From contig NZ_JAUSRH010000006.1 of the NCBI RefSeq assembly GCF_030811715.1, positions 1 through 64,000 on the forward strand: a stretch of 64,000 bases of DNA, written 5' to 3'. The notes beneath the pieces are model-generated. The model was not told the origin of the DNA and made no database searches. It saw only the letters and a program-made list of their open reading frames with translations. A program made the position numbers and the translations under genes. This DNA comes from Sinomonas atrocyanea. Its GTDB lineage: Bacteria > Actinomycetota > Actinomycetes > Actinomycetales > Micrococcaceae. Every line of letters begins with the position of its first letter. Positions within the stretch are counted from its first letter, which is position 1. This document shows, one piece after another, positions 1 through 64,000 of this stretch.

Positions 1-125
1 TCTCTCGTGGGACTCTAAAAAACACCCCGCCCGCGGGGGGGGGGTGGGGTCTCCTCACCCCCCCCAGCCTTTGTGTGGTGTGATTGGGGGGGGCCCCCCC
101 CCCCCCCCCCAAACCCCCCCCACAC
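1..125. other. Low-complexity G/C homopolymer stretch, probably low-quality contig end
   Basis: The first 125 bases hold runs of 7 to 20 consecutive G or C with no codon structure. Nothing else in the window looks like this. It is best read as a contig terminus with homopolymer errors. The open frame that runs through it (from position 73) should not be trusted as protein. Confidence 0.7.
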
Positions 126-183
126 TCGTCTGCTCGCACCGGGTGACCTTCGGCGGTATCCGCCCGAGCCCGCTGCGAGGAGC

Positions 184-3490
<3,307 letters not shown>

Positions 3491-3549
3491 TACCCTGCGT
3501 TGACGGCGTCCGGCTGCTGACGGCCCACCGCTGACCGCTCAGCCGCACT

Positions 3550-3583
3550 GAGGGCGGAGCCTGCACCCGCAGGCTCCGCCCTC
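3550..3583 (+). terminator. Intrinsic terminator after katG
   Basis: A 15-bp perfect GC-rich stem (3550-3564 with 3569-3583) with a 4-base ACCC loop, followed by TCTGCTT. It sits 60 bases after the katG stop. Confidence 0.85.
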
Positions 3584-3794
3584 TCTGCTTGCCCGACGCG
3601 CCCCCACATGACTCCCCGTGACTCCCCGTGACCGCCCGTGAACCCACCCTTGGGCGGGCCCCCGCCGCTCGTCCATGCTTGAACGCATGATCCCGCAGAC
3701 CCCCACCCGCACGGTGCGAATGCGCCGATGTCGGGCCCGTCGATAGGCCCCATCCGAGACCTGACGACCTGCGAGACCAAGGACTTCCCCTTCC
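3584..3794 (+). promoter_or_regulatory. Upstream region of the sulfur-assimilation-type operon, with three tandem decamers
   Basis: The intergenic region carries three head-to-tail 10-mers, ACTCCCCGTG twice and ACCGCCCGTG once (3611-3640), and a small inverted repeat CATGC-N6-GCATG (3674-3689). I recognise no riboswitch here. These are plausible regulator sites for the ABC/siroheme operon, but the promoter itself cannot be placed with confidence. Confidence 0.4.
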
Positions 3795-4979
3795 ATGAGC
3801 GAGACCACCAAGAACCCCGGGACCATCCGCATCACCGCCGACGCGGGGCCGCCGAAGCGGCGCCGCGGCCTCGCGCTCGGGATCGGTGCCGCCGTCGTCG
3901 TCGCCCTCCTCGGCGGGGCCACCGCGGTCGCCGCCGCCGTGATCGGCGGGGAGCAGCGCACGACGCCGGCCTCCGCCGCCGGGGTCCCCGCACCGCAGCT
4001 GCGGCTCGGCTACTTCGGCAACGTCACCCACGCCCCGGCGCTCGTGGGCGTCCAGGACGGCCTCTTCGCCAAGACGCTCAAGGACGCCGGCACGGACGGC
4101 TTCAGCACCCAGGTGTTCAACGCGGGCCCGGCCGCGGTCGAGGCGCTCAACGCCGGGGCGATCGACGCGGCCTACCTCGGCCCGAACCCCGCCATCAACT
4201 CCTTCGTGCAGAGCCACGGCGAGTCCCTCTCCGTGATCGCGGGGGCGGCCGCGGGCGGCGCGCAGCTCGTGGTCAGGCCCGGCATCACGGCCCCGGACCA
4301 GCTCAGGGGCGCGGTCCTCGCCACGCCCCAGCTCGGCGGCACCCAGGACGTGGCGCTGCGCGCCTACCTCGCCTCCAAGAACCTGAAGGCCAGCCCCAAC
4401 GGCGGCGGCGACGTCACGGTCAACCCGACCGACAACGCCCAGACCCTCAAGCTCTTCCAGGACGGCAAGATCGACGGCGCCTGGCTGCCCGAGCCCTGGG
4501 CCTCCCGCCTCGTCCTGCAGGCGGGCGCGAAGGTGCTCGTGGACGAGAAGGACCTGTGGGACGGCACTGGCACGGGCAAGCCCGGCCTGTTCCCGACCAC
4601 CATCCTCGTGGTCAACAGGGCCTTCGCCGCGCAGCACCCGCAGACCGTCGAGGCCCTGCTGCGCGGCCATGTCGCCGCCATCGACTGGCTGGGCCGAGCG
4701 ACCGCCGCCGAGAAGGCCGCGACCGTCAACGCGGCGCTGAAGAAGGCTGCCGGCTCCGCCCTGCCCGCGAACGTGATCGAGCGCGCCCTGGCCAACATCA
4801 CGTTCACCACCGACCCGCTCGCGGGCGCCTACCCCAAGCTCCTCGCCGACGGCGTTACCGCGGGCGTCACCAAGCCCGCGGACCTCCACGGCCTCTTCGA
4901 CCTGCGCGCCCTCAATGCCGTCCTCGCCCGGGGCCCCGGGCACGCCAAGGCCAGCGCCGCCGGCCTGGGCCAAGACTGA
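3795..4979 (+). CDS. SsuA/NMT1-like ABC transporter substrate-binding protein
   Basis: A 394-residue extracytoplasmic solute-binding protein. A basic segment (PPKRRRG) leads into a hydrophobic stretch at about residues 28-50, a signal anchor or signal peptide; no lipobox cysteine is visible. The mature part begins with PQLRLGYFGNVTHAPALVG, typical of the sulfonate/nitrate/taurine (SsuA/NMT1) family, and has GAIDAAYLGPNPAIN and KIDGAWLPEPWASR. It heads an operon with an ATPase, a permease, siroheme synthase and ferredoxin reductase. That context suggests uptake of sulfonate or another oxidised sulfur source for sulfite reduction; the substrate is inferred only. A weak AAGGA lies 11 bases before the ATG. 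Confidence 0.88.
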   Translation: MSETTKNPGTIRITADAGPPKRRRGLALGIGAAVVVALLGGATAVAAAVIGGEQRTTPASAAGVPAPQLRLGYFGNVTHAPALVGVQDGLFAKTLKDAGTDGFSTQVFNAGPAAVEALNAGAIDAAYLGPNPAINSFVQSHGESLSVIAGAAAGGAQLVVRPGITAPDQLRGAVLATPQLGGTQDVALRAYLASKNLKASPNGGGDVTVNPTDNAQTLKLFQDGKIDGAWLPEPWASRLVLQAGAKVLVDEKDLWDGTGTGKPGLFPTTILVVNRAFAAQHPQTVEALLRGHVAAIDWLGRATAAEKAATVNAALKKAAGSALPANVIERALANITFTTDPLAGAYPKLLADGVTAGVTKPADLHGLFDLRALNAVLARGPGHAKASAAGLGQD

Positions 4980-5023
4980 AGACCCGGAACTGGAAGCCAG
5001 GACTGGGAAGAAGGGACCCCGAC

Positions 5024-5749
5024 ATGACTGTGGTGCTCGAGAACCTCGGCAAGCGCTTCGGCGCCGGCGCTCCGGTGCTGGACGGCGTCACGGCCTCGAT
5101 CGGCCAGGGCGAGTTCGTCGCGCTCCTGGGCGCCTCGGGCTGCGGCAAGTCCACGCTGCTGAACATCATCGCCGGCCTCGAACGGCCCAGCGCGGGCGCG
5201 CTCGAGGTGCCGGCGGACGGCGCCGCCTTCATGTTCCAGGAGGCCGCCCTGTACCCCTGGCTCACCGCCCGCGGGAACATCGAGCTCGCCCTGCGCCTGC
5301 GCGGCGTGCCCAAGGGCGAGCGGCGGGCGCGCGCCGTCGAGCTCCTCGACCTCGTCCGCCTCGGCGAGGCCGCGGAGAAGCGCCCGCACGAGCTCTCCGG
5401 CGGCATGCGCCAGCGCGTCGCCCTCGCCCGCGCCCTGTCCCAGGACCGCCAGGTGCTCCTCATGGACGAGCCGTTCGCCGCGCTCGACGCCATCACCCGC
5501 GACCTCCTCCACGAGGAGCTCACCCGGATCTGGCGCGAGACCGGACGGACCATCATCTTCGTCACCCACAACGTCCGCGAGGCCGTGCGGCTGGGCCAGC
5601 GCATCCTGCTGCTCTCCTCGCGCCCCGGCCGCGTCGTCTCGGAGTGGGCGGTCGGCGACGCCGTCAAGCACGACGCCGGAGCCTCCGCCGCCCTCGCCAA
5701 CGAGCTCACCGCCCGCCTCCGGCAGGAGATCGCCCGCCATGCCAAGTAA
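5024..5749 (+). CDS. SsuB-like ABC transporter ATP-binding protein
   Basis: A 241-residue ATPase of the nitrate/sulfonate/taurine importer class. Walker A is GASGCGKST, the signature is LSGGMRQR, Walker B is VLLMDEPFAALD, and a switch histidine lies in FVTHN. The frame is open far upstream, but the ATG at 5024 gives the family's normal N-terminus (MTVVLENLGKRFG). It follows the binding protein by 44 bases and its last codons overlap the permease start, so the three are co-translated parts of one importer. Confidence 0.93.
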   Translation: MTVVLENLGKRFGAGAPVLDGVTASIGQGEFVALLGASGCGKSTLLNIIAGLERPSAGALEVPADGAAFMFQEAALYPWLTARGNIELALRLRGVPKGERRARAVELLDLVRLGEAAEKRPHELSGGMRQRVALARALSQDRQVLLMDEPFAALDAITRDLLHEELTRIWRETGRTIIFVTHNVREAVRLGQRILLLSSRPGRVVSEWAVGDAVKHDAGASAALANELTARLRQEIARHAK

Positions 5750-6629
5750 CCCCACGCTCACGGAGCCGGCCTCCCTCGACGCCGAGCTCGCCGCCATCGA
5801 GGCCGGCCTGGACGAGCTCCAGTCGGACACCGTGCGGCGGCGCCGGGACCTCTCCCGGGTGCTCCTGCCGCTCATCGCCGTCGTGGTCCTCGTCCTCGCC
5901 TGGCAGCTCTACGTCACCCTCGGGCTCAAGCGCCGCGACCTCGTCCCCGGCCCCCTCGACGTCGCCGCCTCCCTCGGACAGCTGTGGGCCGAGGGCAAGG
6001 CCCAGGAGGCCGTGTGGACCTCACTCCAGCGCGGCCTGCTCGGCTTCGCCGTGAGCGTGGTCGTGGCCACCCCGCTCGGCCTGCTCCTGGGCCAGGTGAA
6101 GACGCTGCGCCGGGCGTTCGGACCGCTCATCTCCGGCCTGCAGGTCCTGCCGTCCGTCGCGTGGGTCCCCGCCGCGATCATCTGGTTCGGGCTCACCGAC
6201 GCGACCGTCTACTTCGTGGTGCTCATGGGGGCCATCCCCTCGATCGTCAACGGGCTCATCTCCGGGATCGACCAGGTCCCGCCGCAGTACCGCTCCGTCG
6301 CGAAGGTCCTGGGCGCCTCCCGGGCCGAGCTCGCGCTCCAGATCATCCTCCCCGCGGCCCTGCCCGGCTACGTCGCCGGGCTCAAGCAGGGCTGGGCGTT
6401 CTCGTGGCGCTCCCTCATGGCGGCGGAGATCATCGCGGTGGGCGGAACGCTCGGCTTCGGGCTCGGCTCGCTCCTGGACCAGGGCCGCACGCTCAGCGAC
6501 ATGGGCGTGGTCATGGGTGCGATCCTGATCATCCTCGCCGTCGGCATCGCGATCGAGCTCGCGGTCTTCTCACCCCTCGAGCGGCGCCTCCTGGCACGCC
6601 GCGGACTTCTCACCGGAGGCACGCGATGA
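5739..6629 (+). CDS. SsuC-like ABC transporter permease
   Basis: A 296-residue inner-membrane permease with about six hydrophobic segments between residues 40 and 285. The loop around SRAELALQIILPAALPGYVAG is the EAA-type contact with the ATPase. The gene overlaps the ATPase gene by 11 bases, and its own stop overlaps the next start in an ATGA, so translation is coupled along the operon. It forms the membrane channel for the importer encoded by the two genes upstream. Confidence 0.93.
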   Translation: MPSNPTLTEPASLDAELAAIEAGLDELQSDTVRRRRDLSRVLLPLIAVVVLVLAWQLYVTLGLKRRDLVPGPLDVAASLGQLWAEGKAQEAVWTSLQRGLLGFAVSVVVATPLGLLLGQVKTLRRAFGPLISGLQVLPSVAWVPAAIIWFGLTDATVYFVVLMGAIPSIVNGLISGIDQVPPQYRSVAKVLGASRAELALQIILPAALPGYVAGLKQGWAFSWRSLMAAEIIAVGGTLGFGLGSLLDQGRTLSDMGVVMGAILIILAVGIAIELAVFSPLERRLLARRGLLTGGTR

Positions 6630-7858
6630 GCGGCATCGACCTGTACCCCACCTCCCTGCGACTGCTGGGCCGCGACGTGCTCGTAGTCGGCGGCGGGAAG
6701 GTCGCCGCCCGCCGCGCGCAGGGCCTGCTCGACGCCGGCGCGAAGGTGACCGTCGTGGCGCCCGAGGCGGCGCACGACGTCGTCCGCCTGGCGGAGGCTG
6801 GAGTCGTCGCCTGGGCGCGCCGCGGCTACGAGACGGCCGACCTCGAAGGTGTGTGGTTCGTCCAGACCGCGACCGGGGTGCCCGCCGTGGACGCGCGCGT
6901 CGCGGCCGAGGCCGAGGAGCGCCGGATCTGGTGCGTCAACGCCGCCGACCACGAGTCCTCCGCCGCCTGGACCCCTGCCACAGCCCGGGTCGACGACGTG
7001 ACCGTCGCGGTGAACGCCGGGGGAGACCCTCGCCGCGCCAAGGCCCTCAAGGACGCGGTGGCCCTCGCGCTGCGCACCGGCAAGCTCCCGCTGCGCCGGC
7101 GCCGGCAGTTCGCAGGGCGCGTCGCCCTCGTCGGCGGCGGTCCCGGCGACACCGGGCTCATCACGGTCCGCGGGCGGACCCTCCTCGCCGAGGCGGACGT
7201 GGTCGTGGCCGACAGGCTCGGCCCGCGCGGACTCCTCGAGGAGCTCGGGGACGGAGTGCGCGTCATCGAGGTCGGCAAGGCCCCCGGCGCGCACACGGCC
7301 ACCCAGGACGAGATCAACGAGATCCTCGTCCGCGAGGCGCAGGCCGGCAACGTCGTGGTGCGGCTCAAGGGCGGCGATCCCTACGTCCTCGGCCGCGGCG
7401 GCGAGGAGGCCGCGTTCTGCCGGCGCCACGGCGTCGACGTCGAGGTGGTCCCCGGGGTCACGAGTGCCGTATCCGTTCCCGCGGCGGCCGGGATCCCGGT
7501 CACCCACCGCGGCCTCGCGACCGGATTCAGCGTCGCCACCGGCCACGACGAGCTGACCGAGCTCCCCGCGCGGCCCGACCACACCATCGTCCTGCTCATG
7601 GGCGTGCGCCGGCTCGCGGACTCCGCCGCGGTCCTGCGCTCGCGCGGGCTCGGCGACTCGACGCCGGTCGCGATCGTCGAGCGCGGCTGGACCCCCGAGC
7701 AGCGCGTCACCATCGGCACACTGGGTACGATCGTTGATCGGGCCCGCGCCGTCGGCGTCGCGAATCCCGCCGTGATCGTCATCGGCGACGTCGTCCGCGT
7801 GAGCCCCTACGCGCCGTCGGACGTCGCCGAGGCCCCCCTCTCCACGAACCGCCAGTGA
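6626..7858 (+). CDS. cobA: Siroheme synthase: uroporphyrinogen-III C-methyltransferase with CysG-type N-terminal domain
   Basis: A 410-residue fusion that makes siroheme, the prosthetic group of sulfite and nitrite reductases. The N-terminal ~150 residues are a Rossmann precorrin-2 dehydrogenase/ferrochelatase domain (VLVVGGGKVAARRAQ). From about residue 165 the SAM-dependent methyltransferase follows, with VALVGGGPGDTGLITVRG and VVRLKGGDPYVLGRGGEE. The start overlaps the permease stop as ATGA. It lies between the importer and the ferredoxin reductase, which supports a role in assimilatory sulfite reduction. No sulfite reductase or cysHDN genes are visible in the window. Confidence 0.93.
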   Translation: MSGIDLYPTSLRLLGRDVLVVGGGKVAARRAQGLLDAGAKVTVVAPEAAHDVVRLAEAGVVAWARRGYETADLEGVWFVQTATGVPAVDARVAAEAEERRIWCVNAADHESSAAWTPATARVDDVTVAVNAGGDPRRAKALKDAVALALRTGKLPLRRRRQFAGRVALVGGGPGDTGLITVRGRTLLAEADVVVADRLGPRGLLEELGDGVRVIEVGKAPGAHTATQDEINEILVREAQAGNVVVRLKGGDPYVLGRGGEEAAFCRRHGVDVEVVPGVTSAVSVPAAAGIPVTHRGLATGFSVATGHDELTELPARPDHTIVLLMGVRRLADSAAVLRSRGLGDSTPVAIVERGWTPEQRVTIGTLGTIVDRARAVGVANPAVIVIGDVVRVSPYAPSDVAEAPLSTNRQ

Positions 7859-7886
7859 CCCGAAGAAGAAGCCAGAAGGAAACCCC

Positions 7887-9332
7887 GTGACGAACTCCCA
7901 GCAGCGCCCGCTGCGCATCGCCATCATCGGCTCCGGCCCGGCGGGCGTCTACGCCGCAGACCTGCTCACCAAGAGCGCCCCCGTCGCCTCCGGCGAGCTG
8001 ACGCTCAGCATCGACCTCTTCGACCGCTACCCGGCCCCGTACGGGCTGATCCGCTACGGCGTGGCCCCGGACCATCCGCGGATCAAGGGCATCGTCAACG
8101 CCCTGCACAAGGTGCTCGACCGCGGCGACATCCGCTTCTTCGGCAACGTGGACTACGGCACGGACCTGTCGCTCGAGGACCTGCAGCGCCACTACGACGC
8201 CGTGATCTTCGCCACGGGTGCCATCAAGGACGCCGACCTGAACATCCCCGGCGTCGAGCTGACGGGCTCCTTCGGCGCCGCCGACTTCGTCTCCTGGTAC
8301 GACGGGCACCCGGACGTGCCGCGCGAGTGGCCGCTCACGGCGAAGGAGATCGCGGTGATCGGCAACGGCAACGTGGCCCTCGACGTGGCCCGCGTCCTGT
8401 CCAAGCACGCCGACGAGCTCCTCGTCACCGAGATCCCGGACAACGTCTACCGGGCCCTCAAGTCCAGCCCGGTCACCGATGTGCACGTGTTCGGCCGCCG
8501 CGGCCCGGCACAGGTGAAGTTCACCCCGCTCGAGCTGCGCGAGCTGTCCCACTCGCATGACGTCGACATCGTGCTCTACCCGGAGGACTTCGAGTTCGAC
8601 GAGGCCTCGGACCGCGAGATCCAGACCAACAACCAGGTCAAGACCATGGTCGGCACGCTCACCAACTGGATCGCCGAGCAGCCCGAGGACCCGGCGGAGC
8701 TCACCGCGTCCCGCCGCCTCCACCTGCACTTCCTGCAGAGCCCGGTGGAGGTCGTGGACTCGCCCGAGACGCCCGGCCACGTGGCTGGGATCCGGTTCGA
8801 GCGCCAGGAGCTCGACGGGACGGGCAACGTCCGGGGGACCGGCGAGTTCGTGGACTACCCCGTCCAGGCCGTCTACCGCGCCATCGGGTACTTCGGCTCG
8901 GCCCTGCCCGGGCTCGAGTTCGACCACCGCCGTGGCGTCGTCCCGAACGACGGCGGCCGCGTCCTCGGCGCCGACGGCGAGTTCGTGCCCGGCGTCTACA
9001 CGACCGGGTGGATCAAGCGCGGCCCCGTGGGCCTCATCGGCCACACCAAGGGCGACGCCCTCGAGACCATCGGCCACCTCCTGGCCGCGCGCGAGGATCT
9101 CCCCGCCGCCGCGGAGCCCAGCGAGGCCGCCGTCCAGGAGCTGCTCGAGGCCCGCGGCGTCGAGTACACGACGTGGGAGGGCTGGCTCGCCCTCGACGCG
9201 CACGAGAAGGCCCTCGGCGCCGCCGCCGAGCCCGCGCCCACGCACAAGGGCGAGGTCGCGCGCGAGCGCGTCAAGGTGGTCTCCCGCGAGGAGATGGTCG
9301 CGATCTCGAACGGCGCCCCCGTCGCCGGCTGA
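7887..9332 (+). CDS. fprA: FAD-dependent ferredoxin-NADP+ reductase, copy 1
   Basis: A 481-residue flavoprotein of the adrenodoxin-reductase/FprA type that moves electrons between NADPH and ferredoxin. It has the FAD motif IAIIGSGPAGVYAAD at the N-terminus, the NADP motif IAVIGNGNVALDVARVL at about residue 153, and YTTGWIKRGPVGLIGHTKGD near the C-terminus. The GTG start follows AGAAGGAAACCCC. As last gene of the importer/siroheme operon it can supply reduced ferredoxin to sulfite reductase. A close paralogue lies at 16644-18107. It ends 5 bases from the convergent pucR stop. Confidence 0.95.
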   Translation: MTNSQQRPLRIAIIGSGPAGVYAADLLTKSAPVASGELTLSIDLFDRYPAPYGLIRYGVAPDHPRIKGIVNALHKVLDRGDIRFFGNVDYGTDLSLEDLQRHYDAVIFATGAIKDADLNIPGVELTGSFGAADFVSWYDGHPDVPREWPLTAKEIAVIGNGNVALDVARVLSKHADELLVTEIPDNVYRALKSSPVTDVHVFGRRGPAQVKFTPLELRELSHSHDVDIVLYPEDFEFDEASDREIQTNNQVKTMVGTLTNWIAEQPEDPAELTASRRLHLHFLQSPVEVVDSPETPGHVAGIRFERQELDGTGNVRGTGEFVDYPVQAVYRAIGYFGSALPGLEFDHRRGVVPNDGGRVLGADGEFVPGVYTTGWIKRGPVGLIGHTKGDALETIGHLLAAREDLPAAAEPSEAAVQELLEARGVEYTTWEGWLALDAHEKALGAAAEPAPTHKGEVARERVKVVSREEMVAISNGAPVAG

Positions 9333-9337
9333 CGGGC

Positions 9338-10771
9338 TCAGGCCTTGGCGACCTTCTTCACCGCGAGCGCGAGGTACAGCTGCACCCGGTCGGCGGTCAC
9401 GGCCGGGTCGTACCCCGTGAGCTCGGCGATCTGCCCGAGCCGGTAGCGCACGGTGTTCCGGTGCAGGTTGAGCTGCTCGGCCACCTGCGCCACCGAGCCG
9501 TTGAGGTTCAGGTACGTCTCGAGCGTGTGCACGAGCTCCGAGCCGTGCTGCCGGTCGAACCGGACCAGCGGGCCCACGGCCTCGCCGGCCATGTCGGCGA
9601 GCGGCACGTCCTCGCTCGCGAGCAGCAGGGACGTGATGCTCAGGCGCTCGGGCTCGTTGACGTCGAGCCCGCGCCCGGCCGCCTCCTTGGCCTCGAAGTA
9701 GCTCCACCGCAGGCCGTTCGGCTTGGTGTACGAGCCGCCGATCCCGATCGTCGCGTGGATCCCCGCCTCGGTGAGGTGGTCGGACAGTGCGCGGCCCAGC
9801 CCGGGTGCGCGGGCGCCGTCGTCCTCCACCACGACGACGAGGTCCCGGTCGAGCGTCGCGGTGACCGCGCCGTCGAGCGCGGCCGGGAGGGTGGTGCCGC
9901 GGAGGTTGCGGTGGTGCGCGGCGGACTCGGCGAGGATCACCACGTTGCGTTTGGTCGAGTTGATCCCGGTCCCGGCGAGGCGGCGGGAGGCCTCGTCGGC
10001 GTCGAGGGTCCCGCGCACCACGTCGTTGACCACCTGCCCGGTCAGCGCCCGCTGGGCCTGGCGCTGCTTCATGAGGTTGCTGAGCTCGATGCTGATGAGG
10101 TTCTGGGCGTAGGAGATGATGCCCGTGTCCTCGAAGGGCTTCTTGGCCCAGAGGGTGCATGCGTCGCGGCGGCCGGTGGGAATGGGGAAGGGCACCCACC
10201 GGTCCATCGACGGCATGCCGGCCTCCGGGCTGGAGGCGTAGAGCTGGGCGGTGAACTGGGTCAGGATCAGCTCCGTGCCGAGCATGGAGCCGAGGTGGCG
10301 GAGCAGCTCTTGGAGGCCGCCGCCGGTCAGGAGCGAGCGGGCGAGCACCTGGTGGGCGGCGATGAGGCGCTCGAGGCTCGCGTAGTGGTCGGAGGAGTGC
10401 GAGTCGGCGACGAGCTTGCCGATGGCCATGAAGGGGGTGCGGTAGGGCACCTCGACCACGGGGACGCCCCACCGATTGGCCTCGGCGATGAGCGCCGGCG
10501 GGATGGAGTCGTGGCCGAGGGCCACGCCGAAGCCGATCCCGAGGGCGCCGGCGCGCTGGAGGACGCGCACGAACCGCCGCTGCTCGGCCGCGGTGCGCTG
10601 GCGCACGCCGGTGGTGAGGACGAGCTCGCCGCCGGTGAGGAACGGGGCCGGGTTCTCGAGCTCCGTGACGGCAACCCAGCGGATCTCCTCGCGCAGCGTC
10701 GAGGTGGCCGAGCCGGCGAGCCGCAGGCCGAGGTCGGGGTGCGCGAGAAGGTCGGCGAGGGTCAGGGCCAT
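9338..10771 (-). CDS. PucR-family transcriptional regulator
   Basis: A 477-residue regulator with the N-terminal PucR domain (LTLADLLAHPDLGLRLAGS), a GGDEF-like middle region and a C-terminal HTH_30 helix-turn-helix (GSVAQVAEQLNLHRNTVRYRL). The frame extends 25 codons further, but a -10 box (TATCAT, 10784-10779) lies 7 bases before the ATG at 10771, so the mRNA is probably leaderless and starts there. It is divergent from gabT with a 14-bp inverted repeat between them, so control of GABA or amine catabolism is likely. It is convergent with fprA. Confidence 0.9.
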   Translation of the reverse strand: MALTLADLLAHPDLGLRLAGSATSTLREEIRWVAVTELENPAPFLTGGELVLTTGVRQRTAAEQRRFVRVLQRAGALGIGFGVALGHDSIPPALIAEANRWGVPVVEVPYRTPFMAIGKLVADSHSSDHYASLERLIAAHQVLARSLLTGGGLQELLRHLGSMLGTELILTQFTAQLYASSPEAGMPSMDRWVPFPIPTGRRDACTLWAKKPFEDTGIISYAQNLISIELSNLMKQRQAQRALTGQVVNDVVRGTLDADEASRRLAGTGINSTKRNVVILAESAAHHRNLRGTTLPAALDGAVTATLDRDLVVVVEDDGARAPGLGRALSDHLTEAGIHATIGIGGSYTKPNGLRWSYFEAKEAAGRGLDVNEPERLSITSLLLASEDVPLADMAGEAVGPLVRFDRQHGSELVHTLETYLNLNGSVAQVAEQLNLHRNTVRYRLGQIAELTGYDPAVTADRVQLYLALAVKKVAKA

Positions 10772-10797
10772 GCCCTCAATGATAGGGGAGCAGGCTA

Positions 10798-10839
10798 GCC
10801 GATCGCACGAGAGCGACGGCGAAGCCTCGTGCGATCGGC
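10798..10839. promoter_or_regulatory. 14-bp inverted repeat operator between pucR and gabT
   Basis: Arms GCCGATCGCACGAG (10798-10811) and CTCGTGCGATCGGC (10826-10839) are perfect complements with a 14-base spacer. The left arm overlaps the likely -35 of pucR (10802-10807). The right arm ends just upstream of the gabT -35 region, with a gabT -10 candidate TAGGTT at 10866-10871. This placement fits autorepression of pucR and activation of gabT by PucR. Confidence 0.7.
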
Positions 10840-10896
10840 CATTCATCGTGTGGCGTGTCTCGCACTAGGTTGGGACCGACGAAAGGAACCCCAGTC

Positions 10897-12258
10897 ATGG
10901 ACATCCAGTACCGCCTCGAGCAGAAGCGCAAGGTCCTCGCGGACTTCCCCGGCCCCCGCTCCCTCGAGCTCGCCGCCCGCCGCGCCCAGGCCGTCGCCGC
11001 GGGTGTCGCCTCGTCCGTCCCGGTCTACGTCGCGGACGCCGACGGCGGCATCATCCACGACGTCGACGGCAACTCCTTCATCGACCTCGGCTCCGGCATC
11101 GCCGTGACCACCGTCGGCGCCTCCGACGCCGCCGTCGTGGGCGCCGTCAAGGAGCAGGTCGAGCACTTCACCCACACCTGCTTCATGGTGTCCCCGTACG
11201 AGGGCTACGTCGCCGTGGCCGAGAAGCTCAACCAGCTGACCCCCGGCGAGCACGCCAAGCGGACCGTGCTGTTCAACTCCGGCGCCGAGGCCGTCGAGAA
11301 CGCCATCAAGATCGCCCGCATCGCCACCGGCCGCACCGCCGTCGTCGCCTTCGACCATGCCTACCACGGCCGCACCAACCTCACGATGGGCCTCACCGCG
11401 AAGGCCATGCCGTACAAGCACGGGTTCGGCCCGTTCGCCGGCGAGGTCTACCGGGCGCCCATGAGCTACCCGTTCCGTGAGGAGAACCCGCAGATCACGG
11501 GCAAGGAGGCCGCCGAGCGCGCCATCCTCATGATGAGCAAGCAGATCGGCGCGGACCAGATCGCGGCCATCATCATCGAGCCCATCCAGGGCGAGGGCGG
11601 CTTCATCGTCCCGGCCGACGGCTTCCTCCCGCGACTGGCGGAGTTCGCCAAGGAGAACGGCATCGTCTTCATCGCGGACGAGGTCCAGTCCGGGTTCGCC
11701 CGCACCGGCGAGTGGTTCGCCGTCCAGCACGAGGGCGTGGTCCCGGACCTCGTCACCACCGCCAAGGGCATCGCCGGCGGCATGCCGCTCTCGGCCGTGA
11801 CCGGCCGCGCCGAGCTGCTCGACGCCGTCCACGGTGGCGGCCTCGGCGGCACGTACGGCGGCAACCCCGTCGCATGCGCCGCTGCGCTCGCGGCGATCGA
11901 CACCATGGAGACCCAGGACCTCCGGGGCCGCGCCCGCGAGATCGAGGCCACCGTCAAGGAGCGCCTCGGCAAGCTCCAGGCGGAGCTCGGCGAGGCGAGC
12001 ATCATCGGCGAGGTCCGCGGCCGCGGAGCCATGCTCGCCCTCGAGTTCGTCGAGCGCGGCAGCGCCTCCACGGCCAAGGTCCCGGACGCCGCGGCGACGA
12101 AGAAGATCGCCGAGTACTGCCTCAAGGAGGGCGTCATCATCCTCACCTGCGGCACGTACGGCAACGTCGTCCGCCTCCTGCCGCCGCTCGTGATCTCGGA
12201 CGAACTGCTCGCCGACGCGCTCGACGTGCTCGAGGCGGCCATCCGCTCCGTCGCGTAG
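10897..12258 (+). CDS. gabT: 4-aminobutyrate aminotransferase
   Basis: A 453-residue class-III PLP aminotransferase that converts GABA and 2-oxoglutarate to succinate semialdehyde and glutamate. Visible signatures are NSGAEAVENAIKIAR, the PLP aspartate region IVFIADEVQSGFARTG, and the Schiff-base lysine in TTAKGIAGGMPLSAVTGR. The ATG at 10897 is preceded by GAAAGGAAC. It is divergent from a PucR-family regulator with a shared palindromic operator. No succinate semialdehyde dehydrogenase is nearby, so the second step of the GABA shunt must be elsewhere. Confidence 0.93.
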   Translation: MDIQYRLEQKRKVLADFPGPRSLELAARRAQAVAAGVASSVPVYVADADGGIIHDVDGNSFIDLGSGIAVTTVGASDAAVVGAVKEQVEHFTHTCFMVSPYEGYVAVAEKLNQLTPGEHAKRTVLFNSGAEAVENAIKIARIATGRTAVVAFDHAYHGRTNLTMGLTAKAMPYKHGFGPFAGEVYRAPMSYPFREENPQITGKEAAERAILMMSKQIGADQIAAIIIEPIQGEGGFIVPADGFLPRLAEFAKENGIVFIADEVQSGFARTGEWFAVQHEGVVPDLVTTAKGIAGGMPLSAVTGRAELLDAVHGGGLGGTYGGNPVACAAALAAIDTMETQDLRGRAREIEATVKERLGKLQAELGEASIIGEVRGRGAMLALEFVERGSASTAKVPDAAATKKIAEYCLKEGVIILTCGTYGNVVRLLPPLVISDELLADALDVLEAAIRSVA

Positions 12259-12348
12259 CGGCACAGGTCCTCCAGCGAGCCTCCGGCGACACGGCCCTCT
12301 GCGGGCCGACCGGCCGGTAGAGTCTGCGGTACCAAGCTGCAGACCGGA

Positions 12349-12378
12349 CGAGGGCGCCCGGGATCCCGGGCGCCCTCG
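12349..12378. terminator. Perfect 30-bp GC palindrome after gabT
   Basis: Fifteen bases on each side of the centre at 12363/12364 are perfectly complementary (arm CGAGGGCGCCCGGGA). It can act as the gabT terminator. However, a -10 candidate TAGAGT (12318-12323) lies upstream of it, so it may also sit in the 5' leader of the stress-protein gene that starts at 12415. Confidence 0.6.
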
Positions 12379-12414
12379 CCGTCTGCCGTGACGCGACCTG
12401 TGAAGGGGTGGCCC

Positions 12415-13287
12415 ATGCGTTATGTCGTCGGATACCAGCCGGACCAGCGGGGTGCGGACGCGGTGGCCCTCGCCGTCGCGATCGCCCGGGCGCAGGGCGC
12501 CACGCTGGACCTCATGCTCGTGCTCGGGGAGGACGCCCCCTACATCGCGGCGAACCCCGACGGCCCGCGGGTCCACCCCGAGGAGCAGCGGACCCTCACC
12601 GCCCAGCGCCAGGCGCTGGCCCTCGTGCCCGCTGACGTCGAGGCCACCTTCCATGTGCGCCACGGCCACTCCTTCGCCGCGACCCTGATCGAGGCCGCGG
12701 TGGAGTTCGAGGCCGCCCTGATCGTGGTCGGCGCCGCGAGCAACGGGCTCTTCAAGCGGTACACGGTCGGCTCGGTCGCGAATGCGCTCCTGCACGCCTC
12801 GCCCGTGCCCGTGGCGCTCGCGCCGCGCGGGTACCACCGCACGGACCCGGTGGAGCGCATCACGGCGTTCATCGGCCGCCGCGAGGGGGCCGACGCCGCG
12901 GTCGACGTCGCGCTCATTGCCGCCGGGCGGCGCAATGTGCCGCTCCGCTTCGTCTCGCTCGTCGAGCTCGACGAGCGGGGGGACTCCGGGGAGAACATCA
13001 ACGCGGCCCACCGCCACGCGAACACCGTCCTGACCGAGGCGGCGCGCCGCCTGCCCGCCGGCCACGAGGCGAGCGTGGAGGTGGCGCACGGCCGCACCCT
13101 CGAGGAGGCCGTGGACAGCCTCGACTGGCTCGAGGGCGAGCTCGTCATCATCGGCTCGAGCCGGCTCGCGCAGAAGAACCAGCTCTTCCTCGGCTCGACG
13201 GCGAACAAGGTCCTGCGCGCCCTGCCGGTGCCCATGGTCGTGGTGCCGCGCGACTACGAGCGGGCCGAATCCCACCCGCTGGGCTGA
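12415..13287 (+). CDS. Universal stress protein with two tandem Usp domains
   Basis: A 290-residue protein of two UspA domains (about 1-138 and 142-290). Each ends in an ATP-binding-type loop: GAASNGLF...TVGSVANALLH and GSSRLAQ...FLGSTANKVLR. A nucleotide-binding stress role is known for the family; the specific trigger is unknown. The frame allows a GTG nine codons earlier, but the ATG at 12415 has AAGGGG at a good distance. It is followed after 5 bases by an OsmC-family gene, so the two are probably co-transcribed as a stress unit. Confidence 0.9.
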   Translation: MRYVVGYQPDQRGADAVALAVAIARAQGATLDLMLVLGEDAPYIAANPDGPRVHPEEQRTLTAQRQALALVPADVEATFHVRHGHSFAATLIEAAVEFEAALIVVGAASNGLFKRYTVGSVANALLHASPVPVALAPRGYHRTDPVERITAFIGRREGADAAVDVALIAAGRRNVPLRFVSLVELDERGDSGENINAAHRHANTVLTEAARRLPAGHEASVEVAHGRTLEEAVDSLDWLEGELVIIGSSRLAQKNQLFLGSTANKVLRALPVPMVVVPRDYERAESHPLG

Positions 13288-13292
13288 GCGCC

Positions 13293-13727
13293 ATGGACTT
13301 CGCGGCCAGCATCAGCACCGCCGAGCCCGAGCAGGCGCCCCGCGCCGTCCCGACCGAGGGGCTCGTGATCGAGCATCACCGCACCCGGGCGGCCGAGGTC
13401 TCGTTCGCCGTTCCCTCCGGCGGGCACCTCCTGCACCTGGCGATCGCGACGTGCGTGTTCAACGACCTGCACGCCGCCGCCCATGCCCGGGGGATCACCC
13501 TCGGCCGGGTCCAGGTCCGCGCCGACGGCGGATTCGACGAGGCCCTGACCCGCTCGACGGGGGTCGAGCTCGATATTGAGGCCGAGGGCACCGGCCACCT
13601 CGACGAGCTCGGCGCCCTCGTGCAGGGCGTCGTCGAGAATGCCGTGATCGTGCGGATCGTCAGGGCGTCCGCCGAGGTGCGCCTCCGCTCGCTCGAACTG
13701 CGCTCAACGCCGCCCGGACCCGTCTAG
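13293..13727 (+). CDS. OsmC-family protein
   Basis: A 144-residue OsmC-like protein, the right size for the family (about 140). The segment GGHLLHLAIATCVFNDLHAA contains the conserved helix with a single reactive cysteine typical of OsmC/Ohr proteins; the second Ohr cysteine is not evident, so I would not call it an organic-hydroperoxide reductase with confidence. It starts 5 bases after the universal stress protein stop, pointing to a shared transcript. The stop codon is followed directly by the 32-bp-period repeat and a terminator hairpin. Confidence 0.82.
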   Translation: MDFAASISTAEPEQAPRAVPTEGLVIEHHRTRAAEVSFAVPSGGHLLHLAIATCVFNDLHAAAHARGITLGRVQVRADGGFDEALTRSTGVELDIEAEGTGHLDELGALVQGVVENAVIVRIVRASAEVRLRSLELRSTPPGPV

Positions 13728-13753
13728 CCCCCCCGTCCCCGGTCCCCGGTTTC

Positions 13754-13825
13754 GGGTACGCATCTCGTCGCGGCTCTGGCGTTTCTGGTACAGATCTCGT
13801 CGCCCTTTCCGGCTTTCGGGTACGC
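13754..13825 (+). repeat. 32-bp-period repeat array, locus 1 (after the OsmC gene)
   Basis: The core (G)GGTACGCATCTCG recurs with exact 32-base spacing: GGTA at 13755, 13787 and 13819. The array starts just behind the OsmC stop and runs straight into a hairpin. Sister arrays lie at 14729-14806 and 20466-20510. Confidence 0.85.
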
Positions 13826-13873
13826 CCGACGGCGGTGCCCGGCCCGCGCGAGCCTGGCACCGCCGTCGGGCGT
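13822..13873 (+). terminator. GC hairpin terminator after the OsmC gene
   Basis: An 18-bp perfect stem (ACGCCCGACGGCGGTGCC at 13822-13839 with 13856-13873) and a 16-base loop. There is no U tract, as is common in high-GC actinobacteria. The stem core CGACGGCGG recurs in the hairpins at 14663-14708 and 20521-20573. Confidence 0.75.
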
Positions 13874-13917
13874 CGCCGGCGCCTTTACGCTCCGAGCGGG
13901 AGGGGACACCATGGACC

Positions 13918-14640
13918 ATGAGCGCAGAACCGCACGCCGCGCCCCCGCTTCCCGCAGCCGGTGACGAGCGCGCCGCGCCTCCGCAGGCCCCGGGCGCATC
14001 CCCGGCGGTCCTCGCCACCATCCTCGCGACCGAGCACTGGAGCCTGCTCGGCACACGGGGCATGCTCTGGAACGAGCTCATGAGCCGGATCAGCATCCAC
14101 CTCACGGTCTCCTCGGCGTCGCTTGTGGTGCTCGCACTCGTTGCGCAGGCGACGGGGTTCGGCGCCGGGTTCTGGGTGATGGCGATAGGGCTCGCGTCCA
14201 TGCTCCTGGTGCTCGGGTCGCTGACGCTCCTGCGCGTCTCGATCGGCAGCCAGGAGGACCACCTGCTGATCGCCGGCATGAACCGGCTCCGCGGGGCCTA
14301 CCGCGACCTCGCGCCCGGGATCGACGCTTCCTTCATCACCTCGACCTCCGACGACGCGGAAGGAACCTTCGTCACGTACACCCTGGGGGCGCGGCGTCCG
14401 GTGCTGCTGCATGCGGTCTCGAGCACGGGGTTCTTCCTCACGTGCTTCAACTCGATGGTGGCGGGGGTGCTCGGCGCTCTCATCGCGTTCGTCTCCGGCG
14501 GCTCGGCGCTCCTCGTCGCGCTCGTCGGGACGGCAGCGGGCGTCGCGTACCTCGCCGCGTCCACCCTCACCGCGGGGAGGATCTTCGGTCGTCTGGGCGC
14601 CCCGCCTGGACATGTGGCGACCGAAACCCGGAAAGACTAG
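13918..14640 (+). CDS. Hypothetical membrane protein
   Basis: A 240-residue protein I do not recognise beyond being membrane-embedded. A Pro/Ala-rich cytoplasmic-looking N-terminus (about 1-32) is followed by hydrophobic pairs at about residues 60-105 and 165-225, so about four transmembrane segments, with a soluble loop between. The start is uncertain: the best ribosome site (GGGAGGGG) is better spaced for an out-of-frame ATG at 13911, which would only give 17 codons; 13918 is the first in-frame ATG. It lies alone between two repeat/hairpin blocks, convergent with rarD. Confidence 0.65.
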   Translation: MSAEPHAAPPLPAAGDERAAPPQAPGASPAVLATILATEHWSLLGTRGMLWNELMSRISIHLTVSSASLVVLALVAQATGFGAGFWVMAIGLASMLLVLGSLTLLRVSIGSQEDHLLIAGMNRLRGAYRDLAPGIDASFITSTSDDAEGTFVTYTLGARRPVLLHAVSSTGFFLTCFNSMVAGVLGALIAFVSGGSALLVALVGTAAGVAYLAASTLTAGRIFGRLGAPPGHVATETRKD

Positions 14641-14641
14641 C

Positions 14642-14708
14642 GGGTTCCGCGTGCGCGGACGGACGACGGCGCGTGGCCGGGCCGCGCGGGCCGGGAACCC
14701 GCCGTCGT
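14642..14708. terminator. Hairpin region between the membrane protein gene and rarD
   Basis: ACGACGGC (14663-14670) pairs with GCCGTCGT (14701-14708), and GGGTTCC (14642-14648) can pair with GGAACCC (14694-14700). These alternatives could terminate transcription from both convergent genes. On the minus strand the hairpin follows the 32-bp repeat array of rarD. Confidence 0.6.
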
Positions 14709-14728
14709 GCGTCGGCGCGTGGTGCCGT

Positions 14729-14806
14729 GCGTACCCGGAACGCCGAAAGGGCGTCGAGATGCGTACCCGGAACGCCGGAAGGGCGTCGAGATGCGTACCC
14801 GGAACG
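14729..14806 (-). repeat. 32-bp-period repeat array, locus 2 (after rarD)
   Basis: GCGTACCC, the complement of GGGTACGC, occurs at 14729, 14761 and 14793, exactly 32 bases apart. The array abuts the rarD stop (14811-14809) and is oriented with rarD. It is the cleanest copy of the repeat: two full units with near-identical interiors (ATCTCGACGCCCTTCCGGCG-type). Confidence 0.88.
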
Positions 14807-14808
14807 GG

Positions 14809-15801
14809 TCAGGCGGGGCGGTGCGCCGCGTCCAGGCCGGCCCGGCGCAGGGCCGCGCGGCGGCGGCCGGAGACGAGCAGCATGTCCGCGGTCAGCACCG
14901 CGAGGGCGGCCCAGACGATCCCGAACCCGATCCACCGTTCTGGGGCCATGTGCTCGCCGAGGACCGTCACGGCCATCGTGAACTGCAGCAGGGGGGCGAG
15001 GTACTGGAGGAGCCCCACGGTCGTCATCGGCAGGCGGCGCGCGGCGGCGCCGAAGAGCAGGAGGGGGACCGCGGTGATGACCCCGCTCGCGGCGAGGAGC
15101 CAGAAGTGCCCGGCGCCGTGCCCGGTGAGCGTCAGCGTCCCGGCCGCCCCGAGCCACCCGACGACTCCGAGGGCGAACGGGGTGAGCACGATCGTCTCCA
15201 TGGTCAGGCTCGTGACGGCGTCCACCTTGGCGCCGACGCGGTTCTTGACGAGCCCGTAGAAGCCGAAGCTGAAGGCGAGGATCAGGGCGATCCACGGGAC
15301 GCGCCCGTAGGCCACCGTGAGGACCACCACCGCGACCGCGCCCGTGCCCACTGCTGCCCACTGGAGCGGACGCAGCCGCTCCTTGAGCACCAGCACGCCG
15401 AGGAGCACGGACACGAGGGGGTTGATGAAGTACCCGAGGGCGGCCTCGATCGTCTGCCCGCTCAGGACGCCGAAGGTGTAGGTCAGCCAGTTGACGGCGA
15501 TGAGCCCGGCCGCGAGGGCGAGCGCCCAGAACGTCCGGCCGCTGCGGAACACGTCGGCGAGAGCCCGCCAGGAGCGGGTCACCGCGATGAGCACGAGGCA
15601 CACGACGAGGGAGAAGAGGACGCGGTCCGCGACGATCTCGACGGGCCCGGCGGGGGCGAGCGTCATGAAGTAGAGGGGGAGGAGGCCCCACAGCCCGTAG
15701 GCACCGATGCCGTAGAGGAGGCCGGTCGTCCCGCCCGGGCGGGCGCGGTCGGCGGCGGTTCTCGTGGGGGCGGGGGCGGCTGCGGTCGGCTCAGAGGTCA
15801 C
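14809..15801 (-). CDS. rarD: RarD/EamA-family transporter
   Basis: A 330-residue drug/metabolite-superfamily permease with about ten transmembrane segments. GLLYGIGAYGLWGLLPLYF and TYTFGVLSGQTIEAALGYFI are typical RarD sequences. The substrate is unknown (RarD proteins are linked to chloramphenicol sensitivity in some bacteria). The GTG start at 15801 gives about 30 extra soluble residues before the first membrane helix; no good ribosome site is visible, so the start is approximate. It is followed by a 32-bp repeat array. Confidence 0.85.
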   Translation of the reverse strand: MTSEPTAAAPAPTRTAADRARPGGTTGLLYGIGAYGLWGLLPLYFMTLAPAGPVEIVADRVLFSLVVCLVLIAVTRSWRALADVFRSGRTFWALALAAGLIAVNWLTYTFGVLSGQTIEAALGYFINPLVSVLLGVLVLKERLRPLQWAAVGTGAVAVVVLTVAYGRVPWIALILAFSFGFYGLVKNRVGAKVDAVTSLTMETIVLTPFALGVVGWLGAAGTLTLTGHGAGHFWLLAASGVITAVPLLLFGAAARRLPMTTVGLLQYLAPLLQFTMAVTVLGEHMAPERWIGFGIVWAALAVLTADMLLVSGRRRAALRRAGLDAAHRPA

Positions 15802-15830
15802 GGCTGCAGCCAACGCTGCCGTGCGCCGGG

Positions 15831-16580
15831 TTATTCCCGCGCCTGCCCCCAGCCGCGGGACGTGCACAGCCACAGGGCGACGGCGGCGGCGAGCGCGTCG
15901 ACGGCCAGGAGGGAGACGAGCACCACGAGCTGCACGATCGCGGCGTCGACGGGGCTCGCACCGCCGAGCACCATGCCCACGAACGCCCCGGGCAGGGTCA
16001 CCGTGCCCACGGTCCGCGTCTGGTCGAGGGGCGGGACGAGGGCCTCCCGGGCCGTGTGCCGGGCGACGAGGAGCCGCGCCGCGGGCCACTCGAACCCGAG
16101 CGCCACGGCGGCCTCGACCTCTCCGCGCCGCCCCGCGAGCTCCGCCGCGACGCGGCGGCCGGCGAGGCTCGCCGTCGTCATCGCCCCGCCCACCTGCTGG
16201 CCCACGAGAGCGATGAGGGCCAGGCCCTCGAACGGCAGGACCCCGGTGGCCAGGAGCGCGGCGGAGGCCGGCAGCACCCCGGCGGCGATCGGCGCGGCGG
16301 CCCACCACCAGCGGGCCGGGTCGACGCGTCGTCCTGTCGTGGCGGTCGCGACGGCGAACATGAGCGCGGCGAACCCGAGCGCGAGCCACGGGCTCTGCCC
16401 GAGCTGGGAGACGAGGAGGGCGACGACGGCGAGCTGGCCGACGGCGCGGAGGCTCGCCGCGAGCGGGGGGATCCACCCGCCGCCGAGTGCCCAGCGGTGG
16501 ACGGCCGCGGCGGCGGCGGCGAGGACGACGACGGAGACGACGACGCCGGGCCCGAGTCCCAGAAGCGTCCCGGTCTGCAC
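15831..16580 (-). CDS. FetB/YbbM-like ABC transporter permease
   Basis: A 249-residue membrane protein of the iron-export permease FetB family (about 260 residues usual), with seven or so hydrophobic segments. The conserved stretch EVEAAVALGFEWPAAR and the loop LPGAFVGMVLGGASPVDAA fit the family. No partner ATPase (FetA) is adjacent. A -10 box TATTGT (16593-16588) lies 7 bases before the GTG, so the mRNA should be leaderless. It is divergent from the second fprA. Confidence 0.8.
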   Translation of the reverse strand: MQTGTLLGLGPGVVVSVVVLAAAAAAVHRWALGGGWIPPLAASLRAVGQLAVVALLVSQLGQSPWLALGFAALMFAVATATTGRRVDPARWWWAAAPIAAGVLPASAALLATGVLPFEGLALIALVGQQVGGAMTTASLAGRRVAAELAGRRGEVEAAVALGFEWPAARLLVARHTAREALVPPLDQTRTVGTVTLPGAFVGMVLGGASPVDAAIVQLVVLVSLLAVDALAAAVALWLCTSRGWGQARE

Positions 16581-16643
16581 GAGAACTACAATAGGGGGCT
16601 GGGCGCGCCCCACCCGCGCGCCGACCACCGGAAGGAATCCGAC

Positions 16644-18107
16644 GTGTCCGAAGCCCCCGCCCGCCCGCTGCGTGTTGCCATCATCGGCGCCGGTCCAGCC
16701 GGCGTCTACGCTGCGGACATCCTGACCAAGTCCAACGAGGTCAAGGGCGGCGACGTCGAGGTCAGCATCGACCTGTTCGACCAGTACCCGGCGCCCTACG
16801 GCCTGATCCGCTACGGCGTCGCGCCGGACCACCCGCGCATCAAGGGCATCGTCAACGCCCTGCACAAGGTCCTCGACCGCGGCGACATCCGCTTCATCGG
16901 CAACGTGACGTACGGCCGCGACCTCACGCTCGCGGACATCCGCGGCTTCTACGACGCCGTCATCTTCGCCACCGGTGCCCTCAAGGACGCCCCGATGGAC
17001 ATCCCGGGCGTGGAGCTCGAGGGCTCGTTCGGCGGCGCCGACTTCGTCTCCTGGTACGACGGGCACCCGGACGTGCCGCGGGACTGGCCGCTCACGGCGA
17101 AGGAGGTCGCGGTGATCGGCAACGGCAACGTGGCCCTCGACGTGGCGCGCATGCTCTCCAAGCACGCCGACGACCTGCTGGTCACGGAGATCCCGGACAA
17201 CGTCTACCGCGCGCTCAAGGCCAGCCCCGTCACGGACGTCCACGTGTTCGGCCGCCGCGGCCCGGCGCAGGTGAAGTTCACCCCGCTCGAGCTGCGCGAG
17301 CTCTCCCACTCCCGGGACGTGGACATCGTGCTGTACCCGGAGGACTTCGAGTTCGACGACGCCTCCGACGAGGCCATCAAGACCAACAACCAGGTCAAGA
17401 CCATGGTCAACACCCTCGCGAACTGGATCGCGGAGGACCAGGACACCGGCGCCTCCCGCCGCCTCCACCTGCACTTCCTGCAGAGCCCCGTGGAGATCTA
17501 CGACTCGCCCGAGACGCCCGGGCACGTGGCCGGCATCCGGTTCGAGCGCATGGAGCTCGACGGCACGGGCAACGTCCGCGGCACGGGCCAGTTCGAGGAC
17601 TACCCGGTCCAGGCCGTGTACCGGGCCATCGGCTACCGCGGCTCCGAGCTCGCCGAGATCGAGTACGACGCCCGCCGCGGCGTGATCCCCAACGAGGGCG
17701 GCCGCGTCCTCGACGAGGATGGGAACCCGATGCCCGGCCTCTACACGACCGGGTGGATCAAGCGCGGCCCCGTGGGCCTCATCGGCCACACGAAGGGCGA
17801 CGCCCTCGAGACGATCGGCTGCCTCCTCGAGGACCGGGACTCGCTGCCCGCGGCGGAGAACCCGGACGAGCACGCCGTCATCGCCCTGCTCGAGGAGCGC
17901 GGCGTCGAGTACACGACGTGGGAGGGCTGGAACGAGCTCGACGCCCACGAGCGGGCCCTCGGCGAGGCGTGGGCCGGGGACGCGGCCGACGCCGGTGCTG
18001 CCGCCGGCGCCGCGGGCGGCGGCGGGCAGGTGCGGCGCGAGCGCGTGAAGGTGGTGCCGCGCGAGGACATGGTCCGGATCTCGCGCAAGGCCGCCCGGGG
18101 CGCCTGA
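16644..18107 (+). CDS. fprA: FAD-dependent ferredoxin-NADP+ reductase, copy 2
   Basis: A 487-residue paralogue of the reductase at 7887-9332 and clearly closely related: blocks such as RIKGIVNALHKVLDRGDIRF and RGPVGLIGHTKGDALETIG are identical. The FAD (VAIIGAGPAGVYAAD) and NADP (VAVIGNGNVALDVARML) motifs are intact. The GTG start follows GGAAGGAA with a 6-base gap. The C-terminal ~30 residues are an Ala/Gly-rich insertion absent from copy 1. Unlike copy 1 it stands outside the sulfur operon, so it is likely a general ferredoxin reductase. Confidence 0.94.
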   Translation: MSEAPARPLRVAIIGAGPAGVYAADILTKSNEVKGGDVEVSIDLFDQYPAPYGLIRYGVAPDHPRIKGIVNALHKVLDRGDIRFIGNVTYGRDLTLADIRGFYDAVIFATGALKDAPMDIPGVELEGSFGGADFVSWYDGHPDVPRDWPLTAKEVAVIGNGNVALDVARMLSKHADDLLVTEIPDNVYRALKASPVTDVHVFGRRGPAQVKFTPLELRELSHSRDVDIVLYPEDFEFDDASDEAIKTNNQVKTMVNTLANWIAEDQDTGASRRLHLHFLQSPVEIYDSPETPGHVAGIRFERMELDGTGNVRGTGQFEDYPVQAVYRAIGYRGSELAEIEYDARRGVIPNEGGRVLDEDGNPMPGLYTTGWIKRGPVGLIGHTKGDALETIGCLLEDRDSLPAAENPDEHAVIALLEERGVEYTTWEGWNELDAHERALGEAWAGDAADAGAAAGAAGGGGQVRRERVKVVPREDMVRISRKAARGA

Positions 18108-18162
18108 GTCCGAGCATCTGGGGCCGGGCCGCGGTGTCCGGACGCCTGGGACGCGGGGGCGC

Positions 18163-18200
18163 AGAAGGTCTCACATGGTGAGACCTTCTGAAGGTCTCAC
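18163..18200. promoter_or_regulatory. Operator with three half-sites before the amino-acid permease
   Basis: AGAAGGTCTCAC (18163-18174) and GTGAGACCTTCT (18178-18189) form a perfect 12-bp inverted repeat around ATG; a third half-site GAAGGTCTCAC follows at once (18190-18200). A -10 candidate TACAGT lies at 18213-18218, so the third half-site covers the -35. This looks like a repressor site. Confidence 0.7.
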
Positions 18201-18256
18201 AGGCTGGACCCGTACAGTAGACAGGTTTGTTCGTCACTGAAGACCAGGAGTGTGGG

Positions 18257-19765
18257 ATGCAGATCCTCCGCACGAAGCCGATCGAGGCCACGATCGCGGC
18301 TTCGCAGGAGTCCGGGCGCCGGCTCAAGCGATCGCTGAGCACGTGGGACCTCATGATCATGGGAGTCGCCGTCGCCGTCGGTGCCGGCATCTTCTCGGTC
18401 GGGGCCAAGGCCGCCGCCAGCTTCGCGGGGCCGGCCGTCACGGTCTCCTTCGCGATCGCCGCCGTCGCGTGCGCGCTCGCCATCATGTGCTACGCCGAGT
18501 TCGCCACGGCGATGCCGGTGGCCGGGTCGGCCTACGTGTTCACGTACGCCACGATGGGCGAGCTGCTGGCCTGGATCATCGGCTGGAACCTGATCCTGGA
18601 GCTCTTCACGGCAGCCGCCGTGATCGCCAAGTACTGGGGCATCTACCTCAGCAAGGTCTTCTCGCTCGCGGGGCTCGATGTCCCGCCGAGCATCCAGCTC
18701 GGCCCGGTCGAGCTCGTGTGGGGCCCGTTCCTCATCGTCGCGATCTTCACCGTGCTCCTCATCCTCGGGACCAAGCTCTCGGCCCGGGTGGGCAACGTCA
18801 TCACGATGATCAAGATCGCCGTCGTGCTGTTCGTGATCGTGGTCGGGTTCTTCTACGTCAAGGCCCAGAACTACAGCCCGTTCGTCCCGCCGGCCGTCCC
18901 GGCGTCCGGTTCGGGGGGCACCGAGGTGCTCAAGCAGTCGTTCTTCTCCTTCCTCACCGGAGCCGCGCCCGCGCAGTACGGCGTGTTCGGCGTGTTCGGC
19001 GGCGCCGCCCTCGTCTTCTTCGCCTTCATCGGCTTCGACGTCGTGGCCACGAGCGCCGAGGAGGTCAAGAATCCGCAGAAGACCCTTCCGCGCGGCATCT
19101 TCGGCGGCCTGGCCGTCGTGACCCTGCTCTACATCCTCGTCTCGCTCGCGCTGACGGGCATGGTCCCGTACACGGTCCTGGCCAAGGCGGAGGCCCCCAC
19201 GCTGACCACCGCCTTCGAGGCCGTCGGCAACACCGACGCCGCCAAGGTCATCGCGTTCGGCTCCCTCGTGGGCCTCACGACCGTGATCATGGTCCTGCTC
19301 ATGGGCCTGGCCCGCGTGATCCTGGCAATGAGCCGCGACGGCCTGCTCCCGCGGGCGCTGTCCGTCACGAGCGAGAAGCGCGCCACGCCGGCGCGCCTGC
19401 AGATCATCTGCGGAAGCGCCGTGGCGCTCGTCGCGGGCCTGACCAAGGTGGACGTGCTCGAGGAGATGATCAACATCGGCACGCTCTCGGCGTTCGTCGT
19501 GGTCAGCCTCGGCGTCGTGGTGCTCCGCCGCAAGCGTCCCGACCTCAAGGCCGCGTTCCGCGTGCCCTTTGGGAAGGTGCTCCCCATCGTCTCGGCCCTG
19601 CTGTGCCTTTACCTCATGACCAACCTCGCGGTCGAGACGTGGATCTACTTCGCCGGCTGGCTCGTGGTGGGCCTGGTCATCTACTTCGCCTACGGACAGC
19701 GCCATTCGCGGCTCAACGAGCGCTTCGCGGTGGAACGCAGCTCGGTGTCGGATCCGGCGCAGTAG
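18257..19765 (+). CDS. APC-superfamily amino-acid permease
   Basis: A 502-residue, roughly 12-helix transporter of the cationic amino-acid transporter/YfnA type. The first helix carries VAVAVGAGIFSVGAKAAA, and FFAFIGFDVVATSAEEVKNP in the middle is diagnostic. The start is the ATG at 18257 behind AGGAG; an in-frame ATG 30 bases upstream lies in the promoter region. A three-half-site operator overlaps its promoter. A TetR-family gene follows in the same direction and may be its regulator (inference). The substrate cannot be read from the sequence. Confidence 0.9.
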   Translation: MQILRTKPIEATIAASQESGRRLKRSLSTWDLMIMGVAVAVGAGIFSVGAKAAASFAGPAVTVSFAIAAVACALAIMCYAEFATAMPVAGSAYVFTYATMGELLAWIIGWNLILELFTAAAVIAKYWGIYLSKVFSLAGLDVPPSIQLGPVELVWGPFLIVAIFTVLLILGTKLSARVGNVITMIKIAVVLFVIVVGFFYVKAQNYSPFVPPAVPASGSGGTEVLKQSFFSFLTGAAPAQYGVFGVFGGAALVFFAFIGFDVVATSAEEVKNPQKTLPRGIFGGLAVVTLLYILVSLALTGMVPYTVLAKAEAPTLTTAFEAVGNTDAAKVIAFGSLVGLTTVIMVLLMGLARVILAMSRDGLLPRALSVTSEKRATPARLQIICGSAVALVAGLTKVDVLEEMINIGTLSAFVVVSLGVVVLRRKRPDLKAAFRVPFGKVLPIVSALLCLYLMTNLAVETWIYFAGWLVVGLVIYFAYGQRHSRLNERFAVERSSVSDPAQ

Positions 19766-19856
19766 TCGGGGCCTGCTCTCTGGGAGTTTGCCCGGACCGC
19801 CACGTGCATTGCAGATACTGTCAACATCCGTGATGGTCCGCGTCTAGGATGGGGCC

Positions 19857-20456
19857 ATGGCGAGACCTCCACGGCCAGAGCGGAAGTACGAGCTGCTCGA
19901 CCAGATCCTCGACCACCTGCTCGACTCGACGCTGGCCGACCTGACGTTCCGCAGCCTCGCAGACGCGCTGGGTATCAGCAGCTATGTGCTCGTGTACCAC
20001 TTCGGCAATCGGGAGCAGCTGGTCACCGAGATCATCCGCGGCATCATGCGGCGGCTCGAGCCGCTGACCACGCTCAGGCCCGCGTCCGACTCCCCGGAGG
20101 ACGTGGTCGCCCTGGCCCGCAGGGCGTTCGAGCTGGGCCTCGACCACCGCGGCCGGCACCTGCAGCGGCTCGAGTTCGAGGCGTCGGTGCAGGACGTGGT
20201 CGCCGACGATCCGCGCCGGCCGTCTGCCGAGTCGTTGGAGCACTGGTGCGGGCTGCTGGCCAAGTGGCTGCGCGGCCGGGGCCTCCCTCCGCGCGCCGCC
20301 CGCTCGATGGCCCGCACCTACGTGGGCGCCGTCATGGGGCTGCTGTACGAGTTCGTGCTCTCGGGCGACCGGCACGCCGCGCTCGACTCGTTCGACGTGC
20401 TGGCCGACGGGTTCGTCGCCCACCTCGACCGCGCGGCGCACAGGATCGCCTCCTAG
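19857..20456 (+). CDS. TetR-family transcriptional regulator
   Basis: A 199-residue TetR-type repressor. The N-terminal helix-turn-helix is LTFRSLADALGISSYVLVYHFGNREQLV (written here as one continuous motif region, residues about 28-55), with YHFGNRE as the family hallmark. The rest is an all-helical ligand domain. A -10 box TAGGAT (19845-19850) sits 6 bases before the ATG, suggesting a leaderless message. Possible targets are the adjacent permease or catalase genes; no shared palindrome proves either. The stop is followed by a 32-bp-period repeat and a strong hairpin. Confidence 0.88.
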   Translation: MARPPRPERKYELLDQILDHLLDSTLADLTFRSLADALGISSYVLVYHFGNREQLVTEIIRGIMRRLEPLTTLRPASDSPEDVVALARRAFELGLDHRGRHLQRLEFEASVQDVVADDPRRPSAESLEHWCGLLAKWLRGRGLPPRAARSMARTYVGAVMGLLYEFVLSGDRHAALDSFDVLADGFVAHLDRAAHRIAS

Positions 20457-20465
20457 CCCCCCCGG

Positions 20466-20510
20466 TTCCGGGTACGCATCCCGTCGCGGTTCCGGCCTTC
20501 CGGGTACGCG
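20466..20510 (+). repeat. 32-bp-period repeat array, locus 3 (after the TetR gene)
   Basis: GGGTACGC occurs at 20470 and 20502, 32 bases apart, beginning 10 bases after the TetR stop. It matches the arrays after the OsmC gene and rarD in core sequence, period, orientation to the upstream gene and position before a hairpin. Confidence 0.8.
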
Positions 20511-20520
20511 GCCGGCGGGA

Positions 20521-20573
20521 AACGCCCGACGGCGGGGTCCCCACTCAAGGTGGGCACCCCGCCGTCGGGCGTT
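20521..20573. terminator. Strong bidirectional hairpin between the TetR gene and katA
   Basis: An 18-bp perfect stem (AACGCCCGACGGCGGGGT at 20521-20538 with 20556-20573) whose loop also contains CCCAC/GTGGG. It can end transcripts from both convergent genes. Confidence 0.85.
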
Positions 20574-20609
20574 CAGGAGGCTACTGCCGGACTGCTGCTT
20601 GCCGAGCCG

Positions 20610-22061
20610 CTACTTGCCGAGCTCCGCTCGGAGCTTGGCGCCGAGCTCGGAGTCCACGTTCGTCCAGTACTGGATCGCGCGCTCCTTGATGTCCTCGCGC
20701 TTCACTCCGCCGACCGCACCGGCGATCGTGGTGAGGAAGCGGGCGCGGGCGGCGTCGTCGAACACCTCGCGGTAGAGGATGCCCGGCTGCACGAAGTCGC
20801 CGTCCTCGGCGTGGAGGGAGTGCGCGGCCAGGGTGAGCGCGCCGTCGTTCTCCCAGCCGCCGCCCGCGGCGCCCGCAGCGGGCTCGACGGCGGCGGGGCC
20901 GCCGGCCGAATTCGGGGCGTACACCGGCGTGCTCGGGGAGTTGAAGTGGATGCGCGCCGAGCCGTCCTGGCTGTAGTTGCGCACCTCGCTCTTGGGGGCG
21001 TTCACCGGCAGCTGCGCGTGGTTGGTGCCCACGCGGTAGCGGTGCGCGTCCGCGTAGGAGAAGATGCGCGCCTGGAGCATCTTGTCCGGGGAGGCCGCGA
21101 TGCCCGGCACGAAGTTCGACGGCGCGAACGCGGCCTGCTCGATCTGCGCGAAGTAGTTCTCCGGGTTGCGGTTGAGCTCCATCGTGCCGACCTTGATGAG
21201 CGGGTAGTCCTTCTTGGACCACGTCTTCGTGAGGTCGAACGGGTTGTACCGGTAGGTCTTGGCGTCCTCGTACGGCATGACCTGCACGAAGAGCTCCCAG
21301 CTCGGGAAGCTGCCCTCCTCGATGCTCTCGTAGAGGTCCTGGATGTAGTAGTCGGCGTTCTCGCCGGCGATGCGCTCGGCCTCCTCGCCCGTGAGGTTCT
21401 CGACGCCCTGGTTCGTGTGGAAGTGGTACTTGACCCAGAACCGCTCGCCCTCGGCGTTGATCCACTGGTAGGTGTGCGAGCCGTAGCCCTGCATGTGGCG
21501 CCACGTCTTGGGCAGGCCGCGGTCGCCCATGAGCCACGTGACCTGGTGGGCGGACTCGGGGGAGAGCGTCCAGAAGTCCCACTGCATGTCGGCGTCGCGC
21601 AGGTGGCTGCCCGGGAGGCGCTTCTGGGAGTGGATGAAGTCGGGGAACTTGATGCCGTCGCGGATGAAGAACACCGGGGTGTTGTTGCCCACGAGGTCGT
21701 AGTTGCCCTCGGACGTGTAGAACTTGATCGCGAAGCCGCGCGGGTCGCGCCACGTGTCCGGGGAGCCGTTCTCGCCCGCCACGGAGGAGAAGCGGATGAG
21801 CATCTCGGTCTCGGTGCCCGGCTGGAACAGTGCAGCCTTGGTGTACTTCGAGACGTCCTCGGTGGTCTTGAAGACGCCGAAGGCCCCGCCGCCCTTGGCG
21901 TGGACCACGCGCTCCGGGACGCGCTCGCGGTTGAACTGGGCGAGCTTCTCGACCAGGTAGTGGTCGGTGAGGATGATCGCGCCGTCGGCGCCGACCGACT
22001 GGGCGTGGGCGTCCGAGACGACCGGGGCGCCGGACTGGGTGGTCGAGTAGTTGACCGTCAT
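20610..22061 (-). CDS. katA: Monofunctional haem catalase
   Basis: A 483-residue clade-3-type catalase, the usual length for small-subunit catalases. The distal histidine is in [17 protein letters not shown], the distal asparagine region is [17 protein letters not shown], and the proximal haem tyrosine lies in [19 protein letters not shown]. The ATG at 22061 is preceded by GGAGAG. The gene follows a Fur-family regulator on the same strand after 68 bases, the standard arrangement for peroxide-inducible catalase control. Confidence 0.96.
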
Positions 22062-22129
22062 ATCTCTCCTTCTGTTCCGCGCGTACTGCGCCGTACTGGG
22101 TTCGTGGGACGAAAGGCTGGTGGGCGGTG

Positions 22130-22582
22130 TCAGGCCGCCGGCTCGGGGGCGGGCTTCGCTGCGCACTCGGCGCAGACCCCGACGTAGGTCACGTCCGCGA
22201 TCATGATCGTCATCCCGTGCGTGTCCGAGGGCGTCAGGCAGGGGGCGTGGCCCACGGCGCAGTCGACGTCCTCGACGCGGCCGCAGGCCGAGCAGATCGC
22301 GTGGTGGTGGTTGTCGCCGACCCGGGTCTCGTAGAGCGCGGGGGAGTGCGGCGGCTCGAAGCGGCGCAGCATCCCGAGGTCGGTCAGGTCGCCGAGGACC
22401 ACGTAGACGGACTGCGGGGTGATGTCAGGCAGTTCCTCCCGGGCCGCGGCGAGGATGGCCTCGGCCGAGGAGTGCGGGTGGGACTCGACGGCGTCGAGCA
22501 CCGCGAGGCGCTGCCTGGTCACCCGGCGGCCGTGAGCGCGCAGGGCCGTGGCCCATCCGCTGTGCTCCGTGCTCGGTTCCAT
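22130..22582 (-). CDS. Fur-family (PerR/FurA/CatR-type) peroxide regulator
   Basis: A 150-residue Fur-family repressor. The winged-helix part carries [23 protein letters not shown]; the metal site has [17 protein letters not shown] and the second CXXC is VCAECAAK, giving the four structural-zinc cysteines. Its position upstream of katA makes a peroxide sensor more likely than an iron regulator. A -10 candidate TCTAAT (22594-22589) is 6 bases before the ATG, implying a leaderless mRNA, and a palindrome overlaps the promoter, pointing to autoregulation of fur-katA. Confidence 0.9.
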
Positions 22583-22597
22583 GGCCCCATTAGAGCA

Positions 22598-22622
22598 CTT
22601 ATTTTGAGAAGCTCACAATAAG
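22598..22622 (-). promoter_or_regulatory. Fur/PerR-type operator before fur-katA
   Basis: CTTATTTTGAG (22598-22608) and CTCACAATAAG (22612-22622) are inverted with 10 of 11 positions matching and a 3-base centre. It is an AT-rich island in GC-rich DNA and overlaps the -35/spacer region of the fur promoter (minus strand). Confidence 0.75.
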
Positions 22623-22682
22623 GCGAGCCTAAGCTTGCTCCCGGCGTCGGTAGGCTGGACTCGGTCCGGAACGGGGAGGCAC

Positions 22683-23429
22683 ATGGGAGAGTTCGAGGAG
22701 CACCGCCTGGCCGGCGGCGGCCACGAGGTGCGGGTGCGCTCGGGCGGAGAGGGCGCGCGGGACTACGTCCTGGTGCACGGCATCGGCGTCTCGCCCGCGT
22801 ACTTCCGCCCCCTCGCGGAGGAGCTCGCGCTGCGGGACCGCGTGCACGCGGTCGAACTCCCCGGCTTCGGCCACACCCCGAGGCCGCGGCGCCCGCTCGC
22901 GATCGAGGACTTCGCCGCATGCGTCTGGGAGGCCCTCGACGCGCTCGGCGTGGCCGCGCCCGTCCTCGTCGGGCACTCCATGGGAGCGCAGGTGGCCGTC
23001 GAGATGGCCCTCCAGCGGCCCACAGGCCAGCTGCTCGCCCTCCTCGGGCCCACCGTCGACGCGGACGCCCACAGCGTGGTCCGGCAGGGGCTGCGCCTGG
23101 CCTGGGACACGGCGACCGAGCCCCCGGTGGTGGCCGCGACGATCCTGCGCGACTACTTCCGCTGCGGCCTGGCGTGGTACCTCGCCACGCTCCGAGGGAT
23201 GATGCGGCACCGCATCGAGCAGAGGCTCGCGCTCGTCGCGGCGCCCGTGCTGCTGATGCGGGGCTCCCGGGACCGGATCAGCCCCCAGCGGTGGATCGAG
23301 CGCCTGGCCCGGTCCGCCCCGGAGGCGCACGTGCGCGTCGTCCCGCCGCACGCGCATGTGCTCATGTACCGCGGCGCGGCGGCGGTCGCCGACTGCCTGA
23401 GGGCCGAAGCGGCACGGGGCGAGGCATGA
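22683..23429 (+). CDS. Alpha/beta-fold hydrolase
   Basis: A 248-residue alpha/beta hydrolase with oxyanion motif VLVHGIGVS and nucleophile elbow LVGHSMGAQ (Ser near residue 100); the acid and histidine are in MRGSRDRIS and PPHAHVLMY. The frame is open further upstream but the ATG at 22683 has GGGGAGG just before it. It overlaps the next gene by an ATGA, and the two hydrolases are probably translated together. Substrate unknown. Confidence 0.85.
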   Translation: MGEFEEHRLAGGGHEVRVRSGGEGARDYVLVHGIGVSPAYFRPLAEELALRDRVHAVELPGFGHTPRPRRPLAIEDFAACVWEALDALGVAAPVLVGHSMGAQVAVEMALQRPTGQLLALLGPTVDADAHSVVRQGLRLAWDTATEPPVVAATILRDYFRCGLAWYLATLRGMMRHRIEQRLALVAAPVLLMRGSRDRISPQRWIERLARSAPEAHVRVVPPHAHVLMYRGAAAVADCLRAEAARGEA

Positions 23430-24247
23430 GCCGGGCGACGGACGCCCTGCAGGCGGCGCGGCGGGCGTGCGCCCGAGCCGCCTGGGTCACCGGCGGCATC
23501 GCCCTCGACGCCGCCTACGCCACGGCCCGGCAGGCTGCCGCCTTCCGGGCGCGCGGCGGCGGCCGGCGGGTGGCCACGGGGCCCGAAGGCAGCCCCACCG
23601 TGCGCACGACGTCGGAGCCTCCCCGCGGGGGCCGCCCGCCCGCCGTCGTGCTCATCCCCGGCATCTACGAGCCGGCGGCATTCCTCGATCCCCTCCGCGC
23701 CCGGCTCGAGGAGCGCGGGCACGTGGTCGCGGTGGTCGAGGAGCTCGGCTGGAACCTGCGCACGGTCCCCGACTCGGCCGCCCTCGTCGCCGAGAGGCTC
23801 CGCGAGCTCGGGCTCGCCGGCGTGCTGATCCTGGCCCACTCGAAGGGCGGCCTCATCGGCAAGGAGCTCCTCGTCACCGAGCCGTCCCTCGCCCGCGGCA
23901 TGGTCTCGATCTCGACCCCCTACGGCGGCCATCCCTTCTCGCGCATCGCGCCCACGCCGGCCCTGCGGGCCTTCCGCGCCACGGACCCCGTGATGCTCGC
24001 GCTCGCGGCCGAACGCGCCGCCAACGCCTCCATCGTGTCCATCAGCGCCGAGGTCGATCCGATCGTGATCGGCGGGACCTGGCTCGAGGGCGCGCGCAAC
24101 ATCTGCCTGCCTGTGGTGGGCCACTTCCGGATCCTGTCCCACCCGGCCTTCCTCACGCTCCTCGACGAGCTGCTCGACGAGGCAGGCGCCGGCGGAAAAT
24201 CCCCGCCACCCAGCGGAACCAAGCAGCAGGGCCGAATCGTTGAGTAG
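23426..24247 (+). CDS. Lipase-like alpha/beta hydrolase
   Basis: A 273-residue hydrolase of the lipase/PGAP1-like group. PAVVLIPGIYEPAAFLDPL gives the oxyanion region and ILAHSKGGLIG the nucleophile elbow (Ser in HSKG). A histidine in VVGHFRIL near the C-terminus could complete the triad. The N-terminal ~75 residues are Ala/Arg-rich without a clear signal peptide. The start is fixed by the ATGA overlap with the hydrolase upstream. The gene ends 12 bases before htpX. Confidence 0.78.
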   Translation: MSRATDALQAARRACARAAWVTGGIALDAAYATARQAAAFRARGGGRRVATGPEGSPTVRTTSEPPRGGRPPAVVLIPGIYEPAAFLDPLRARLEERGHVVAVVEELGWNLRTVPDSAALVAERLRELGLAGVLILAHSKGGLIGKELLVTEPSLARGMVSISTPYGGHPFSRIAPTPALRAFRATDPVMLALAAERAANASIVSISAEVDPIVIGGTWLEGARNICLPVVGHFRILSHPAFLTLLDELLDEAGAGGKSPPPSGTKQQGRIVE

Positions 24248-24259
24248 GCGGAGGTAACC

Positions 24260-25141
24260 GTGCACAACCACTACAACGGGCTCAAGACGGCGGCGCTCTT
24301 CGGCGTGCTCTGGGCGGTCCTGCTGGGCATCGGCGGTCTCGTGGGCGTCTGGTCCCGCAGCGGCTCGCCCGTCCTGATCTTCGCCGGCCTCGGCCTGATC
24401 ATGACGTTCTACAGCTACTGGAACAGCGACAAGATCGCGCTGCGCTCCATGCAGGCCTACCCCGTGACGGAGCAGCAGGCGCCGGGGCTGTACCAGATCG
24501 TGCGCGAGCTCTCCCAGCGCGCCAACCAGCCGATGCCGCGCATCTACATCTCCCCGACGGAGTCCCCGAACGCCTTCGCCACGGGCCGCAATCCGCGCAA
24601 CGCCGCGGTGTGCTGCACCGAGGGCATCCTGCGGCTGCTCGATGCCCGCGAGCTGCGGGGCGTGCTCGGCCACGAGCTCATGCACGTCTACAACCGGGAC
24701 ATCCTCACCTCCTCGATCGCGGCCGCTGTCGCCGGCGTCATCACCTCGGTGGCCCAGTTCGCCATGTTCTTCGGCGGCGGGGACCGGGACCGGAACGCGA
24801 ACCCCTTCGCGCTCCTCATCCTCAGCCTGCTCGCCCCATTCGCCGCCTCGCTCATCCAGCTCGCGATCTCCCGCACCCGCGAGTACGACGCCGACGAGGA
24901 CGGGTCCCAGCTCACCGGCGACCCGCTCGCCCTCGCCTCAGCCCTGCGCAAGATCGAGGGCGGGGTGCGCCTCGCGCCGCTGCCCGCGGACGACCAGAAG
25001 CTGGTGAACACCTCGCACCTCATGATCGCCAACCCCTTCCGCGGCGGGGCGGGGCTCACCCGGCTGTTCGCCACCCACCCGCCGATGGCGGACAGGATCG
25101 TGCGCCTCGAGCGGATGGCCGGCCGCGAACTCGGCCGCTGA
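24260..25141 (+). CDS. htpX: Membrane zinc protease HtpX
   Basis: A 293-residue M48 metalloprotease for quality control of membrane proteins. Two transmembrane segments lie in the first 55 residues ([17 protein letters not shown] and a second to about residue 53), two more around residues 150-205. The zinc site is [12 protein letters not shown] with the downstream glutamate in [13 protein letters not shown] start behind GGAGGTAAC. It follows the two hydrolase genes closely and may be in their operon. Confidence 0.94.
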
Positions 25142-25160
25142 CGCCGGGCCCGCACGCTCC

Positions 25161-26156
25161 ATGAAGATCGCGGTCATCGGAGCGGGCGCGATCGGCGGCA
25201 CCCTCGCGGCCCTCCTGGACCGCGCGGGGCACAGCGTCGAAGTGACCGCGCGGGGCGAGCGCCTCGCGGCGATCAGGGCCGGCGGGCTCCGGCTCACCGG
25301 CCGATGGGGCGAGCACCGCGCACACGTCGCCGCCGGCGAGCGGCTCACGGCCGCCCCAGACCTCGCGCTCCTGTGCGTGAAGGCCCAGGACGAGCGTGCG
25401 GCCCTGCGCGCCAACGAGGCCGCGCTCGCCGGCGTCCCGCTCGTCGTGGTCCAGAACGGGCTCGACGGCGCGGCCGGTGCCCGAGGCGTCCACACCGGCC
25501 CCGCCATCGGGGCCATCGCCTTCTTCAGCGCCGACTGCCCGGTGCCCGGGGAGGCCCGGGTGCTCGTCCCGGGGCCCCTGTACCTCGGCTCGGGGTCCGC
25601 GCCGCCCTCGGCCGAGGCCGACGCCGCCGCCCGGGTGCTGTCCACGGCGATCCAGACCCGGGCCGTGGCCAACTTCGCCGGGTGCCAGTGGACCAAACTC
25701 GTGGTCAACCAGATCAACGCCATGCCGGCCATCACCGGCCTCAGCGTCCAGGAGACCCTCGCCGAGCCGGGGCTGCGGCGGATCATCCTCGCGAGCATGC
25801 GCGAGGCCCTCCGCACGGGGCGGCGCGAGGGCGTCACGTTCGGATCCCTCGAAGGCATGACCCCTCTCGCCCTGGGCATCCTCCGGTCCGCGCCCGCCCC
25901 GGTGGCCGGCGCCCTCCTGCGCATCATGGGCCGCCGGCTCGGCCGCGAGCCGGTCCTCGGCTCGACCCTGCAGAGCGTCCAGCGGGGCCTGCCCACCGAG
26001 ATCGACCACCTCAACGGCGCCATCGTCGCGCGGGCCCGCGCCCTCGGTGCCGACGCCCCCGTGAACGCCGCGATGACCGCGCTCGTCCACGAGGTCGAGA
26101 TCGACCACCGCTTCCGTACCCCCCACGAGGTCATCCGCCGGATCCGGCTCCCGTAG
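25161..26156 (+). CDS. panE: 2-dehydropantoate 2-reductase family protein
   Basis: A 331-residue ketopantoate reductase: NADPH-binding MKIAVIGAGAIGGTLAALL at the N-terminus, the catalytic lysine/asparagine region FAGCQWTKLVVNQINAMPA, and TEIDHLNGAIV near the C-terminus. The family reduces 2-dehydropantoate to pantoate for coenzyme A, although many bacteria carry extra paralogues with other substrates. It starts 19 bases after htpX and ends before a hairpin. Confidence 0.88.
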   Translation: MKIAVIGAGAIGGTLAALLDRAGHSVEVTARGERLAAIRAGGLRLTGRWGEHRAHVAAGERLTAAPDLALLCVKAQDERAALRANEAALAGVPLVVVQNGLDGAAGARGVHTGPAIGAIAFFSADCPVPGEARVLVPGPLYLGSGSAPPSAEADAAARVLSTAIQTRAVANFAGCQWTKLVVNQINAMPAITGLSVQETLAEPGLRRIILASMREALRTGRREGVTFGSLEGMTPLALGILRSAPAPVAGALLRIMGRRLGREPVLGSTLQSVQRGLPTEIDHLNGAIVARARALGADAPVNAAMTALVHEVEIDHRFRTPHEVIRRIRLP

Positions 26157-26178
26157 CCGGCCCCCGCGGGCGGCGGGA

Positions 26179-26211
26179 CGGACGACGGCGGCGCGCGGCC
26201 GGCGTCGTCCG
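26179..26211 (+). terminator. Hairpin terminator after panE
   Basis: CGGACGACG (26179-26187) pairs with CGTCGTCCG (26203-26211); GCGGG and CCCGC extend the stem outside with one mismatch. It ends the hydrolase-htpX-panE group. Confidence 0.6.
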
Positions 26212-26255
26212 CCCCGCGTGCCGGGCGGGGCCGATGCCGAGGCTAGGCTGTTGCG

Positions 26256-27527
26256 GTGCGCAACTATCTGGCCGACACGAGTCCCCTCACGGAGAGCCCG
26301 GAGTTCAGGCGCCTCTGGTTCGGCCAGCTGCTGAGCATCCTCGGATCCCAGCTGACGGTCACGGCCGTGAGCCTGCAGATCTACGACCTCACGCGCTCGA
26401 GCTTCAATGTGGGACTGCTCGGGCTCGTGGCCCTCGTCCCGTTCGTGTTCGCGGGCCTCTACGGCGGTGCGATCGTGGACGCCCACGACCGCCGCACGGT
26501 CGCGATCGCCTCCTCGTGGCTCCTGTGGGGCACGAGCGCGCTCATCGCGCTCCAGGCGTGGCTTCGCCTCGAGAACGTCCTGCTCATCTACCTGCTCGTG
26601 GGCCTCCAGGCCCTCGGCACGGGCCTGAACATGCCCGCCCGCAGCGCGATCATCCCGCGGCTCCTGCGTCCCGAGAAGCTCGCGGCGGCCAACGCGCTGA
26701 ACATGATCACCTTCGGCCTCGGCGGCGCCGCCGGACCGCTGCTCGCCGGCGCGCTCGTGGCGTCGGTGGGCTACGGATGGACCTACACCTTCGACGTGCT
26801 CAGCTTCACCGTGGCGATGTGGGCGCTGTTCCGCCTGCCGCCGCTGCCGCCCGAGGGCGCGGTGCGGCGGGCCGGAATCCGCTCCGTCGCCGAGGGGTTC
26901 CAGTTCCTCGGCACGCGGCCCAACATCCGCATGACGTTCCTGATCGACATCTGCGCCATGGTCTTCGCGATGCCGCGCGCCGTGCTCCCGGCCGTCGCGG
27001 CCCTCGCCCTCGGCGGCGGCGCGGCCACGGCGGGCGCCCTCCTGGCCGGCATCGCCGCCGGCACGTTCCTGGGCGGCCTGTTCTCGGGGCCGGTCGCGCG
27101 GCTGCGCTGGCAGGGCCGCGGCGTCCAGTGGTCCGTGGTGGCGTGGGGCGCGAGCATCCTCGCGCTGGGGATCGTGGTGCTCTCGGCCGGGCGCACCTCC
27201 CCGGACGCGCCGACGTGGTGGGTGCTGCCCGCGATGCTCTGCATGGTCGCGGCGGGCGCGGCCGACTCCGTGAGCGCCGCCCTGCGCTCCACCATCCTGC
27301 AGGCGGCCACGCCGGACTCGATGCGCGGGCGCCTGCAGGGCGTGTTCACCGTGGTGGTCGGCGGCGGCCCGCGCCTCGGGGACGTGTTCTCCGGCGGGAT
27401 GGCCTCGTGGCTCGGCGAGGGCACCTCGATCGTGGTCGGCGCCCTCGTGTGCATCGCCCTCGTCTGGGTGCTGCACGTGGCGCAGCCGGGGTTTGCGCGC
27501 TACGACGCGGAGCACCCCACCCCCTAG
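26256..27527 (+). CDS. MFS transporter, EntS/exporter-like
   Basis: A 423-residue major-facilitator protein with about 12 helices. FGQLLSILGSQLTVTAVSLQ and the A-loop GLYGGAIVDAHDRRTVAIAS place it with EntS/multidrug-type exporters. A -10 box TAGGCT (26243-26248) is 7 bases before the GTG start, so it is likely leaderless. Its stop overlaps the stop of the convergent SufU-like gene by a few bases. Substrate unknown; no siderophore genes are near. Confidence 0.85.
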   Translation: MRNYLADTSPLTESPEFRRLWFGQLLSILGSQLTVTAVSLQIYDLTRSSFNVGLLGLVALVPFVFAGLYGGAIVDAHDRRTVAIASSWLLWGTSALIALQAWLRLENVLLIYLLVGLQALGTGLNMPARSAIIPRLLRPEKLAAANALNMITFGLGGAAGPLLAGALVASVGYGWTYTFDVLSFTVAMWALFRLPPLPPEGAVRRAGIRSVAEGFQFLGTRPNIRMTFLIDICAMVFAMPRAVLPAVAALALGGGAATAGALLAGIAAGTFLGGLFSGPVARLRWQGRGVQWSVVAWGASILALGIVVLSAGRTSPDAPTWWVLPAMLCMVAAGAADSVSAALRSTILQAATPDSMRGRLQGVFTVVVGGGPRLGDVFSGGMASWLGEGTSIVVGALVCIALVWVLHVAQPGFARYDAEHPTP

Positions 27528-28042
27528 CGGCGAGCCTCCAGGAGCGTCTGGGCTGCGGTCCAGGGCAGGAGGATGCAGCGGCGCCGCAGAGGAGCGACGG
27601 CCAGCTCAGCGAGCGCGAGCAGCGGCCCGGCGCAGGAGTCCTGGACGAAGGCCTCGTCGGAGCCCGGGGCTGGCCCGTCCGCTCCGACCCCCGTGAGCCG
27701 AGGGAGGGCTGACCGGTCCAGCGGCCGGCCGACCTCGCGGGCCGGGACCAGGACGGCGAGCAGGGCCGCAGCGTCCCGCGGCGCCATCGAGCGCACGGTG
27801 GCGGCCAGGAGCGACGCGGACGCACGCGAGAGGGTGCAGCCGCTGGCCGCTCCGCGGAGCACAGCCACCCCGTCCTCGACTGTCAGGGCCAGGTCCACCC
27901 TGTCGCCGCAGGTCGGGTTGACCCGCTCCAGACGCCGCGCATGGCGCAGGCCGTCTCCGTCGCCGAGAGGCGCCAGGCCGGGGGTGGTCCCTCCGTGCTG
28001 CCCGATGATCGCGAGGAGCTCCTCGCGGTCGAGGGCGTTCAT
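27524..28042 (-). CDS. SufU/IscU-like Fe-S cluster scaffold, purine-locus copy
   Basis: A 172-residue NifU_N-type scaffold. RVNPTCGDRVDL gives Cys45 and Asp47, ASGCTLSRASASLL gives Cys69, and LRRRCILLPW gives Cys156: the four metal/cluster ligands of SufU. The spacing between the second and third cysteine is longer than I expect for SufU. Its ATG overlaps the stop of the xanthine dehydrogenase gene (ATGA), so it is translationally coupled to an enzyme that needs two 2Fe-2S clusters. I infer it is a dedicated scaffold for that enzyme; a general SUF role is the alternative. No sufBCDS genes are adjacent. Confidence 0.85.
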   Translation of the reverse strand: MNALDREELLAIIGQHGGTTPGLAPLGDGDGLRHARRLERVNPTCGDRVDLALTVEDGVAVLRGAASGCTLSRASASLLAATVRSMAPRDAAALLAVLVPAREVGRPLDRSALPRLTGVGADGPAPGSDEAFVQDSCAGPLLALAELAVAPLRRRCILLPWTAAQTLLEARR

Positions 28043-31000
28043 CGGGGCCCCTCCGCGTCACGGACCCGCGGCGTCTGCTGCTCCTCGCGGGCGCGCAGTG
28101 CCGCATGGATGGTGTCGCGGGCGATCGGCGTGGTCGTGAAACGGATGCCGATGGCGTCGGCGATGGCGTTCGCCATGGCCGGCGCCACCGGGTTGAACGG
28201 CGACTCGCTCATGGACTTGGCCCCGCGGGGTCCCAGGGAGTCCTCGGTGTCGGCGAAGTACACCTCGCTGCGGGGGATGTCCGCGAAGGTCGGCACGTGG
28301 TACTGGCGCAGGATGTCGGAGGTGACCCGGCCGGCGTCGTCGATGCGGACCTGCTCGTGCAGCACCGCGCCGATGGCCTGGGCGATGCCGCCCTCGACCT
28401 GGCCGCGGCACTGGTGCGGGTTCATGACCTTCCCGGCATCGGCCGCCTGGACCGACTGCAGGATGCGCAGCTCGCCGGTGCCCGTGTTGACCGCCACGCG
28501 GAAGCCGTGGACGTTGAAGGACACCGACCTCGGGGTGCCGCCCCAGTGGCCCCGCCCCACGTAGCGCTCCTCATCGCTGCCCTCGGCCACGTCGCCGAGC
28601 AGTGCATCGAGCTCCACGTCGCCGTGCGGGGTGTGCACCACGGGTCCCGCGATCTCGCATTGCGCCGGGTCGCTGCGGGTGCGCGCTGCCGCGGCCTCAC
28701 GGATCGTGTCCGCCAGCTCTCGGGCGGCGGCGTCGGTGGCGCGGCCGGCCACGACTGTCCCCGTGGATCCGAAGGCCCCCGTGTCGTGCTCCACGAGGTC
28801 GGAGTCGGACTGGCGCAGGACCACGTGCTCGGTGGTGGTCCCCAGCGCGGTGGCCACCAGCTGCGCATGCACCGTGGAGGTCCCGTTGCCGAACTCGGCG
28901 GTGCCCACCCGGGCCTCGTACCGTCCTCCGGGCAGCAGGCGGACGCGGGCGTGCGCGTGGTGGCCGCGCGGCGGCACCGTGTCGATCATGGCGATCGCCG
29001 TGCCCTCGCCGACCTTCCACTCCGGTCCGAGCGGGGTGCTGTGCCCGGCGGCCTCCGCCGCCGCCTCGCGGCCACGGCCGCGGGCCAGCGCATCGCGGAC
29101 CAGGTCGATGCACTGGTCGAGCCCGTAGCTGCCGAAGTGGACGTCCTCCTCGGGCTGCTCGTGCATCGAGATCATCGGGTCCTCGATGCCCACGACGTTG
29201 CGCCGGCGGAATTCGAGGGGGTCCAGGCCCAGCTGGCGGGCGAGCTCGGACATGGCGGACTCGACGGCGAAGATCATCTGGCTCAGCCCGTACCCGCGGA
29301 ACGCGCCCGACGGCACGTTGTTGGTGTAGACCACGCACGCGTCGACCTTCTTGTTCGGGGCGCGGTAGACCGAGAGGGACTCCCCGCAGCCGTGGAACAT
29401 CACCCCCGGCCCGTGGTTGCCGTAGGCCCCGGTGTCGACGCGGACGTCCACGCCCAGCGCCGTGAGCCGGCCCTCGGCGTCGGCGCCGGCCCGGACGCGG
29501 ATCCTGAAGGGATGGCGCACGGTGGTGGCGGTGAACACCTCGCTGCGCGAGAGCTCCACCTTGACCGGCCGGCCGGTGGCCAGTGTGGCCAGGGCTGCCA
29601 GATCCTCGGTGAGCACTTCCTGCTTCCCGCCGAAGCCGCCCCCCACCCGCTCGCAGAACACCCGGACCCTGTCCTGGGGCAGGCCGAGGATGCGGGAGAG
29701 CGTGCGGCGGACGAGGAAGGGGACCTGGGTGCTGGAGCGCACCACGAGCCGGCCCTCCTCGTCGGTCCACGCGATGGAGCCGTGCGTCTCGAGCGCCACG
29801 TGGGAGAGGCGGTGGGTGCGGTAGGTGTCCTCGTGGACCACCGCCGCTGCCGCGAGGCCCTCCTCCAGGCTGCCGATCTCGCCGTGGGCCACGGCGAGGA
29901 TGTTCCGCTCTGGATCGGCGATGCGCGAGTCCTCGGCGTCGCGCCCGGCGTGGAGGGCGGGCGCGCCCGGGGCGTCCGCCTGCTCGGGATCCAGGACCAC
30001 CGGGAGCACCTCGTAGCGGACCTCCATGAGCCGGGCTGCCCGATCGGCCGCCCGAGGGGTCTCGGCGACGACGAGGGCGACGCGCTGCCCGACGTGGCGC
30101 ACCACGTCGTCGAGGATGCGAGTGTCGTCGGGATCATCGGTGTGCAGCTCGTGCTGCGCCGAGGAGAACCGGACGGCGGGCGCGTCCTCGTGGGTCAGGA
30201 CGGCCACGACTCCGGGCTCCCGGAGCGCACGGGAGGAATCGATGCCCAGCACCCGGGCGTGGGCGTGCGGGGAGCGCACGATCGCCGCGTGCAGCAGCGG
30301 GGCCGGCAGGTCCGCGGGGCCGACGTCCATGGTGTAGCGCACCGTGCCCGTGACCACGCCGGGGCCCTGGGGCGCTCCGGTGCTGGCGCCGACCCCGCCA
30401 TAGCCGTCCTCCACGTTCACACGCCCGTGCACGGCGTCCTCGATCGAGCGGTAGCCGGTGCACCGGCACAGGTTGCCCTTGAGGCTGCGGGGCAGGTTCG
30501 AGCGCTCCCGGTCGGTGAAGGCGGAGGCGGTCATGATCATGCCGGCGGTGCAGAAGCCGCACTGGAACCCCCCGGCCCGCAGGAACGCCTCCTGCGTCGG
30601 GTGCAGGTGCTCGGGCGTCCCCAGGCCCTGGATGGTCGTCACCGTGCGGCCGGAGGCCCGGTGGGCCGGGTAGATGCAGCTGTGCACGGGGGCGCCGTCC
30701 ACGTGGACGGTGCAGGCGCCGCAGTCCCCGGCATCGCAGCCCTTCTTCACGCCGAGGGCACCGTTGTCGCGGAGCCAGGTGCGCAGGCACTGCCCCGGTT
30801 CGGGGCGGACGGGCACGGTGCGGCCGTCGACGACGGCCTCGCCGTCGCGGGGCGGCGGGGAGACGGGATCGCCGGTGGTCCTTTCCACGGTGATGTCGCC
30901 GGTGGTGTGCGCTGCCGCGGCGGACGTGCCGGGCAGCAGTTCGACGAGGATCTCTTCCCCGAGGCGATGGGTCATGGCGCGCCGCCATTCGGGGGCGCCG

Positions 31001-31824
31001 TGGACGTCGTCGTGCCAGCCTCCGTCTCCTACCGACGCGCCGAGGGCTGAGCGCCAGCCCGCGCCCGTGGCCGCCGGCTGCCCGTCCCCTCCGAGGTCGA
31101 TCACGTGGGGGCGCCGCGTGGAGGCCGTCACGACGATGCGGACGCGGCCGGGCGCGGTGCGGCGGCCGATGAGCAGGGCGGCAGACCGGCCCCGTTCGGT
31201 CAGGGAGATCCGCCGGAACGCGGAGGGCTGGCGCAGGGCCGCAAGGGGAATGCGGAAGCAGCGGATGAGCTCGCCGTCGCGCAGCGCCGTGCGCGCCTCG
31301 TCGAGGACGAGGTCCGCGACTGCCAGCTCGCGGCGCGTGCCCTCGGGGCCGAGCAGGACGGCGACGGCATCGAGGCCGGCCAGCAGCGACGTCATGGGCC
31401 CGGCCGGGAGGGCCGTCGCCACGTTGCCGCCGACGGTCGAGACATTCCAGATCTTGTAGGAGGCGACGAAGGAGTCGCAGCAGGGCCGGAAGAGGTCCAG
31501 TCCGGGCAGCAGGTCCCGGGGCGCCGGCAGCTCTGCGGCGTCGGGCAGGGCGTAGACGTCGGCCACCCGGCAGGTGGCGGCCAGCTCGAGGGCGGGGACC
31601 GCGGGCGCGCCTCCGCTCGCGCCCTCCGGGCCTCCGCCGCTGGGGTGCCAGACCACGGCGGCCCATCCCGCGCCCGTGAGGTCCAGGAGGCGCCGCGGCC
31701 GGCCGCGGGTGATGTCTGTCCCATAGGAGAGCAGCACGGTGCCGCCGGCCAGCCACGAGTCGCCGGGCTGCCACTCGTCGGGGTCCGCGCTCATCAGCAC
31801 CTCATCGACACTGGTCATGTCCAT
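28039..31824 (-). CDS. Fused xanthine dehydrogenase-type molybdoenzyme (FAD / 2Fe-2S / Mo domains)
   Basis: A 1261-residue single-chain xanthine-oxidase-family enzyme. Domains in order: FAD (about 1-300; TVGGNVATALPAGP), two 2Fe-2S (about 330-460; GCDAGDCGACTV and GFQCGFCTAG...NLCRCTGY), and molybdopterin (about 485-1261; RVGGGFGGKQE, GAFRGYGLSQ, GTAEFGNGTST, catalytic Glu in RGAKSMSESPF). The order differs from eukaryotic XDH (Fe-S first) and matches fused CoxM-S-L subunits. No stop interrupts the frame. Position 802-equivalent is Gln rather than Glu; the Arg of FRG is kept. Its start overlaps xdhC (Met at 31818 would give an ATGA overlap; I chose 31824, with AAGG upstream). Context (guanine deaminase, purine permease) points to xanthine as substrate. 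Confidence 0.92.
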   Translation of the reverse strand: MDMTSVDEVLMSADPDEWQPGDSWLAGGTVLLSYGTDITRGRPRRLLDLTGAGWAAVVWHPSGGGPEGASGGAPAVPALELAATCRVADVYALPDAAELPAPRDLLPGLDLFRPCCDSFVASYKIWNVSTVGGNVATALPAGPMTSLLAGLDAVAVLLGPEGTRRELAVADLVLDEARTALRDGELIRCFRIPLAALRQPSAFRRISLTERGRSAALLIGRRTAPGRVRIVVTASTRRPHVIDLGGDGQPAATGAGWRSALGASVGDGGWHDDVHGAPEWRRAMTHRLGEEILVELLPGTSAAAAHTTGDITVERTTGDPVSPPPRDGEAVVDGRTVPVRPEPGQCLRTWLRDNGALGVKKGCDAGDCGACTVHVDGAPVHSCIYPAHRASGRTVTTIQGLGTPEHLHPTQEAFLRAGGFQCGFCTAGMIMTASAFTDRERSNLPRSLKGNLCRCTGYRSIEDAVHGRVNVEDGYGGVGASTGAPQGPGVVTGTVRYTMDVGPADLPAPLLHAAIVRSPHAHARVLGIDSSRALREPGVVAVLTHEDAPAVRFSSAQHELHTDDPDDTRILDDVVRHVGQRVALVVAETPRAADRAARLMEVRYEVLPVVLDPEQADAPGAPALHAGRDAEDSRIADPERNILAVAHGEIGSLEEGLAAAAVVHEDTYRTHRLSHVALETHGSIAWTDEEGRLVVRSSTQVPFLVRRTLSRILGLPQDRVRVFCERVGGGFGGKQEVLTEDLAALATLATGRPVKVELSRSEVFTATTVRHPFRIRVRAGADAEGRLTALGVDVRVDTGAYGNHGPGVMFHGCGESLSVYRAPNKKVDACVVYTNNVPSGAFRGYGLSQMIFAVESAMSELARQLGLDPLEFRRRNVVGIEDPMISMHEQPEEDVHFGSYGLDQCIDLVRDALARGRGREAAAEAAGHSTPLGPEWKVGEGTAIAMIDTVPPRGHHAHARVRLLPGGRYEARVGTAEFGNGTSTVHAQLVATALGTTTEHVVLRQSDSDLVEHDTGAFGSTGTVVAGRATDAAARELADTIREAAAARTRSDPAQCEIAGPVVHTPHGDVELDALLGDVAEGSDEERYVGRGHWGGTPRSVSFNVHGFRVAVNTGTGELRILQSVQAADAGKVMNPHQCRGQVEGGIAQAIGAVLHEQVRIDDAGRVTSDILRQYHVPTFADIPRSEVYFADTEDSLGPRGAKSMSESPFNPVAPAMANAIADAIGIRFTTTPIARDTIHAALRAREEQQTPRVRDAEGPR

Positions 31825-32990
31825 CTCGTCTGCACCTTTCGCGAGTCGGGTCCTGTGCGCGCGCCGCGCGCCGCGTGGACGGGTCCGGCGGTGCCGCTCA
31901 GGGGGAGCACGGCAGCGGCCCTCTCGCGCTTGGCCGCGATCACTTCCGCGAGGATCGCCACGGCGACCTCGCCGGGGGTCAGCGCCCCGATGTCCAAACC
32001 GATGGGGGAGTGGAGCCGGCGCAGCAGGGCCTCCGGCAGGCCGCCGCGGAGCAGGTCCTGCGCGCGGCGTTCGTGGGTGGTGCGTGAGCCCATGGCCCCC
32101 ACATAGGCCAGGTCCATCCGCAGGGCCTGATCCAGGACGGCAAGGTCGAACCGGGGATCGTGGCCCAGGACGGCGACCGCCGTGCGGGCATCGACGCGGC
32201 CCGCCGCCCGCTCGGCCTGAAGGTGGACAGCCGGCGTCTCGGTCACGACCTCGTGCGCGCAGGGGTGGCGGGCCGCCGTGGAGAACAGCGGCCGGGCATC
32301 GCACACCGTGACGTGCCAGCCGAGGGGCCGGGCGGCCGCGGCCAGTGCCGCCGCGTAGTCGTTGGCGCCGTAGACGATCAGCCGGGGCGGGGGGCGGTGC
32401 GACTCGACGAGCAGGCGCCCGAGGACCGGGCACCCGTCCGCCTCGTCGGCGCGTACGGGCACGATTCTGGTGCCCCCGGCCTCCAGCGCTGCCCGCAGCT
32501 CCTGGGCGGAACGGTCCGGCAGCGCCGCCCGCAGCGCGGCGGGCAGGGCGACGGACGGGTCCAGGAGCGCCGGCGCCGGCAGGCCGGCGGCGGCCCCCGG
32601 GAGGGGGCGGACGAGGGCGACCGGCCGCGAGGGGGGCATTCCCGCCACCGCGGCCAGCGCCGGCAGCACGGGACCGAGGTCCGCCATCGGCTGGAGAAGG
32701 ACCTGGAGGCTGCCCCCGCAGGTCAGGCCGATGCCCAGACCGTCCTCGTCGCCGTAGCCGAACTCGATGACGCCGGCGATCCCGGTCTCGAGGACCGTCA
32801 GGCAGGCGTCCACCACGGCGGCTTCGACGCATCCGCCCGACACCGATCCCACGGCGAGCCCGTCGCGCCGCACGGCCATGGACGTCCCGGGCGGCCGCGG
32901 GACGGAACCCGAGGCGGCCACGACGGTGGCGACGGCCCACTCTCGGTGCTCGGCGAGGGCCGGCGCGAAGTCCTGGAGGCGCTCGAGCAT
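31815..32990 (-). CDS. xdhC: XdhC/CoxI-family molybdenum-cofactor insertion protein
   Basis: A 391-residue protein. The N-terminal XdhC_CoxI domain (ATVVAASGSVPRPPGTSM, SVSGGCVEAAV) and the C-terminal Rossmann domain (RLIVYGANDYAAALAAAA; YVGAMGSRTTHERR) are complete. The family binds Mo cofactor, helps sulfurate it and inserts it into xanthine dehydrogenase. The ATG at 32990 follows CCGGAGGCGG; in-frame ATGs upstream (33020, 33095) lie in what I read as a ~200-base leader. The gene is first in xdhC-xdh-sufU, with overlapping genes throughout. Confidence 0.93.
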   Translation of the reverse strand: MLERLQDFAPALAEHREWAVATVVAASGSVPRPPGTSMAVRRDGLAVGSVSGGCVEAAVVDACLTVLETGIAGVIEFGYGDEDGLGIGLTCGGSLQVLLQPMADLGPVLPALAAVAGMPPSRPVALVRPLPGAAAGLPAPALLDPSVALPAALRAALPDRSAQELRAALEAGGTRIVPVRADEADGCPVLGRLLVESHRPPPRLIVYGANDYAAALAAAARPLGWHVTVCDARPLFSTAARHPCAHEVVTETPAVHLQAERAAGRVDARTAVAVLGHDPRFDLAVLDQALRMDLAYVGAMGSRTTHERRAQDLLRGGLPEALLRRLHSPIGLDIGALTPGEVAVAILAEVIAAKRERAAAVLPLSGTAGPVHAARGARTGPDSRKVQTRWT

Positions 32991-33137
32991 AGTCACCGCC
33001 TCCGGGCGGGGCAGGGGCATGCTGAAGGGAAGGTCACGGCGGTCAACTCCTCGGTGGCTCGCGTGGGCCGCCGCGGGGGCGGAGCGCCGGAACATCCTGA
33101 GGAGGCACCGGGGGCTCTCTGGCGGCAGGCCAGCGCG

Positions 33138-33190
33138 ATGGCGTGGTTGCTCGCCCGGTAGATAGTCCAGTCAGGACCCGCCATGGGCTG
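33138..33190 (-). ncRNA. Candidate structured leader element, xdhC side
   Basis: On the minus strand, starting about 7 bases after the -10 box: CAGCCC, then ATGGCG (33184-33179) that can pair with CGCCAT (33143-33138), a hairpin GTCC-TGACT-GGAC (33177-33165), then CTATCTACCGGGC (33165-33153). The same arrangement occurs in the guaD leader. A competing GGCG/CGCC pairing (33155-33152 with 33143-33140) excludes the outer stem, which could be a switch. Hand-folded; a protein operator is the alternative reading. Confidence 0.55.
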
Positions 33191-33196
33191 GGTCAC

Positions 33197-33226
33197 ACCG
33201 TAGCGGAAACGCCTCGCCGACTGCAA
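33197..33226 (-). promoter_or_regulatory. Predicted xdhC-xdh-sufU promoter
   Basis: On the minus strand TTGCAG (33226-33221), an 18-base spacer and TACGGT (33202-33197). The -10 is identical to that of the divergent guaD promoter. It predicts a start near 33190 and a ~200-base leader before xdhC. Confidence 0.65.
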
Positions 33227-33254
33227 TGGCTTCCGGGTGCGCATGCCGAAAAAT

Positions 33255-33268
33255 GGAAAAGTTTTTCC
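33255..33268. promoter_or_regulatory. AT-rich palindrome between the divergent purine promoters
   Basis: GGAAAA-GT-TTTTCC is a perfect 6-bp inverted repeat with 2-base centre, in an unusually A/T-rich island, between the xdhC -35 (33226) and the guaD -35 (33278). It is well placed to control both directions. Confidence 0.5.
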
Positions 33269-33277
33269 GCGGATGTG

Positions 33278-33306
33278 TTGCGCCTCACGGGCGGCTGCCC
33301 TACGGT
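33278..33306 (+). promoter_or_regulatory. Predicted guaD operon promoter
   Basis: TTGCGC (33278-33283), a 17-base spacer and TACGGT (33301-33306). It predicts a transcript start near 33313 and a leader of about 120 bases before guaD. Confidence 0.65.
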
Positions 33307-33312
33307 TGTCTC

Positions 33313-33380
33313 AGCCAATGGCGGGCCCCGGTTGCAGGGGCTATCTACCGGGCATGATCTGACAGCCGGGTGGACCCGCC
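33313..33380 (+). ncRNA. Candidate structured leader element, guaD side
   Basis: GGCGG (33320-33324) pairs with CCGCC (33376-33380). Inside, GCCCC (33325-33329) pairs with GGGGC (33337-33341) around a 7-base loop, followed by CTATCTACCGGGC (33341-33353). Compared with the xdhC-side copy, one stem pair is C-G here and U-A there, i.e. a compensatory change. The string resembles the J2/3 segment of guanine riboswitches (TTTCTACC), but the rest of that consensus is missing. Confidence 0.55.
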
Positions 33381-33404
33381 GACGGACATGAACCGTTCCC
33401 TTGG

Positions 33405-33426
33405 GTCCTCCCATGACGCACAGGAC
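33405..33426 (+). promoter_or_regulatory. Hairpin that would mask the guaD ribosome site
   Basis: GTCCT (33405-33409) can pair with AGGAC (33422-33426), and AGGA is the only purine-rich ribosome-site candidate before the ATG at 33436. It could be the output part of a leader switch. Confidence 0.4.
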
Positions 33427-33435
33427 GTGAGCATC

Positions 33436-33933
33436 ATGTCGACCACTCCCCAAGGAATCATTCGCACCGAGGACTTCCTCGAACGCGCCATCGACCTCGC
33501 GGCCCGGAACGCGGCCGCCGACGGAGGGCCGTTCGGCGCCGTCGTCGTCACGCCGGACGGGCGGGAATTCTTCGCCGTCAACCGGGTGACCGCGGACAAC
33601 GACCCCACGGCGCACGCCGAGGTCATGGCGATCCGTACCGCGTGCACCGCGCTGGGCACCTTTGACCTCACCGGCTCGGTGCTCTACACCAGCTGTGAGC
33701 CCTGCCCGCTGTGCCTGTCCGCGTCGCTGTGGGCGCGGCTCGACGCCGTGTACTTCGCCGCAGACCGCCACGACGCGGCTGCCGGCGGGTTCGACGATGC
33801 GGAGTTCTACGAGTTCTTCGCGCGCAGCCCCGAGGAGAGGGACAAGGCCCTCCCGGTCCGCCACATCGCCGTGGAGCGCCGGACCGCACCGTTCGAAGCC
33901 TGGGCTGCCAACACCAGCCGCACCGAATACTGA
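33436..33933 (+). CDS. guaD: Guanine deaminase, CDA-fold type
   Basis: A 165-residue zinc deaminase of the cytidine-deaminase fold, like Bacillus GuaD (about 156 residues). The zinc motif is TAHAEVMAIR with SCEPCPLCLSA; the flanking DGGPFGAVVV is typical. It converts guanine to xanthine, the substrate of the dehydrogenase encoded divergently. An in-frame ATG at 33388 is possible, but it lies in the leader and would add an atypical tail. It is first in a guaD-permease-mocA transcript. Confidence 0.92.
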   Translation: MSTTPQGIIRTEDFLERAIDLAARNAAADGGPFGAVVVTPDGREFFAVNRVTADNDPTAHAEVMAIRTACTALGTFDLTGSVLYTSCEPCPLCLSASLWARLDAVYFAADRHDAAAGGFDDAEFYEFFARSPEERDKALPVRHIAVERRTAPFEAWAANTSRTEY

Positions 33934-34060
33934 TTCCCCCCAACCCCCACCAAGATCTGGACACTTCCCGGCGGACGCCTCTCGGGGCCGGCGGGAACAA
34001 CAGAGGATCGCCACACCTTGCGCGCCAGGCACCGCCTGCGCACTGAAGGAGGCTCCTTCC

Positions 34061-35668
34061 ATGTCACCGACCACAACAGACGCTGGCAACCAGACCCCGG
34101 CCCGGGCGAGCCGCTGGGGACGTGCAGCACGCACGGGCCACGCTCCGGGCCCCGAGGACGAGAAGCTCCCGCTGGGGCGTACCGGCGCCTACGGCTTCCA
34201 GCACGTCCTCACCATGTACGGCGCCATCGTCGCCGTCCCGCTCATCATCGGCCAGGCCGCCGGACTCTCCGGCGAGAAGGTCGCCCTGCTCATCAGCTCC
34301 TGCCTGCTCATGGGCGGCATCGCGACCATCGTGCAGAGCGTGGGCGCCCCGTTCATCGGCTCGCGCCTGCCGCTCGTCCAGGGTGTCTCCTTCGCCGGGG
34401 TCGCCCCCATGCTGGCGATCCTGGCCGGCGGGCACGACCTCACCGCCATCTTTGGGGCCGTCATCGTCTCCTCGGCGGTGGGCTTCCTGACGGCCGGCGC
34501 GTTCTCGCGCATCATCCGCTTCTTCCCGCCGGTCGTCACCGGCACCGTCATCACGGTCATCGGGATCTCCCTGCTCCCGGTGGCGATCTCCTGGGCCGCC
34601 GGGCATGGCGCGGGCGGGGCCGCCGACCTGCGCAGCCTCGGCCTCGCCGGCGCGACGCTGCTCATCGTGCTCCTGCTGTCCAAGGTGGGCGTCGGGATGA
34701 TCTCGCGCCTGTCGATCCTGCTGTCCTTCATCCTCGGCACCGGCGTGGCCGCGGCCCTGGGCATGGTGGACTTCTCGGGCGTGGGCCGCGGCGCCCCGAT
34801 CACCTTCCCCACACCCCTGGCCTTCGGTCCGCCGACCTTCGAGGTGGCCTCGATCATCTCGATGCTCATCGTGGTCCTCGTGACCATGACCGAGACGACG
34901 GCGGACATCCTCGCCGTCGGCGAGATTGTCGGAGCCAAGGTCGACGCCCGCCGCGTCGCCAACGGCCTGCGCGCGGACATGTTCTCCTCCGCCTGCGCAC
35001 CGCTGCTGAACTCGTTCACGCAGACGGCCTTCGCTGCCAACGTGGGCCTCGTCGCCGTGACCGGCATCCGCAGCCGCTTCGTGGTCGCAGCGGCCGGCGT
35101 CATCATGGCCATGCTGGGCATGTTCCCCGCCATCGGCCAGGTGGTCGCGGCCATCCCCGAACCGGTCCTCGGCGGAGCCTCGATCGTGCTCTTCGGCACC
35201 GTGGCCTCCTCCGGAGTGCGCACCCTGGCCAAGGTGGACTACCGGAACTCGATGAACCTGGTCGTCGTGGCGGTGGCGTTCGCCTTCGGCCTGATCCCGG
35301 TGGCCGCGCCGAACTTCTACCGCGACTTCCCCGCCTGGGCCCAGACGATCCTGGGCTCCGGGATCAGCGCCGCCGCGATCGTCGCGATCATCCTCAACCT
35401 CCTCTTCAACGAACTGCGGGCGGGCAACTCCCGGAACCAGTCGGTCCTTGCGGCCGCGCCGGTGCGGATCGTGCGGGCGGACGCGCTGACCCACCTGCGT
35501 GAAGGGGACCAGCTCCGCAACGGGGCCATCGTCGACTGCGACGGCACCGAGGTGGCGGTGGTCCCGGAGCACTGCTTCGAGGACGTGCACCGGATGATCG
35601 GGGCCGGCGAGATCACCGACACCGGTCAGGTGCACAGGATCCTTCAGGAACGGCAAGTGCCCCGGTGA
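34061..35668 (+). CDS. NCS2-family purine (xanthine/urate-type) permease
   Basis: A 535-residue nucleobase:cation symporter with about 14 membrane segments. The family QH motif is in YGFQHVLTMYGAIVAVPLI and the signature region reads MTETTADILAVGEIVGAKVD. A hydrophilic tail of about 70 residues follows the last helix. Start behind GAAGGAGG with an 8-base gap. Between guanine deaminase and the MocA-like gene, with xanthine dehydrogenase opposite, a purine (xanthine or urate) is a likelier cargo than uracil. It sits 127 bases after guaD; the stop overlaps the next start (GTGA). Confidence 0.9.
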   Translation: MSPTTTDAGNQTPARASRWGRAARTGHAPGPEDEKLPLGRTGAYGFQHVLTMYGAIVAVPLIIGQAAGLSGEKVALLISSCLLMGGIATIVQSVGAPFIGSRLPLVQGVSFAGVAPMLAILAGGHDLTAIFGAVIVSSAVGFLTAGAFSRIIRFFPPVVTGTVITVIGISLLPVAISWAAGHGAGGAADLRSLGLAGATLLIVLLLSKVGVGMISRLSILLSFILGTGVAAALGMVDFSGVGRGAPITFPTPLAFGPPTFEVASIISMLIVVLVTMTETTADILAVGEIVGAKVDARRVANGLRADMFSSACAPLLNSFTQTAFAANVGLVAVTGIRSRFVVAAAGVIMAMLGMFPAIGQVVAAIPEPVLGGASIVLFGTVASSGVRTLAKVDYRNSMNLVVVAVAFAFGLIPVAAPNFYRDFPAWAQTILGSGISAAAIVAIILNLLFNELRAGNSRNQSVLAAAPVRIVRADALTHLREGDQLRNGAIVDCDGTEVAVVPEHCFEDVHRMIGAGEITDTGQVHRILQERQVPR

Positions 35669-36270
35669 GCCGCCCCTGCGTCGTCGTGCTCGCGGCAGGC
35701 CTCGGGAGGCGGCTGGGCCGCGGCCCCAAGGCCCTGCTGAGGCTCGAGGGGGAGACCCTGGCGGCCCGGGCCGTCCGGGTCGCCGCCGCGGCCGGCGGGC
35801 GCCCCGTCCTGGTCCTCGGGCCGCAGGCGGACGAGATCGCGGCGTCGGCGCAGCAGCCGGAGCGCGAGGGGGACCTGGTGGTCCTGCGCGTCACCGGATG
35901 GGAGGAAGGGATGTCCCGGGCCTGGCGGGCGGGCGTGGAGCACGCCGCGCGGCTGGAGCCCGGGATGCCCGTGGCGATCATGCTCGTGGACCAGCCCGGC
36001 GTCGGCCCCGAGGTCATCTCCCGGCTCCTCTCGGTCCACCGTCCCGGGCGGATCACCCGGGCCGCCTACCGGGGGCGGCCGGGCCACCCCGTGGTCCTCG
36101 ACCCGTCCCAGGCCGCGGCCGCTGCGCGCGGGGCCCGGGGCGATACGGGAGCGAGGGAGTACCTGCAGGCCCACCTCGACGCCGTCGACACGGTCGAATG
36201 CGCCGACCTCGGCAGCGACGACGACATCGACGTCCCCGCGGATCTGGCACGCTGGCCCGGCCTCGGCTGA
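35665..36270 (+). CDS. mocA: MocA-like molybdenum cofactor cytidylyltransferase
   Basis: A 201-residue nucleotidyltransferase: VVVLAAGLGRRLGRGPKALL is the NTP-binding signature and MLVDQPGVGPEVI the metal-binding Asp region. Members convert Mo-molybdopterin to the cytosine dinucleotide form used by xanthine-oxidase-family enzymes. The GTG start overlaps the permease stop. Together with XdhC it covers cofactor maturation of the dehydrogenase in this locus. It could also be a MobA-like enzyme, but the context favours MocA. Confidence 0.85.
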   Translation: MSRPCVVVLAAGLGRRLGRGPKALLRLEGETLAARAVRVAAAAGGRPVLVLGPQADEIAASAQQPEREGDLVVLRVTGWEEGMSRAWRAGVEHAARLEPGMPVAIMLVDQPGVGPEVISRLLSVHRPGRITRAAYRGRPGHPVVLDPSQAAAAARGARGDTGAREYLQAHLDAVDTVECADLGSDDDIDVPADLARWPGLG

Positions 36271-36272
36271 GG

Positions 36273-36340
36273 GAGGCAAGCACGACGCCGGCCGCCCACC
36301 CCGCACGGGGTGAGCGGCCGGCGTCGTGCTCGCGTGCCTC
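36273..36340. terminator. Nested bidirectional hairpin between mocA and yajQ
   Basis: A 16-bp stem GCACGACGCCGGCCGC (36280-36295 with 36314-36329), an outer GAGGCA/TGCCTC pair and an inner CACCCC/GGGGTG hairpin. It marks the end of the purine locus. Confidence 0.85.
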
Positions 36341-36826
36341 CTAGCGGAAGTTCACGAACTGGAGGTCGACGTCCTCGTAGCCCTTGAGCAGGGCGATGGT
36401 GGACTGGAGGTCGTCGCGGGACTTCGAGGAGACCCGGAGCTCGTCGCCCTGGATCTGGGCCTTGACGCTCTTGGGCGCCTCGTCGCGGATGAGCTTGGAG
36501 ATCTTCTTCGCGTGCTCCTGCGAGATGCCCTCCTTGATGGAGGCCTCGATGCGGTACTCCTTGCCCGAGGCGAAGGGGTCGCCGGCCTCGAGCGACTTCA
36601 GGGAGATCCCACGCTTGATGAGCTTGGACTCGAAGACGTCGAGGACCGCCTTGACGCGCTCCTCGGCGTTGGCCTTCATGAGGATCTTCTCGCCGCTGAA
36701 GTCGATCTCGGCGCCCACGCCCTTGAAGTCGTAGCGCTGGGCGATCTCCTTCTGCGCCTGGTTGAGGGCGTTGGCGACCTCCTGCTTGTCGACCTTGCTG
36801 ACAACGTCGAACGTCGAATCTGCCAT
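36341..36826 (-). CDS. yajQ: YajQ-family nucleotide-binding protein
   Basis: A 161-residue YajQ protein: [20 protein letters not shown] at the start, [16 protein letters not shown], and [20 protein letters not shown]. Length matches the family (about 162). YajQ homologues bind cyclic di-GMP or other nucleotides; the role in actinobacteria is unclear. It is a single-gene unit between a bidirectional terminator and the divergent small protein gene. Confidence 0.95.
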
Positions 36827-37011
36827 GGGTAACCTCCGTCTGGACGGGTCTGGATGCTGCGACCCAGCCTAGCCGCTTGGGCTTCCGCGGGCCCGGGTAA
36901 TATCCCGGCGGTACCGCGGGACGCCCACAGTTCACTCACAGCCGAAGCCCAGTCGGATCGCAAGCGCAACTGGGAGCGTTGGTACCACTGAAGGCTCGCA
37001 AGGGAGGATCC

Positions 37012-37347
37012 ATGGCGGAGAACGCGCCACGCTCCGAGGACGGGGTTCCGGCGAAGGCGCCGTATGATGCAGCACCGAAGAAGTCGATCGCCGGCCGGGC
37101 GGCCGCAGCAGCAGGGGGAGTGGTCGCCGCCGCGACCCTCGCCGCCGGCATCGCGATGTCCCCGGCCCCCGCGGCCTCCGCACGGCTCGACGGCGTGCAT
37201 GCGGACCTCGCGAGGGCCGTCGCGCTGAAGCAGATCACTGACGAGCAGGCGGCGTTCTTCGAGGCCCAGATTGCCCGCGCCATCGCCTCCGAGGAGGGGT
37301 CCCAGGCGGGCGACGGCGACGGCGCGGCCGCCGCTCGGACCGCCTGA
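37012..37347 (+). CDS. Small hypothetical anchored or secreted protein
   Basis: A 111-residue protein I do not recognise. A charged N-terminus (about 1-25) precedes one hydrophobic Ala/Gly-rich segment (about 28-56) ending in PAPAASA, a plausible signal-peptidase site. The rest is a short helical tail (DLARAVALKQITDEQAAFFE) and an Ala/Gly/Asp-rich end. The ATG at 37012 follows AAGGGAGGA. It stands alone ahead of tRNA-Tyr. Confidence 0.65.
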   Translation: MAENAPRSEDGVPAKAPYDAAPKKSIAGRAAAAAGGVVAAATLAAGIAMSPAPAASARLDGVHADLARAVALKQITDEQAAFFEAQIARAIASEEGSQAGDGDGAAAARTA

Positions 37348-37451
37348 TCCGCGGGCCCATCCGCCGATTCGACGCTTGGGCGAATGTTCTGTAAGGTTGT
37401 CTTGCTCGCACCGCGGAACACGGCTTGGCCGGAGACCGCGGGGTGGCGTTC

Positions 37452-37533
37452 GGCAGATTACCCGAGCGGCCAAAGGGGGCTGACTGTAAATCAGCTGGCA
37501 TTGCCTACGGGGGTTCGAATCCCTCATCTGCCA
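37452..37533 (+). tRNA. tRNA-Tyr (GTA)
   Basis: An 82-base class-II tRNA. Acceptor GGCAGAT pairs with ATCTGCC (37526-37532); anticodon stem GCTGA/TCAGC encloses CTGTAAA with anticodon GTA at 37486-37488; a long variable arm and GGTTCGAATCC T-arm follow. CCA is not encoded. Confidence 0.95.
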
Positions 37534-37539
37534 CCGAAC

Positions 37540-37579
37540 GAAGGGCCCGGCCTCATCCAACGATGAGGCCGGGCCCTTC
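37540..37579. terminator. Hairpin between tRNA-Tyr and the epimerase gene
   Basis: A 17-bp perfect stem (GAAGGGCCCGGCCTCAT at 37540-37556 with 37563-37579) and a 6-base loop, followed by TCTCGTG. It serves both the tRNA and the convergent epimerase gene. Confidence 0.85.
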
Positions 37580-37597
37580 TCGTGTCCGGAAACGTCG

Positions 37598-38632
37598 TCA
37601 GTTCTCGGCGGCCTGGTCGCCGGGGCGCAGCGCTGCGGAGCCCTGCACTCCGGACGCCTCCTGCATGCCGCCCAGGACGGCGGTGACCGCTTCCTGCGAT
37701 GAGCGCCGGGGCTCCCAGCCGACCGCGGAGCGGATGCGGGCGGTGTCCATGATCGGCACCTGCACGGCCATGTCGATCCAGCCCGGGTCGGTGCGCTGGA
37801 TCCGCAGCTTCCATGACAGCCACACGACGGCGCGCAGCGCCGCGGCCGGGAGCGGCACGGACTTCTTGGCGCCTAGGACCGGCGGGAAGGTGGTCGGGTC
37901 CAGGACGGGCTCGGCGGCCACGTTGAAGGCACCCCGGGCGCGGGCGGTCAACACCTTGGCGTAGGCGTCGGCGACGTCCTCGGCGTGGACCGCCTGGAAG
38001 ACCATCGTGGGCGGCATGGGCAGCACCGGGATGCGCGAGCGGGCGACCTGCTGGGGGATGAAGCGGCCCAGGAAGTAGCGCCCCACCTCGGAGGCCTGCC
38101 CCGACTGGAAGATCAGGCCCGGGCGCAGCCGTGCCACAGTGACGTCCGGATGGTCCGCCTCGAAGCGGTCGAGCAGCCGCTCCACCGCCGCCTTCTGCCG
38201 GCTGTAGTGCGAGGTGTGGAGGCCGCCGGTGGGCCAGGACTCGTCGACGCGCTCGTCCTTGGGCCCCGGGCTGTACGCCCCCACCGAGGACGCGTAGACG
38301 AGCTGCTTCACCCCGGCCTCGGCGGCCGCCTCGAAGACCTGCCAGCTCCCCTCCACGTTGACCCGGTGCAGATCGTCCTGGTGGTGGTTGGGCTGGATGA
38401 TCCACGCGAGGTGCACCACGGCGTCGCAGCCCCCGAAGGCGGTCCGCAGCGCCGGGACGGCGTCGGGGGAGCCGATGTCGACCTGGTGCCACGAGGCGCT
38501 CCGGTAGGGCTCGGCCGCGGGATCGGGAGCGCGGCGGGCGACGCCGACGAGCTCGTGCCCGCCCGTCGCGTCCAGTGTCCTCAGCAGCGCGGTCCCGACG
38601 TTCCCGGTGGCTCCGACGATGGCGATGCGCAT
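37598..38632 (-). CDS. NAD-dependent epimerase/dehydratase family protein
   Basis: A 344-residue extended-SDR protein with MRIAIVGATGNVGTALLR (NAD motif) and active-site tyrosine/lysine in TSHYSRQKAAVE. The ATG at 38632 follows AGGAGCCACC. It lies 38 bases after the glycosyltransferase gene on the same strand and probably shares its promoter. The family includes sugar-nucleotide epimerases and ketoreductases; the partner glycosyltransferase makes a role in tailoring or detoxifying a small molecule plausible but unproven. Confidence 0.83.
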   Translation of the reverse strand: MRIAIVGATGNVGTALLRTLDATGGHELVGVARRAPDPAAEPYRSASWHQVDIGSPDAVPALRTAFGGCDAVVHLAWIIQPNHHQDDLHRVNVEGSWQVFEAAAEAGVKQLVYASSVGAYSPGPKDERVDESWPTGGLHTSHYSRQKAAVERLLDRFEADHPDVTVARLRPGLIFQSGQASEVGRYFLGRFIPQQVARSRIPVLPMPPTMVFQAVHAEDVADAYAKVLTARARGAFNVAAEPVLDPTTFPPVLGAKKSVPLPAAALRAVVWLSWKLRIQRTDPGWIDMAVQVPIMDTARIRSAVGWEPRRSSQEAVTAVLGGMQEASGVQGSAALRPGDQAAEN

Positions 38633-38670
38633 GGTGGCTCCTAGCGTCATGGTTGTCGCTGTCCTGCTGC

Positions 38671-39741
38671 TCATTCCCCCTCGGCGCGGCGGGCAACCAT
38701 CTCCAGCACGTCCGCGCCCCGCGCGCGGCCGTCGAGGGCGCGGGCGCGCTCGCCCATCCGGGCGGCCGCCTCGCGGTGGGGGCCGTCCGCGAGGAGCTCC
38801 TCCACGGCTGCCCGGATCCGCGCCGGCCGGGCCGACCGTGACAGGCGGCGCCCGACGCCGGCCCGCTGGACCGCCGCGCCGACCCACGGCTGGTCGGTGG
38901 CCCGGTCGAGCGGCAGCACGAGCAGCGGGACGCCGTGGGCCAGGGCGGCCACCGCCGTGCCGTGGCCGCCGTGGCTGACCACGAGCGAGGCCTCCGGCAG
39001 GAGCTCGGTGTGCGGGCGCCAGCCGTGCACCTCGATGCCGTCCGGCACTCGCAGCGCCCCGGCGGCGAGCCCGGAGCCCAGGGTCGCCACGACCCGGGCA
39101 GGGAGGCCCTCCACGGCATCGAGCACCCACTGCCACGTGGGCACGAGGGTCGGGTAGGGGGCGGTGCTCAGGGAGAGGACCACGGTCGGCGCGGCTGGCC
39201 GGGCCGGGATGGCGCGGACCATGGGCCCGAGGTGCACCACGTCTCCGTGGCCGCGGTCCAGCTCCGGGATCGTCGGTGCCAGGACCGGCCTGCCGGCATT
39301 CAGCAGGCGCAGGACGCGTAGGCCGCGCGCCCGCAGTACGACGTCGAGGGAGGGGAGCACCCGGCGCAGCACCCCGTCCAGCGTGTGCTCGAGGACCACG
39401 TACTCGCGGCCCGCCCGCCGCAGCGCGTCCATGACCCCGAACAGGGCCACATCCACCACCACGACGTCGGCCGGATGGGCGGCGAGGTCCGCGAGCACGT
39501 CGCGCTGCATCGCGGGGTCGGAGGCAATCCTCACCATGTCCAGGGGAGTGGACCCGGAGGGGAAGGTCCGGGTTGTGGAGAAGGAGGCGAAGCGCAGGCC
39601 GGCGGCTGCGAAGTCCGGCGCCTGCGCGGCGTCGCCGAGCACGCTGACCGCGTGGCCCCGCAGCGCGAGCTCCTCGGCGAGGGCCACGGCCGGGACCTTG
39701 TTGCCGCCGCCGTCCCACGTCACGAACAGGAATCTGGCCAC
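38671..39741 (-). CDS. MGT/UGT-like glycosyltransferase (GT1)
   Basis: A 356-residue GT-B glycosyltransferase. RFLFVTWDGGGNKVPAVALA is a typical GT1 N-terminus and the C-terminal donor site reads SLVVSHGGHGTAVAALAHGV...PLDRATDQPW, as in macrolide-type transferases. GTG start at 39741 behind GGAGGG; an upstream in-frame ATG (39782) would extend it into the shared promoter region. It is divergent from the MarR-MFS pair whose operator region it shares. Acceptor unknown; inactivation of antibiotics by glycosylation is a known function of close families. Confidence 0.85.
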   Translation of the reverse strand: MARFLFVTWDGGGNKVPAVALAEELALRGHAVSVLGDAAQAPDFAAAGLRFASFSTTRTFPSGSTPLDMVRIASDPAMQRDVLADLAAHPADVVVVDVALFGVMDALRRAGREYVVLEHTLDGVLRRVLPSLDVVLRARGLRVLRLLNAGRPVLAPTIPELDRGHGDVVHLGPMVRAIPARPAAPTVVLSLSTAPYPTLVPTWQWVLDAVEGLPARVVATLGSGLAAGALRVPDGIEVHGWRPHTELLPEASLVVSHGGHGTAVAALAHGVPLLVLPLDRATDQPWVGAAVQRAGVGRRLSRSARPARIRAAVEELLADGPHREAAARMGERARALDGRARGADVLEMVARRAEGE

Positions 39742-39829
39742 TGTTTCCCTCCGAGGGCCGGTGCCGGCCCTTCCGCGCGCCATGCTACGGGCGCGGCCGC
39801 CCCGGGTCGAGCCGCCCGTCCGGCCGGCC

Positions 39830-39864
39830 TTGACATTAGGGTACCTAACTATTAGGGTACCTAA
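39830..39864. promoter_or_regulatory. marR promoter with twin palindromic operators
   Basis: TTGACA (39830-39835), 17-base spacer, TAGGGT (39853-39858). Two identical 13-mers TTAGGGTACCTAA (39836-39848 and 39852-39864), each palindromic except the centre, lie 16 bases apart and cover the spacer, the -10 and the start site. The ATG at 39867 is about the transcript start. Confidence 0.85.
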
Positions 39865-39866
39865 GT

Positions 39867-40316
39867 ATGAACGAGGAGCTTGCCGCACTGGCCGAGGCCT
39901 TCCGCGACGCGATCCGCTACGGCACCTACATGGCCCGGCGGCTCGACGAGCTGTCCGAGCTCTCCGTGGCCCAGCTCAGCGTCCTGAACATGGTCGCCGG
40001 CGAGGGCCTGCGCATGGGCGTCATCGCCAAGAACCTCGGTGTCAGGGTGCCCACGGCCACCGAGCAGGTCGCCCGGCTCGAGAAGGCCGGCCTCCTCGAG
40101 CGGTGCAGCGACCCGCACGACGCGAGGGCCGTCGTCGTGCGCCGGACCCCTGAGGGCGACGCCACCGCGCAGCGTGCCAACACCCGCCGCACCGAGCGGA
40201 TGGCCGCCGCCCTCGCAACCCTCGACGACGACGAGCGCGCGGCCCTCGCGGCCGCACTGCCCGTGATGGACAAGATCAACCAGTACGTGATGAAGAACCA
40301 GGAGCTGCCCGCATGA
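39867..40316 (+). CDS. MarR-family transcriptional regulator
   Basis: A 149-residue MarR protein. The winged helix contains NLGVRVPTATEQVARLEKAG followed by the wing CSDPHDARAVVVRRTPEG. With a perfect -35/-10 pair ending 8 bases before the ATG, the mRNA is leaderless. Twin palindromes in its promoter predict autorepression, and they also lie upstream of the divergent glycosyltransferase. The stop overlaps the exporter start (ATGA), so sensor and exporter are made together: a classical drug-responsive pair. Confidence 0.93.
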   Translation: MNEELAALAEAFRDAIRYGTYMARRLDELSELSVAQLSVLNMVAGEGLRMGVIAKNLGVRVPTATEQVARLEKAGLLERCSDPHDARAVVVRRTPEGDATAQRANTRRTERMAAALATLDDDERAALAAALPVMDKINQYVMKNQELPA

Positions 40317-41581
40317 CCGCCGAGACCGGCGTCCAGCCCGAATCCCACCCCGACTCCGCGCCCGCGCCCCAGCACGGCCCGGCCCCGCACGAGACCCTCG
40401 AGGCCGAGAAGGCCTCCTTCTTCCGCCAGCCCAAGGCCGTCTGGGCCACCGCCGCCGCCTCCGTCTTCGCCTTCATGGGCATCGGCCTCGTGGACCCGAT
40501 CCTGCCCGCGATCGCCCAGAACCTCGACGCCAGCCCGAGCCAGGTCTCGCTGCTGTTCACGAGCTACTTCCTCGTGACCGCGGTGATGATGCTCGTCACC
40601 GGCTGGGTGTCCTCCCGGATCGGCGGCAAGAAGACCCTCCTGATCGGCCTGGCGCTCATCGTGGCCTTCGCGAGCCTCTCCGGCACGAGCCAGAGCGTCG
40701 CCGAGCTCATCGGCTGGCGCGCGGGCTGGGGCCTCGGCAACTCCCTCTTCGTCGCGACCGCGCTCGCCGTGATCGTCGGCGTCGCCTCCGGCGGGACCTC
40801 CACCGCGATCATCCTCTACGAGGCCGCCCTCGGCCTCGGCCTCTCGCTCGGCCCGCTCGCCGGAGCACTCCTGGGCGGCTGGCAGTGGCGCATGCCGTTC
40901 TTCGGCACCGCGACCCTCATGGCGATCGCCTTCATCGCCATCCTCGCGACCCTGCCCAAGACCCCGCCCGCGGCGAGGAAGACCCGGTTCCGCGATCCCC
41001 TCCAGGCCCTCGGCCACGCCGGCCTGCGCTCGGTGGCCGGCAGCGCGTTCTTCTACAACTTCGGCTTCTACACCGTGCTCGCCTTCGTGCCGTTCATCCT
41101 CGGCATGGGCGCCTACGGCATCGGCGCGGTGTTCTTCGGCTGGGGCGTAGCCCTCGCCCTCTGCTCGGTCTTCGTGGCCCCGCAGCTGCAGGCCCGCTTC
41201 GGCGACGTGAAGGTCCTGGCCGGCACCCTCGCCGGGCTCGCGGTGGTCCTGGTCGGCATGGCCGTCTCCGCTGCCGTCCACGCCGTCCCCGCCGTCGTGG
41301 TCCTGACGATCATCGCCGGGGCGCTGCTGGGCATCAACAACACCGTCTATACCGAGCTCGCGATGGGCGTCTCCGACGCGCCGCGGCCCGTGGCGAGCGC
41401 CGGCTACAACTTTGTGCGCTGGATGGGCGGCGCCCTCGCCCCCTTCATCGCGACCTGGCTCGGCGAGACCTACGGCGCGCCCGTCCCGTTCTACGCCTCC
41501 GCCGTGGCCCTCGTGATCGCCATCGGCATCGCGCTCGGCGGCAGGAAGTACATCCACGCGCACGAGCCCGCGGCGGTTTGA
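40313..41581 (+). CDS. MFS exporter, DHA1 type
   Basis: A 422-residue major-facilitator drug/metabolite exporter with about 12 helices. AFMGIGLVDPILPAIAQNLD and the A-loop VTGWVSSRIGGKKTLLIGLA are typical. A soluble N-terminal tail of about 40 residues precedes helix 1. The start overlaps the marR stop. Its control by MarR and the divergent glycosyltransferase suggest export of a toxic or signalling compound. Confidence 0.9.
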   Translation: MTAETGVQPESHPDSAPAPQHGPAPHETLEAEKASFFRQPKAVWATAAASVFAFMGIGLVDPILPAIAQNLDASPSQVSLLFTSYFLVTAVMMLVTGWVSSRIGGKKTLLIGLALIVAFASLSGTSQSVAELIGWRAGWGLGNSLFVATALAVIVGVASGGTSTAIILYEAALGLGLSLGPLAGALLGGWQWRMPFFGTATLMAIAFIAILATLPKTPPAARKTRFRDPLQALGHAGLRSVAGSAFFYNFGFYTVLAFVPFILGMGAYGIGAVFFGWGVALALCSVFVAPQLQARFGDVKVLAGTLAGLAVVLVGMAVSAAVHAVPAVVVLTIIAGALLGINNTVYTELAMGVSDAPRPVASAGYNFVRWMGGALAPFIATWLGETYGAPVPFYASAVALVIAIGIALGGRKYIHAHEPAAV

Positions 41582-41623
41582 ACCCCGGCCTGCGGGGAAG
41601 GACGCTGGGAGCCCGGACCCTCG

Positions 41624-41649
41624 GGAATGAAACCCCCATGGGTATCGTT
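41624..41649 (+). promoter_or_regulatory. Sigma-R/SigH-type promoter of the thioredoxin gene
   Basis: GGAAT (41624-41628), exactly 18 bases, then GTT (41647-41649), the textbook spacing for thiol-stress sigma factors SigR (Streptomyces) and SigH (mycobacteria), whose regulons include thioredoxins. It lies about 55 bases before the ATG. Confidence 0.7.
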
Positions 41650-41703
41650 GAGACTTTCGGACCACCCCCGCAGGGGTACCGCACAGAGAGCAAGGAGCGC
41701 GGC

Positions 41704-42081
41704 ATGGCAACGAAGAACGTCACCGGCGAGGACTTCGCCGAGGTCATCGAGAAGAACGACATCGTCCTGGTGGACTTCTGGGCGTCGTGGTGCGGCCCGT
41801 GCCGCCAGTTCGCCCCGACCTACGAGGCCGCCTCCGAGAAGCACCCGGACGTCGTGTTCGCCAAGGTGGACACCGAGGCCGAGCAGATGCTCGCCGCCCA
41901 GGCCAACATCACCTCGATCCCGACCCTCATGGCGTTCCGCGAGAAGGTCCTCGTCTTCTCGCAGCCCGGCGCCCTCCCGGCCTCCGCCCTCGAGCAGGTC
42001 ATCACGGCCGTGAAGGACCTCGACATGGAGGACGTCCACAAGAAGGTCGCCGAGGCGCAGGCCCAGGGCCCGCAGAACTGA
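41704..42081 (+). CDS. trxA: Thioredoxin
   Basis: A 125-residue thioredoxin with the redox site FWASWCGPCRQF and the cis-proline loop ITSIPTLMAF. It reduces protein disulphides with electrons from thioredoxin reductase (not in this window). The C-terminal ~18 residues (DVHKKVAEAQAQGPQN) are a short extension. The ATG at 41704 follows AAGGAG; the open frame upstream is a shadow of the exporter gene. A thiol-stress promoter precedes it and a hairpin follows. Confidence 0.95.
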   Translation: MATKNVTGEDFAEVIEKNDIVLVDFWASWCGPCRQFAPTYEAASEKHPDVVFAKVDTEAEQMLAAQANITSIPTLMAFREKVLVFSQPGALPASALEQVITAVKDLDMEDVHKKVAEAQAQGPQN

Positions 42082-42102
42082 CGCACCGCTCCGCCGGCAC
42101 GC

Positions 42103-42140
42103 GAACGGCGCCGCCCCAGCAGCTGGGGGCGGCGCCGTTC
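42103..42140 (+). terminator. Hairpin terminator after trxA
   Basis: A 15-bp perfect stem GAACGGCGCCGCCCC (42103-42117 with 42126-42140) around an 8-base loop. It also faces the end of the convergent monooxygenase gene. Confidence 0.8.
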
Positions 42141-42174
42141 CTGCGTCTGGCGGACGCTGCATGCCCTGGGGACG

Positions 42175-42453
42175 CTACAGGCGCTCGATCTTCACGGGCT
42201 CGGCCAGCAGCGCACTCAGCGACTCGTTGAGGTCCTGCACGGCCACGCCCTTCGAGTGCCTGTCGAGGTCCTCCTCCGACGCCCAGAGCTCGGAGAGGAC
42301 GAGCCGGTCGTCGGACTCGTCGGTGATCTCGTACTGGAGGCACCCGGGCTCGCGCTGGACCTCCTCGATCGCGATGTCGAGGGCGAGCTTGACGCGGAAG
42401 AACTCGCCGTCGTTGGGGATGAAGGTCGCCTTCAGGCGCACGGGATCAGTCAT
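42175..42453 (-). CDS. Antibiotic-biosynthesis-monooxygenase (ABM/YgiN-like) domain protein
   Basis: A 92-residue ABM-fold protein (VRLKATFIPNDGEFFRVKLA, PGCLQYEITDES, LSELWASEEDLDRHS), similar in size to YgiN-type quinol monooxygenases and haem/aldehyde-handling relatives. The reaction is not readable from sequence. A -10 box TAGGCT (42466-42461) is 7 bases before the ATG, so it is probably leaderless. It is divergent from an acyl-CoA synthetase with a palindrome between the two -10 boxes. Confidence 0.82.
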   Translation of the reverse strand: MTDPVRLKATFIPNDGEFFRVKLALDIAIEEVQREPGCLQYEITDESDDRLVLSELWASEEDLDRHSKGVAVQDLNESLSALLAEPVKIERL

Positions 42454-42463
42454 GGTCGCCAGC

Positions 42464-42478
42464 CTACCGAGTTGGTAG
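42464..42478. promoter_or_regulatory. Palindrome between two divergent leaderless promoters
   Basis: CTACC-GAGTT-GGTAG. It overlaps the -10 of the ABM gene (42466-42461, minus) and the -10 of the acyl-CoA synthetase gene (TAGCTT, 42476-42481, plus). One bound regulator would block both. Confidence 0.6.
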
Positions 42479-42487
42479 CTTTCATCC

Positions 42488-44188
42488 ATGCAGAGCTCCT
42501 ACACGGCAGGCGAGACGACGATGTCCCTGCTCGAAGAGACCATCGGCGCGAACTTCGCCCGCGCCGTCGGGCAGCATGCGGACCAGGAGGCCCTCGTGGA
42601 GGCGGCGGGAGACGGCCGCGCCGACGCCGCCCGCCGCTGGACCTACGCCGAGCTCGCGCACGACGTCGATGCCGCCGCCCGCGGGCTCCTCGCCGCGGGC
42701 GTGGCGAAGGGCGACCGCGTGGGCATCTGGAGCCCGAACTGCGCCGAGTGGACCGTGATCCAGTACGCGACCGCGGCCATCGGCGCCATCCTCGTCAACG
42801 TCAACCCGGCCTACCGCGCCCACGAGCTGCAGTTCGTGGTCCGGCAGAACGGCATGCGCATGCTCGTCGTCGCGCCCAGCGACCGGACGAGCGACTACGT
42901 CGCCATGGCCCGCGCCGCGGTCGACGAGTGCCCCGCCCTGCGGGAGCTCGTGTTCCTGCCGGCGCCCCACGCCCCGGGCGAGGCCGTGTTCGAGCCCGGC
43001 GTGCCGGCGTCGGACGGGGAGACCACGTGGGAGGCCCTCGTGGCCCGCGCCGGCGAGGTGCCGGCGTCGGCCGTGGCGGAGCGGGCGGCGACGTTGTCCG
43101 CGGACGACCCGATCAACATCCAGTACACCTCCGGCACCACGGGCTTCCCCAAGGGCGCCACGCTCACGCACCGGAACATCCTCAACAACGGCTTCGCGAT
43201 CGGCGAGCTGCTCGGCTACACCCCCGAGGACCGGGTGGTCATCCCGGTGCCGTTCTACCACTGCTTCGGCATGGTCATCGGCAACCTGGCGGCGTACTCG
43301 CACGGCTGTGCCACGATCCTGCCCGGCCGCGGCTTCAGGCCCGACGCCGCCCTGCGCGCCGTGCAGGACTTCGGCGGCACCTCGCTCTACGGCGTCCCGA
43401 CGATGTTCATCGCCGAGCTCGCGCTGCCCGACTTCGGCTCGTACCGGCTCGGCACGCTCCGCACGGGGGTCATGGCCGGCTCGACGTGCCCTGTCGAGGT
43501 CATGGAGCGGGTCATCTCCGACATGCACATGGAGGGGGTGGCCATCTGCTACGGCATGACCGAGACGTCCCCGGTCTCGACCATGACGCGCGCGGGGGAC
43601 TCCCTCGCCCAGCGCACGGGCACCGTCGGACGGACCATGCCCAACCTCCAGAGCAAGGTCGTGGACCCGGCGACCGGCGAGACCGTGGAACGCGGGGTGA
43701 TCGGCGAGCTGTGCACCCGCGGCTACGCCGTCATGGCCGGCTACTGGGACCAGCCTGACAAGACGGCCGAGGCCATCGACGCGGACGGCTGGATGCACAC
43801 GGGCGACCTCGCCCGGATGGACGATGACGGCTACGTGATGATCGAGGGGCGGATCAAGGACATGGTGATCCGCGGGGGCGAGAACGTCTACCCGCGCGAG
43901 ATCGAGGAGTTCCTCTACCGGCACCCGGCCATCCAGGACGTCCAGGTCATCGGGGTTCCCGATCCGGCCTACGGCGAGGAGCTCATGGCGTGCATCATCC
44001 TCCGGCCCGGGGCCCAGCCGCTGACCGCGGAGGACATCGCGGAGTACTGCCGGGGCGAGCTGGCGCACTACAAGGTGCCGCGCTACGTGGACATCCGGGA
44101 GTCGTTCCCCATGACCGTCTCGGGGAAGGTCCGCAAGGTGCAGATGCGCGAGGAGGCCGTGGCCCGGCTGGGGCTCGGGGCCAGCTGA
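42488..44188 (+). CDS. Acyl-CoA synthetase (AMP-binding, FadD-like)
   Basis: A 566-residue adenylate-forming ligase. P-loop YTSGTTGFPKGATLTHRN, A5 motif YGMTETSPVST, A7/A8 region HTGDLARMDDDGYV and GRIKDMVIRGGENVYPREIE, and the catalytic lysine in VSGKVRKVQM are all intact. It activates a fatty or other carboxylic acid as CoA thioester; chain length is not readable. TAGCTT ends 6 bases before the ATG at 42488, so I keep that start as leaderless; the ATG at 42521 is an alternative. Confidence 0.92.
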   Translation: MQSSYTAGETTMSLLEETIGANFARAVGQHADQEALVEAAGDGRADAARRWTYAELAHDVDAAARGLLAAGVAKGDRVGIWSPNCAEWTVIQYATAAIGAILVNVNPAYRAHELQFVVRQNGMRMLVVAPSDRTSDYVAMARAAVDECPALRELVFLPAPHAPGEAVFEPGVPASDGETTWEALVARAGEVPASAVAERAATLSADDPINIQYTSGTTGFPKGATLTHRNILNNGFAIGELLGYTPEDRVVIPVPFYHCFGMVIGNLAAYSHGCATILPGRGFRPDAALRAVQDFGGTSLYGVPTMFIAELALPDFGSYRLGTLRTGVMAGSTCPVEVMERVISDMHMEGVAICYGMTETSPVSTMTRAGDSLAQRTGTVGRTMPNLQSKVVDPATGETVERGVIGELCTRGYAVMAGYWDQPDKTAEAIDADGWMHTGDLARMDDDGYVMIEGRIKDMVIRGGENVYPREIEEFLYRHPAIQDVQVIGVPDPAYGEELMACIILRPGAQPLTAEDIAEYCRGELAHYKVPRYVDIRESFPMTVSGKVRKVQMREEAVARLGLGAS

Positions 44189-44223
44189 GCCCCTGACCCT
44201 CGGGCGCTGACCCCCAGCGTGAG

Positions 44224-44307
44224 GCGTGCGAAGTCACCCCGTAGGTGCGTGAGGTCGCCCCGTGCGCGCGCGAGGTCGCCCCATGTGCGCGCGAGGTCGG
44301 GCCGTAG
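44224..44307 (+). repeat. 21-bp repeat array between genes
   Basis: Four units of the type GCGCGCGAGGTCGCCCCGTGC; the GAGGTC/GAAGTC core is at 44230, 44251, 44272 and 44293, exactly 21 bases apart. It starts soon after the acyl-CoA synthetase stop. The same core and period occur inside the PRC-barrel gene and the DEAD-box helicase gene. Confidence 0.8.
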
Positions 44308-44340
44308 TGCCGGCCTGCGGGGCAGCTGTCGGAAAGGTGA

Positions 44341-45021
44341 CTATGCCGGCGGTGGCGGTGGCGGTGGCCCGGGCCGCTCAGGGGGCCTCGGGTGCGGGGG
44401 GCCCGGGTGCCGGGGTGCAGGCGGCCCAGCGTGCGGCGGCCCAGCGTGTGGCGGTCCCGCGCGCGGCGGCTCCGGGTGGGGAGGATGGGGCGGGTGTGGG
44501 TGCACCGGCGGGCGCTCGTCCGGCGCAGGTGGCAACGGACGAGGCTGCCCACCTGCCTCGTCCGGGGCGGGAGCTTCCTGTGGCCCGACCTCGGCGTCCA
44601 AAGGCGTGACTTCGGCGTTCGGAGACCTGACTTCGGCGTCCTGAGGGGTGACTTCGGCGTCACGGGGGGTGACCTCGGGGGTGTCGGAGCTGTCGGCGTC
44701 CGCAGTCAGGCCGTAGTGCTCCCGGAGTTCTGCTGCCTGGTCCTTGCTGAGGCCGCCCCGGTCGGAGGCGACGCGCGGAGCGGACCGGACGGTGTCGGAG
44801 TCGAAGGCGACCCGCACGGCGGAGCCGTCCACACTCGCCCCGTCGAGCGGCACGAACCGGTGCGTGATCCCGAAGAAGCCGGCGCGGACGGACACGAAGG
44901 CGGGCGCGGCGCCGGAGGCGTCCAGCACGATCTGGTCGATCGAGCCGAGGTCCGTGCCGTCGGAGCCGATCAGCCGTCCGCCGGCCTCGAGGACTCCGTC
45001 AAGCTCTGCGCGGGTGACCAT
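44341..45021 (-). CDS. PRC-barrel domain protein with heptad and Pro-rich tail
   Basis: A 226-residue protein. Residues about 1-80 form a PRC barrel (LIGSDGTDLGSIDQIVLD...GFFGITHRFVPLDG). From about residue 113 come five heptads of the DAEVTPx type encoded by a 21-bp DNA repeat (44587-44691). The last ~75 residues are His/Pro/Gly-rich and end in a polyproline run. PRC barrels occur in RNA-processing and photosynthetic proteins; function here is unknown. The tail looks recently expanded by repeat slippage. Confidence 0.8.
   Translation of the reverse strand: MVTRAELDGVLEAGGRLIGSDGTDLGSIDQIVLDASGAAPAFVSVRAGFFGITHRFVPLDGASVDGSAVRVAFDSDTVRSAPRVASDRGGLSKDQAAELREHYGLTADADSSDTPEVTPRDAEVTPQDAEVRSPNAEVTPLDAEVGPQEAPAPDEAGGQPRPLPPAPDERPPVHPHPPHPPHPEPPRAGPPHAGPPHAGPPAPRHPGPPHPRPPERPGPPPPPPPA
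44587..44691 (-). repeat. 21-bp repeat array inside the PRC-barrel gene
   Basis: Five units; on the plus strand GACTTCGGCG or GACCTCGGCG occurs at 44587, 44608, 44629, 44650 and 44671, 21 bases apart. Read in frame they encode (D/N)AEV-T/R-P/S heptads. Related to the arrays at 44224-44307 and 60958-61041. Confidence 0.85.
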
Positions 45022-45052
45022 GCGCCGATCCTCTCACGCGCCCCGCTCCCGG

Positions 45053-46246
45053 TCATCCGAGAGCTGCGAGCAGGGCCGCCGGCACCACCATGAGGGGCAC
45101 CAGCACCGCGCCGGCCGCGGCGTACCCCCACCACGAGATCCCGACGCCGAGCCGGCGGAGCTGCTCGTGCCAGATGAGCGTCGCCAGGGACGCCCACGGC
45201 GCCACGAGCGGGCCGGCGTTCACCCCGACGAGCAGCGCCACGAGCCGGGCCGGGCCCCCCGCAGCCTGCTCGAACGCGAGGTACGCGGGCAGGTTGTTGA
45301 CCACGTTCGCTCCTACCGCGCCGACCGCGGCGACCCGCACGAGACTGCCCGGGCCGTCCCCGGTGCCGAGCACCACCGCCGCGAGCTCGCGGGCGCCCAC
45401 GTACTGGAGCGCCTCCATGACGAGGAACAGGCCTGCGGCGAAGACGAGCAGCTGCCACGGCACGAGCGCCCACCGCAGCACTGCGCGGCGTCGGACGCCG
45501 AAGGCGACGAGGAGGACGAGGGCCGCCGCCGTCGCCGGGATCCACACGGGTACGCCCGTCACGAGGGCCGGGAGGAGCAGGGCGAGGACGCCGGCGCCGA
45601 GGCCGAGCAGCACCGGGTCCGTCGAGGACGCGGTGACGCGGCTGCCCCCGTCCGGGTCGGACTGGATCCGGCCGAGCCGGACGCTGTTGTACCGCCCCGC
45701 CAGTTCGCGGCGGAACATGAGCGCCACGGCCGCGACGGGCACAGCGGCGCACCACAGCGCGGGCAGCGCCATGCGGGCGGCGAACTCTCCCGGGGAGACG
45801 GATCCGAGTGCGTGCAGGGCGAGGAGGTTGGTGAGGTTCGAGACCGGCAGCAGGAGCGAGCCGGTGTTCGCGAGCCACACCGTGGTGAGCGCGAAGGGCA
45901 GCGGCGGGAGCCCGCAGCGCCGCGCGAGCACCACCACGATCGGGGTCAGCAGCACCGCCGTCGTGTCGAGGGAGAGGAACACCGTTGCGGCCAGGGACAG
46001 GCCGACCACGAGCAGCCACAGCACCCACACGCGCCCGCGGCCCCAGCGCCGGAAGTAGGAGGCCATCCACTCGAACAGCCCCGCGGCGTTCAGGAGCTCG
46101 GTCACCACCGTGATGGCGGCGACGAACGCGAGGATGGGCCCGACCCGCTCGGCAAGGGCGCCGACCGCCGGCCAGGGGAGGATGCCCGCGGCCGCAGCGG
46201 CGGCGCCGAGGACGAGCAGGAGGGCTCCGACGACGGCCAAGGGCAT
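45053..46246 (-). CDS. ArsB/SLC13-type permease
   Basis: A 397-residue ion-transporter-superfamily permease with about 10-11 hydrophobic segments. FLSLDTTAVLLTPIVVVLAR and LPVSNLTNLLALHALG, plus GAVGANVVNNLPAYLAFEQA near the C-terminus, fit arsenite/ArsB-like and related anion transporters. No arsR or arsC is adjacent, so arsenite efflux is not established. TAGACT (46258-46253) is 6 bases before the ATG at 46246, giving a leaderless start; GTG at 46252 is an alternative. Confidence 0.83.
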   Translation of the reverse strand: MPLAVVGALLLVLGAAAAAAGILPWPAVGALAERVGPILAFVAAITVVTELLNAAGLFEWMASYFRRWGRGRVWVLWLLVVGLSLAATVFLSLDTTAVLLTPIVVVLARRCGLPPLPFALTTVWLANTGSLLLPVSNLTNLLALHALGSVSPGEFAARMALPALWCAAVPVAAVALMFRRELAGRYNSVRLGRIQSDPDGGSRVTASSTDPVLLGLGAGVLALLLPALVTGVPVWIPATAAALVLLVAFGVRRRAVLRWALVPWQLLVFAAGLFLVMEALQYVGARELAAVVLGTGDGPGSLVRVAAVGAVGANVVNNLPAYLAFEQAAGGPARLVALLVGVNAGPLVAPWASLATLIWHEQLRRLGVGISWWGYAAAGAVLVPLMVVPAALLAALG

Positions 46247-46268
46247 GGGCACAGTCTAGGGGCGCCCC

Positions 46269-47303
46269 TCAGTGCCGGCGGTGATCCTGGATCGTGATCC
46301 TCGCCCCATAGCGGGGGGCGCGCACGCCGGAGAGGCCGAGGAGCCGCACGATGCGCTGCCGGTGGCCCCGCCACGGCTCGAGGAGGCGCACCATGCCGGC
46401 GTCGTCGGTCCGCTCGCCGGTGAGGGCGTAGCCGACGAAGTGGGCGAGGTGGTAGTCGCCCACGGAGATCGAGTCGGGGTCCGCGTGCGTGCGCTGCGTG
46501 ACCTCCGCGGCGGTCCACACCCCGATGCCGGGGATGGCCTGCAGGGCCGCCGAGGCCTCGGAGGCCGTGCGGGCCGCGAGCCGCTCGATCCCCGCGGCAG
46601 AGCGCAGCGCGCGCATCACGGTGTCCGAGCGCTGCGGCCCCACACCCGCCCGGTGCCACTCCCACGAGGGGACCCCGAGCCAGGCCCGAGCGTCCGGGGC
46701 GACCATGAGCCCTGCCGGGGCGATCCGCCCGGCACCGGGTGCCGGCGTGCCGTAGCGGCGCACGAGGTACCGGTAGGCCCGGCGCGCCTCGAGGGTCGTG
46801 ACCTTCTGCTCGAGGATGGTCGGCACGAGCGCCTCCACCATGCGGCCCGTGGCGGGCAGCCGGAAGCCGGGATGGCGCCGCCTCGACTCCCGGACCAGGC
46901 GGGGGAGCCCGGCGAGGAAGGCCTCCTCGTCGAACGCCGACCAGTCGTCGGCCAGGCCCAGCATCGCGGGCGCCGCCGCGACGGCCGACGCCGCCCCCTC
47001 ACCCCACGCACGGACCGTCACCACTGTGGGGCCTCCAGGGGCACGCCGGTGGGTAGCGAGGAGGGAGACCGGGCCCTCGGGGGTCGCGAAGGCGGCCCAA
47101 AATCCGCCCGGATGGGGCGCGAAGGTGGGGTCGCCGTCCCCGCGCTGGAGGGGGAACCACGTCGCGGCCAGGGAATAGTGCTCGGGGGCCTCCCAGACGC
47201 CCTCGGCGTCCGCGCGCCCGGGGCCGGCACTCCCGGCGGGTGGCACCGCGACGGGAGCCGCGGTGGGGGCCGCGGTCCGAGGGGGCGGGGGAGCGAGGGT
47301 CAC
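46269..47303 (-). CDS. HhH-GPD DNA glycosylase, AlkA-like
   Basis: A 344-residue base-excision glycosylase. The C-terminal HhH-GPD core has LQAIPGIGVWTAAEVTQRTHADPDSISVGDYH: the hairpin IPGIGVWTA and the catalytic aspartate in VGDYH. The segment EALVPTILEQKVTTLEARRAYR is typical of AlkA/3-methyladenine glycosylase II. The N-terminus is Pro/Ala-rich and the GTG start at 47303 is weakly supported. It stands next to the mutagenic-repair operon but is not part of it. (Motif given as positions about 225-256.). Confidence 0.85.
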   Translation of the reverse strand: MTLAPPPPRTAAPTAAPVAVPPAGSAGPGRADAEGVWEAPEHYSLAATWFPLQRGDGDPTFAPHPGGFWAAFATPEGPVSLLATHRRAPGGPTVVTVRAWGEGAASAVAAAPAMLGLADDWSAFDEEAFLAGLPRLVRESRRRHPGFRLPATGRMVEALVPTILEQKVTTLEARRAYRYLVRRYGTPAPGAGRIAPAGLMVAPDARAWLGVPSWEWHRAGVGPQRSDTVMRALRSAAGIERLAARTASEASAALQAIPGIGVWTAAEVTQRTHADPDSISVGDYHLAHFVGYALTGERTDDAGMVRLLEPWRGHRQRIVRLLGLSGVRAPRYGARITIQDHRRH

Positions 47304-47442
47304 CGGAGCATCATGCCACGCGCCGCCGACAGTCTCGCGCGGAGCAGGCTGTCTGAACCCTTGACCCCGGACGGGACGTGCCGAGAATGGCGGGTGTGGC
47401 GCCGGTCCGGCACTGCACCGCCCATCGAAGGAAGGCAGCACC

Positions 47443-47838
47443 ATGTCTGGAAAGGTCGTGCACTTCGAGATCCCCGCCGACGACGGCGAGCGGGCCGCCA
47501 CCTTCTACACCGAGGCCTTCGGCTGGAAGATGACGGGCGTTCCCGGGATGGAGTACGTCATGGTCGGCACCTCACCGAGCGGTGAGGACGGCGCTTCCGT
47601 GGAGCCGGGGTCGATCAACGGTGGCATGTTCGTCCGATCCGAGGAGTTCCCGCCACGGAGCCCGGTCGTCACCGTGGACGTCGAGGATATCGATGCGGCG
47701 CTGGCGAAGATCGGCGAGCTCGGCGGCAGCACCGTGGTACCCAAGATGCCCGTGGGCGAGATGGGCTTCTCCGCCTACTTCAAGGACACCGAGGGCAACA
47801 TCCTCGGGCTGTGGGAGAGCCGCAGGCCGGAGGGATAG
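47443..47838 (+). CDS. VOC-superfamily (glyoxalase-like) protein
   Basis: A 131-residue vicinal-oxygen-chelate protein: VVHFEIPADDGERAATFYTE at the start, GWKM, and the repeat VVPKMPVGEMGFSAYFKDTEG at the end. His8 and the later Glu/Asp could bind metal. Many close homologues are uncharacterised; some act as lyases or resistance proteins. Start behind GGAAGGCAGCACC. It is convergent with dnaE2, 27 bases away. Confidence 0.87.
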   Translation: MSGKVVHFEIPADDGERAATFYTEAFGWKMTGVPGMEYVMVGTSPSGEDGASVEPGSINGGMFVRSEEFPPRSPVVTVDVEDIDAALAKIGELGGSTVVPKMPVGEMGFSAYFKDTEGNILGLWESRRPEG

Positions 47839-47865
47839 CCCGGACGCCCGAGACCGGTGGCGGGC

Positions 47866-50800
47866 TCACCGGAAGTCGCGGCTGGTGGTCTTCGCCTTCA
47901 GGGGCAGGGCCTCGAGCCGGTCCGCGACCAGGTTCGTCACGCCCTCCTTCGAGCGCTCCAGCATGCCGCGGATGACCATGGCGGGGGCTGCCTGGGCGAC
48001 GCGCCGGTAGCGGGTCCAGACCCCGATGCTGCACACCACATTGAGGATCCCCGTCTCGTCTTCGAGGTTCATGAAGGTGATGCCCTGGGCGGTCTGCGGC
48101 CGCTGGCGGTGGGTCACGACCCCGGCCGCCTCGATCCGGCTCCCCGGCGCGGCGGTGCGCAGCTGGTCGATGCGCAGCACTCCACGCGCGTCGAGGCGGC
48201 CGCGGGCGTGGCGCAGCGGGTGGTCGTCGGTGGCGACGCCGGTGGCCCACAGGTCGTAGGCCACGGCGTCCTCCGCGGCCAGCTCCGGCAGGAGCGGCGG
48301 CTGGACGTAGGGCTGGGAGCCGGGGAGCTGGCCCGGCCGCTCGAGGGCCGCGGCGCCCGACTGCCACAGGGCCTCGCGCCGGGTGAGGCCGAGCGAGTCC
48401 AGGGCCCCCGCCGAGGAGAGCGCCTCGAGCTGCTCCGCCGTGAGCCCGGTGCGCCGGGACAGCTCGGCCAGCTCCCGGAAGGGGCCCCCGGCCTCGCGCT
48501 CGGCGACGATCTTCTCGGCGAGCTCCTGGCCGATGCCGCGCACGCTCGAGAGCCCGAGCCGCACCGCCCGGCTCCCGTCCCGCCGGTGGGCGTGCCCCTC
48601 GTCCGGCGCCTGCGGGTCGAAGGGGCCGATCGGGGGCTGGACCCGGTCCAGGCACGCGTCCAGGCCAGGGCTCCCCGGCGCCTGGGCCGCGGCCGCTGGC
48701 CCCCCGGCGCCCGGTGCGCCGGCCGCCGGAGCCTCCCCGCCGGCGTCGTGCGCCTCGAGGCACGCGTCCGCCCGCGAGCGGAGGATGTCCGGGCGGAGCA
48801 CCGTGACGCCGTGCCTGCGCGCGTCCGCCACGAGGGTCTGCGGCGAGTAGAAGCCCATGGGCTGGGCCCGCAGGAGCGCGGCGAGGAAGGCGCCGGGGTA
48901 GTGCAGCTTGAGCCACGAGCTCGCGTACACGAGCACCGCGAAACTGATCGAATGGGACTCGGCGAAGCCGAAGTCGGCGAACGCAGCGATCTGGGTGTAG
49001 ACCGCCTTCGACTCCTCGGGCGTCAGCCCGTTCGCGGCCATGCCGGCGAAGAGCTTCTCCCTCAGGCTCCCGATCTTCTCGACCCCCCGCTTGGAGCCCA
49101 TCGCGCGGCGCAGCAGGTCGGCGTCCTCAGCCGTGCAGCCGCCGATCGCCATGGCCATCTGCATGAGCTGCTCCTGGAACAGCGGCACCCCGAGGGTGCG
49201 CTCGAGCACCGGCTCCAGCAGCGGGTGCGGGTACGTCACGGGTTCCTCGCCCGCCCGCCGGCGGATGTACGGGTGGACCGCGCCGCCCTGGATCGGCCCG
49301 GGCCGGATGAGGGCGATCTCCACCACGAGGTCGTAGAAGCACCGGGGCCGCAGCCGGGGGAGCGTGCTCATCTGGGCCCTCGACTCGACCTGGAACACGC
49401 CCACCGAGTCGGCGCGGCACAGCATGTCGTAGACGGCGGGCTCCTCCTTGGGGAGGTCCTCGATCCGCCAGCGCACCCCGAAGTGCTCCTCGACCAGGTC
49501 GAAGCAGTACTGGAGCGCCGCGAGCATCCCGAGGCCGAGCAGGTCGAACTTGACCAGGCCCATCCACTCGCAGTCGTCCTTGTCCCACTGCAGGACCGTC
49601 CGGTTCTCCATGCGGGCATGCTCGATCGGCACCACCTCTCCCACCGGCCGCTCCGTGAGGACCATGCCGCCGGAGTGGATGCCCAGGTGTCGCGGGTAGC
49701 CGAGGAACTGCTCGGCGAGCGCCACGACGCGAGGAGGGATCCCGTCGGCGTCGTCGGATCCCCCGGCCGAGAGCGCGTCCCACCGCTCGAGCCGCTTGGA
49801 CCAGGCGTCCTGCTGGCCGGGGCCGTAGCCGAGGGCCTTGGCCGCGTCCCGCACCGCGTTCTTGGGCCGGTAGCTGATCACGTTGGCGACCTGGGCGGCG
49901 TTGGCCCGGCCGTACTTGGCGTAGACATGCTGGATCACCTCCTCGCGCCGGTCCGAGTCGAAGTCGACGTCGATGTCCGGCTCCTCCTCGCGCAGGCTCG
50001 AGAGGAACCGCTCGAACGGCAGCCGGTACGCGATGCTGTCCACCGCCGTGATCCCCAGCAGGTAGCACACCGCCGAGTTGGCCGCCGAGCCGCGCCCCTG
50101 GCACAGGATGCCGCGGCTGCGGGCGAACTGGACGATCTCGTGCACGATGAGGAAGTAGCCCGGGAAGTCCTTCTTCTCGATCACGGCGAGCTCCTTCTCC
50201 AGGCGCTCTCGGACCTCTTCGGGCGGTACAGGCCCCCGCCAGCCGGGCCCGGGGGTGCCGTAGCGGTCCGCGAGGCCGCGCTCCACGAGGTCCCGCAGGT
50301 GGGACATCGGCGTGCTGCCCGCCGGGACCTCCTGCTTCGGCAGCCTCGGGCGGGCCGCGCGCAGGGGGAAGGCCAGCGCCCCGGCGAGGCGCACGGTGTT
50401 CTCCACCGCCCCCGGGTAGCGCGCGAACCGGCGCGCCATCTCGGCCCCGCTGCGCAGGTGCGCGCCGTCGGTGGCGGGCAGCCAGCCGTCGAGCTCGTCG
50501 AGGCTGCGCCGGGCCCGCACGGCGGCAAGCGCGGTCGCGAGCGGGTGCCCCGACGGCGCGGCGAAGTGCACCGCGTTGGTGGCCACGCACGGAAGGCCCC
50601 TCCGGGCGGCGATGGCGGCGAGGGCGTCGTTGTGGTCGGTGTCGAGCGGGCTGCCCTGGTCGTAGAGCTCCACGGCGACGCCGTCGTGGCCGAACAGGTC
50701 CACGAGCCTCTGGACGGCGCGCTCGGCGGCGGCCTCCCCGTGGCCGACGAGGGCCCTGCGGACCGCGCCCTTGCGGCACCCGGTGAGCACGATGCAGTGC

Positions 50801-51474
50801 CCGCGCAGGCGCTCGGCGAGGTCTTCGAGGACGAACACGGGCCGGCCCTTCTCCGCCTCCCGGGCGAGCTGCCCGGCGGTGATGGCCCCGGCCAGCCGGT
50901 GGTACCCCTCCTCGCCGCGGGCCAGGACGAGCAGGTGCTCGCCCTCCGGATCGGGCCGGCCGTTCTGCGGGGCGGACAGGCCCAGCGAGAGCTCGGCGCC
51001 GAACACGGTGGCCAGCCCGTAGGCCTCGGCGGCCTCGGCGAGGCGCACCGCACCGTAGAAGCCGTCGTGGTCCGTGATCGCGATGGCGGACAGGCCCAGC
51101 CGGATGGCCTCCTCGACGAGCTCCTCCGGCGATGACGCGCCGTCGAGGAAGCTGTAGTGCGAGTGGACGTGCAGCTCCGCGTAGGGCACGGCGGGGTCGG
51201 CGGACGACGGCGCGTGGCCGCCGCGGTGCGCGCCCGCGCCCTCCGCGCTGGTACCGTCCCCGTCGCCCGCCCCGACCCCGGCGCCGGGGGAGAGCGCGGG
51301 GAGCGGGATGTAGGGCCCGCGCTTGCGGGACCAGGCCGGGCTGTCCCCGCCGTCGTGCTCGACCGGGGCCCGGCCGGTCCCGGTGCGTCCGCGGAGCTCG
51401 TCCGCGGTGACCTCCTTGCCGTCGAGGATGTCGTGGAGCTGCCGCCAGGGGATCGGCGGATTGGTCCACCCCAT
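47866..51474 (-). CDS. dnaE2: Error-prone DNA polymerase III alpha subunit DnaE2
   Basis: A 1202-residue C-family polymerase. The N-terminal PHP domain begins at YAELHVHSHYSFLDGASSPE (about residue 97); the palm carries the catalytic aspartates in EEPDIDVDFDSDRREE; the OB fold is near the C-terminus. About 95 extra residues precede the PHP domain. It is last in imuA'-imuB-dnaE2, the mutasome that performs damage-induced mutagenesis. ATG at 51474 behind GGAGGG; 34 bases separate it from imuB. Control is through the SOS box upstream of imuA'. Confidence 0.95.
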   Translation of the reverse strand: MGWTNPPIPWRQLHDILDGKEVTADELRGRTGTGRAPVEHDGGDSPAWSRKRGPYIPLPALSPGAGVGAGDGDGTSAEGAGAHRGGHAPSSADPAVPYAELHVHSHYSFLDGASSPEELVEEAIRLGLSAIAITDHDGFYGAVRLAEAAEAYGLATVFGAELSLGLSAPQNGRPDPEGEHLLVLARGEEGYHRLAGAITAGQLAREAEKGRPVFVLEDLAERLRGHCIVLTGCRKGAVRRALVGHGEAAAERAVQRLVDLFGHDGVAVELYDQGSPLDTDHNDALAAIAARRGLPCVATNAVHFAAPSGHPLATALAAVRARRSLDELDGWLPATDGAHLRSGAEMARRFARYPGAVENTVRLAGALAFPLRAARPRLPKQEVPAGSTPMSHLRDLVERGLADRYGTPGPGWRGPVPPEEVRERLEKELAVIEKKDFPGYFLIVHEIVQFARSRGILCQGRGSAANSAVCYLLGITAVDSIAYRLPFERFLSSLREEEPDIDVDFDSDRREEVIQHVYAKYGRANAAQVANVISYRPKNAVRDAAKALGYGPGQQDAWSKRLERWDALSAGGSDDADGIPPRVVALAEQFLGYPRHLGIHSGGMVLTERPVGEVVPIEHARMENRTVLQWDKDDCEWMGLVKFDLLGLGMLAALQYCFDLVEEHFGVRWRIEDLPKEEPAVYDMLCRADSVGVFQVESRAQMSTLPRLRPRCFYDLVVEIALIRPGPIQGGAVHPYIRRRAGEEPVTYPHPLLEPVLERTLGVPLFQEQLMQMAMAIGGCTAEDADLLRRAMGSKRGVEKIGSLREKLFAGMAANGLTPEESKAVYTQIAAFADFGFAESHSISFAVLVYASSWLKLHYPGAFLAALLRAQPMGFYSPQTLVADARRHGVTVLRPDILRSRADACLEAHDAGGEAPAAGAPGAGGPAAAAQAPGSPGLDACLDRVQPPIGPFDPQAPDEGHAHRRDGSRAVRLGLSSVRGIGQELAEKIVAEREAGGPFRELAELSRRTGLTAEQLEALSSAGALDSLGLTRREALWQSGAAALERPGQLPGSQPYVQPPLLPELAAEDAVAYDLWATGVATDDHPLRHARGRLDARGVLRIDQLRTAAPGSRIEAAGVVTHRQRPQTAQGITFMNLEDETGILNVVCSIGVWTRYRRVAQAAPAMVIRGMLERSKEGVTNLVADRLEALPLKAKTTSRDFR

Positions 51475-51508
51475 CGGTCCCTCCCTCAGTTCTCAGTCGT
51501 ACAGGGTC

Positions 51509-53119
51509 TCAGTCGTACCGGGCCTCGGCCCACCATCGCCCGTCCTCGCCCAGCAGCAGCCAGGCCTCTCCCTCGCTGTCGAGGATCTGGAAGCGCTCCG
51601 CCCGCCGGCTCCCTTCCGCGTCCCACCACCTCTCGCGCAGCGGCCAGGGCCCCGCCCAGCTGCGCACCGCGCGCCGGGCCGCGCCCGGGTCCGGCGAGAA
51701 CCAGGCGGGCGCGGAGGCGAGGTGCCCGCGGTCGTCCACCTCGAGCGGGCGCGAGTCGTCGCCGAACAGGGCGACGGGCAGGGGATCGGCGAACACCGTC
51801 GCGGGCAGGGGAGGCGGGACGGCCCCCGGCCAGGGGCGGGAGGCGAGGTCGGAGGTCCCGGCGGGGGCCTCCTCGCCCCAGGGCACGAGCAGGCAGCGCT
51901 CGGCCAGGAGCCGGCCGCCGGCTGCGGCCGCCTGCAGCACCGATCCGTGCCCCAGCATCGTCTGGAGGCGGTGCAGGCCGTGGTCGAGCCGCTCGTCCAC
52001 GCCGCCGAACAGCGTCTGGGTGCGCCGCCCGAGGAGGTCCACCCGCTCCGGGGCCAGGCGGATCTGGACCACCGGGGCCGCCAGCGCCTCGCCCGTGGAG
52101 CGCCACGGCGTGCGGCCCCGGTGGCGGGCCGCCCCCTCGGGACCGCCGGACTGCAGCTGCCAGCGGACCCGGTCCACCGCGTCGCCCGGCCCGAACTGGT
52201 GCGGGTGCCCCCACGAGCGCTCGGAGCGGCCCCCGGCGTCGTCGGTGATCTGCACCCGCAGCTGTGTGCAGGCGAGCCCCGCGCGCACGAGCCCGGCGAC
52301 GAGGTCCTCGGCGAGCGGGCGGAGGGCGAACGCGATCTGGTCGATGCGCTCGAGCCCGGGCTCGAAGTCCGCCGAGCGGTCGAGGGGCTCCGGCGGGACC
52401 CGGGGCACGATGGGCCGCGGGTCCCGGCCCCGGGCACGGGCGTGGGCGGCGAGGCCCTCGGCCCCGAAGCGGGAGCGGACCTCCGCGGCGGGCAGCGCCG
52501 CGAAGTCTTCGAGGGTGCGCAGGCCCAGCCGGGTCAGGAGGGAGGCGATCCTCGCATCGCCGAGGGCCGCGACGGGCAGGGGCGCGAGGAACCGGGCCGA
52601 GGCCCCTGGCTCCACGATCCGCAGGGGGGAGAGCTCCTGGCTGCCCCGCGCGGCCTGTTCCGCGGCGAAGACCGAGTCGGCGATCCCCGCCCGGGCCTCG
52701 AGCCCCAGCCGGGAGACGGCCTCGAGGGCGGCGCCACCGGCTCCCTGCTCGCTGCCGTAGTAGCGGGCCGCGCCCGGCGCTCTGAGGGCGCACAGGCCGG
52801 GGCGGAGCACGTGGACGCCCGGGACGGCGGTCTCGAGGGCCCGCACCACGGGCTCGAACTCCCGTGCCGAGCGCTCGGGGTCCGCGGGAACCGTGACGAG
52901 CTCGGGGCAGCGTGCCTGCGCCTCCCGCACCCGCAGGCCCCGGGCCACGCCGGCGGCCCGCGCCGGGGCGGAGCACACGGCCACGAGGCCCTTCTCGACT
53001 ACGGCCGCGGCGGCCTGGTCCGGCACTTCCCCGGCCAGGTGCGCGGCCACGAGGGGCCAGTCTGGGAACCAGAGCACGAGCGCCCGGGGCGGCTGGGCGG
53101 AGCCCGCCGCCGGGCTCAC
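51509..53119 (-). CDS. imuB: ImuB, catalytically inactive Y-family polymerase homologue
   Basis: A 536-residue Y-family-like protein beginning VLWFPDWPLVAAHLAG. The second catalytic acidic motif (SIDE in active enzymes) is replaced by RPGLCALRAPG, so it should not polymerise; ImuB is known as the adaptor that brings DnaE2 to the beta clamp. The clamp-binding motif is probably QTLFGG (about residue 377), followed by the usual LQTMLGHGSVLQA. The GTG start overlaps the imuA' stop (GTGA). Confidence 0.93.
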   Translation of the reverse strand: MSPAAGSAQPPRALVLWFPDWPLVAAHLAGEVPDQAAAAVVEKGLVAVCSAPARAAGVARGLRVREAQARCPELVTVPADPERSAREFEPVVRALETAVPGVHVLRPGLCALRAPGAARYYGSEQGAGGAALEAVSRLGLEARAGIADSVFAAEQAARGSQELSPLRIVEPGASARFLAPLPVAALGDARIASLLTRLGLRTLEDFAALPAAEVRSRFGAEGLAAHARARGRDPRPIVPRVPPEPLDRSADFEPGLERIDQIAFALRPLAEDLVAGLVRAGLACTQLRVQITDDAGGRSERSWGHPHQFGPGDAVDRVRWQLQSGGPEGAARHRGRTPWRSTGEALAAPVVQIRLAPERVDLLGRRTQTLFGGVDERLDHGLHRLQTMLGHGSVLQAAAAGGRLLAERCLLVPWGEEAPAGTSDLASRPWPGAVPPPLPATVFADPLPVALFGDDSRPLEVDDRGHLASAPAWFSPDPGAARRAVRSWAGPWPLRERWWDAEGSRRAERFQILDSEGEAWLLLGEDGRWWAEARYD

Positions 53120-53799
53120 GGCCGGCTCCCCGCTGCACTGCGCGGGCCGCGGACCGGCAGGGCCACCGTGTCGGGGGAAGCGAGGTCCACGGTCGCGGTG
53201 CGGACGCGCCCGCGGTGGTTCGCCCGGAGCTCCACCAGGTGGCGTGCCAGATGCCCGTGGCCCCGGCCGAGGCCCTCCCAGCTCGATCCCGTCAGGCTCA
53301 GCGTGGCCTCGCTCTGGGGCCACGGGCCCAGGACCAGCAGCACGCCGGCCCGCTCGCGCAGGCGTGAGGCGAGCCGGGAGGCCTCGCCGGGCCGCGCCGG
53401 CGAGGGCGGCCGGACCAGGACCACCGGCAGCACGTCGACGAGGGCGCCGACCGTGGCGAGCCAGTCTGCCCCCGGGTCCGGCACGAGCACGAGGCGGTCG
53501 AGGGCGATGCCGAACCCGGCGGCGGCCTCCGCGCCGAAATCCGGGACCCCGGCCACGCCGCACCACTGCCCCTCGGCGGACGGCGCGGCCAGGAGGGCCA
53601 TGGCGACCGAGAGATGGGTGTCGAGGGAGTAGGCGGCCCCGCCGCGGAGCCCTGCGGGGAACAGGGGCGTCAGGCAGGGGAGCACGGGGTGGGAGCCCTC
53701 GCGGTTCCGCCGGCCCTGCAGGGTATGGATGCGTTCCTGCAGCTCGCGCAGCTGCCCCGCGGCGGCTGCCGCGGGATCGGTGCTGAGGGCGAGGGACAT
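53116..53799 (-). CDS. imuA': ImuA', RecA/SulA-like mutasome accessory protein
   Basis: A 227-residue accessory protein of the DnaE2 mutasome. AAGQLRELQERIHTLQGRR is the usual N-terminal helix; the core is RecA-like but lacks a clear Walker A. It ends with the Arg-rich tail typical of ImuA'. ATG at 53799 behind TTGGAG. A LexA-type palindrome lies 11 bases upstream, so this gene leads the SOS-inducible imuA'-imuB-dnaE2 operon. Confidence 0.9.
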   Translation of the reverse strand: MSLALSTDPAAAAAGQLRELQERIHTLQGRRNREGSHPVLPCLTPLFPAGLRGGAAYSLDTHLSVAMALLAAPSAEGQWCGVAGVPDFGAEAAAGFGIALDRLVLVPDPGADWLATVGALVDVLPVVLVRPPSPARPGEASRLASRLRERAGVLLVLGPWPQSEATLSLTGSSWEGLGRGHGHLARHLVELRANHRGRVRTATVDLASPDTVALPVRGPRSAAGSRP

Positions 53800-53809
53800 G
53801 CTCCAATTA

Positions 53810-53825
53810 TCGAAAACATGTTCGA
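53810..53825. promoter_or_regulatory. SOS (LexA) box of the mutasome operon
   Basis: TCGAAAACATGTTCGA, one mismatch in symmetry from the actinobacterial LexA palindrome TCGAACATATGTTCGA type. It overlaps the likely -10 (GATAAT on the minus strand, about 53812-53807) of imuA'. Confidence 0.88.
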
Positions 53826-53929
53826 ATACGTCAATCGGGGAGGATGCGCTGTTCGAAACTCGGCCCCGTGCGTGAACCCCTGAGTCGCCCGCCTCTGCGC
53901 GTCCCGGCCCAGAGGCTACAGTGGGGGTC

Positions 53930-55315
53930 GTGAAGTACGCCAAGTCCGTCGTCGAACTCATCGGGCACACGCCCCTCGTCCAGCTGAACAAGGTCACCGA
54001 AGGCATCAAGGCGACGGTCCTGGTCAAACTCGAGTACCTCAACCCCGGCGGCTCCATCAAGGACCGCATCGCGCTGAAGATGATCGAGCAGGCGGAGGCG
54101 GACGGCAAGCTCGGCCCCGGCGGCACCATCGTCGAGCCCACGAGCGGCAACACCGGCGTGGGCCTCGCCCTGGTGGGCCAGCAGAAGGGCTACCGGTGCA
54201 TCTTCGTGGTCCCGGACAAGGTCGGCGAGGAGAAGCGCGCGGTGCTCGCGGCCTACGGCGCCGAGGTCGTCGTCACCCCGACCGCCGTACCGCCGGACTC
54301 CCCGCAGTCGTACTACGGCGTCTCCGACCGCCTCGTCAGCGAGATCCCCGGCGCCTTCAAGCCGGACCAGTTCTCCAACCCGGGCGCCCCGGCCAGCCAC
54401 TACGAGACCACCGGCCCCGAGATCTGGGCGGACACCGACGGCAGGATCACGCACGTGGTCATCGGCGCCGGCACCGGCGGCACCATCACCGGCACGGGCC
54501 GGTACCTCAAGGAAGTCTCCAAGGACCGGCCCGCCGCCGAGGGCGGCCAGGTCAAGGTCATCGGCGCCGACCCGGAGGGCTCCGTCTACTCCGGCGGCAC
54601 CGGCCGCCCGTACTTCGTCGAGGGCGTCGGCGAGGACATGTGGCCGGGGAACTACGACAAGTCCGTCCCCGACCAGGTCCTGGCCGTCACCGACGCCGAG
54701 TCCTTCGCCATGACGCGCCGGCTCGCCCGCGAGGAGGGGCTCCTCGTCGGCGGCTCCTCCGGCATGGCTGTGGCCGCCGCCCTGCGGGTGGCAAAGGACC
54801 TGCCCGAGGACGCGGTCGTCGTCGTCGTCCTGCCCGACTCCGGGCGCGGCTACCTCGCCAAAATCTTCAACGACGACTGGATGCGCTCCTACGGCTTCCT
54901 CCCGGGCCAGGACGAGAAGACGGTCGGCGACCTGCTCAAGGGCAAGGACGGCCGGCTCCCGGACCTCGTCCACACCCACCCCAACGAAACGGTCCGCGAC
55001 GTCATCGACATCATGACCGAGTACGGCGTGGGCCACCTGCCCGTGCTCTCGACCGAGCCCCCCGTGGTCATGGGGGAGGTCCTCGGCGCGGTGGACGAGC
55101 GCTCGCTGTCCGCGAGCCTGTTCCGCGGCGAGGCGAAGCTCACCGACAAGATCTCCGAGCACATGGGCCCGCGGCTGCCCGTCATCGGCTCCCTCGAGGG
55201 CCAGGCGGAGCTGCGCAGGATGCTCAGCGAGGACGACGCCGTCATGGTCACCTTCGTCGGTGCCCCCGTCGGCATCCTCACCCGCCACGACCTCCTGGCC
55301 AACCTCAACAAGTAA
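53930..55315 (+). CDS. cbs: Cystathionine beta-synthase
   Basis: A 461-residue PLP enzyme condensing serine and homocysteine. The PLP lysine is in NPGGSIKDRIALKM, the cofactor-phosphate loop in GAGTGGTITGTGRYL, and PTSGNTGVGLALV binds substrate. A CBS-domain pair occupies about residues 335-461. TACAGT (53917-53922) lies 7 bases before the GTG at 53930, so this is likely a leaderless start (GTG at 53921 is within the -10). With the next gene it forms the transsulfuration route from homocysteine to cysteine. Confidence 0.94.
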   Translation: MKYAKSVVELIGHTPLVQLNKVTEGIKATVLVKLEYLNPGGSIKDRIALKMIEQAEADGKLGPGGTIVEPTSGNTGVGLALVGQQKGYRCIFVVPDKVGEEKRAVLAAYGAEVVVTPTAVPPDSPQSYYGVSDRLVSEIPGAFKPDQFSNPGAPASHYETTGPEIWADTDGRITHVVIGAGTGGTITGTGRYLKEVSKDRPAAEGGQVKVIGADPEGSVYSGGTGRPYFVEGVGEDMWPGNYDKSVPDQVLAVTDAESFAMTRRLAREEGLLVGGSSGMAVAAALRVAKDLPEDAVVVVVLPDSGRGYLAKIFNDDWMRSYGFLPGQDEKTVGDLLKGKDGRLPDLVHTHPNETVRDVIDIMTEYGVGHLPVLSTEPPVVMGEVLGAVDERSLSASLFRGEAKLTDKISEHMGPRLPVIGSLEGQAELRRMLSEDDAVMVTFVGAPVGILTRHDLLANLNK

Positions 55316-55326
55316 GGGAGACCCCC

Positions 55327-56493
55327 ATGCCTGAGCAGGGCGAGAAGACCACCGGATTCAACACGCGGGCCGTCCACGCCGGCCAGGAGTTCGAGCCGCG
55401 GACGGGCGCCGTCGTGCCCCCGCTGCACTTCTCCTCGACCTACGCCCAGGACGGCATCGGCGGCCTCCGCTCCGGCTACGAGTACGGCCGCGGCGGCAAC
55501 CCGACCCGGGACGCGCTCCAGGAGCAGCTCGCAGCGCTGGAGGGCGGCTCCCACGCCTACTCGTTCAGCTCGGGCCTGGCCGCGGAGGACGCCCTCATCC
55601 GCGCCCTGTGCTCGCCGGGGGACCGGATCGTGCTCGGCAACGACGCCTACGGCGGCACCTACCGCCTCATCTCCCGGGTCCTCGCCCCGTGGGGGATCGC
55701 GAACCAGCCCGTCGACATGTCGGACCTCGACGGCGTGCGCGCCGCCGTCGCCGAGGGCGGGGCCCGCCTCGTGTGGGTCGAGACCCCCTCGAACCCGATG
55801 ATGAAGATCACCGACATCGCGGCCCTCGCCGAGCTCGCGCACGACGCCGGGGCCCTCCTCGTCGTGGACAACACCTTCGCGTCCCCGTACCTGCAGAATC
55901 CCCTCGCGCTCGGCGCGGACGTGGTCGTCCACTCGACCACCAAGTACATCGGCGGCCACTCGGACGTGGTGGGCGGGGCCGTCGTCGTCAACGACGGCGA
56001 GCTCGCGGAGAAGATCGGCTTCGTCCAGTTCGCGGTCGGCGCCGTCTCCGGACCCATGGACGCGTTCCTCACCACGCGCGGCCTCAAGACGCTGGGCGTG
56101 CGCATGGAGCGCCACTCGGACAACGCCCAGAAGATCGCGGAGTGGCTCGTGGGCCGCCCCGGCGTCGAGCAGGTTCTCTACCCGGGGCTGCCCGAGCACC
56201 CGGGCCATGAGCTCGCGGCGAAGCAGATGCGCCGGTTCGGCGGCATGGTCTCGGTGCAGTTCGTGGGCGGGGAGGCCGCGGCCCGCACTGTCGCGGAGTC
56301 CACGCGCCTGTTCACGCTCGCCGAGAGCCTCGGCGGCATCGAGTCGCTCATGAACTACCCGTCGGAGATGACCCATGCGTCCGTGAAGGGCACCGAGCTG
56401 GCCGTCCCGGTCAACCTGCTGCGCCTCTCCGTGGGCATCGAGGACGTCGATGACCTCATCGCCGACCTGGACGCGGCGATCTCGAGGCTCTGA
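55327..56493 (+). CDS. Cystathionine gamma-synthase/gamma-lyase
   Basis: A 388-residue Cys/Met-metabolism PLP enzyme. The PLP lysine is in VVVHSTTKYIGGHSDVVGG, the phosphate site in YSFSSGLAAEDA, and TPSNPMMKI near residue 155 is conserved. Sequence alone does not settle gamma-synthase (MetB) versus gamma-lyase; directly after cbs (11-base gap) a cystathionine-cleaving or bifunctional role is reasonable. ATG behind AAGGGAGACC. Confidence 0.92.
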   Translation: MPEQGEKTTGFNTRAVHAGQEFEPRTGAVVPPLHFSSTYAQDGIGGLRSGYEYGRGGNPTRDALQEQLAALEGGSHAYSFSSGLAAEDALIRALCSPGDRIVLGNDAYGGTYRLISRVLAPWGIANQPVDMSDLDGVRAAVAEGGARLVWVETPSNPMMKITDIAALAELAHDAGALLVVDNTFASPYLQNPLALGADVVVHSTTKYIGGHSDVVGGAVVVNDGELAEKIGFVQFAVGAVSGPMDAFLTTRGLKTLGVRMERHSDNAQKIAEWLVGRPGVEQVLYPGLPEHPGHELAAKQMRRFGGMVSVQFVGGEAAARTVAESTRLFTLAESLGGIESLMNYPSEMTHASVKGTELAVPVNLLRLSVGIEDVDDLIADLDAAISRL

Positions 56494-56573
56494 CCCGGCC
56501 GCCCCTCCAGCCCTCACCCGCCCGCCCTCTCTGACCCATCCGCCCACCCTTAATCTCCCCAAGGACCCCCTCC

Positions 56574-57518
56574 ATGCCGCAGACCTCTCCTGCGAAGTCC
56601 GGGCTCACCCGGGCGCCGTGGTTCCGGCCGACGGCGGTCGGCGTCGGAGCCGTCGTCGTGCTCGCCGTCGTCGTGCTCGGCGCGAAGTGGCTGCGCAGCA
56701 CCGCGGCGGTCTCGCAGTTCATCGCGACCTACCCCGGCCACGCCCCGCTGCCCAGCTGGGCCCCCGACGGCCTGCCCGCGTGGTTGAACGTGCTGCACTT
56801 TCTGAACATGATGTTCCTGACGCTGATCGTGCGCACGGGCCTGCAGGTCCGGTTCACCACGCGACCCCAGGGCTACTGGAAGCGCAGCAACAAGGGGTTC
56901 TTCAAGACCAAGGGCCAGCCGAAGAAGATCAGCCTCGACCTGTGGCTCCACCTGTGCCTCGACGCCCTGTGGGTCCTGAACGGGCTCGTGTTCTTCGTGC
57001 TCATGTTCGCCACCGGCCACTGGGTGCGGCTCGTGCCGACCTCCTGGGACGTCTTCCCGCACGCGGTGTCCGCGGCCCTGCAGTACGCCTCGCTCGACTG
57101 GCCGCTCGAGGACGGCTGGGTGAACTACAACGCGCTCCAGCAGCTGACCTACTTCGCGGTCGTGTTCCTCGCCGCCCCGCTGGCGATCCTCACGGGCCTG
57201 CGCATGTCCGCCGTCTGGCCCACCAACGCCAAGGCGCCCCGCCTCAACAAGGCCTACCCGATGGAGTGGGCCCGCCGCGTCCACTTCCCGGTCATGGGAT
57301 TCTTCGTGGTCTTCGTGATCGTCCACGTGGTCCTCGTGCTCACCACCGGGGCGCTGAAGAACCTCAACCACATGTTCGCCGCGCATGACGGCGGGGACTG
57401 GCTCGGGTTCATCCTCTTCGCCGTCGGCGTGCTCGTCATTGCGGGCCTCTGGCTCCTCGCGCGTCCGCTCTTCCTGCGGCCCGTGGCGTCCCTCATGGGC
57501 TCGGTGACCCGGAACTGA
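56574..57518 (+). CDS. Cytochrome b561-like membrane protein
   Basis: A 314-residue membrane protein with about five hydrophobic segments and several conserved histidines in or near them (LNVLHFLNMMFLTLIVRTGLQ; RVHFPVMGFFVVFVIVHVVLV), consistent with haem-b ligation as in formate/hydrogenase-type cytochrome b subunits and cytochrome b/b6-domain proteins. No dehydrogenase partner lies next to it, but MOSC and molybdenum genes are elsewhere in the window. ATG behind CAAGGACCCCC. Confidence 0.75.
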   Translation: MPQTSPAKSGLTRAPWFRPTAVGVGAVVVLAVVVLGAKWLRSTAAVSQFIATYPGHAPLPSWAPDGLPAWLNVLHFLNMMFLTLIVRTGLQVRFTTRPQGYWKRSNKGFFKTKGQPKKISLDLWLHLCLDALWVLNGLVFFVLMFATGHWVRLVPTSWDVFPHAVSAALQYASLDWPLEDGWVNYNALQQLTYFAVVFLAAPLAILTGLRMSAVWPTNAKAPRLNKAYPMEWARRVHFPVMGFFVVFVIVHVVLVLTTGALKNLNHMFAAHDGGDWLGFILFAVGVLVIAGLWLLARPLFLRPVASLMGSVTRN

Positions 57519-57573
57519 CCCGGGCCCGCCCCGGGCGGCGGCCCGGCGCCGGCCGGCCTGCCACAATGGCCGC

Positions 57574-59166
57574 ATGAGCCAGCGGATCCCGTTCCTCCCG
57601 GCGCCCGAGCACCGGCTCCGGCTCGCGGAGCTGGGCGTCCTCGACCGCCGCCGCACGCTCCTGGGGCTCGCCCTCGCCGTCGTCCTGCCGGCGCTGGTGC
57701 AGCTCGCTGCCGCCCCGCTGCTCGCGGACGGCCGCGGCGGCAGGGCCCTCGCGACCGTCGAGCTCCTGCAGCTGCTGGCCGCCGTCCTGGTCGCGCTCGT
57801 GGGCGGCCTGTGGCCCGCGGTGGTCGCTGCCGTGACGGGCAGCCTCGTGCTCAACTGGTTCACCGCCGACCCCGTCGGCAGCCTGAGCGTGGCGCACCCG
57901 GAGGCCGTCGTCGGGCTCCTCGTCTTCCTCGCCGTGGCCTGCGCTGTGGCCCTCGCCGTGGGCGCCGCGACCCGCCGCTACGAGCAGGCGACCCGCGCGG
58001 CCGCGGAGGCGGACGCCATGACCGAGCTCGCCCTGGGCATCCTCGGCTCGGCCGGCGGGACCGAGGAGTTCCTCGAGCGGGTCCGCTCGACCCTCGGGCT
58101 GCGCGCCGTCACGCTGCTCGCGCGGCGCCCCGCGGAGGACCCCGCTGCCGGGTCCGGGCGGGCCTCGGGCTGGGACGTGCTCGCCACCGCCGGCGAGGCT
58201 CCCCCCGTCTCGCACGCGGCGGCGGACGACGCCGTGGCCCCGGACGGCTACTACACCCTCCTCGCCTCCGGGCACCCGCTCGACCCCGGCGAGCGGCGCA
58301 CGCTGGAGGCCTTCGGCGTCTACCTCGTCGCGATGCGCGAGCGCGCCCAGCTGGCCCGCAGCCGCGAGGCCAACCGCCGCCTCGAGGAGGGCAACTCAAT
58401 CCGCACCGCGATCCTGCAGGCCGTCTCCCACGACCTGCGAACCCCGCTGGCCGGGATCAAGCTCAGCGTGAGCAGCCTGCGCCAGGCCTCGGTCGAGTTC
58501 AACCCGGAGGAGGAGGCGGAGCTCCTGGGCACCATCGAGGACTACACGGACCGCCTCTCCCACGTGGTGGGCAACCTGCTGGACATGTCCCGCATCTCCG
58601 CGGACACCGTCCGCCCGCTCCTGCGCCCCGTCACCTGGCGCGAGGTCCTGCCCCGGGGGCTCGCCGGCCAGGACCGGGTGGCGGACCTCATCCCGGCGAA
58701 CGCGCCGGCGGTCGACGCCGACCCGGTGCTGCTCGAGCGGGCCGTGGCCAACCTCGTCGAGAACGCCCTGCGGTACGCCCCGGGCGCCGCCGTCGAGCTC
58801 ACCGCCCGCAGCGGCGCGCAGGACGAGCGCGGCCGGCCCTGCGGGGTGCTCCGGATCGCGGACCACGGAGCCGGCATCCCGCCCGAGGATCTCCTCGTCG
58901 TCTTCCGGCCCTTCCAGCGCCTCGGCGACTTCGCGGCGCAGGGCGGCGTGGGCCTCGGGCTCGCCGTCGCCAAGGGCTTCGTGGAGGCGATGGGCGGGCG
59001 CATCGAGGCCGAGGAGACGCCCGGGGGAGGGCTCACCATGTCCGTCTCCCTCCCGCTCTCCCAAGGGGCGCCGGCGGCGGAGACCCGGAGTGCGCCGGGG
59101 GCGGGTGCGTTGGCACCGGGGGCGCCGGCGGCGGAGACCCGGAGTGCGCCGGGGGCCGGCGCGTGA
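57574..59166 (+). CDS. KdpD-like sensor histidine kinase, short form
   Basis: A 530-residue kinase. About four membrane segments (about residues 25-135; DUF4118-like), a GAF-like linker, HisKA with QAVSHDLRTPLAGIKLSVSS (phospho-acceptor His near 287) and HATPase (NLVENALRYAP, DHGAGIP, GGVGLGLAVAKGFVEAMGG). The KdpD N-terminal K+-sensing and Usp domains are absent. The C-terminus is a duplicated 18-residue repeat (GAPAAETRSAPGAGALAP). CACAAT is 6 bases before the ATG (leaderless). No kdpFABC genes are nearby. It overlaps its regulator gene (GTGA). Confidence 0.88.
   Translation: MSQRIPFLPAPEHRLRLAELGVLDRRRTLLGLALAVVLPALVQLAAAPLLADGRGGRALATVELLQLLAAVLVALVGGLWPAVVAAVTGSLVLNWFTADPVGSLSVAHPEAVVGLLVFLAVACAVALAVGAATRRYEQATRAAAEADAMTELALGILGSAGGTEEFLERVRSTLGLRAVTLLARRPAEDPAAGSGRASGWDVLATAGEAPPVSHAAADDAVAPDGYYTLLASGHPLDPGERRTLEAFGVYLVAMRERAQLARSREANRRLEEGNSIRTAILQAVSHDLRTPLAGIKLSVSSLRQASVEFNPEEEAELLGTIEDYTDRLSHVVGNLLDMSRISADTVRPLLRPVTWREVLPRGLAGQDRVADLIPANAPAVDADPVLLERAVANLVENALRYAPGAAVELTARSGAQDERGRPCGVLRIADHGAGIPPEDLLVVFRPFQRLGDFAAQGGVGLGLAVAKGFVEAMGGRIEAEETPGGGLTMSVSLPLSQGAPAAETRSAPGAGALAPGAPAAETRSAPGAGA
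59065..59156 (+). repeat. 54-bp tandem duplication at the 3' end of the kinase gene
   Basis: A segment starting GGGGCGCCGGCGGCGGAGAC recurs 54 bases later (59065 and 59119) nearly unchanged, adding 18 residues in frame just before the stop and the overlapping regulator start. Confidence 0.8.
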
Positions 59167-59864
59167 GCCACGCAGCGCAGGCCCCCGCGCCCACCACGGT
59201 CCTCATCGTGGAGGACGAGGCGCGGTTCGCGCGGGCGCTGCAGATCAACCTGCGGGTCCACGGGTACGAGGCCATCACCGCGCCGACGGGGGAGGACGGA
59301 CTCGAGATCGCGGCGGCGCGCGGCGTGGACATCGTGGTGCTGGACCTCGGCCTGCCCGGCATCGACGGGATCGAGGTGATCCGGCGGCTGCGGGCCTGGA
59401 CCGACCTGCCCATCATCGTCCTCTCCGCCCGGCACGGCTCCGAAGACAAGGTCGAGGCCCTCGACGCGGGCGCCGACGACTACGTGACCAAGCCTTTCGG
59501 GCTCGAGGAGCTGCTCGCGCGGCTGCGCGCCGCCGCCCGCCGGGGAGCCAGGACGGGGGAGGCCCCGCGCCTGCAGGCCGGCGACCTGAGCGTGGACCTG
59601 GCTGCGCGGCGCGTGGTCGTCAGGGGCACCGAAGTCCGCCTCACGCCCACGGAGTGGAACATCCTGGCCCTCCTCGTGCGGCGCGCGGGCCAGCTCGTGA
59701 CCCAGCGCGAGATCCTCACGCAGGTGTGGGGCCCGGCGTATGCGAAGGAGACCCAGTACCTGCGCGTGTACCTCGCCCAGCTGCGGCGCAAGCTCGAGGA
59801 GGATCCCGCCCGCCCCCGGCACCTGCACACGGAGGCCGGCATGGGCTACCGCTTCGACCCGTGA
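59163..59864 (+). CDS. KdpE-like response regulator
   Basis: A 233-residue OmpR/PhoB-type regulator. The receiver has VLIVEDEARFARAL, the phospho-acceptor Asp in IVVLDLGLPGIDGIEVI and the Lys in YVTKPFGLEELLAR; the winged-helix DNA-binding domain covers about 135-233 (LTPTEWNILALLVRRAGQLV). The GTG start overlaps the kinase stop, so the two are a cognate pair. The family controls potassium uptake in many bacteria, but the target genes here are unknown. Confidence 0.92.
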   Translation: MSHAAQAPAPTTVLIVEDEARFARALQINLRVHGYEAITAPTGEDGLEIAAARGVDIVVLDLGLPGIDGIEVIRRLRAWTDLPIIVLSARHGSEDKVEALDAGADDYVTKPFGLEELLARLRAAARRGARTGEAPRLQAGDLSVDLAARRVVVRGTEVRLTPTEWNILALLVRRAGQLVTQREILTQVWGPAYAKETQYLRVYLAQLRRKLEEDPARPRHLHTEAGMGYRFDP

Positions 59865-59902
59865 GGGGTCCGGCCCGCGGTGCCGCGGGTACGCTGGTGG
59901 CC

Positions 59903-60556
59903 ATGAAGACCGCCCGCGTCGTCGCCGTCTGCCGCGTCCACCAGCTGCTCGCCGATGCCGGATCGGTGGGGGTGACGGCGATCGACAAGCGGCCCGTCGA
60001 CGGCCCGGTCCGGATCCGCCGGCTCGGCCTCCACGGCGACGTCCAGGCCGACCGGGCAAACCACGGCGGCGAGGACAAGGCGGTGTACGCCTACTCGGAG
60101 GACGACGCCGCGCTGTGGGCCCGCGAGCTCGGCCGCGACATCCCGCCGGGGCTCTTCGGCGAGAACCTGCGGGTCGACGGGATCACCGCGAGCAACGCGG
60201 TGATCGGCGAGCGCTGGCGCTTCTCCTCCGGGGCGGTGCTCGAGGTGACGATGCCGCGGATCCCGTGCGCGACCTTCGCCCGCCGCATGGGCGAGGACGG
60301 CTGGGTCCCGTGGTTCACCCGCGCCGGGCTCTCCGGCGCCTACCTCCGGGTCGTCACGCCGGGGGACGTCGAGGCCGGCTCCCAGTTCGGGATCGAGCAC
60401 GTGCCGGACCACGGGGTCCGCGTCGGGGCGTGGCTCGCCGACCCCACGGCCGAGATGGCCGAGGCGCTCCTCGACGCCGAGGCCGACGGCGGCCTCCGCC
60501 TCGCCCCCGCCCTGCGGACGTACGTCGTGGCCGCCGCCGAGCGCGGGAGGGACTAG
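59903..60556 (+). CDS. MOSC-domain protein
   Basis: A 217-residue YiiM-type MOSC protein. Signatures are LHGDVQADRANHGGEDKAVY, LFGENLRVDG and the single candidate cofactor cysteine in MPRIPCATFARRMG. MOSC proteins bind molybdenum cofactor and act in reduction of N-hydroxylated compounds or cofactor sulfur transfer. TACGCT (59890-59895) is 7 bases before the ATG, so it is probably leaderless. It may be linked to molybdenum use by the xanthine dehydrogenase at 28-32 kb, though the loci are apart. Confidence 0.87.
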   Translation: MKTARVVAVCRVHQLLADAGSVGVTAIDKRPVDGPVRIRRLGLHGDVQADRANHGGEDKAVYAYSEDDAALWARELGRDIPPGLFGENLRVDGITASNAVIGERWRFSSGAVLEVTMPRIPCATFARRMGEDGWVPWFTRAGLSGAYLRVVTPGDVEAGSQFGIEHVPDHGVRVGAWLADPTAEMAEALLDAEADGGLRLAPALRTYVVAAAERGRD

Positions 60557-60636
60557 CGGCCCGCCTCGCCGCGCGACTGTGCCCGACCTCACGGCGGCAG
60601 AACCGCCCGAGGCGAGGGGCGGCGTCGTGCGTCCTG

Positions 60637-60882
60637 TATGATGGATGCATCCCCCACTTTCCGGAATTCCCTTCTCCTGCCCAATTCTTGAGGCAGGACT
60701 GGTGCGTGTTGGGGCCCGCGATGCGGGCAATTGCATAGGGGAGTCCGGCTGAAGCAAACGCTGTACGGGTGCATGTGGTGCCGAATGCAGCGTAGGAGCC
60801 CTGCCTGGGATTGAGAGAGCGCCGGGCCTGAGTAACTGACCGACGACGAGCCTCCCCGGCTCCCCACTGCGAGGACACACGC
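60637..60882 (+). ncRNA. Promoter and long structured leader of the DEAD-box helicase gene
   Basis: The 326 bases between the MOSC and helicase genes hold no gene. A -10 TATGAT (60637-60642) predicts a start near 60649 and a leader of about 230 bases. Hand-folding gives a closing stem AGGCAGG/CCTGCCT (60691-60697 with 60800-60806) around a hairpin GCCCGC-GAT-GCGGGC (60714-60728) and a second arm CGCTG/CAGCG (60759-60763 with 60788-60792) containing CGG/CCG. I do not recognise a known riboswitch. Helicase leaders are often cold-responsive, which may apply here. Confidence 0.5.
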
Positions 60883-62955
60883 ATGCCTGAAACCATCGAG
60901 AAGCCCGAGACCAACGAGATGTCCGAGGCCATCGAGACCCCCGAGACCACCACGCCCGACGCCGAGGTCACCCCGTCGGACGCCGAGGTCACCCCGTCGG
61001 ACGCCGAGGTCACCCCGTCGGACGCCGAGGTCACCCCTCGCGACTCCGCGGACGACGCCGCTCCCTCCTCCGAGGACGACGGCACCCCCCGCTTCGCTGA
61101 CCTCGGCATCGACGGCCGCGTCCTCGCGGCCCTCGCCGACGTCGGCTACGAGAAGCCGTCGCCCATCCAGGCGGCGACGATCCCGCTCCTGCTCGAGGGA
61201 CGCGACGTCGTGGGCCTGGCCCAGACCGGCACCGGCAAGACCGCCGCGTTCGCCGTCCCCGCGCTCTCGCGCCTGGCCGAGCTCCACGACCTCAACGGCC
61301 CCTCCCGCGCGACCCAGGCGCTCGTGCTCGCCCCGACCCGCGAGCTCGCGCTCCAGGTGGCCGAGGCCTTCACCTCCTACGCCAAGCACCTGGACGACTT
61401 CACCGTGCTGCCGGTCTACGGCGGCTCCGCCTACGGCCCGCAGCTCGCCGGCCTGCGCCGCGGCGCCCAGGTCGTGGTCGGCACGCCAGGCCGCGTGATC
61501 GACCACATCGAGAAGGGCTCCCTGGACCTCTCCGAGCTGCAGTACCTCGTGCTGGACGAGGCTGACGAGATGCTCCGGATGGGCTTCGCGGAGGACGTCG
61601 AGCGCATCTTCCAGGAGACCCCGGACGGCCGCCAGGTGGCGTTGTTCTCGGCGACCATGCCCTCGCAGATCCGCCGCATGTCCAAGCAGTACCTCAACAT
61701 GCCGGAAGAGGTCACGGTCAAGTCCCAGACCACGACCGGGAAGAACATCCGCCAGCGCTACGTCCAGGTCATGGGCCCGCACAAGCTCGATGCCCTCACC
61801 CGCATCCTCGAGGTCGAGGAGTTCGACGGCGTCATCGCGTTCGTCCGCACGAAGATGGCCACCGAGGACCTCGCCGAGAAGCTCAAGGCCCGCGGCTTCC
61901 AGGCCGCCGCGATCAACGGCGACATCGCCCAGGCCCAGCGCGAGCGGACCGTCGAGGCGCTGCGCGAGGGCAAGATCGACATCCTCGTCGCGACCGACGT
62001 CGCCGCCCGCGGCCTCGACGTCGAGCGCATCAGCCACGTCGTGAACTACGACATCCCGCACGACACCGAGAGCTACGTGCACCGGATCGGCCGCACCGGC
62101 CGTGCCGGCCGCAAGGGCGACGCGATCCTGTTCATGACCCCGCGCGAGAAGTACCTCCTGCGGGCGATCGAGAAGGCCACGCGCCAGGCGGTCGAGCAGA
62201 TGCACCTGCCGACGGCGGAGACGGTCAACTCGTTGCGCATGAGCAAGTTCGCCGACCGGATCACGGAGACCCTCGAGTCCGAGGACGTCTCGATGTTCCG
62301 CGACCTCATCGCCTCCTACGAGAACGAGCGCGAGGTCCCGGCTGCCGAGATCGCCGCCGCGCTCGCGGTCATGGTCCAGGGCGACACCCCGTTCTTCGTC
62401 AAGGAGCTCCCGTCCGCCCCGGATCACCAGAAGCGCGATCGCAACAAGGACGGCTTCGGCTCCCGCGGCCCGTCCCGCTCGATCACCGAGGGCAACGCGA
62501 CGTACCGCATCGCCGTCGGCCGTCGCCAGCGGGTCATGCCGGGCTCGATCGTGGGCGCGCTCGCGAACGAGGGCGGCTTCCACTCGAGCCAGATCGGCGG
62601 GATCGACATCCGCGCGGACCACTCCCTCGTGGAGCTGCCTGCGGAGCTCTCCTCCGACCAGTGGAAGGCCCTGTCCAAGACCCGGATCGGCGGCGAGCTG
62701 ATCAAGCTCGAGCTCGACTCGGGCCGCCGCCCCAACCGGGACGGCGACCGCAACGACCGTGGCGGCGAGCGCGGCTTCCGCGGCCGGAACGACCGCGGCG
62801 ACCGTGGCGGCGACCGCGGGTTCGGCGGCCGCCCCGACCGCGGTGGCCGCAGCGGCAGCCGTGACCGTGACGACCGCGGGTACGCGGGCCGCGGCGGGTT
62901 CGGCGACCGCAAGCCGCGCCACGGCAAGGACAGCAGCCGCAGCCGCGCCTGGTGA
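60883..62955 (+). CDS. DEAD-box ATP-dependent RNA helicase (CsdA/DeaD-like)
   Basis: A 690-residue helicase that unwinds RNA. Motifs: AQTGTGKTAAF, PTRELALQV, VLDEADEML, SATMP, VATDVAARGLDVERI, HRIGRTGRAGRKG. A DbpA-type RNA-binding domain follows (YRIAVGRRQRVMPGSIVGAL), then an RGG/DRGG-rich tail from about residue 615. The N-terminal ~60 residues are acidic and include four DAEVTPSD-type heptads from a 21-bp DNA repeat. The long leader suggests post-transcriptional control. Confidence 0.95.
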   Translation: MPETIEKPETNEMSEAIETPETTTPDAEVTPSDAEVTPSDAEVTPSDAEVTPRDSADDAAPSSEDDGTPRFADLGIDGRVLAALADVGYEKPSPIQAATIPLLLEGRDVVGLAQTGTGKTAAFAVPALSRLAELHDLNGPSRATQALVLAPTRELALQVAEAFTSYAKHLDDFTVLPVYGGSAYGPQLAGLRRGAQVVVGTPGRVIDHIEKGSLDLSELQYLVLDEADEMLRMGFAEDVERIFQETPDGRQVALFSATMPSQIRRMSKQYLNMPEEVTVKSQTTTGKNIRQRYVQVMGPHKLDALTRILEVEEFDGVIAFVRTKMATEDLAEKLKARGFQAAAINGDIAQAQRERTVEALREGKIDILVATDVAARGLDVERISHVVNYDIPHDTESYVHRIGRTGRAGRKGDAILFMTPREKYLLRAIEKATRQAVEQMHLPTAETVNSLRMSKFADRITETLESEDVSMFRDLIASYENEREVPAAEIAAALAVMVQGDTPFFVKELPSAPDHQKRDRNKDGFGSRGPSRSITEGNATYRIAVGRRQRVMPGSIVGALANEGGFHSSQIGGIDIRADHSLVELPAELSSDQWKALSKTRIGGELIKLELDSGRRPNRDGDRNDRGGERGFRGRNDRGDRGGDRGFGGRPDRGGRSGSRDRDDRGYAGRGGFGDRKPRHGKDSSRSRAW
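60958..61041 (+). repeat. 21-bp repeat array inside the helicase gene
   Basis: Four nearly identical units GACGCCGAGGTCACCCCGTCG; GCCGAGGTCACC starts at 60961, 60982, 61003 and 61024. In frame they encode DAEVTPS heptads. Same core and period as the arrays at 44224-44307 and 44587-44691. Confidence 0.9.
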
Positions 62956-62969
62956 TCCATCGCGCCTGA

Positions 62970-63010
62970 GGGCGAGCCCGTCCCCGGACACCCCGGGGGC
63001 GGGCTCGCCC
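62970..63010 (+). terminator. Hairpin terminator after the helicase gene
   Basis: GGGCGAGCCCG (62970-62980) pairs with CGGGCTCGCCC (63000-63010), with a further CCCCGG/CCGGGG pairing inside, followed by CGTTT. Confidence 0.82.
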
Positions 63011-63119
63011 CGTTTCCCGGGTCCGCAGGGTGCGGCAGCGCGCGCCCGGACGGGGGAGCAGGAAGCGGTCCCGTCGATTTGGTGAGGCCGCCGCTCTTCC
63101 GGTAAAGTATCTGTCTGTT

Positions 63120-63191
63120 GCCCCCCTAGCTCAGTGGTAGAGCGCCATCTTGGTAAGATGGAGGTCACGGGATCGATTCCCGTGGGGGGCT
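63120..63191 (+). tRNA. tRNA-Thr (GGT)
   Basis: A 72-base cloverleaf: acceptor GCCCCCC/GGGGGGC (63184-63190), anticodon stem CCATC/GATGG with loop TTGGTAA and anticodon GGT at 63152-63154, T-arm CACGGGATCGATTCCCGTG. CCA is not encoded. Confidence 0.95.
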
Positions 63192-63200
63192 CTCGCAAGG

Positions 63201-63245
63201 AGGGTCCGCGTCAACCGGTGTTGACCGGATGGCGCGGCCTTTTTC
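63201..63245 (+). terminator. Hairpin with T run between the two tRNAs
   Basis: An imperfect stem (GGTCCGCGTC / GGCGCGGCC) with an inner CCGGT/ACCGG hairpin, followed by TTTTT. It may end or attenuate the tRNA-Thr transcript. Confidence 0.6.
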
Positions 63246-63253
63246 CTTGTCGT

Positions 63254-63327
63254 GGCGGTGTAGCTCAGCTGGTTAGAGCGCACGACTCATAATCGTGAGG
63301 TCCCGGGATCGAGTCCCGGCACCGCTA
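63254..63327 (+). tRNA. tRNA-Met (CAT), elongator type
   Basis: A 74-base cloverleaf: acceptor GGCGGTG pairs with CACCGCT (63320-63326, first pair G-U), anticodon CAT at 63288-63290 in ACTCATAA, T-arm CCGGGATCGAGTCCCGG. The first-pair type and the lack of three G-C pairs in the anticodon stem mark it as elongator rather than initiator. Confidence 0.93.
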
Positions 63328-63331
63328 CAGC

Positions 63332-63363
63332 AGGACCCCCGGGAGACCGGGGGTCCTTTTTCT
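63332..63363 (+). terminator. Intrinsic terminator after tRNA-Met
   Basis: AGGACCCCC (63332-63340) pairs with GGGGGTCCT (63349-63357), followed by a T/C-rich tail TTTTTCTCTC: a textbook rho-independent terminator. Confidence 0.92.
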
Positions 63364-63474
63364 CTCTCCGGGGCGGCCGATCCTGATTCCTCCCGGGGCC
63401 CTCTGGGTAGGCTTCCTCAAAATGGTCCCAAGGCATCTCCGCTACACTCTCTCGGACCCGAACGAGAGGAAAGC

Positions 63475-64000
63475 ATGACGGCAACAGCCACTGTCAGTTC
63501 AGCAGCGCCGGCCCGGCCCCGCGCGGGGAGCCTGGGCCATGTGCCGGCGCTCGACGGCATCCGCGCCCTCGCCATCGTCCTGGTCGTGGTCTACCACGCC
63601 GTCATGCCGGTGCACTTCGGCGGCGCCGGCGGCGTCGACATCTTCTTCGCCCTCTCGGGCTTCCTCATCACCACCCTGCTCCTCGAGGAGCACGACGCGC
63701 ACGGGGGCATCTCGCTGCGCCGGTTCTACCTGAGGCGCGTCATCCGGCTGTACCCGCCGCTGCTGATCATGCTGGCCGTGGTGTTCGTGCCCATCGCCGT
63801 CCTCATGGGCACGGGGAACGCCGTCTGGGGCTCGCTCATGGCGCTCTTCTACCTCATGCCAGTCGGCGCCGAGACGGGTGCCGACAGCCTCTCCGCCTAC
63901 GCCCACACGTGGACGCTCGGGCTCGAGGAGTGGTTCTACTTCGTCTGGCCGATCGCGCTCGTGCTCCTCGTGAAGGGGGCGCGGACGGTGCATGGGCGAC
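63475..64000 (+). CDS. Acyltransferase-3 family membrane protein (partial)
   Basis: The first 175 residues of an integral membrane acyltransferase, cut by the window end. LDGIRALAIVLVVVYHAVMP has the family's conserved histidine, FGGAGGVDIFFALSGFLITT follows, and TLGLEEWFYFVWPIALVLL matches the third signature (Glu before the membrane helix). Such enzymes O-acylate cell-surface sugars, peptidoglycan or secreted metabolites. ATG behind GAGAGGAAAGC. No neighbouring glycan genes are visible. Confidence 0.88.
   Translation, partial: MTATATVSSAAPARPRAGSLGHVPALDGIRALAIVLVVVYHAVMPVHFGGAGGVDIFFALSGFLITTLLLEEHDAHGGISLRRFYLRRVIRLYPPLLIMLAVVFVPIAVLMGTGNAVWGSLMALFYLMPVGAETGADSLSAYAHTWTLGLEEWFYFVWPIALVLLVKGARTVHGR

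Follow-up and report, generated by a model that had tools for sequence, protein, structure and literature searches.

We propose that purine-catabolism operons in a bacterial family that we take to be the Micrococcaceae carry, at their predicted transcription start, a structured RNA that acts in cis and is most probably (roughly 0.7) the aptamer of a new riboswitch class. Two copies face away from each other in a 64,000-nucleotide stretch of Sinomonas atrocyanea DNA (the window), where the first-pass annotation had named a candidate new RNA switch. The proposal is supported by covariation, by a predicted start of transcription at the element, and by the purine genes that stand behind all accepted copies. 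Features by which a riboswitch is recognised were found, namely a folded, conserved RNA in the 5' leaders of genes with a coherent metabolic role, and an alternative pairing that links the conserved core to the expression platform through a co-varying downstream pairing.

Two leader copies in one intergenic region

The same block had been described downstream of two divergent promoters (33136-33382), both with the -10 box TACGGT and with the block 4-6 bases further on. The sequence bears this out, the block lying 5 nt past the -10 box in the plus copy and 6 nt past it in the minus copy. Both copies hold the identical 13-mer CTATCTACCGGGC (33341-33353, plus; 33165-33153, minus), and their hairpins differ as reported, by a compensatory second pair (C-G in the plus, guaD copy; U-A in the minus, xdhC copy) and by one extra pair (5 bp in the plus copy against 4 bp in the minus copy). 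The core is made up of P1 (GYC/GGY), J1 (ANGGCGG), a covarying P2 hairpin of variable length, and J2 (UAUCUACC). Bit scores refer to covariance models built from 15 copies (R1) and from 83 copies (R2).

33278-33283, plus: -35 hexamer TTGCGC of the guaD promoter, 17-nt spacer to the -10 box (from sequence)
33301-33306, plus: -10 box TACGGT of the guaD promoter (from sequence and the family statistics of TANNNT)
From 33312, plus: block CAGCCAATGGCGGG, 5 nt past the -10 box
33313-33357, plus: guaD copy of the RNA core (R1 59.4 bits, R2 56.3 bits; covariation)
33314-33316 and 33351-33353, plus: 5' and 3' strands of P1, guaD core
33317-33324 and 33342-33349, plus: J1 and J2, guaD core
33325-33329 with 33337-33341, plus: P2, guaD core
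33226-33221, minus: -35 hexamer TTGCAG of the xdhC promoter, 18-nt spacer to the -10 box (from sequence)
33202-33197, minus: -10 box TACGGT of the xdhC promoter (from sequence and the family statistics of TANNNT)
From 33190, minus: block CAGCCCATGGCGGG, 6 nt past the -10 box
33189-33149, minus: xdhC copy of the RNA core (R1 51.5 bits, R2 50.8 bits)
33188-33186 and 33155-33153, minus: 5' and 3' strands of P1, xdhC core
33185-33178 and 33164-33157, minus: J1 and J2, xdhC core
33177-33174 with 33168-33165, minus: P2, xdhC core

The pattern GGCGGGN{6,25}CTATCTACC matched exactly twice in the 4.23-Mb genome, both times in this intergenic region, and its reversed control gave no match in the genome. 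The covariance models likewise returned two matches in this genome.

Purine-oxidation genes had been assigned to both sides, and the Pfam and NCBIfam domains fit that assignment, with a deaminase, a permease and a MobA-like protein on the plus strand and XdhC, an XDH-type enzyme and a scaffold on the minus strand.

33422-33426, plus: guaD Shine-Dalgarno AGGAC, 9 nt before the ATG (from sequence)
33436-33933, plus: guaD, guanine-deaminase-like protein of the CMP/dCMP deaminase fold, 165 aa (Pfam PF00383, E 1.1e-22)
34064-35668, plus: PbuX-type NCS2 permease, start codon provisional (PF00860, E 1.3e-83)
35665-36270, plus: MobA-like (MocA-like) NTP transferase (PF12804, E 1e-26; NCBIfam matches below cut-off)
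31815-32990, minus: xdhC, XDH maturation factor (PF13478, E 1.5e-37; PF02625, E 5.8e-22)
28039-31830, minus: xanthine-dehydrogenase-type molybdoenzyme (PF02738, E 1.8e-81; also PF20256, PF01315, PF01799 and PF00941)
27524-28042, minus: SufU/NifU_N-like scaffold (PF01592, E 1.6e-5; TIGR01994 at 45.8 bits, below its cut-off of 92.5)

The guaD product matched no NCBIfam model at its cut-off, and we take it to be a guanine deaminase from context. The permease scored 475 bits against TIGR03173 (pbuX; cut-off 414), and the molybdoenzyme carries its FAD, 2Fe-2S and Mo domains in a single open frame, with NCBIfam XDH models below cut-off. The xdhC leader also contains a 14-codon frame, GTG...TGA (33037-32993, minus), which lies behind GAGGAG and stops two nt before the likely xdhC ATG. 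By eye, a similar small frame precedes xdhC at two other loci (L012 and L051), and such a frame may couple translation of the leader to that of xdhC.

Distribution of the element and the genes behind it

The first-pass annotation had suggested that leaders be collected from the family and a covariance model built from them; doing so recovered the element across the family. The exact pattern together with an ATG matched in 14 of 149 family genomes, one match (L010) not being a leader copy. R1 found the element in 124 of 345 family genomes and 16 of 32 genera (E<=0.01), and R2 in 139 of 360 genomes and 15 of 32 genera (E<=0.001). Searched at the level of the order, 12 of 297 genomes matched, all of them within the Micrococcaceae. 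The R1 search of the class gave 9 matching genomes among 394, of which three belong to the family and six are weak (E 4e-4 to 9.5e-3). The search of the phylum gave 4 among 296 (two in the family and two weak). We rejected the eight weak matches from outside the family, all inside open frames of at least 450 nt, a location that is weak evidence against them since such frames are common in GC-rich DNA. A pattern scan of named genomes found at least 80 loci. Of the 80 listed, 61 are from Micrococcaceae and 19 from elsewhere; the 61 include Arthrobacter, Pseudarthrobacter, Paenarthrobacter, Glutamicibacter, Kocuria, Tersicoccus, Zhihengliuella and Specibacter. The 19 were rejected as members, with best R1 scores of at most 32.3 bits; the three of them that we inspected all lie in open frames, the best one SDR-like by eye.

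For the downstream genes we examined 101 R1 matches, a part of the family-wide set, and tabulated 89 after leaving out 12 near-identical ones. Four low-scoring matches (L110, L114, L115 and L117) were rejected; none was recovered with R2, and L114 lies in a genome (G081) without a guaD match. All 85 accepted copies precede purine-catabolism genes: guaD in 64, an XDH subunit in 12, xdhC in six and a purine permease in three. The guaD class comprises copies with a guaD-type frame at most 700 nt downstream, and the other copies were classed by the first recognised gene. The weaker gene calls are one permease made by eye only (L082) and one XDH made from a 58-residue tblastn match (L070). At one locus (L103) the XDH gene begins 390 nt behind the core. 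A further 16 loci were examined, and every one has a guaD-type frame behind the element.

Searched for independently at the protein level, guaD was found in 73 of the 149 family genomes. All 49 listed R2-positive genomes among these 149 were guaD-positive, and none of the 76 guaD-negative genomes was listed (Fisher 1.8e-21, presuming that all 149 lie within the 360 searched with R2). Among the listed R2 matches, 45 of 53 sit 79-161 nt upstream of a guaD gene on the same strand, as located by the protein search, and low-scoring matches of 30.9-32.0 bits (G050, G098, G135 and G141) occupy the guaD-upstream position too. Counted by locus, 45 of 91 guaD loci have a listed copy and 46 have none, so the element is not essential. 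One genome (G113, L063) holds two same-strand copies 2.3 kb apart (4001-4047 and 6323-6366), one before guaD and one before xdhC/XDH genes.

Covariation of the core

Covariation was assessed on alignment A4, which holds 83 matches from 75 of 93 loci, with 79 distinct rows used; it was fitted to a covariance model and therefore leans towards the modelled structure. Within the core pairs, 94.9% of cells are paired, and six of 11 pairs changed on both sides, a count equalled by 3 of 500 shuffles. The covariation score was 0.242, compared with 0.133 for shuffles (none of 500 reached the real value) and at most 0.063 for slid controls. Alignment A3 agrees, and both alignments contain the covarying pairs whose absence from homologous leaders had been named as grounds for dropping the switch proposal. 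Most of the core covariation arises from P2.

J1 and J2 are near-invariant while P2 and its loop vary. Across the 83 rows of A4 the near-invariant positions are A in column 6, GGCGGG in columns 8-13, U59-C66, G68 and G69; U63 is kept in 78 rows, and some weak members have degenerate J2 strings. In six leaders from part of the window's genus (L106, L108, L112, L116, L249 and L250), a second hairpin is inserted in the P2 arm with the pocket unchanged, as judged by eye, which indicates that P2 tolerates insertion.

P1 is paired in 99.6% of cells, with a single true exchange (L102, ACC/GGU) beside a number of G-U wobbles; a second exchange in A3 came from the rejected match L110. A competing 5' hairpin (GYC/GGC) is paired in 99.2% of cells. 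We consider the 3-bp GYC/GGY helix a likely, if thinly supported, outer stem; the 5' hairpin may possibly form in its place, and L102 alone favours P1. Closure of both copies by GGCG/CGCC, as first described, is not supported as a general feature. Paired with the downstream leader in 49 leaders, GGCGGG did slightly better than shuffled sequence: 5 of 200 shuffles equalled it, and 27 of the 49 leaders fell below their shuffle median. GGCGGG/CCCGCC is thus poorly supported as a general P1. The part that stood is local to the window's own subgroup, where the perfect match (33320-33325 with 33375-33380) is kept in all seven leaders, once as GGCGGG/CCUGCC.

Predicted transcription start

In 83 of 85 leaders, 4-16 nt separate the end of a TANNNT box from the first G of the core; in 73 of these the gap is 6-9 nt. 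Shuffled upstream sequences gave a mean of 16 and a maximum of 27, and a control offset gave 11. As the usual distance from the -10 box to the transcription start is 6-8 nt, the transcript should begin at or next to GYC, and we infer that the 5' end of the RNA lies at the core. A transcription start downstream of the element, which had been named as evidence against a switch, is not what the -10 spacing predicts. A -35-like hexamer was present, under a loose rule, in only 49 of 85 leaders.

Many guaD promoters have a further conserved stretch of DNA that covers the -35 or lies upstream of it (by eye; 33240-33290 in the window), which reads GAA(A)NNNNTTTCC, then TGT[GT]GCGNNNNTCACA, and which we take to resemble CRP/GlxR half-sites. 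TGT[GT]GN6-7CACA occurs in 11 of 85 leaders and the strict form TGTG-N7/8-CACA in four of 85.

A second layer of pairing downstream of the core

Downstream of the core, the leaders contain further pairing strands. The 5' strand of the P3 helix overlaps J2 and the 3' strand of P1, and P3 thus competes with the core fold.

33347-33353, plus: P3 5' strand ACCGGGC (UACCNGGY shuffle test over 49 leaders)
33365-33371, plus: P3 3' strand GCCGGGU, with one G-G mismatch against 33347-33353 (from sequence and alignment A6)
33368-33377, plus: relay strand GGGUGGACCC, overlapping the P3 3' strand; nine of ten positions pair with 33403-33412
33403-33412, plus: putative anti-Shine-Dalgarno GGGUCCUCCC, able to pair with 33368-33377 or, via GUCCU, with the Shine-Dalgarno (by eye)
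33160-33154, minus: P3 5' strand UACCGGG of the xdhC leader, complement at 33112-33107
33112-33107, minus: P3 3' strand CCCGGU of the xdhC leader (from sequence, by eye)
33105-33099, minus: CCUCCUC after the xdhC P3 3' strand, able to pair with GAGGAG at 33052-33047 (by eye)

From the 64 guaD leaders we used 51 for swaps, 49 for shuffles and 48 for forced folding, after removal of near-duplicates, short leaders and one pairing failure. In 49 leaders from 13 genera, UACCNGGY, on the 3' side of the core, paired with the downstream leader at a mean of -9.0 kcal/mol, compared with -6.9 for shuffled sequences (0 of 200 as good). Per leader, 40 of 49 fell below their own shuffle median, and only 12 of 49 fell below 0.05 alone. 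The 8 nt on either side of UACCNGGY showed no clear downstream pairing (176 of 200 shuffles as good for those before it, 18 of 200 for those after). Swapping UACCNGGY between leaders gave 10 of 5000 as good, with an outlier included whose leader is too short for the search window (L105), and support for P3 is therefore taken from the shuffle test.

The 3' strand of P3 in turn pairs with the segment from -45 to -17 before the start codon. Its mean energy over 49 leaders was -18.0 against -13.7 when shuffled (0 of 200), with 43 of 49 leaders below the shuffle median and 20 below 0.05; in a control in which the partner was the gene's first 29 nt, 92 of 200 shuffles were as good. Exchanging partners among 51 leaders weakened the pairing from -17.7 to -14.0 (0 of 5000). 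A further set of 12 leaders, drawn from the 16 further loci, came to -18.2, against -13.9 after shuffling (0 of 300) and -14.6 after swapping (2 of 3000). Because three of the 12 were half or more alike to the first set, we repeated the test with the nine others, which came to -17.0, against -13.9 for shuffled sequences (0 of 500) and -14.2 for exchanged partners (54 of 5000). Changed relay pairs can be picked out by eye, such as GAAGCCUG/CAGGCUUC (L064), GCAGCAGUC/GACUGCUGC (L096), AAGCUGCCAG/CUGGCGGCUU (L084), GGAAGUCUGGCC/GGCCGGGCUUCC (L106) and GAAGUCUGG/CCAGACUUC (L249), and base changes in the relay strand are likewise seen by eye in A6, an alignment of seven subgroup leaders. The case for a switch draws its strongest evidence from P3 and its pre-Shine-Dalgarno partner, which the first-pass annotation had missed.

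The XDH leaders of genus g6 (10 distinct) show a related arrangement. Their inner P3 strand is paired with the pre-Shine-Dalgarno segment in 95.7% of cells; two of the pairs show changes on both sides, a result that 19 of 500 shuffles equal. Their outer P3 is paired in 97% of cells with hardly any variation, and no covariation was seen in a local inner hairpin of these 10 leaders.

The last link, between the Shine-Dalgarno and the anti-Shine-Dalgarno, is the weakest of the mechanism. Across the family it stands marginally above shuffles (9 of 200 as good), and swapped partners do as well (1105 of 5000). When 48 leaders were folded with the core imposed, predicted mean Shine-Dalgarno access stayed level (0.334 to 0.345; control 0.338, p 0.57; 17 up, 13 down).

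Proposed mechanism, ligand and direction of control

We propose that the internal loop formed by J1 and J2 would bind a purine of the guanine-to-urate route. The bound ligand would keep UACCNGGY within the core and so block P3; the freed 3' strand of P3 would then take up the anti-Shine-Dalgarno and allow ribosome entry, an ON switch with induction by substrate. Given the weak Shine-Dalgarno link and the forced folding without effect, we regard translation initiation as a quite probable control step, and the model leans towards ON for its direction, which the forced folding leaves to be argued from the pairing scheme. Gene content ranks xanthine first among the candidate ligands, guanine second, and then hypoxanthine or urate. 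Xanthine is placed first since GuaD makes it, XDH consumes it and the PbuX-type permease probably carries it. The full picture, to which we give even odds, is of a compact Micrococcaceae class with a two-strand pocket, ANGGCGG/UAUCUACC, that would sense xanthine or guanine and turn guaD, xdhC/XDH and permease operons ON by a core/P3/anti-Shine-Dalgarno relay.

A riboswitch of the opposite sign shares most of this picture, overlapping with our preferred explanation. On this reading, binding of the ligand to the core would tip the Shine-Dalgarno towards closure, as feedback by product, and energy folding gave no preference between the two. Comparable genes are under NMT1, which is reported to turn expression off (PMC7373994). 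We consider an OFF switch unlikely, since a literal reading of the pairing relay leads to ON and the genes serve substrate use.

Less probable still is a leader RNA bound by a regulatory protein, with J1/J2 as the protein site and P3 and the relay as an attenuator. The conserved internal loop and the competing downstream pairing would fit such a protein equally well, but no regulator gene stood out among the identified downstream genes, and the J1/J2 loop has the small size and, over 83 copies, the near-invariance that ligand pockets usually show.

Relation to known riboswitch classes and other readings

The first-pass annotation had judged that neither the purine nor the NMT1 consensus was matched in full, and a cmscan search agrees. 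Rfam 15, which holds an NMT1 model, gave chance-level matches only, far below gathering, for the window leaders (E<=10) and for nine homologous loci (E<=5), and NMT1 was not among them in either set. The only Rfam matches in the window at or above the gathering score are tRNA genes, at 63120-63191, 63254-63327 and 37452-37533. RF00167 had no match in the window's genome at E<=0.001, while the same search matches Bacillus subtilis and Lactococcus lactis controls.

A diverged guanine-I/purine riboswitch (RF00167 and its variants) would read P2, J2-3 (UAUCUA-CC) and P3 as parts of a three-stem junction, with GGCGGG/CCCGCC, which the window copy is able to form, as its P1. Beyond the shared purine genes, J2 equals UNUCUACC of the guanine riboswitch J2-3, and P3 starts at the same point. 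Purine riboswitches have a conserved J1-2 (UAUAAU) and kissing loops L2/L3. Set against this consensus, J1-2 and the conserved loops are absent here; by eye, no conserved L2 was found, since the P2 loop varies in length and sequence and holds inserted stems in some copies. The element is modelled with a two-strand internal loop in place of a three-stem junction, GGCGGG showed little sign of a general downstream complement in the 49 leaders, and the window leaders gave no RF00167 match even at E<=10. We therefore hold this reading to be very improbable.

A new class, as we prefer to read the element, would resemble xanthine-I (NMT1), which also has a small hairpin with conserved nucleotides in the junctions beside P1 and P2 and stands before purine-oxidation genes (PMC8266621). 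The NMT1 junction letters given there, A6 G7 A8 A9 G10 C11 G12 / C33 C34 G35 ... A38 A39 U40, differ by eye from ANGGCGG/UAUCUACC and from the near-invariant A4 columns. NMT1 is reported from alpha-, beta- and gamma-Proteobacteria and as an OFF switch (PMC7373994), whereas the element here is proposed to be ON. Xanthine-II and guanine-II are reported as guanine-riboswitch variants with three-stem junctions in Firmicutes, xanthine-II preceding xanthine dehydrogenase genes among others (PMC9295807). Surveys of 26 and of 50 bacterial genomes (PMC8632094 and PMC11109978) report candidate structured RNAs by the same method and with the same kind of evidence; a term search of passages in their main texts found no matching motif. 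Among the papers listed by searches of the open PMC library, judged mostly from those listings, none described the motif.

Two further readings were disfavoured. A DNA operator for a transcription factor, placed downstream of the promoter by chance, would account for a sequence common to two promoters at a fixed -10 spacing. The distance between the conserved blocks varies, P2 shows the covariation of an RNA helix and the P3 strand changes in step with the far leader, and this covariation at the RNA level makes an operator highly improbable. A leader peptide starting at the AUG of AUGGCGGG, which adjoins the predicted transcription start in both window copies, and acting by attenuation is very improbable for the family, since only 23 of 83 aligned copies have AUG (22 AAG, 34 ACG, two gapped) and the spacing to CUAUCUACC shifts by non-multiples of three.

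Implications

If the proposal is true, the element would be a further independent RNA solution to the sensing of xanthine or guanine, and the echo of the guanine riboswitch J2-3 in J2 would have come about by convergence or remote descent. Xanthine sensing is described, in the papers cited above, for NMT1 in Proteobacteria and for guanine-riboswitch variants in Firmicutes. A compact actinobacterial class would be a separate solution, with one purine again recognised by unrelated pockets. The window's intergenic region offers a ready-made test pair, since its divergent copies share a pocket but differ in P2 hairpins and platforms. Such a class would account for the control of purine use in Arthrobacter-type organisms and give GC-rich soil bacteria a small control part.
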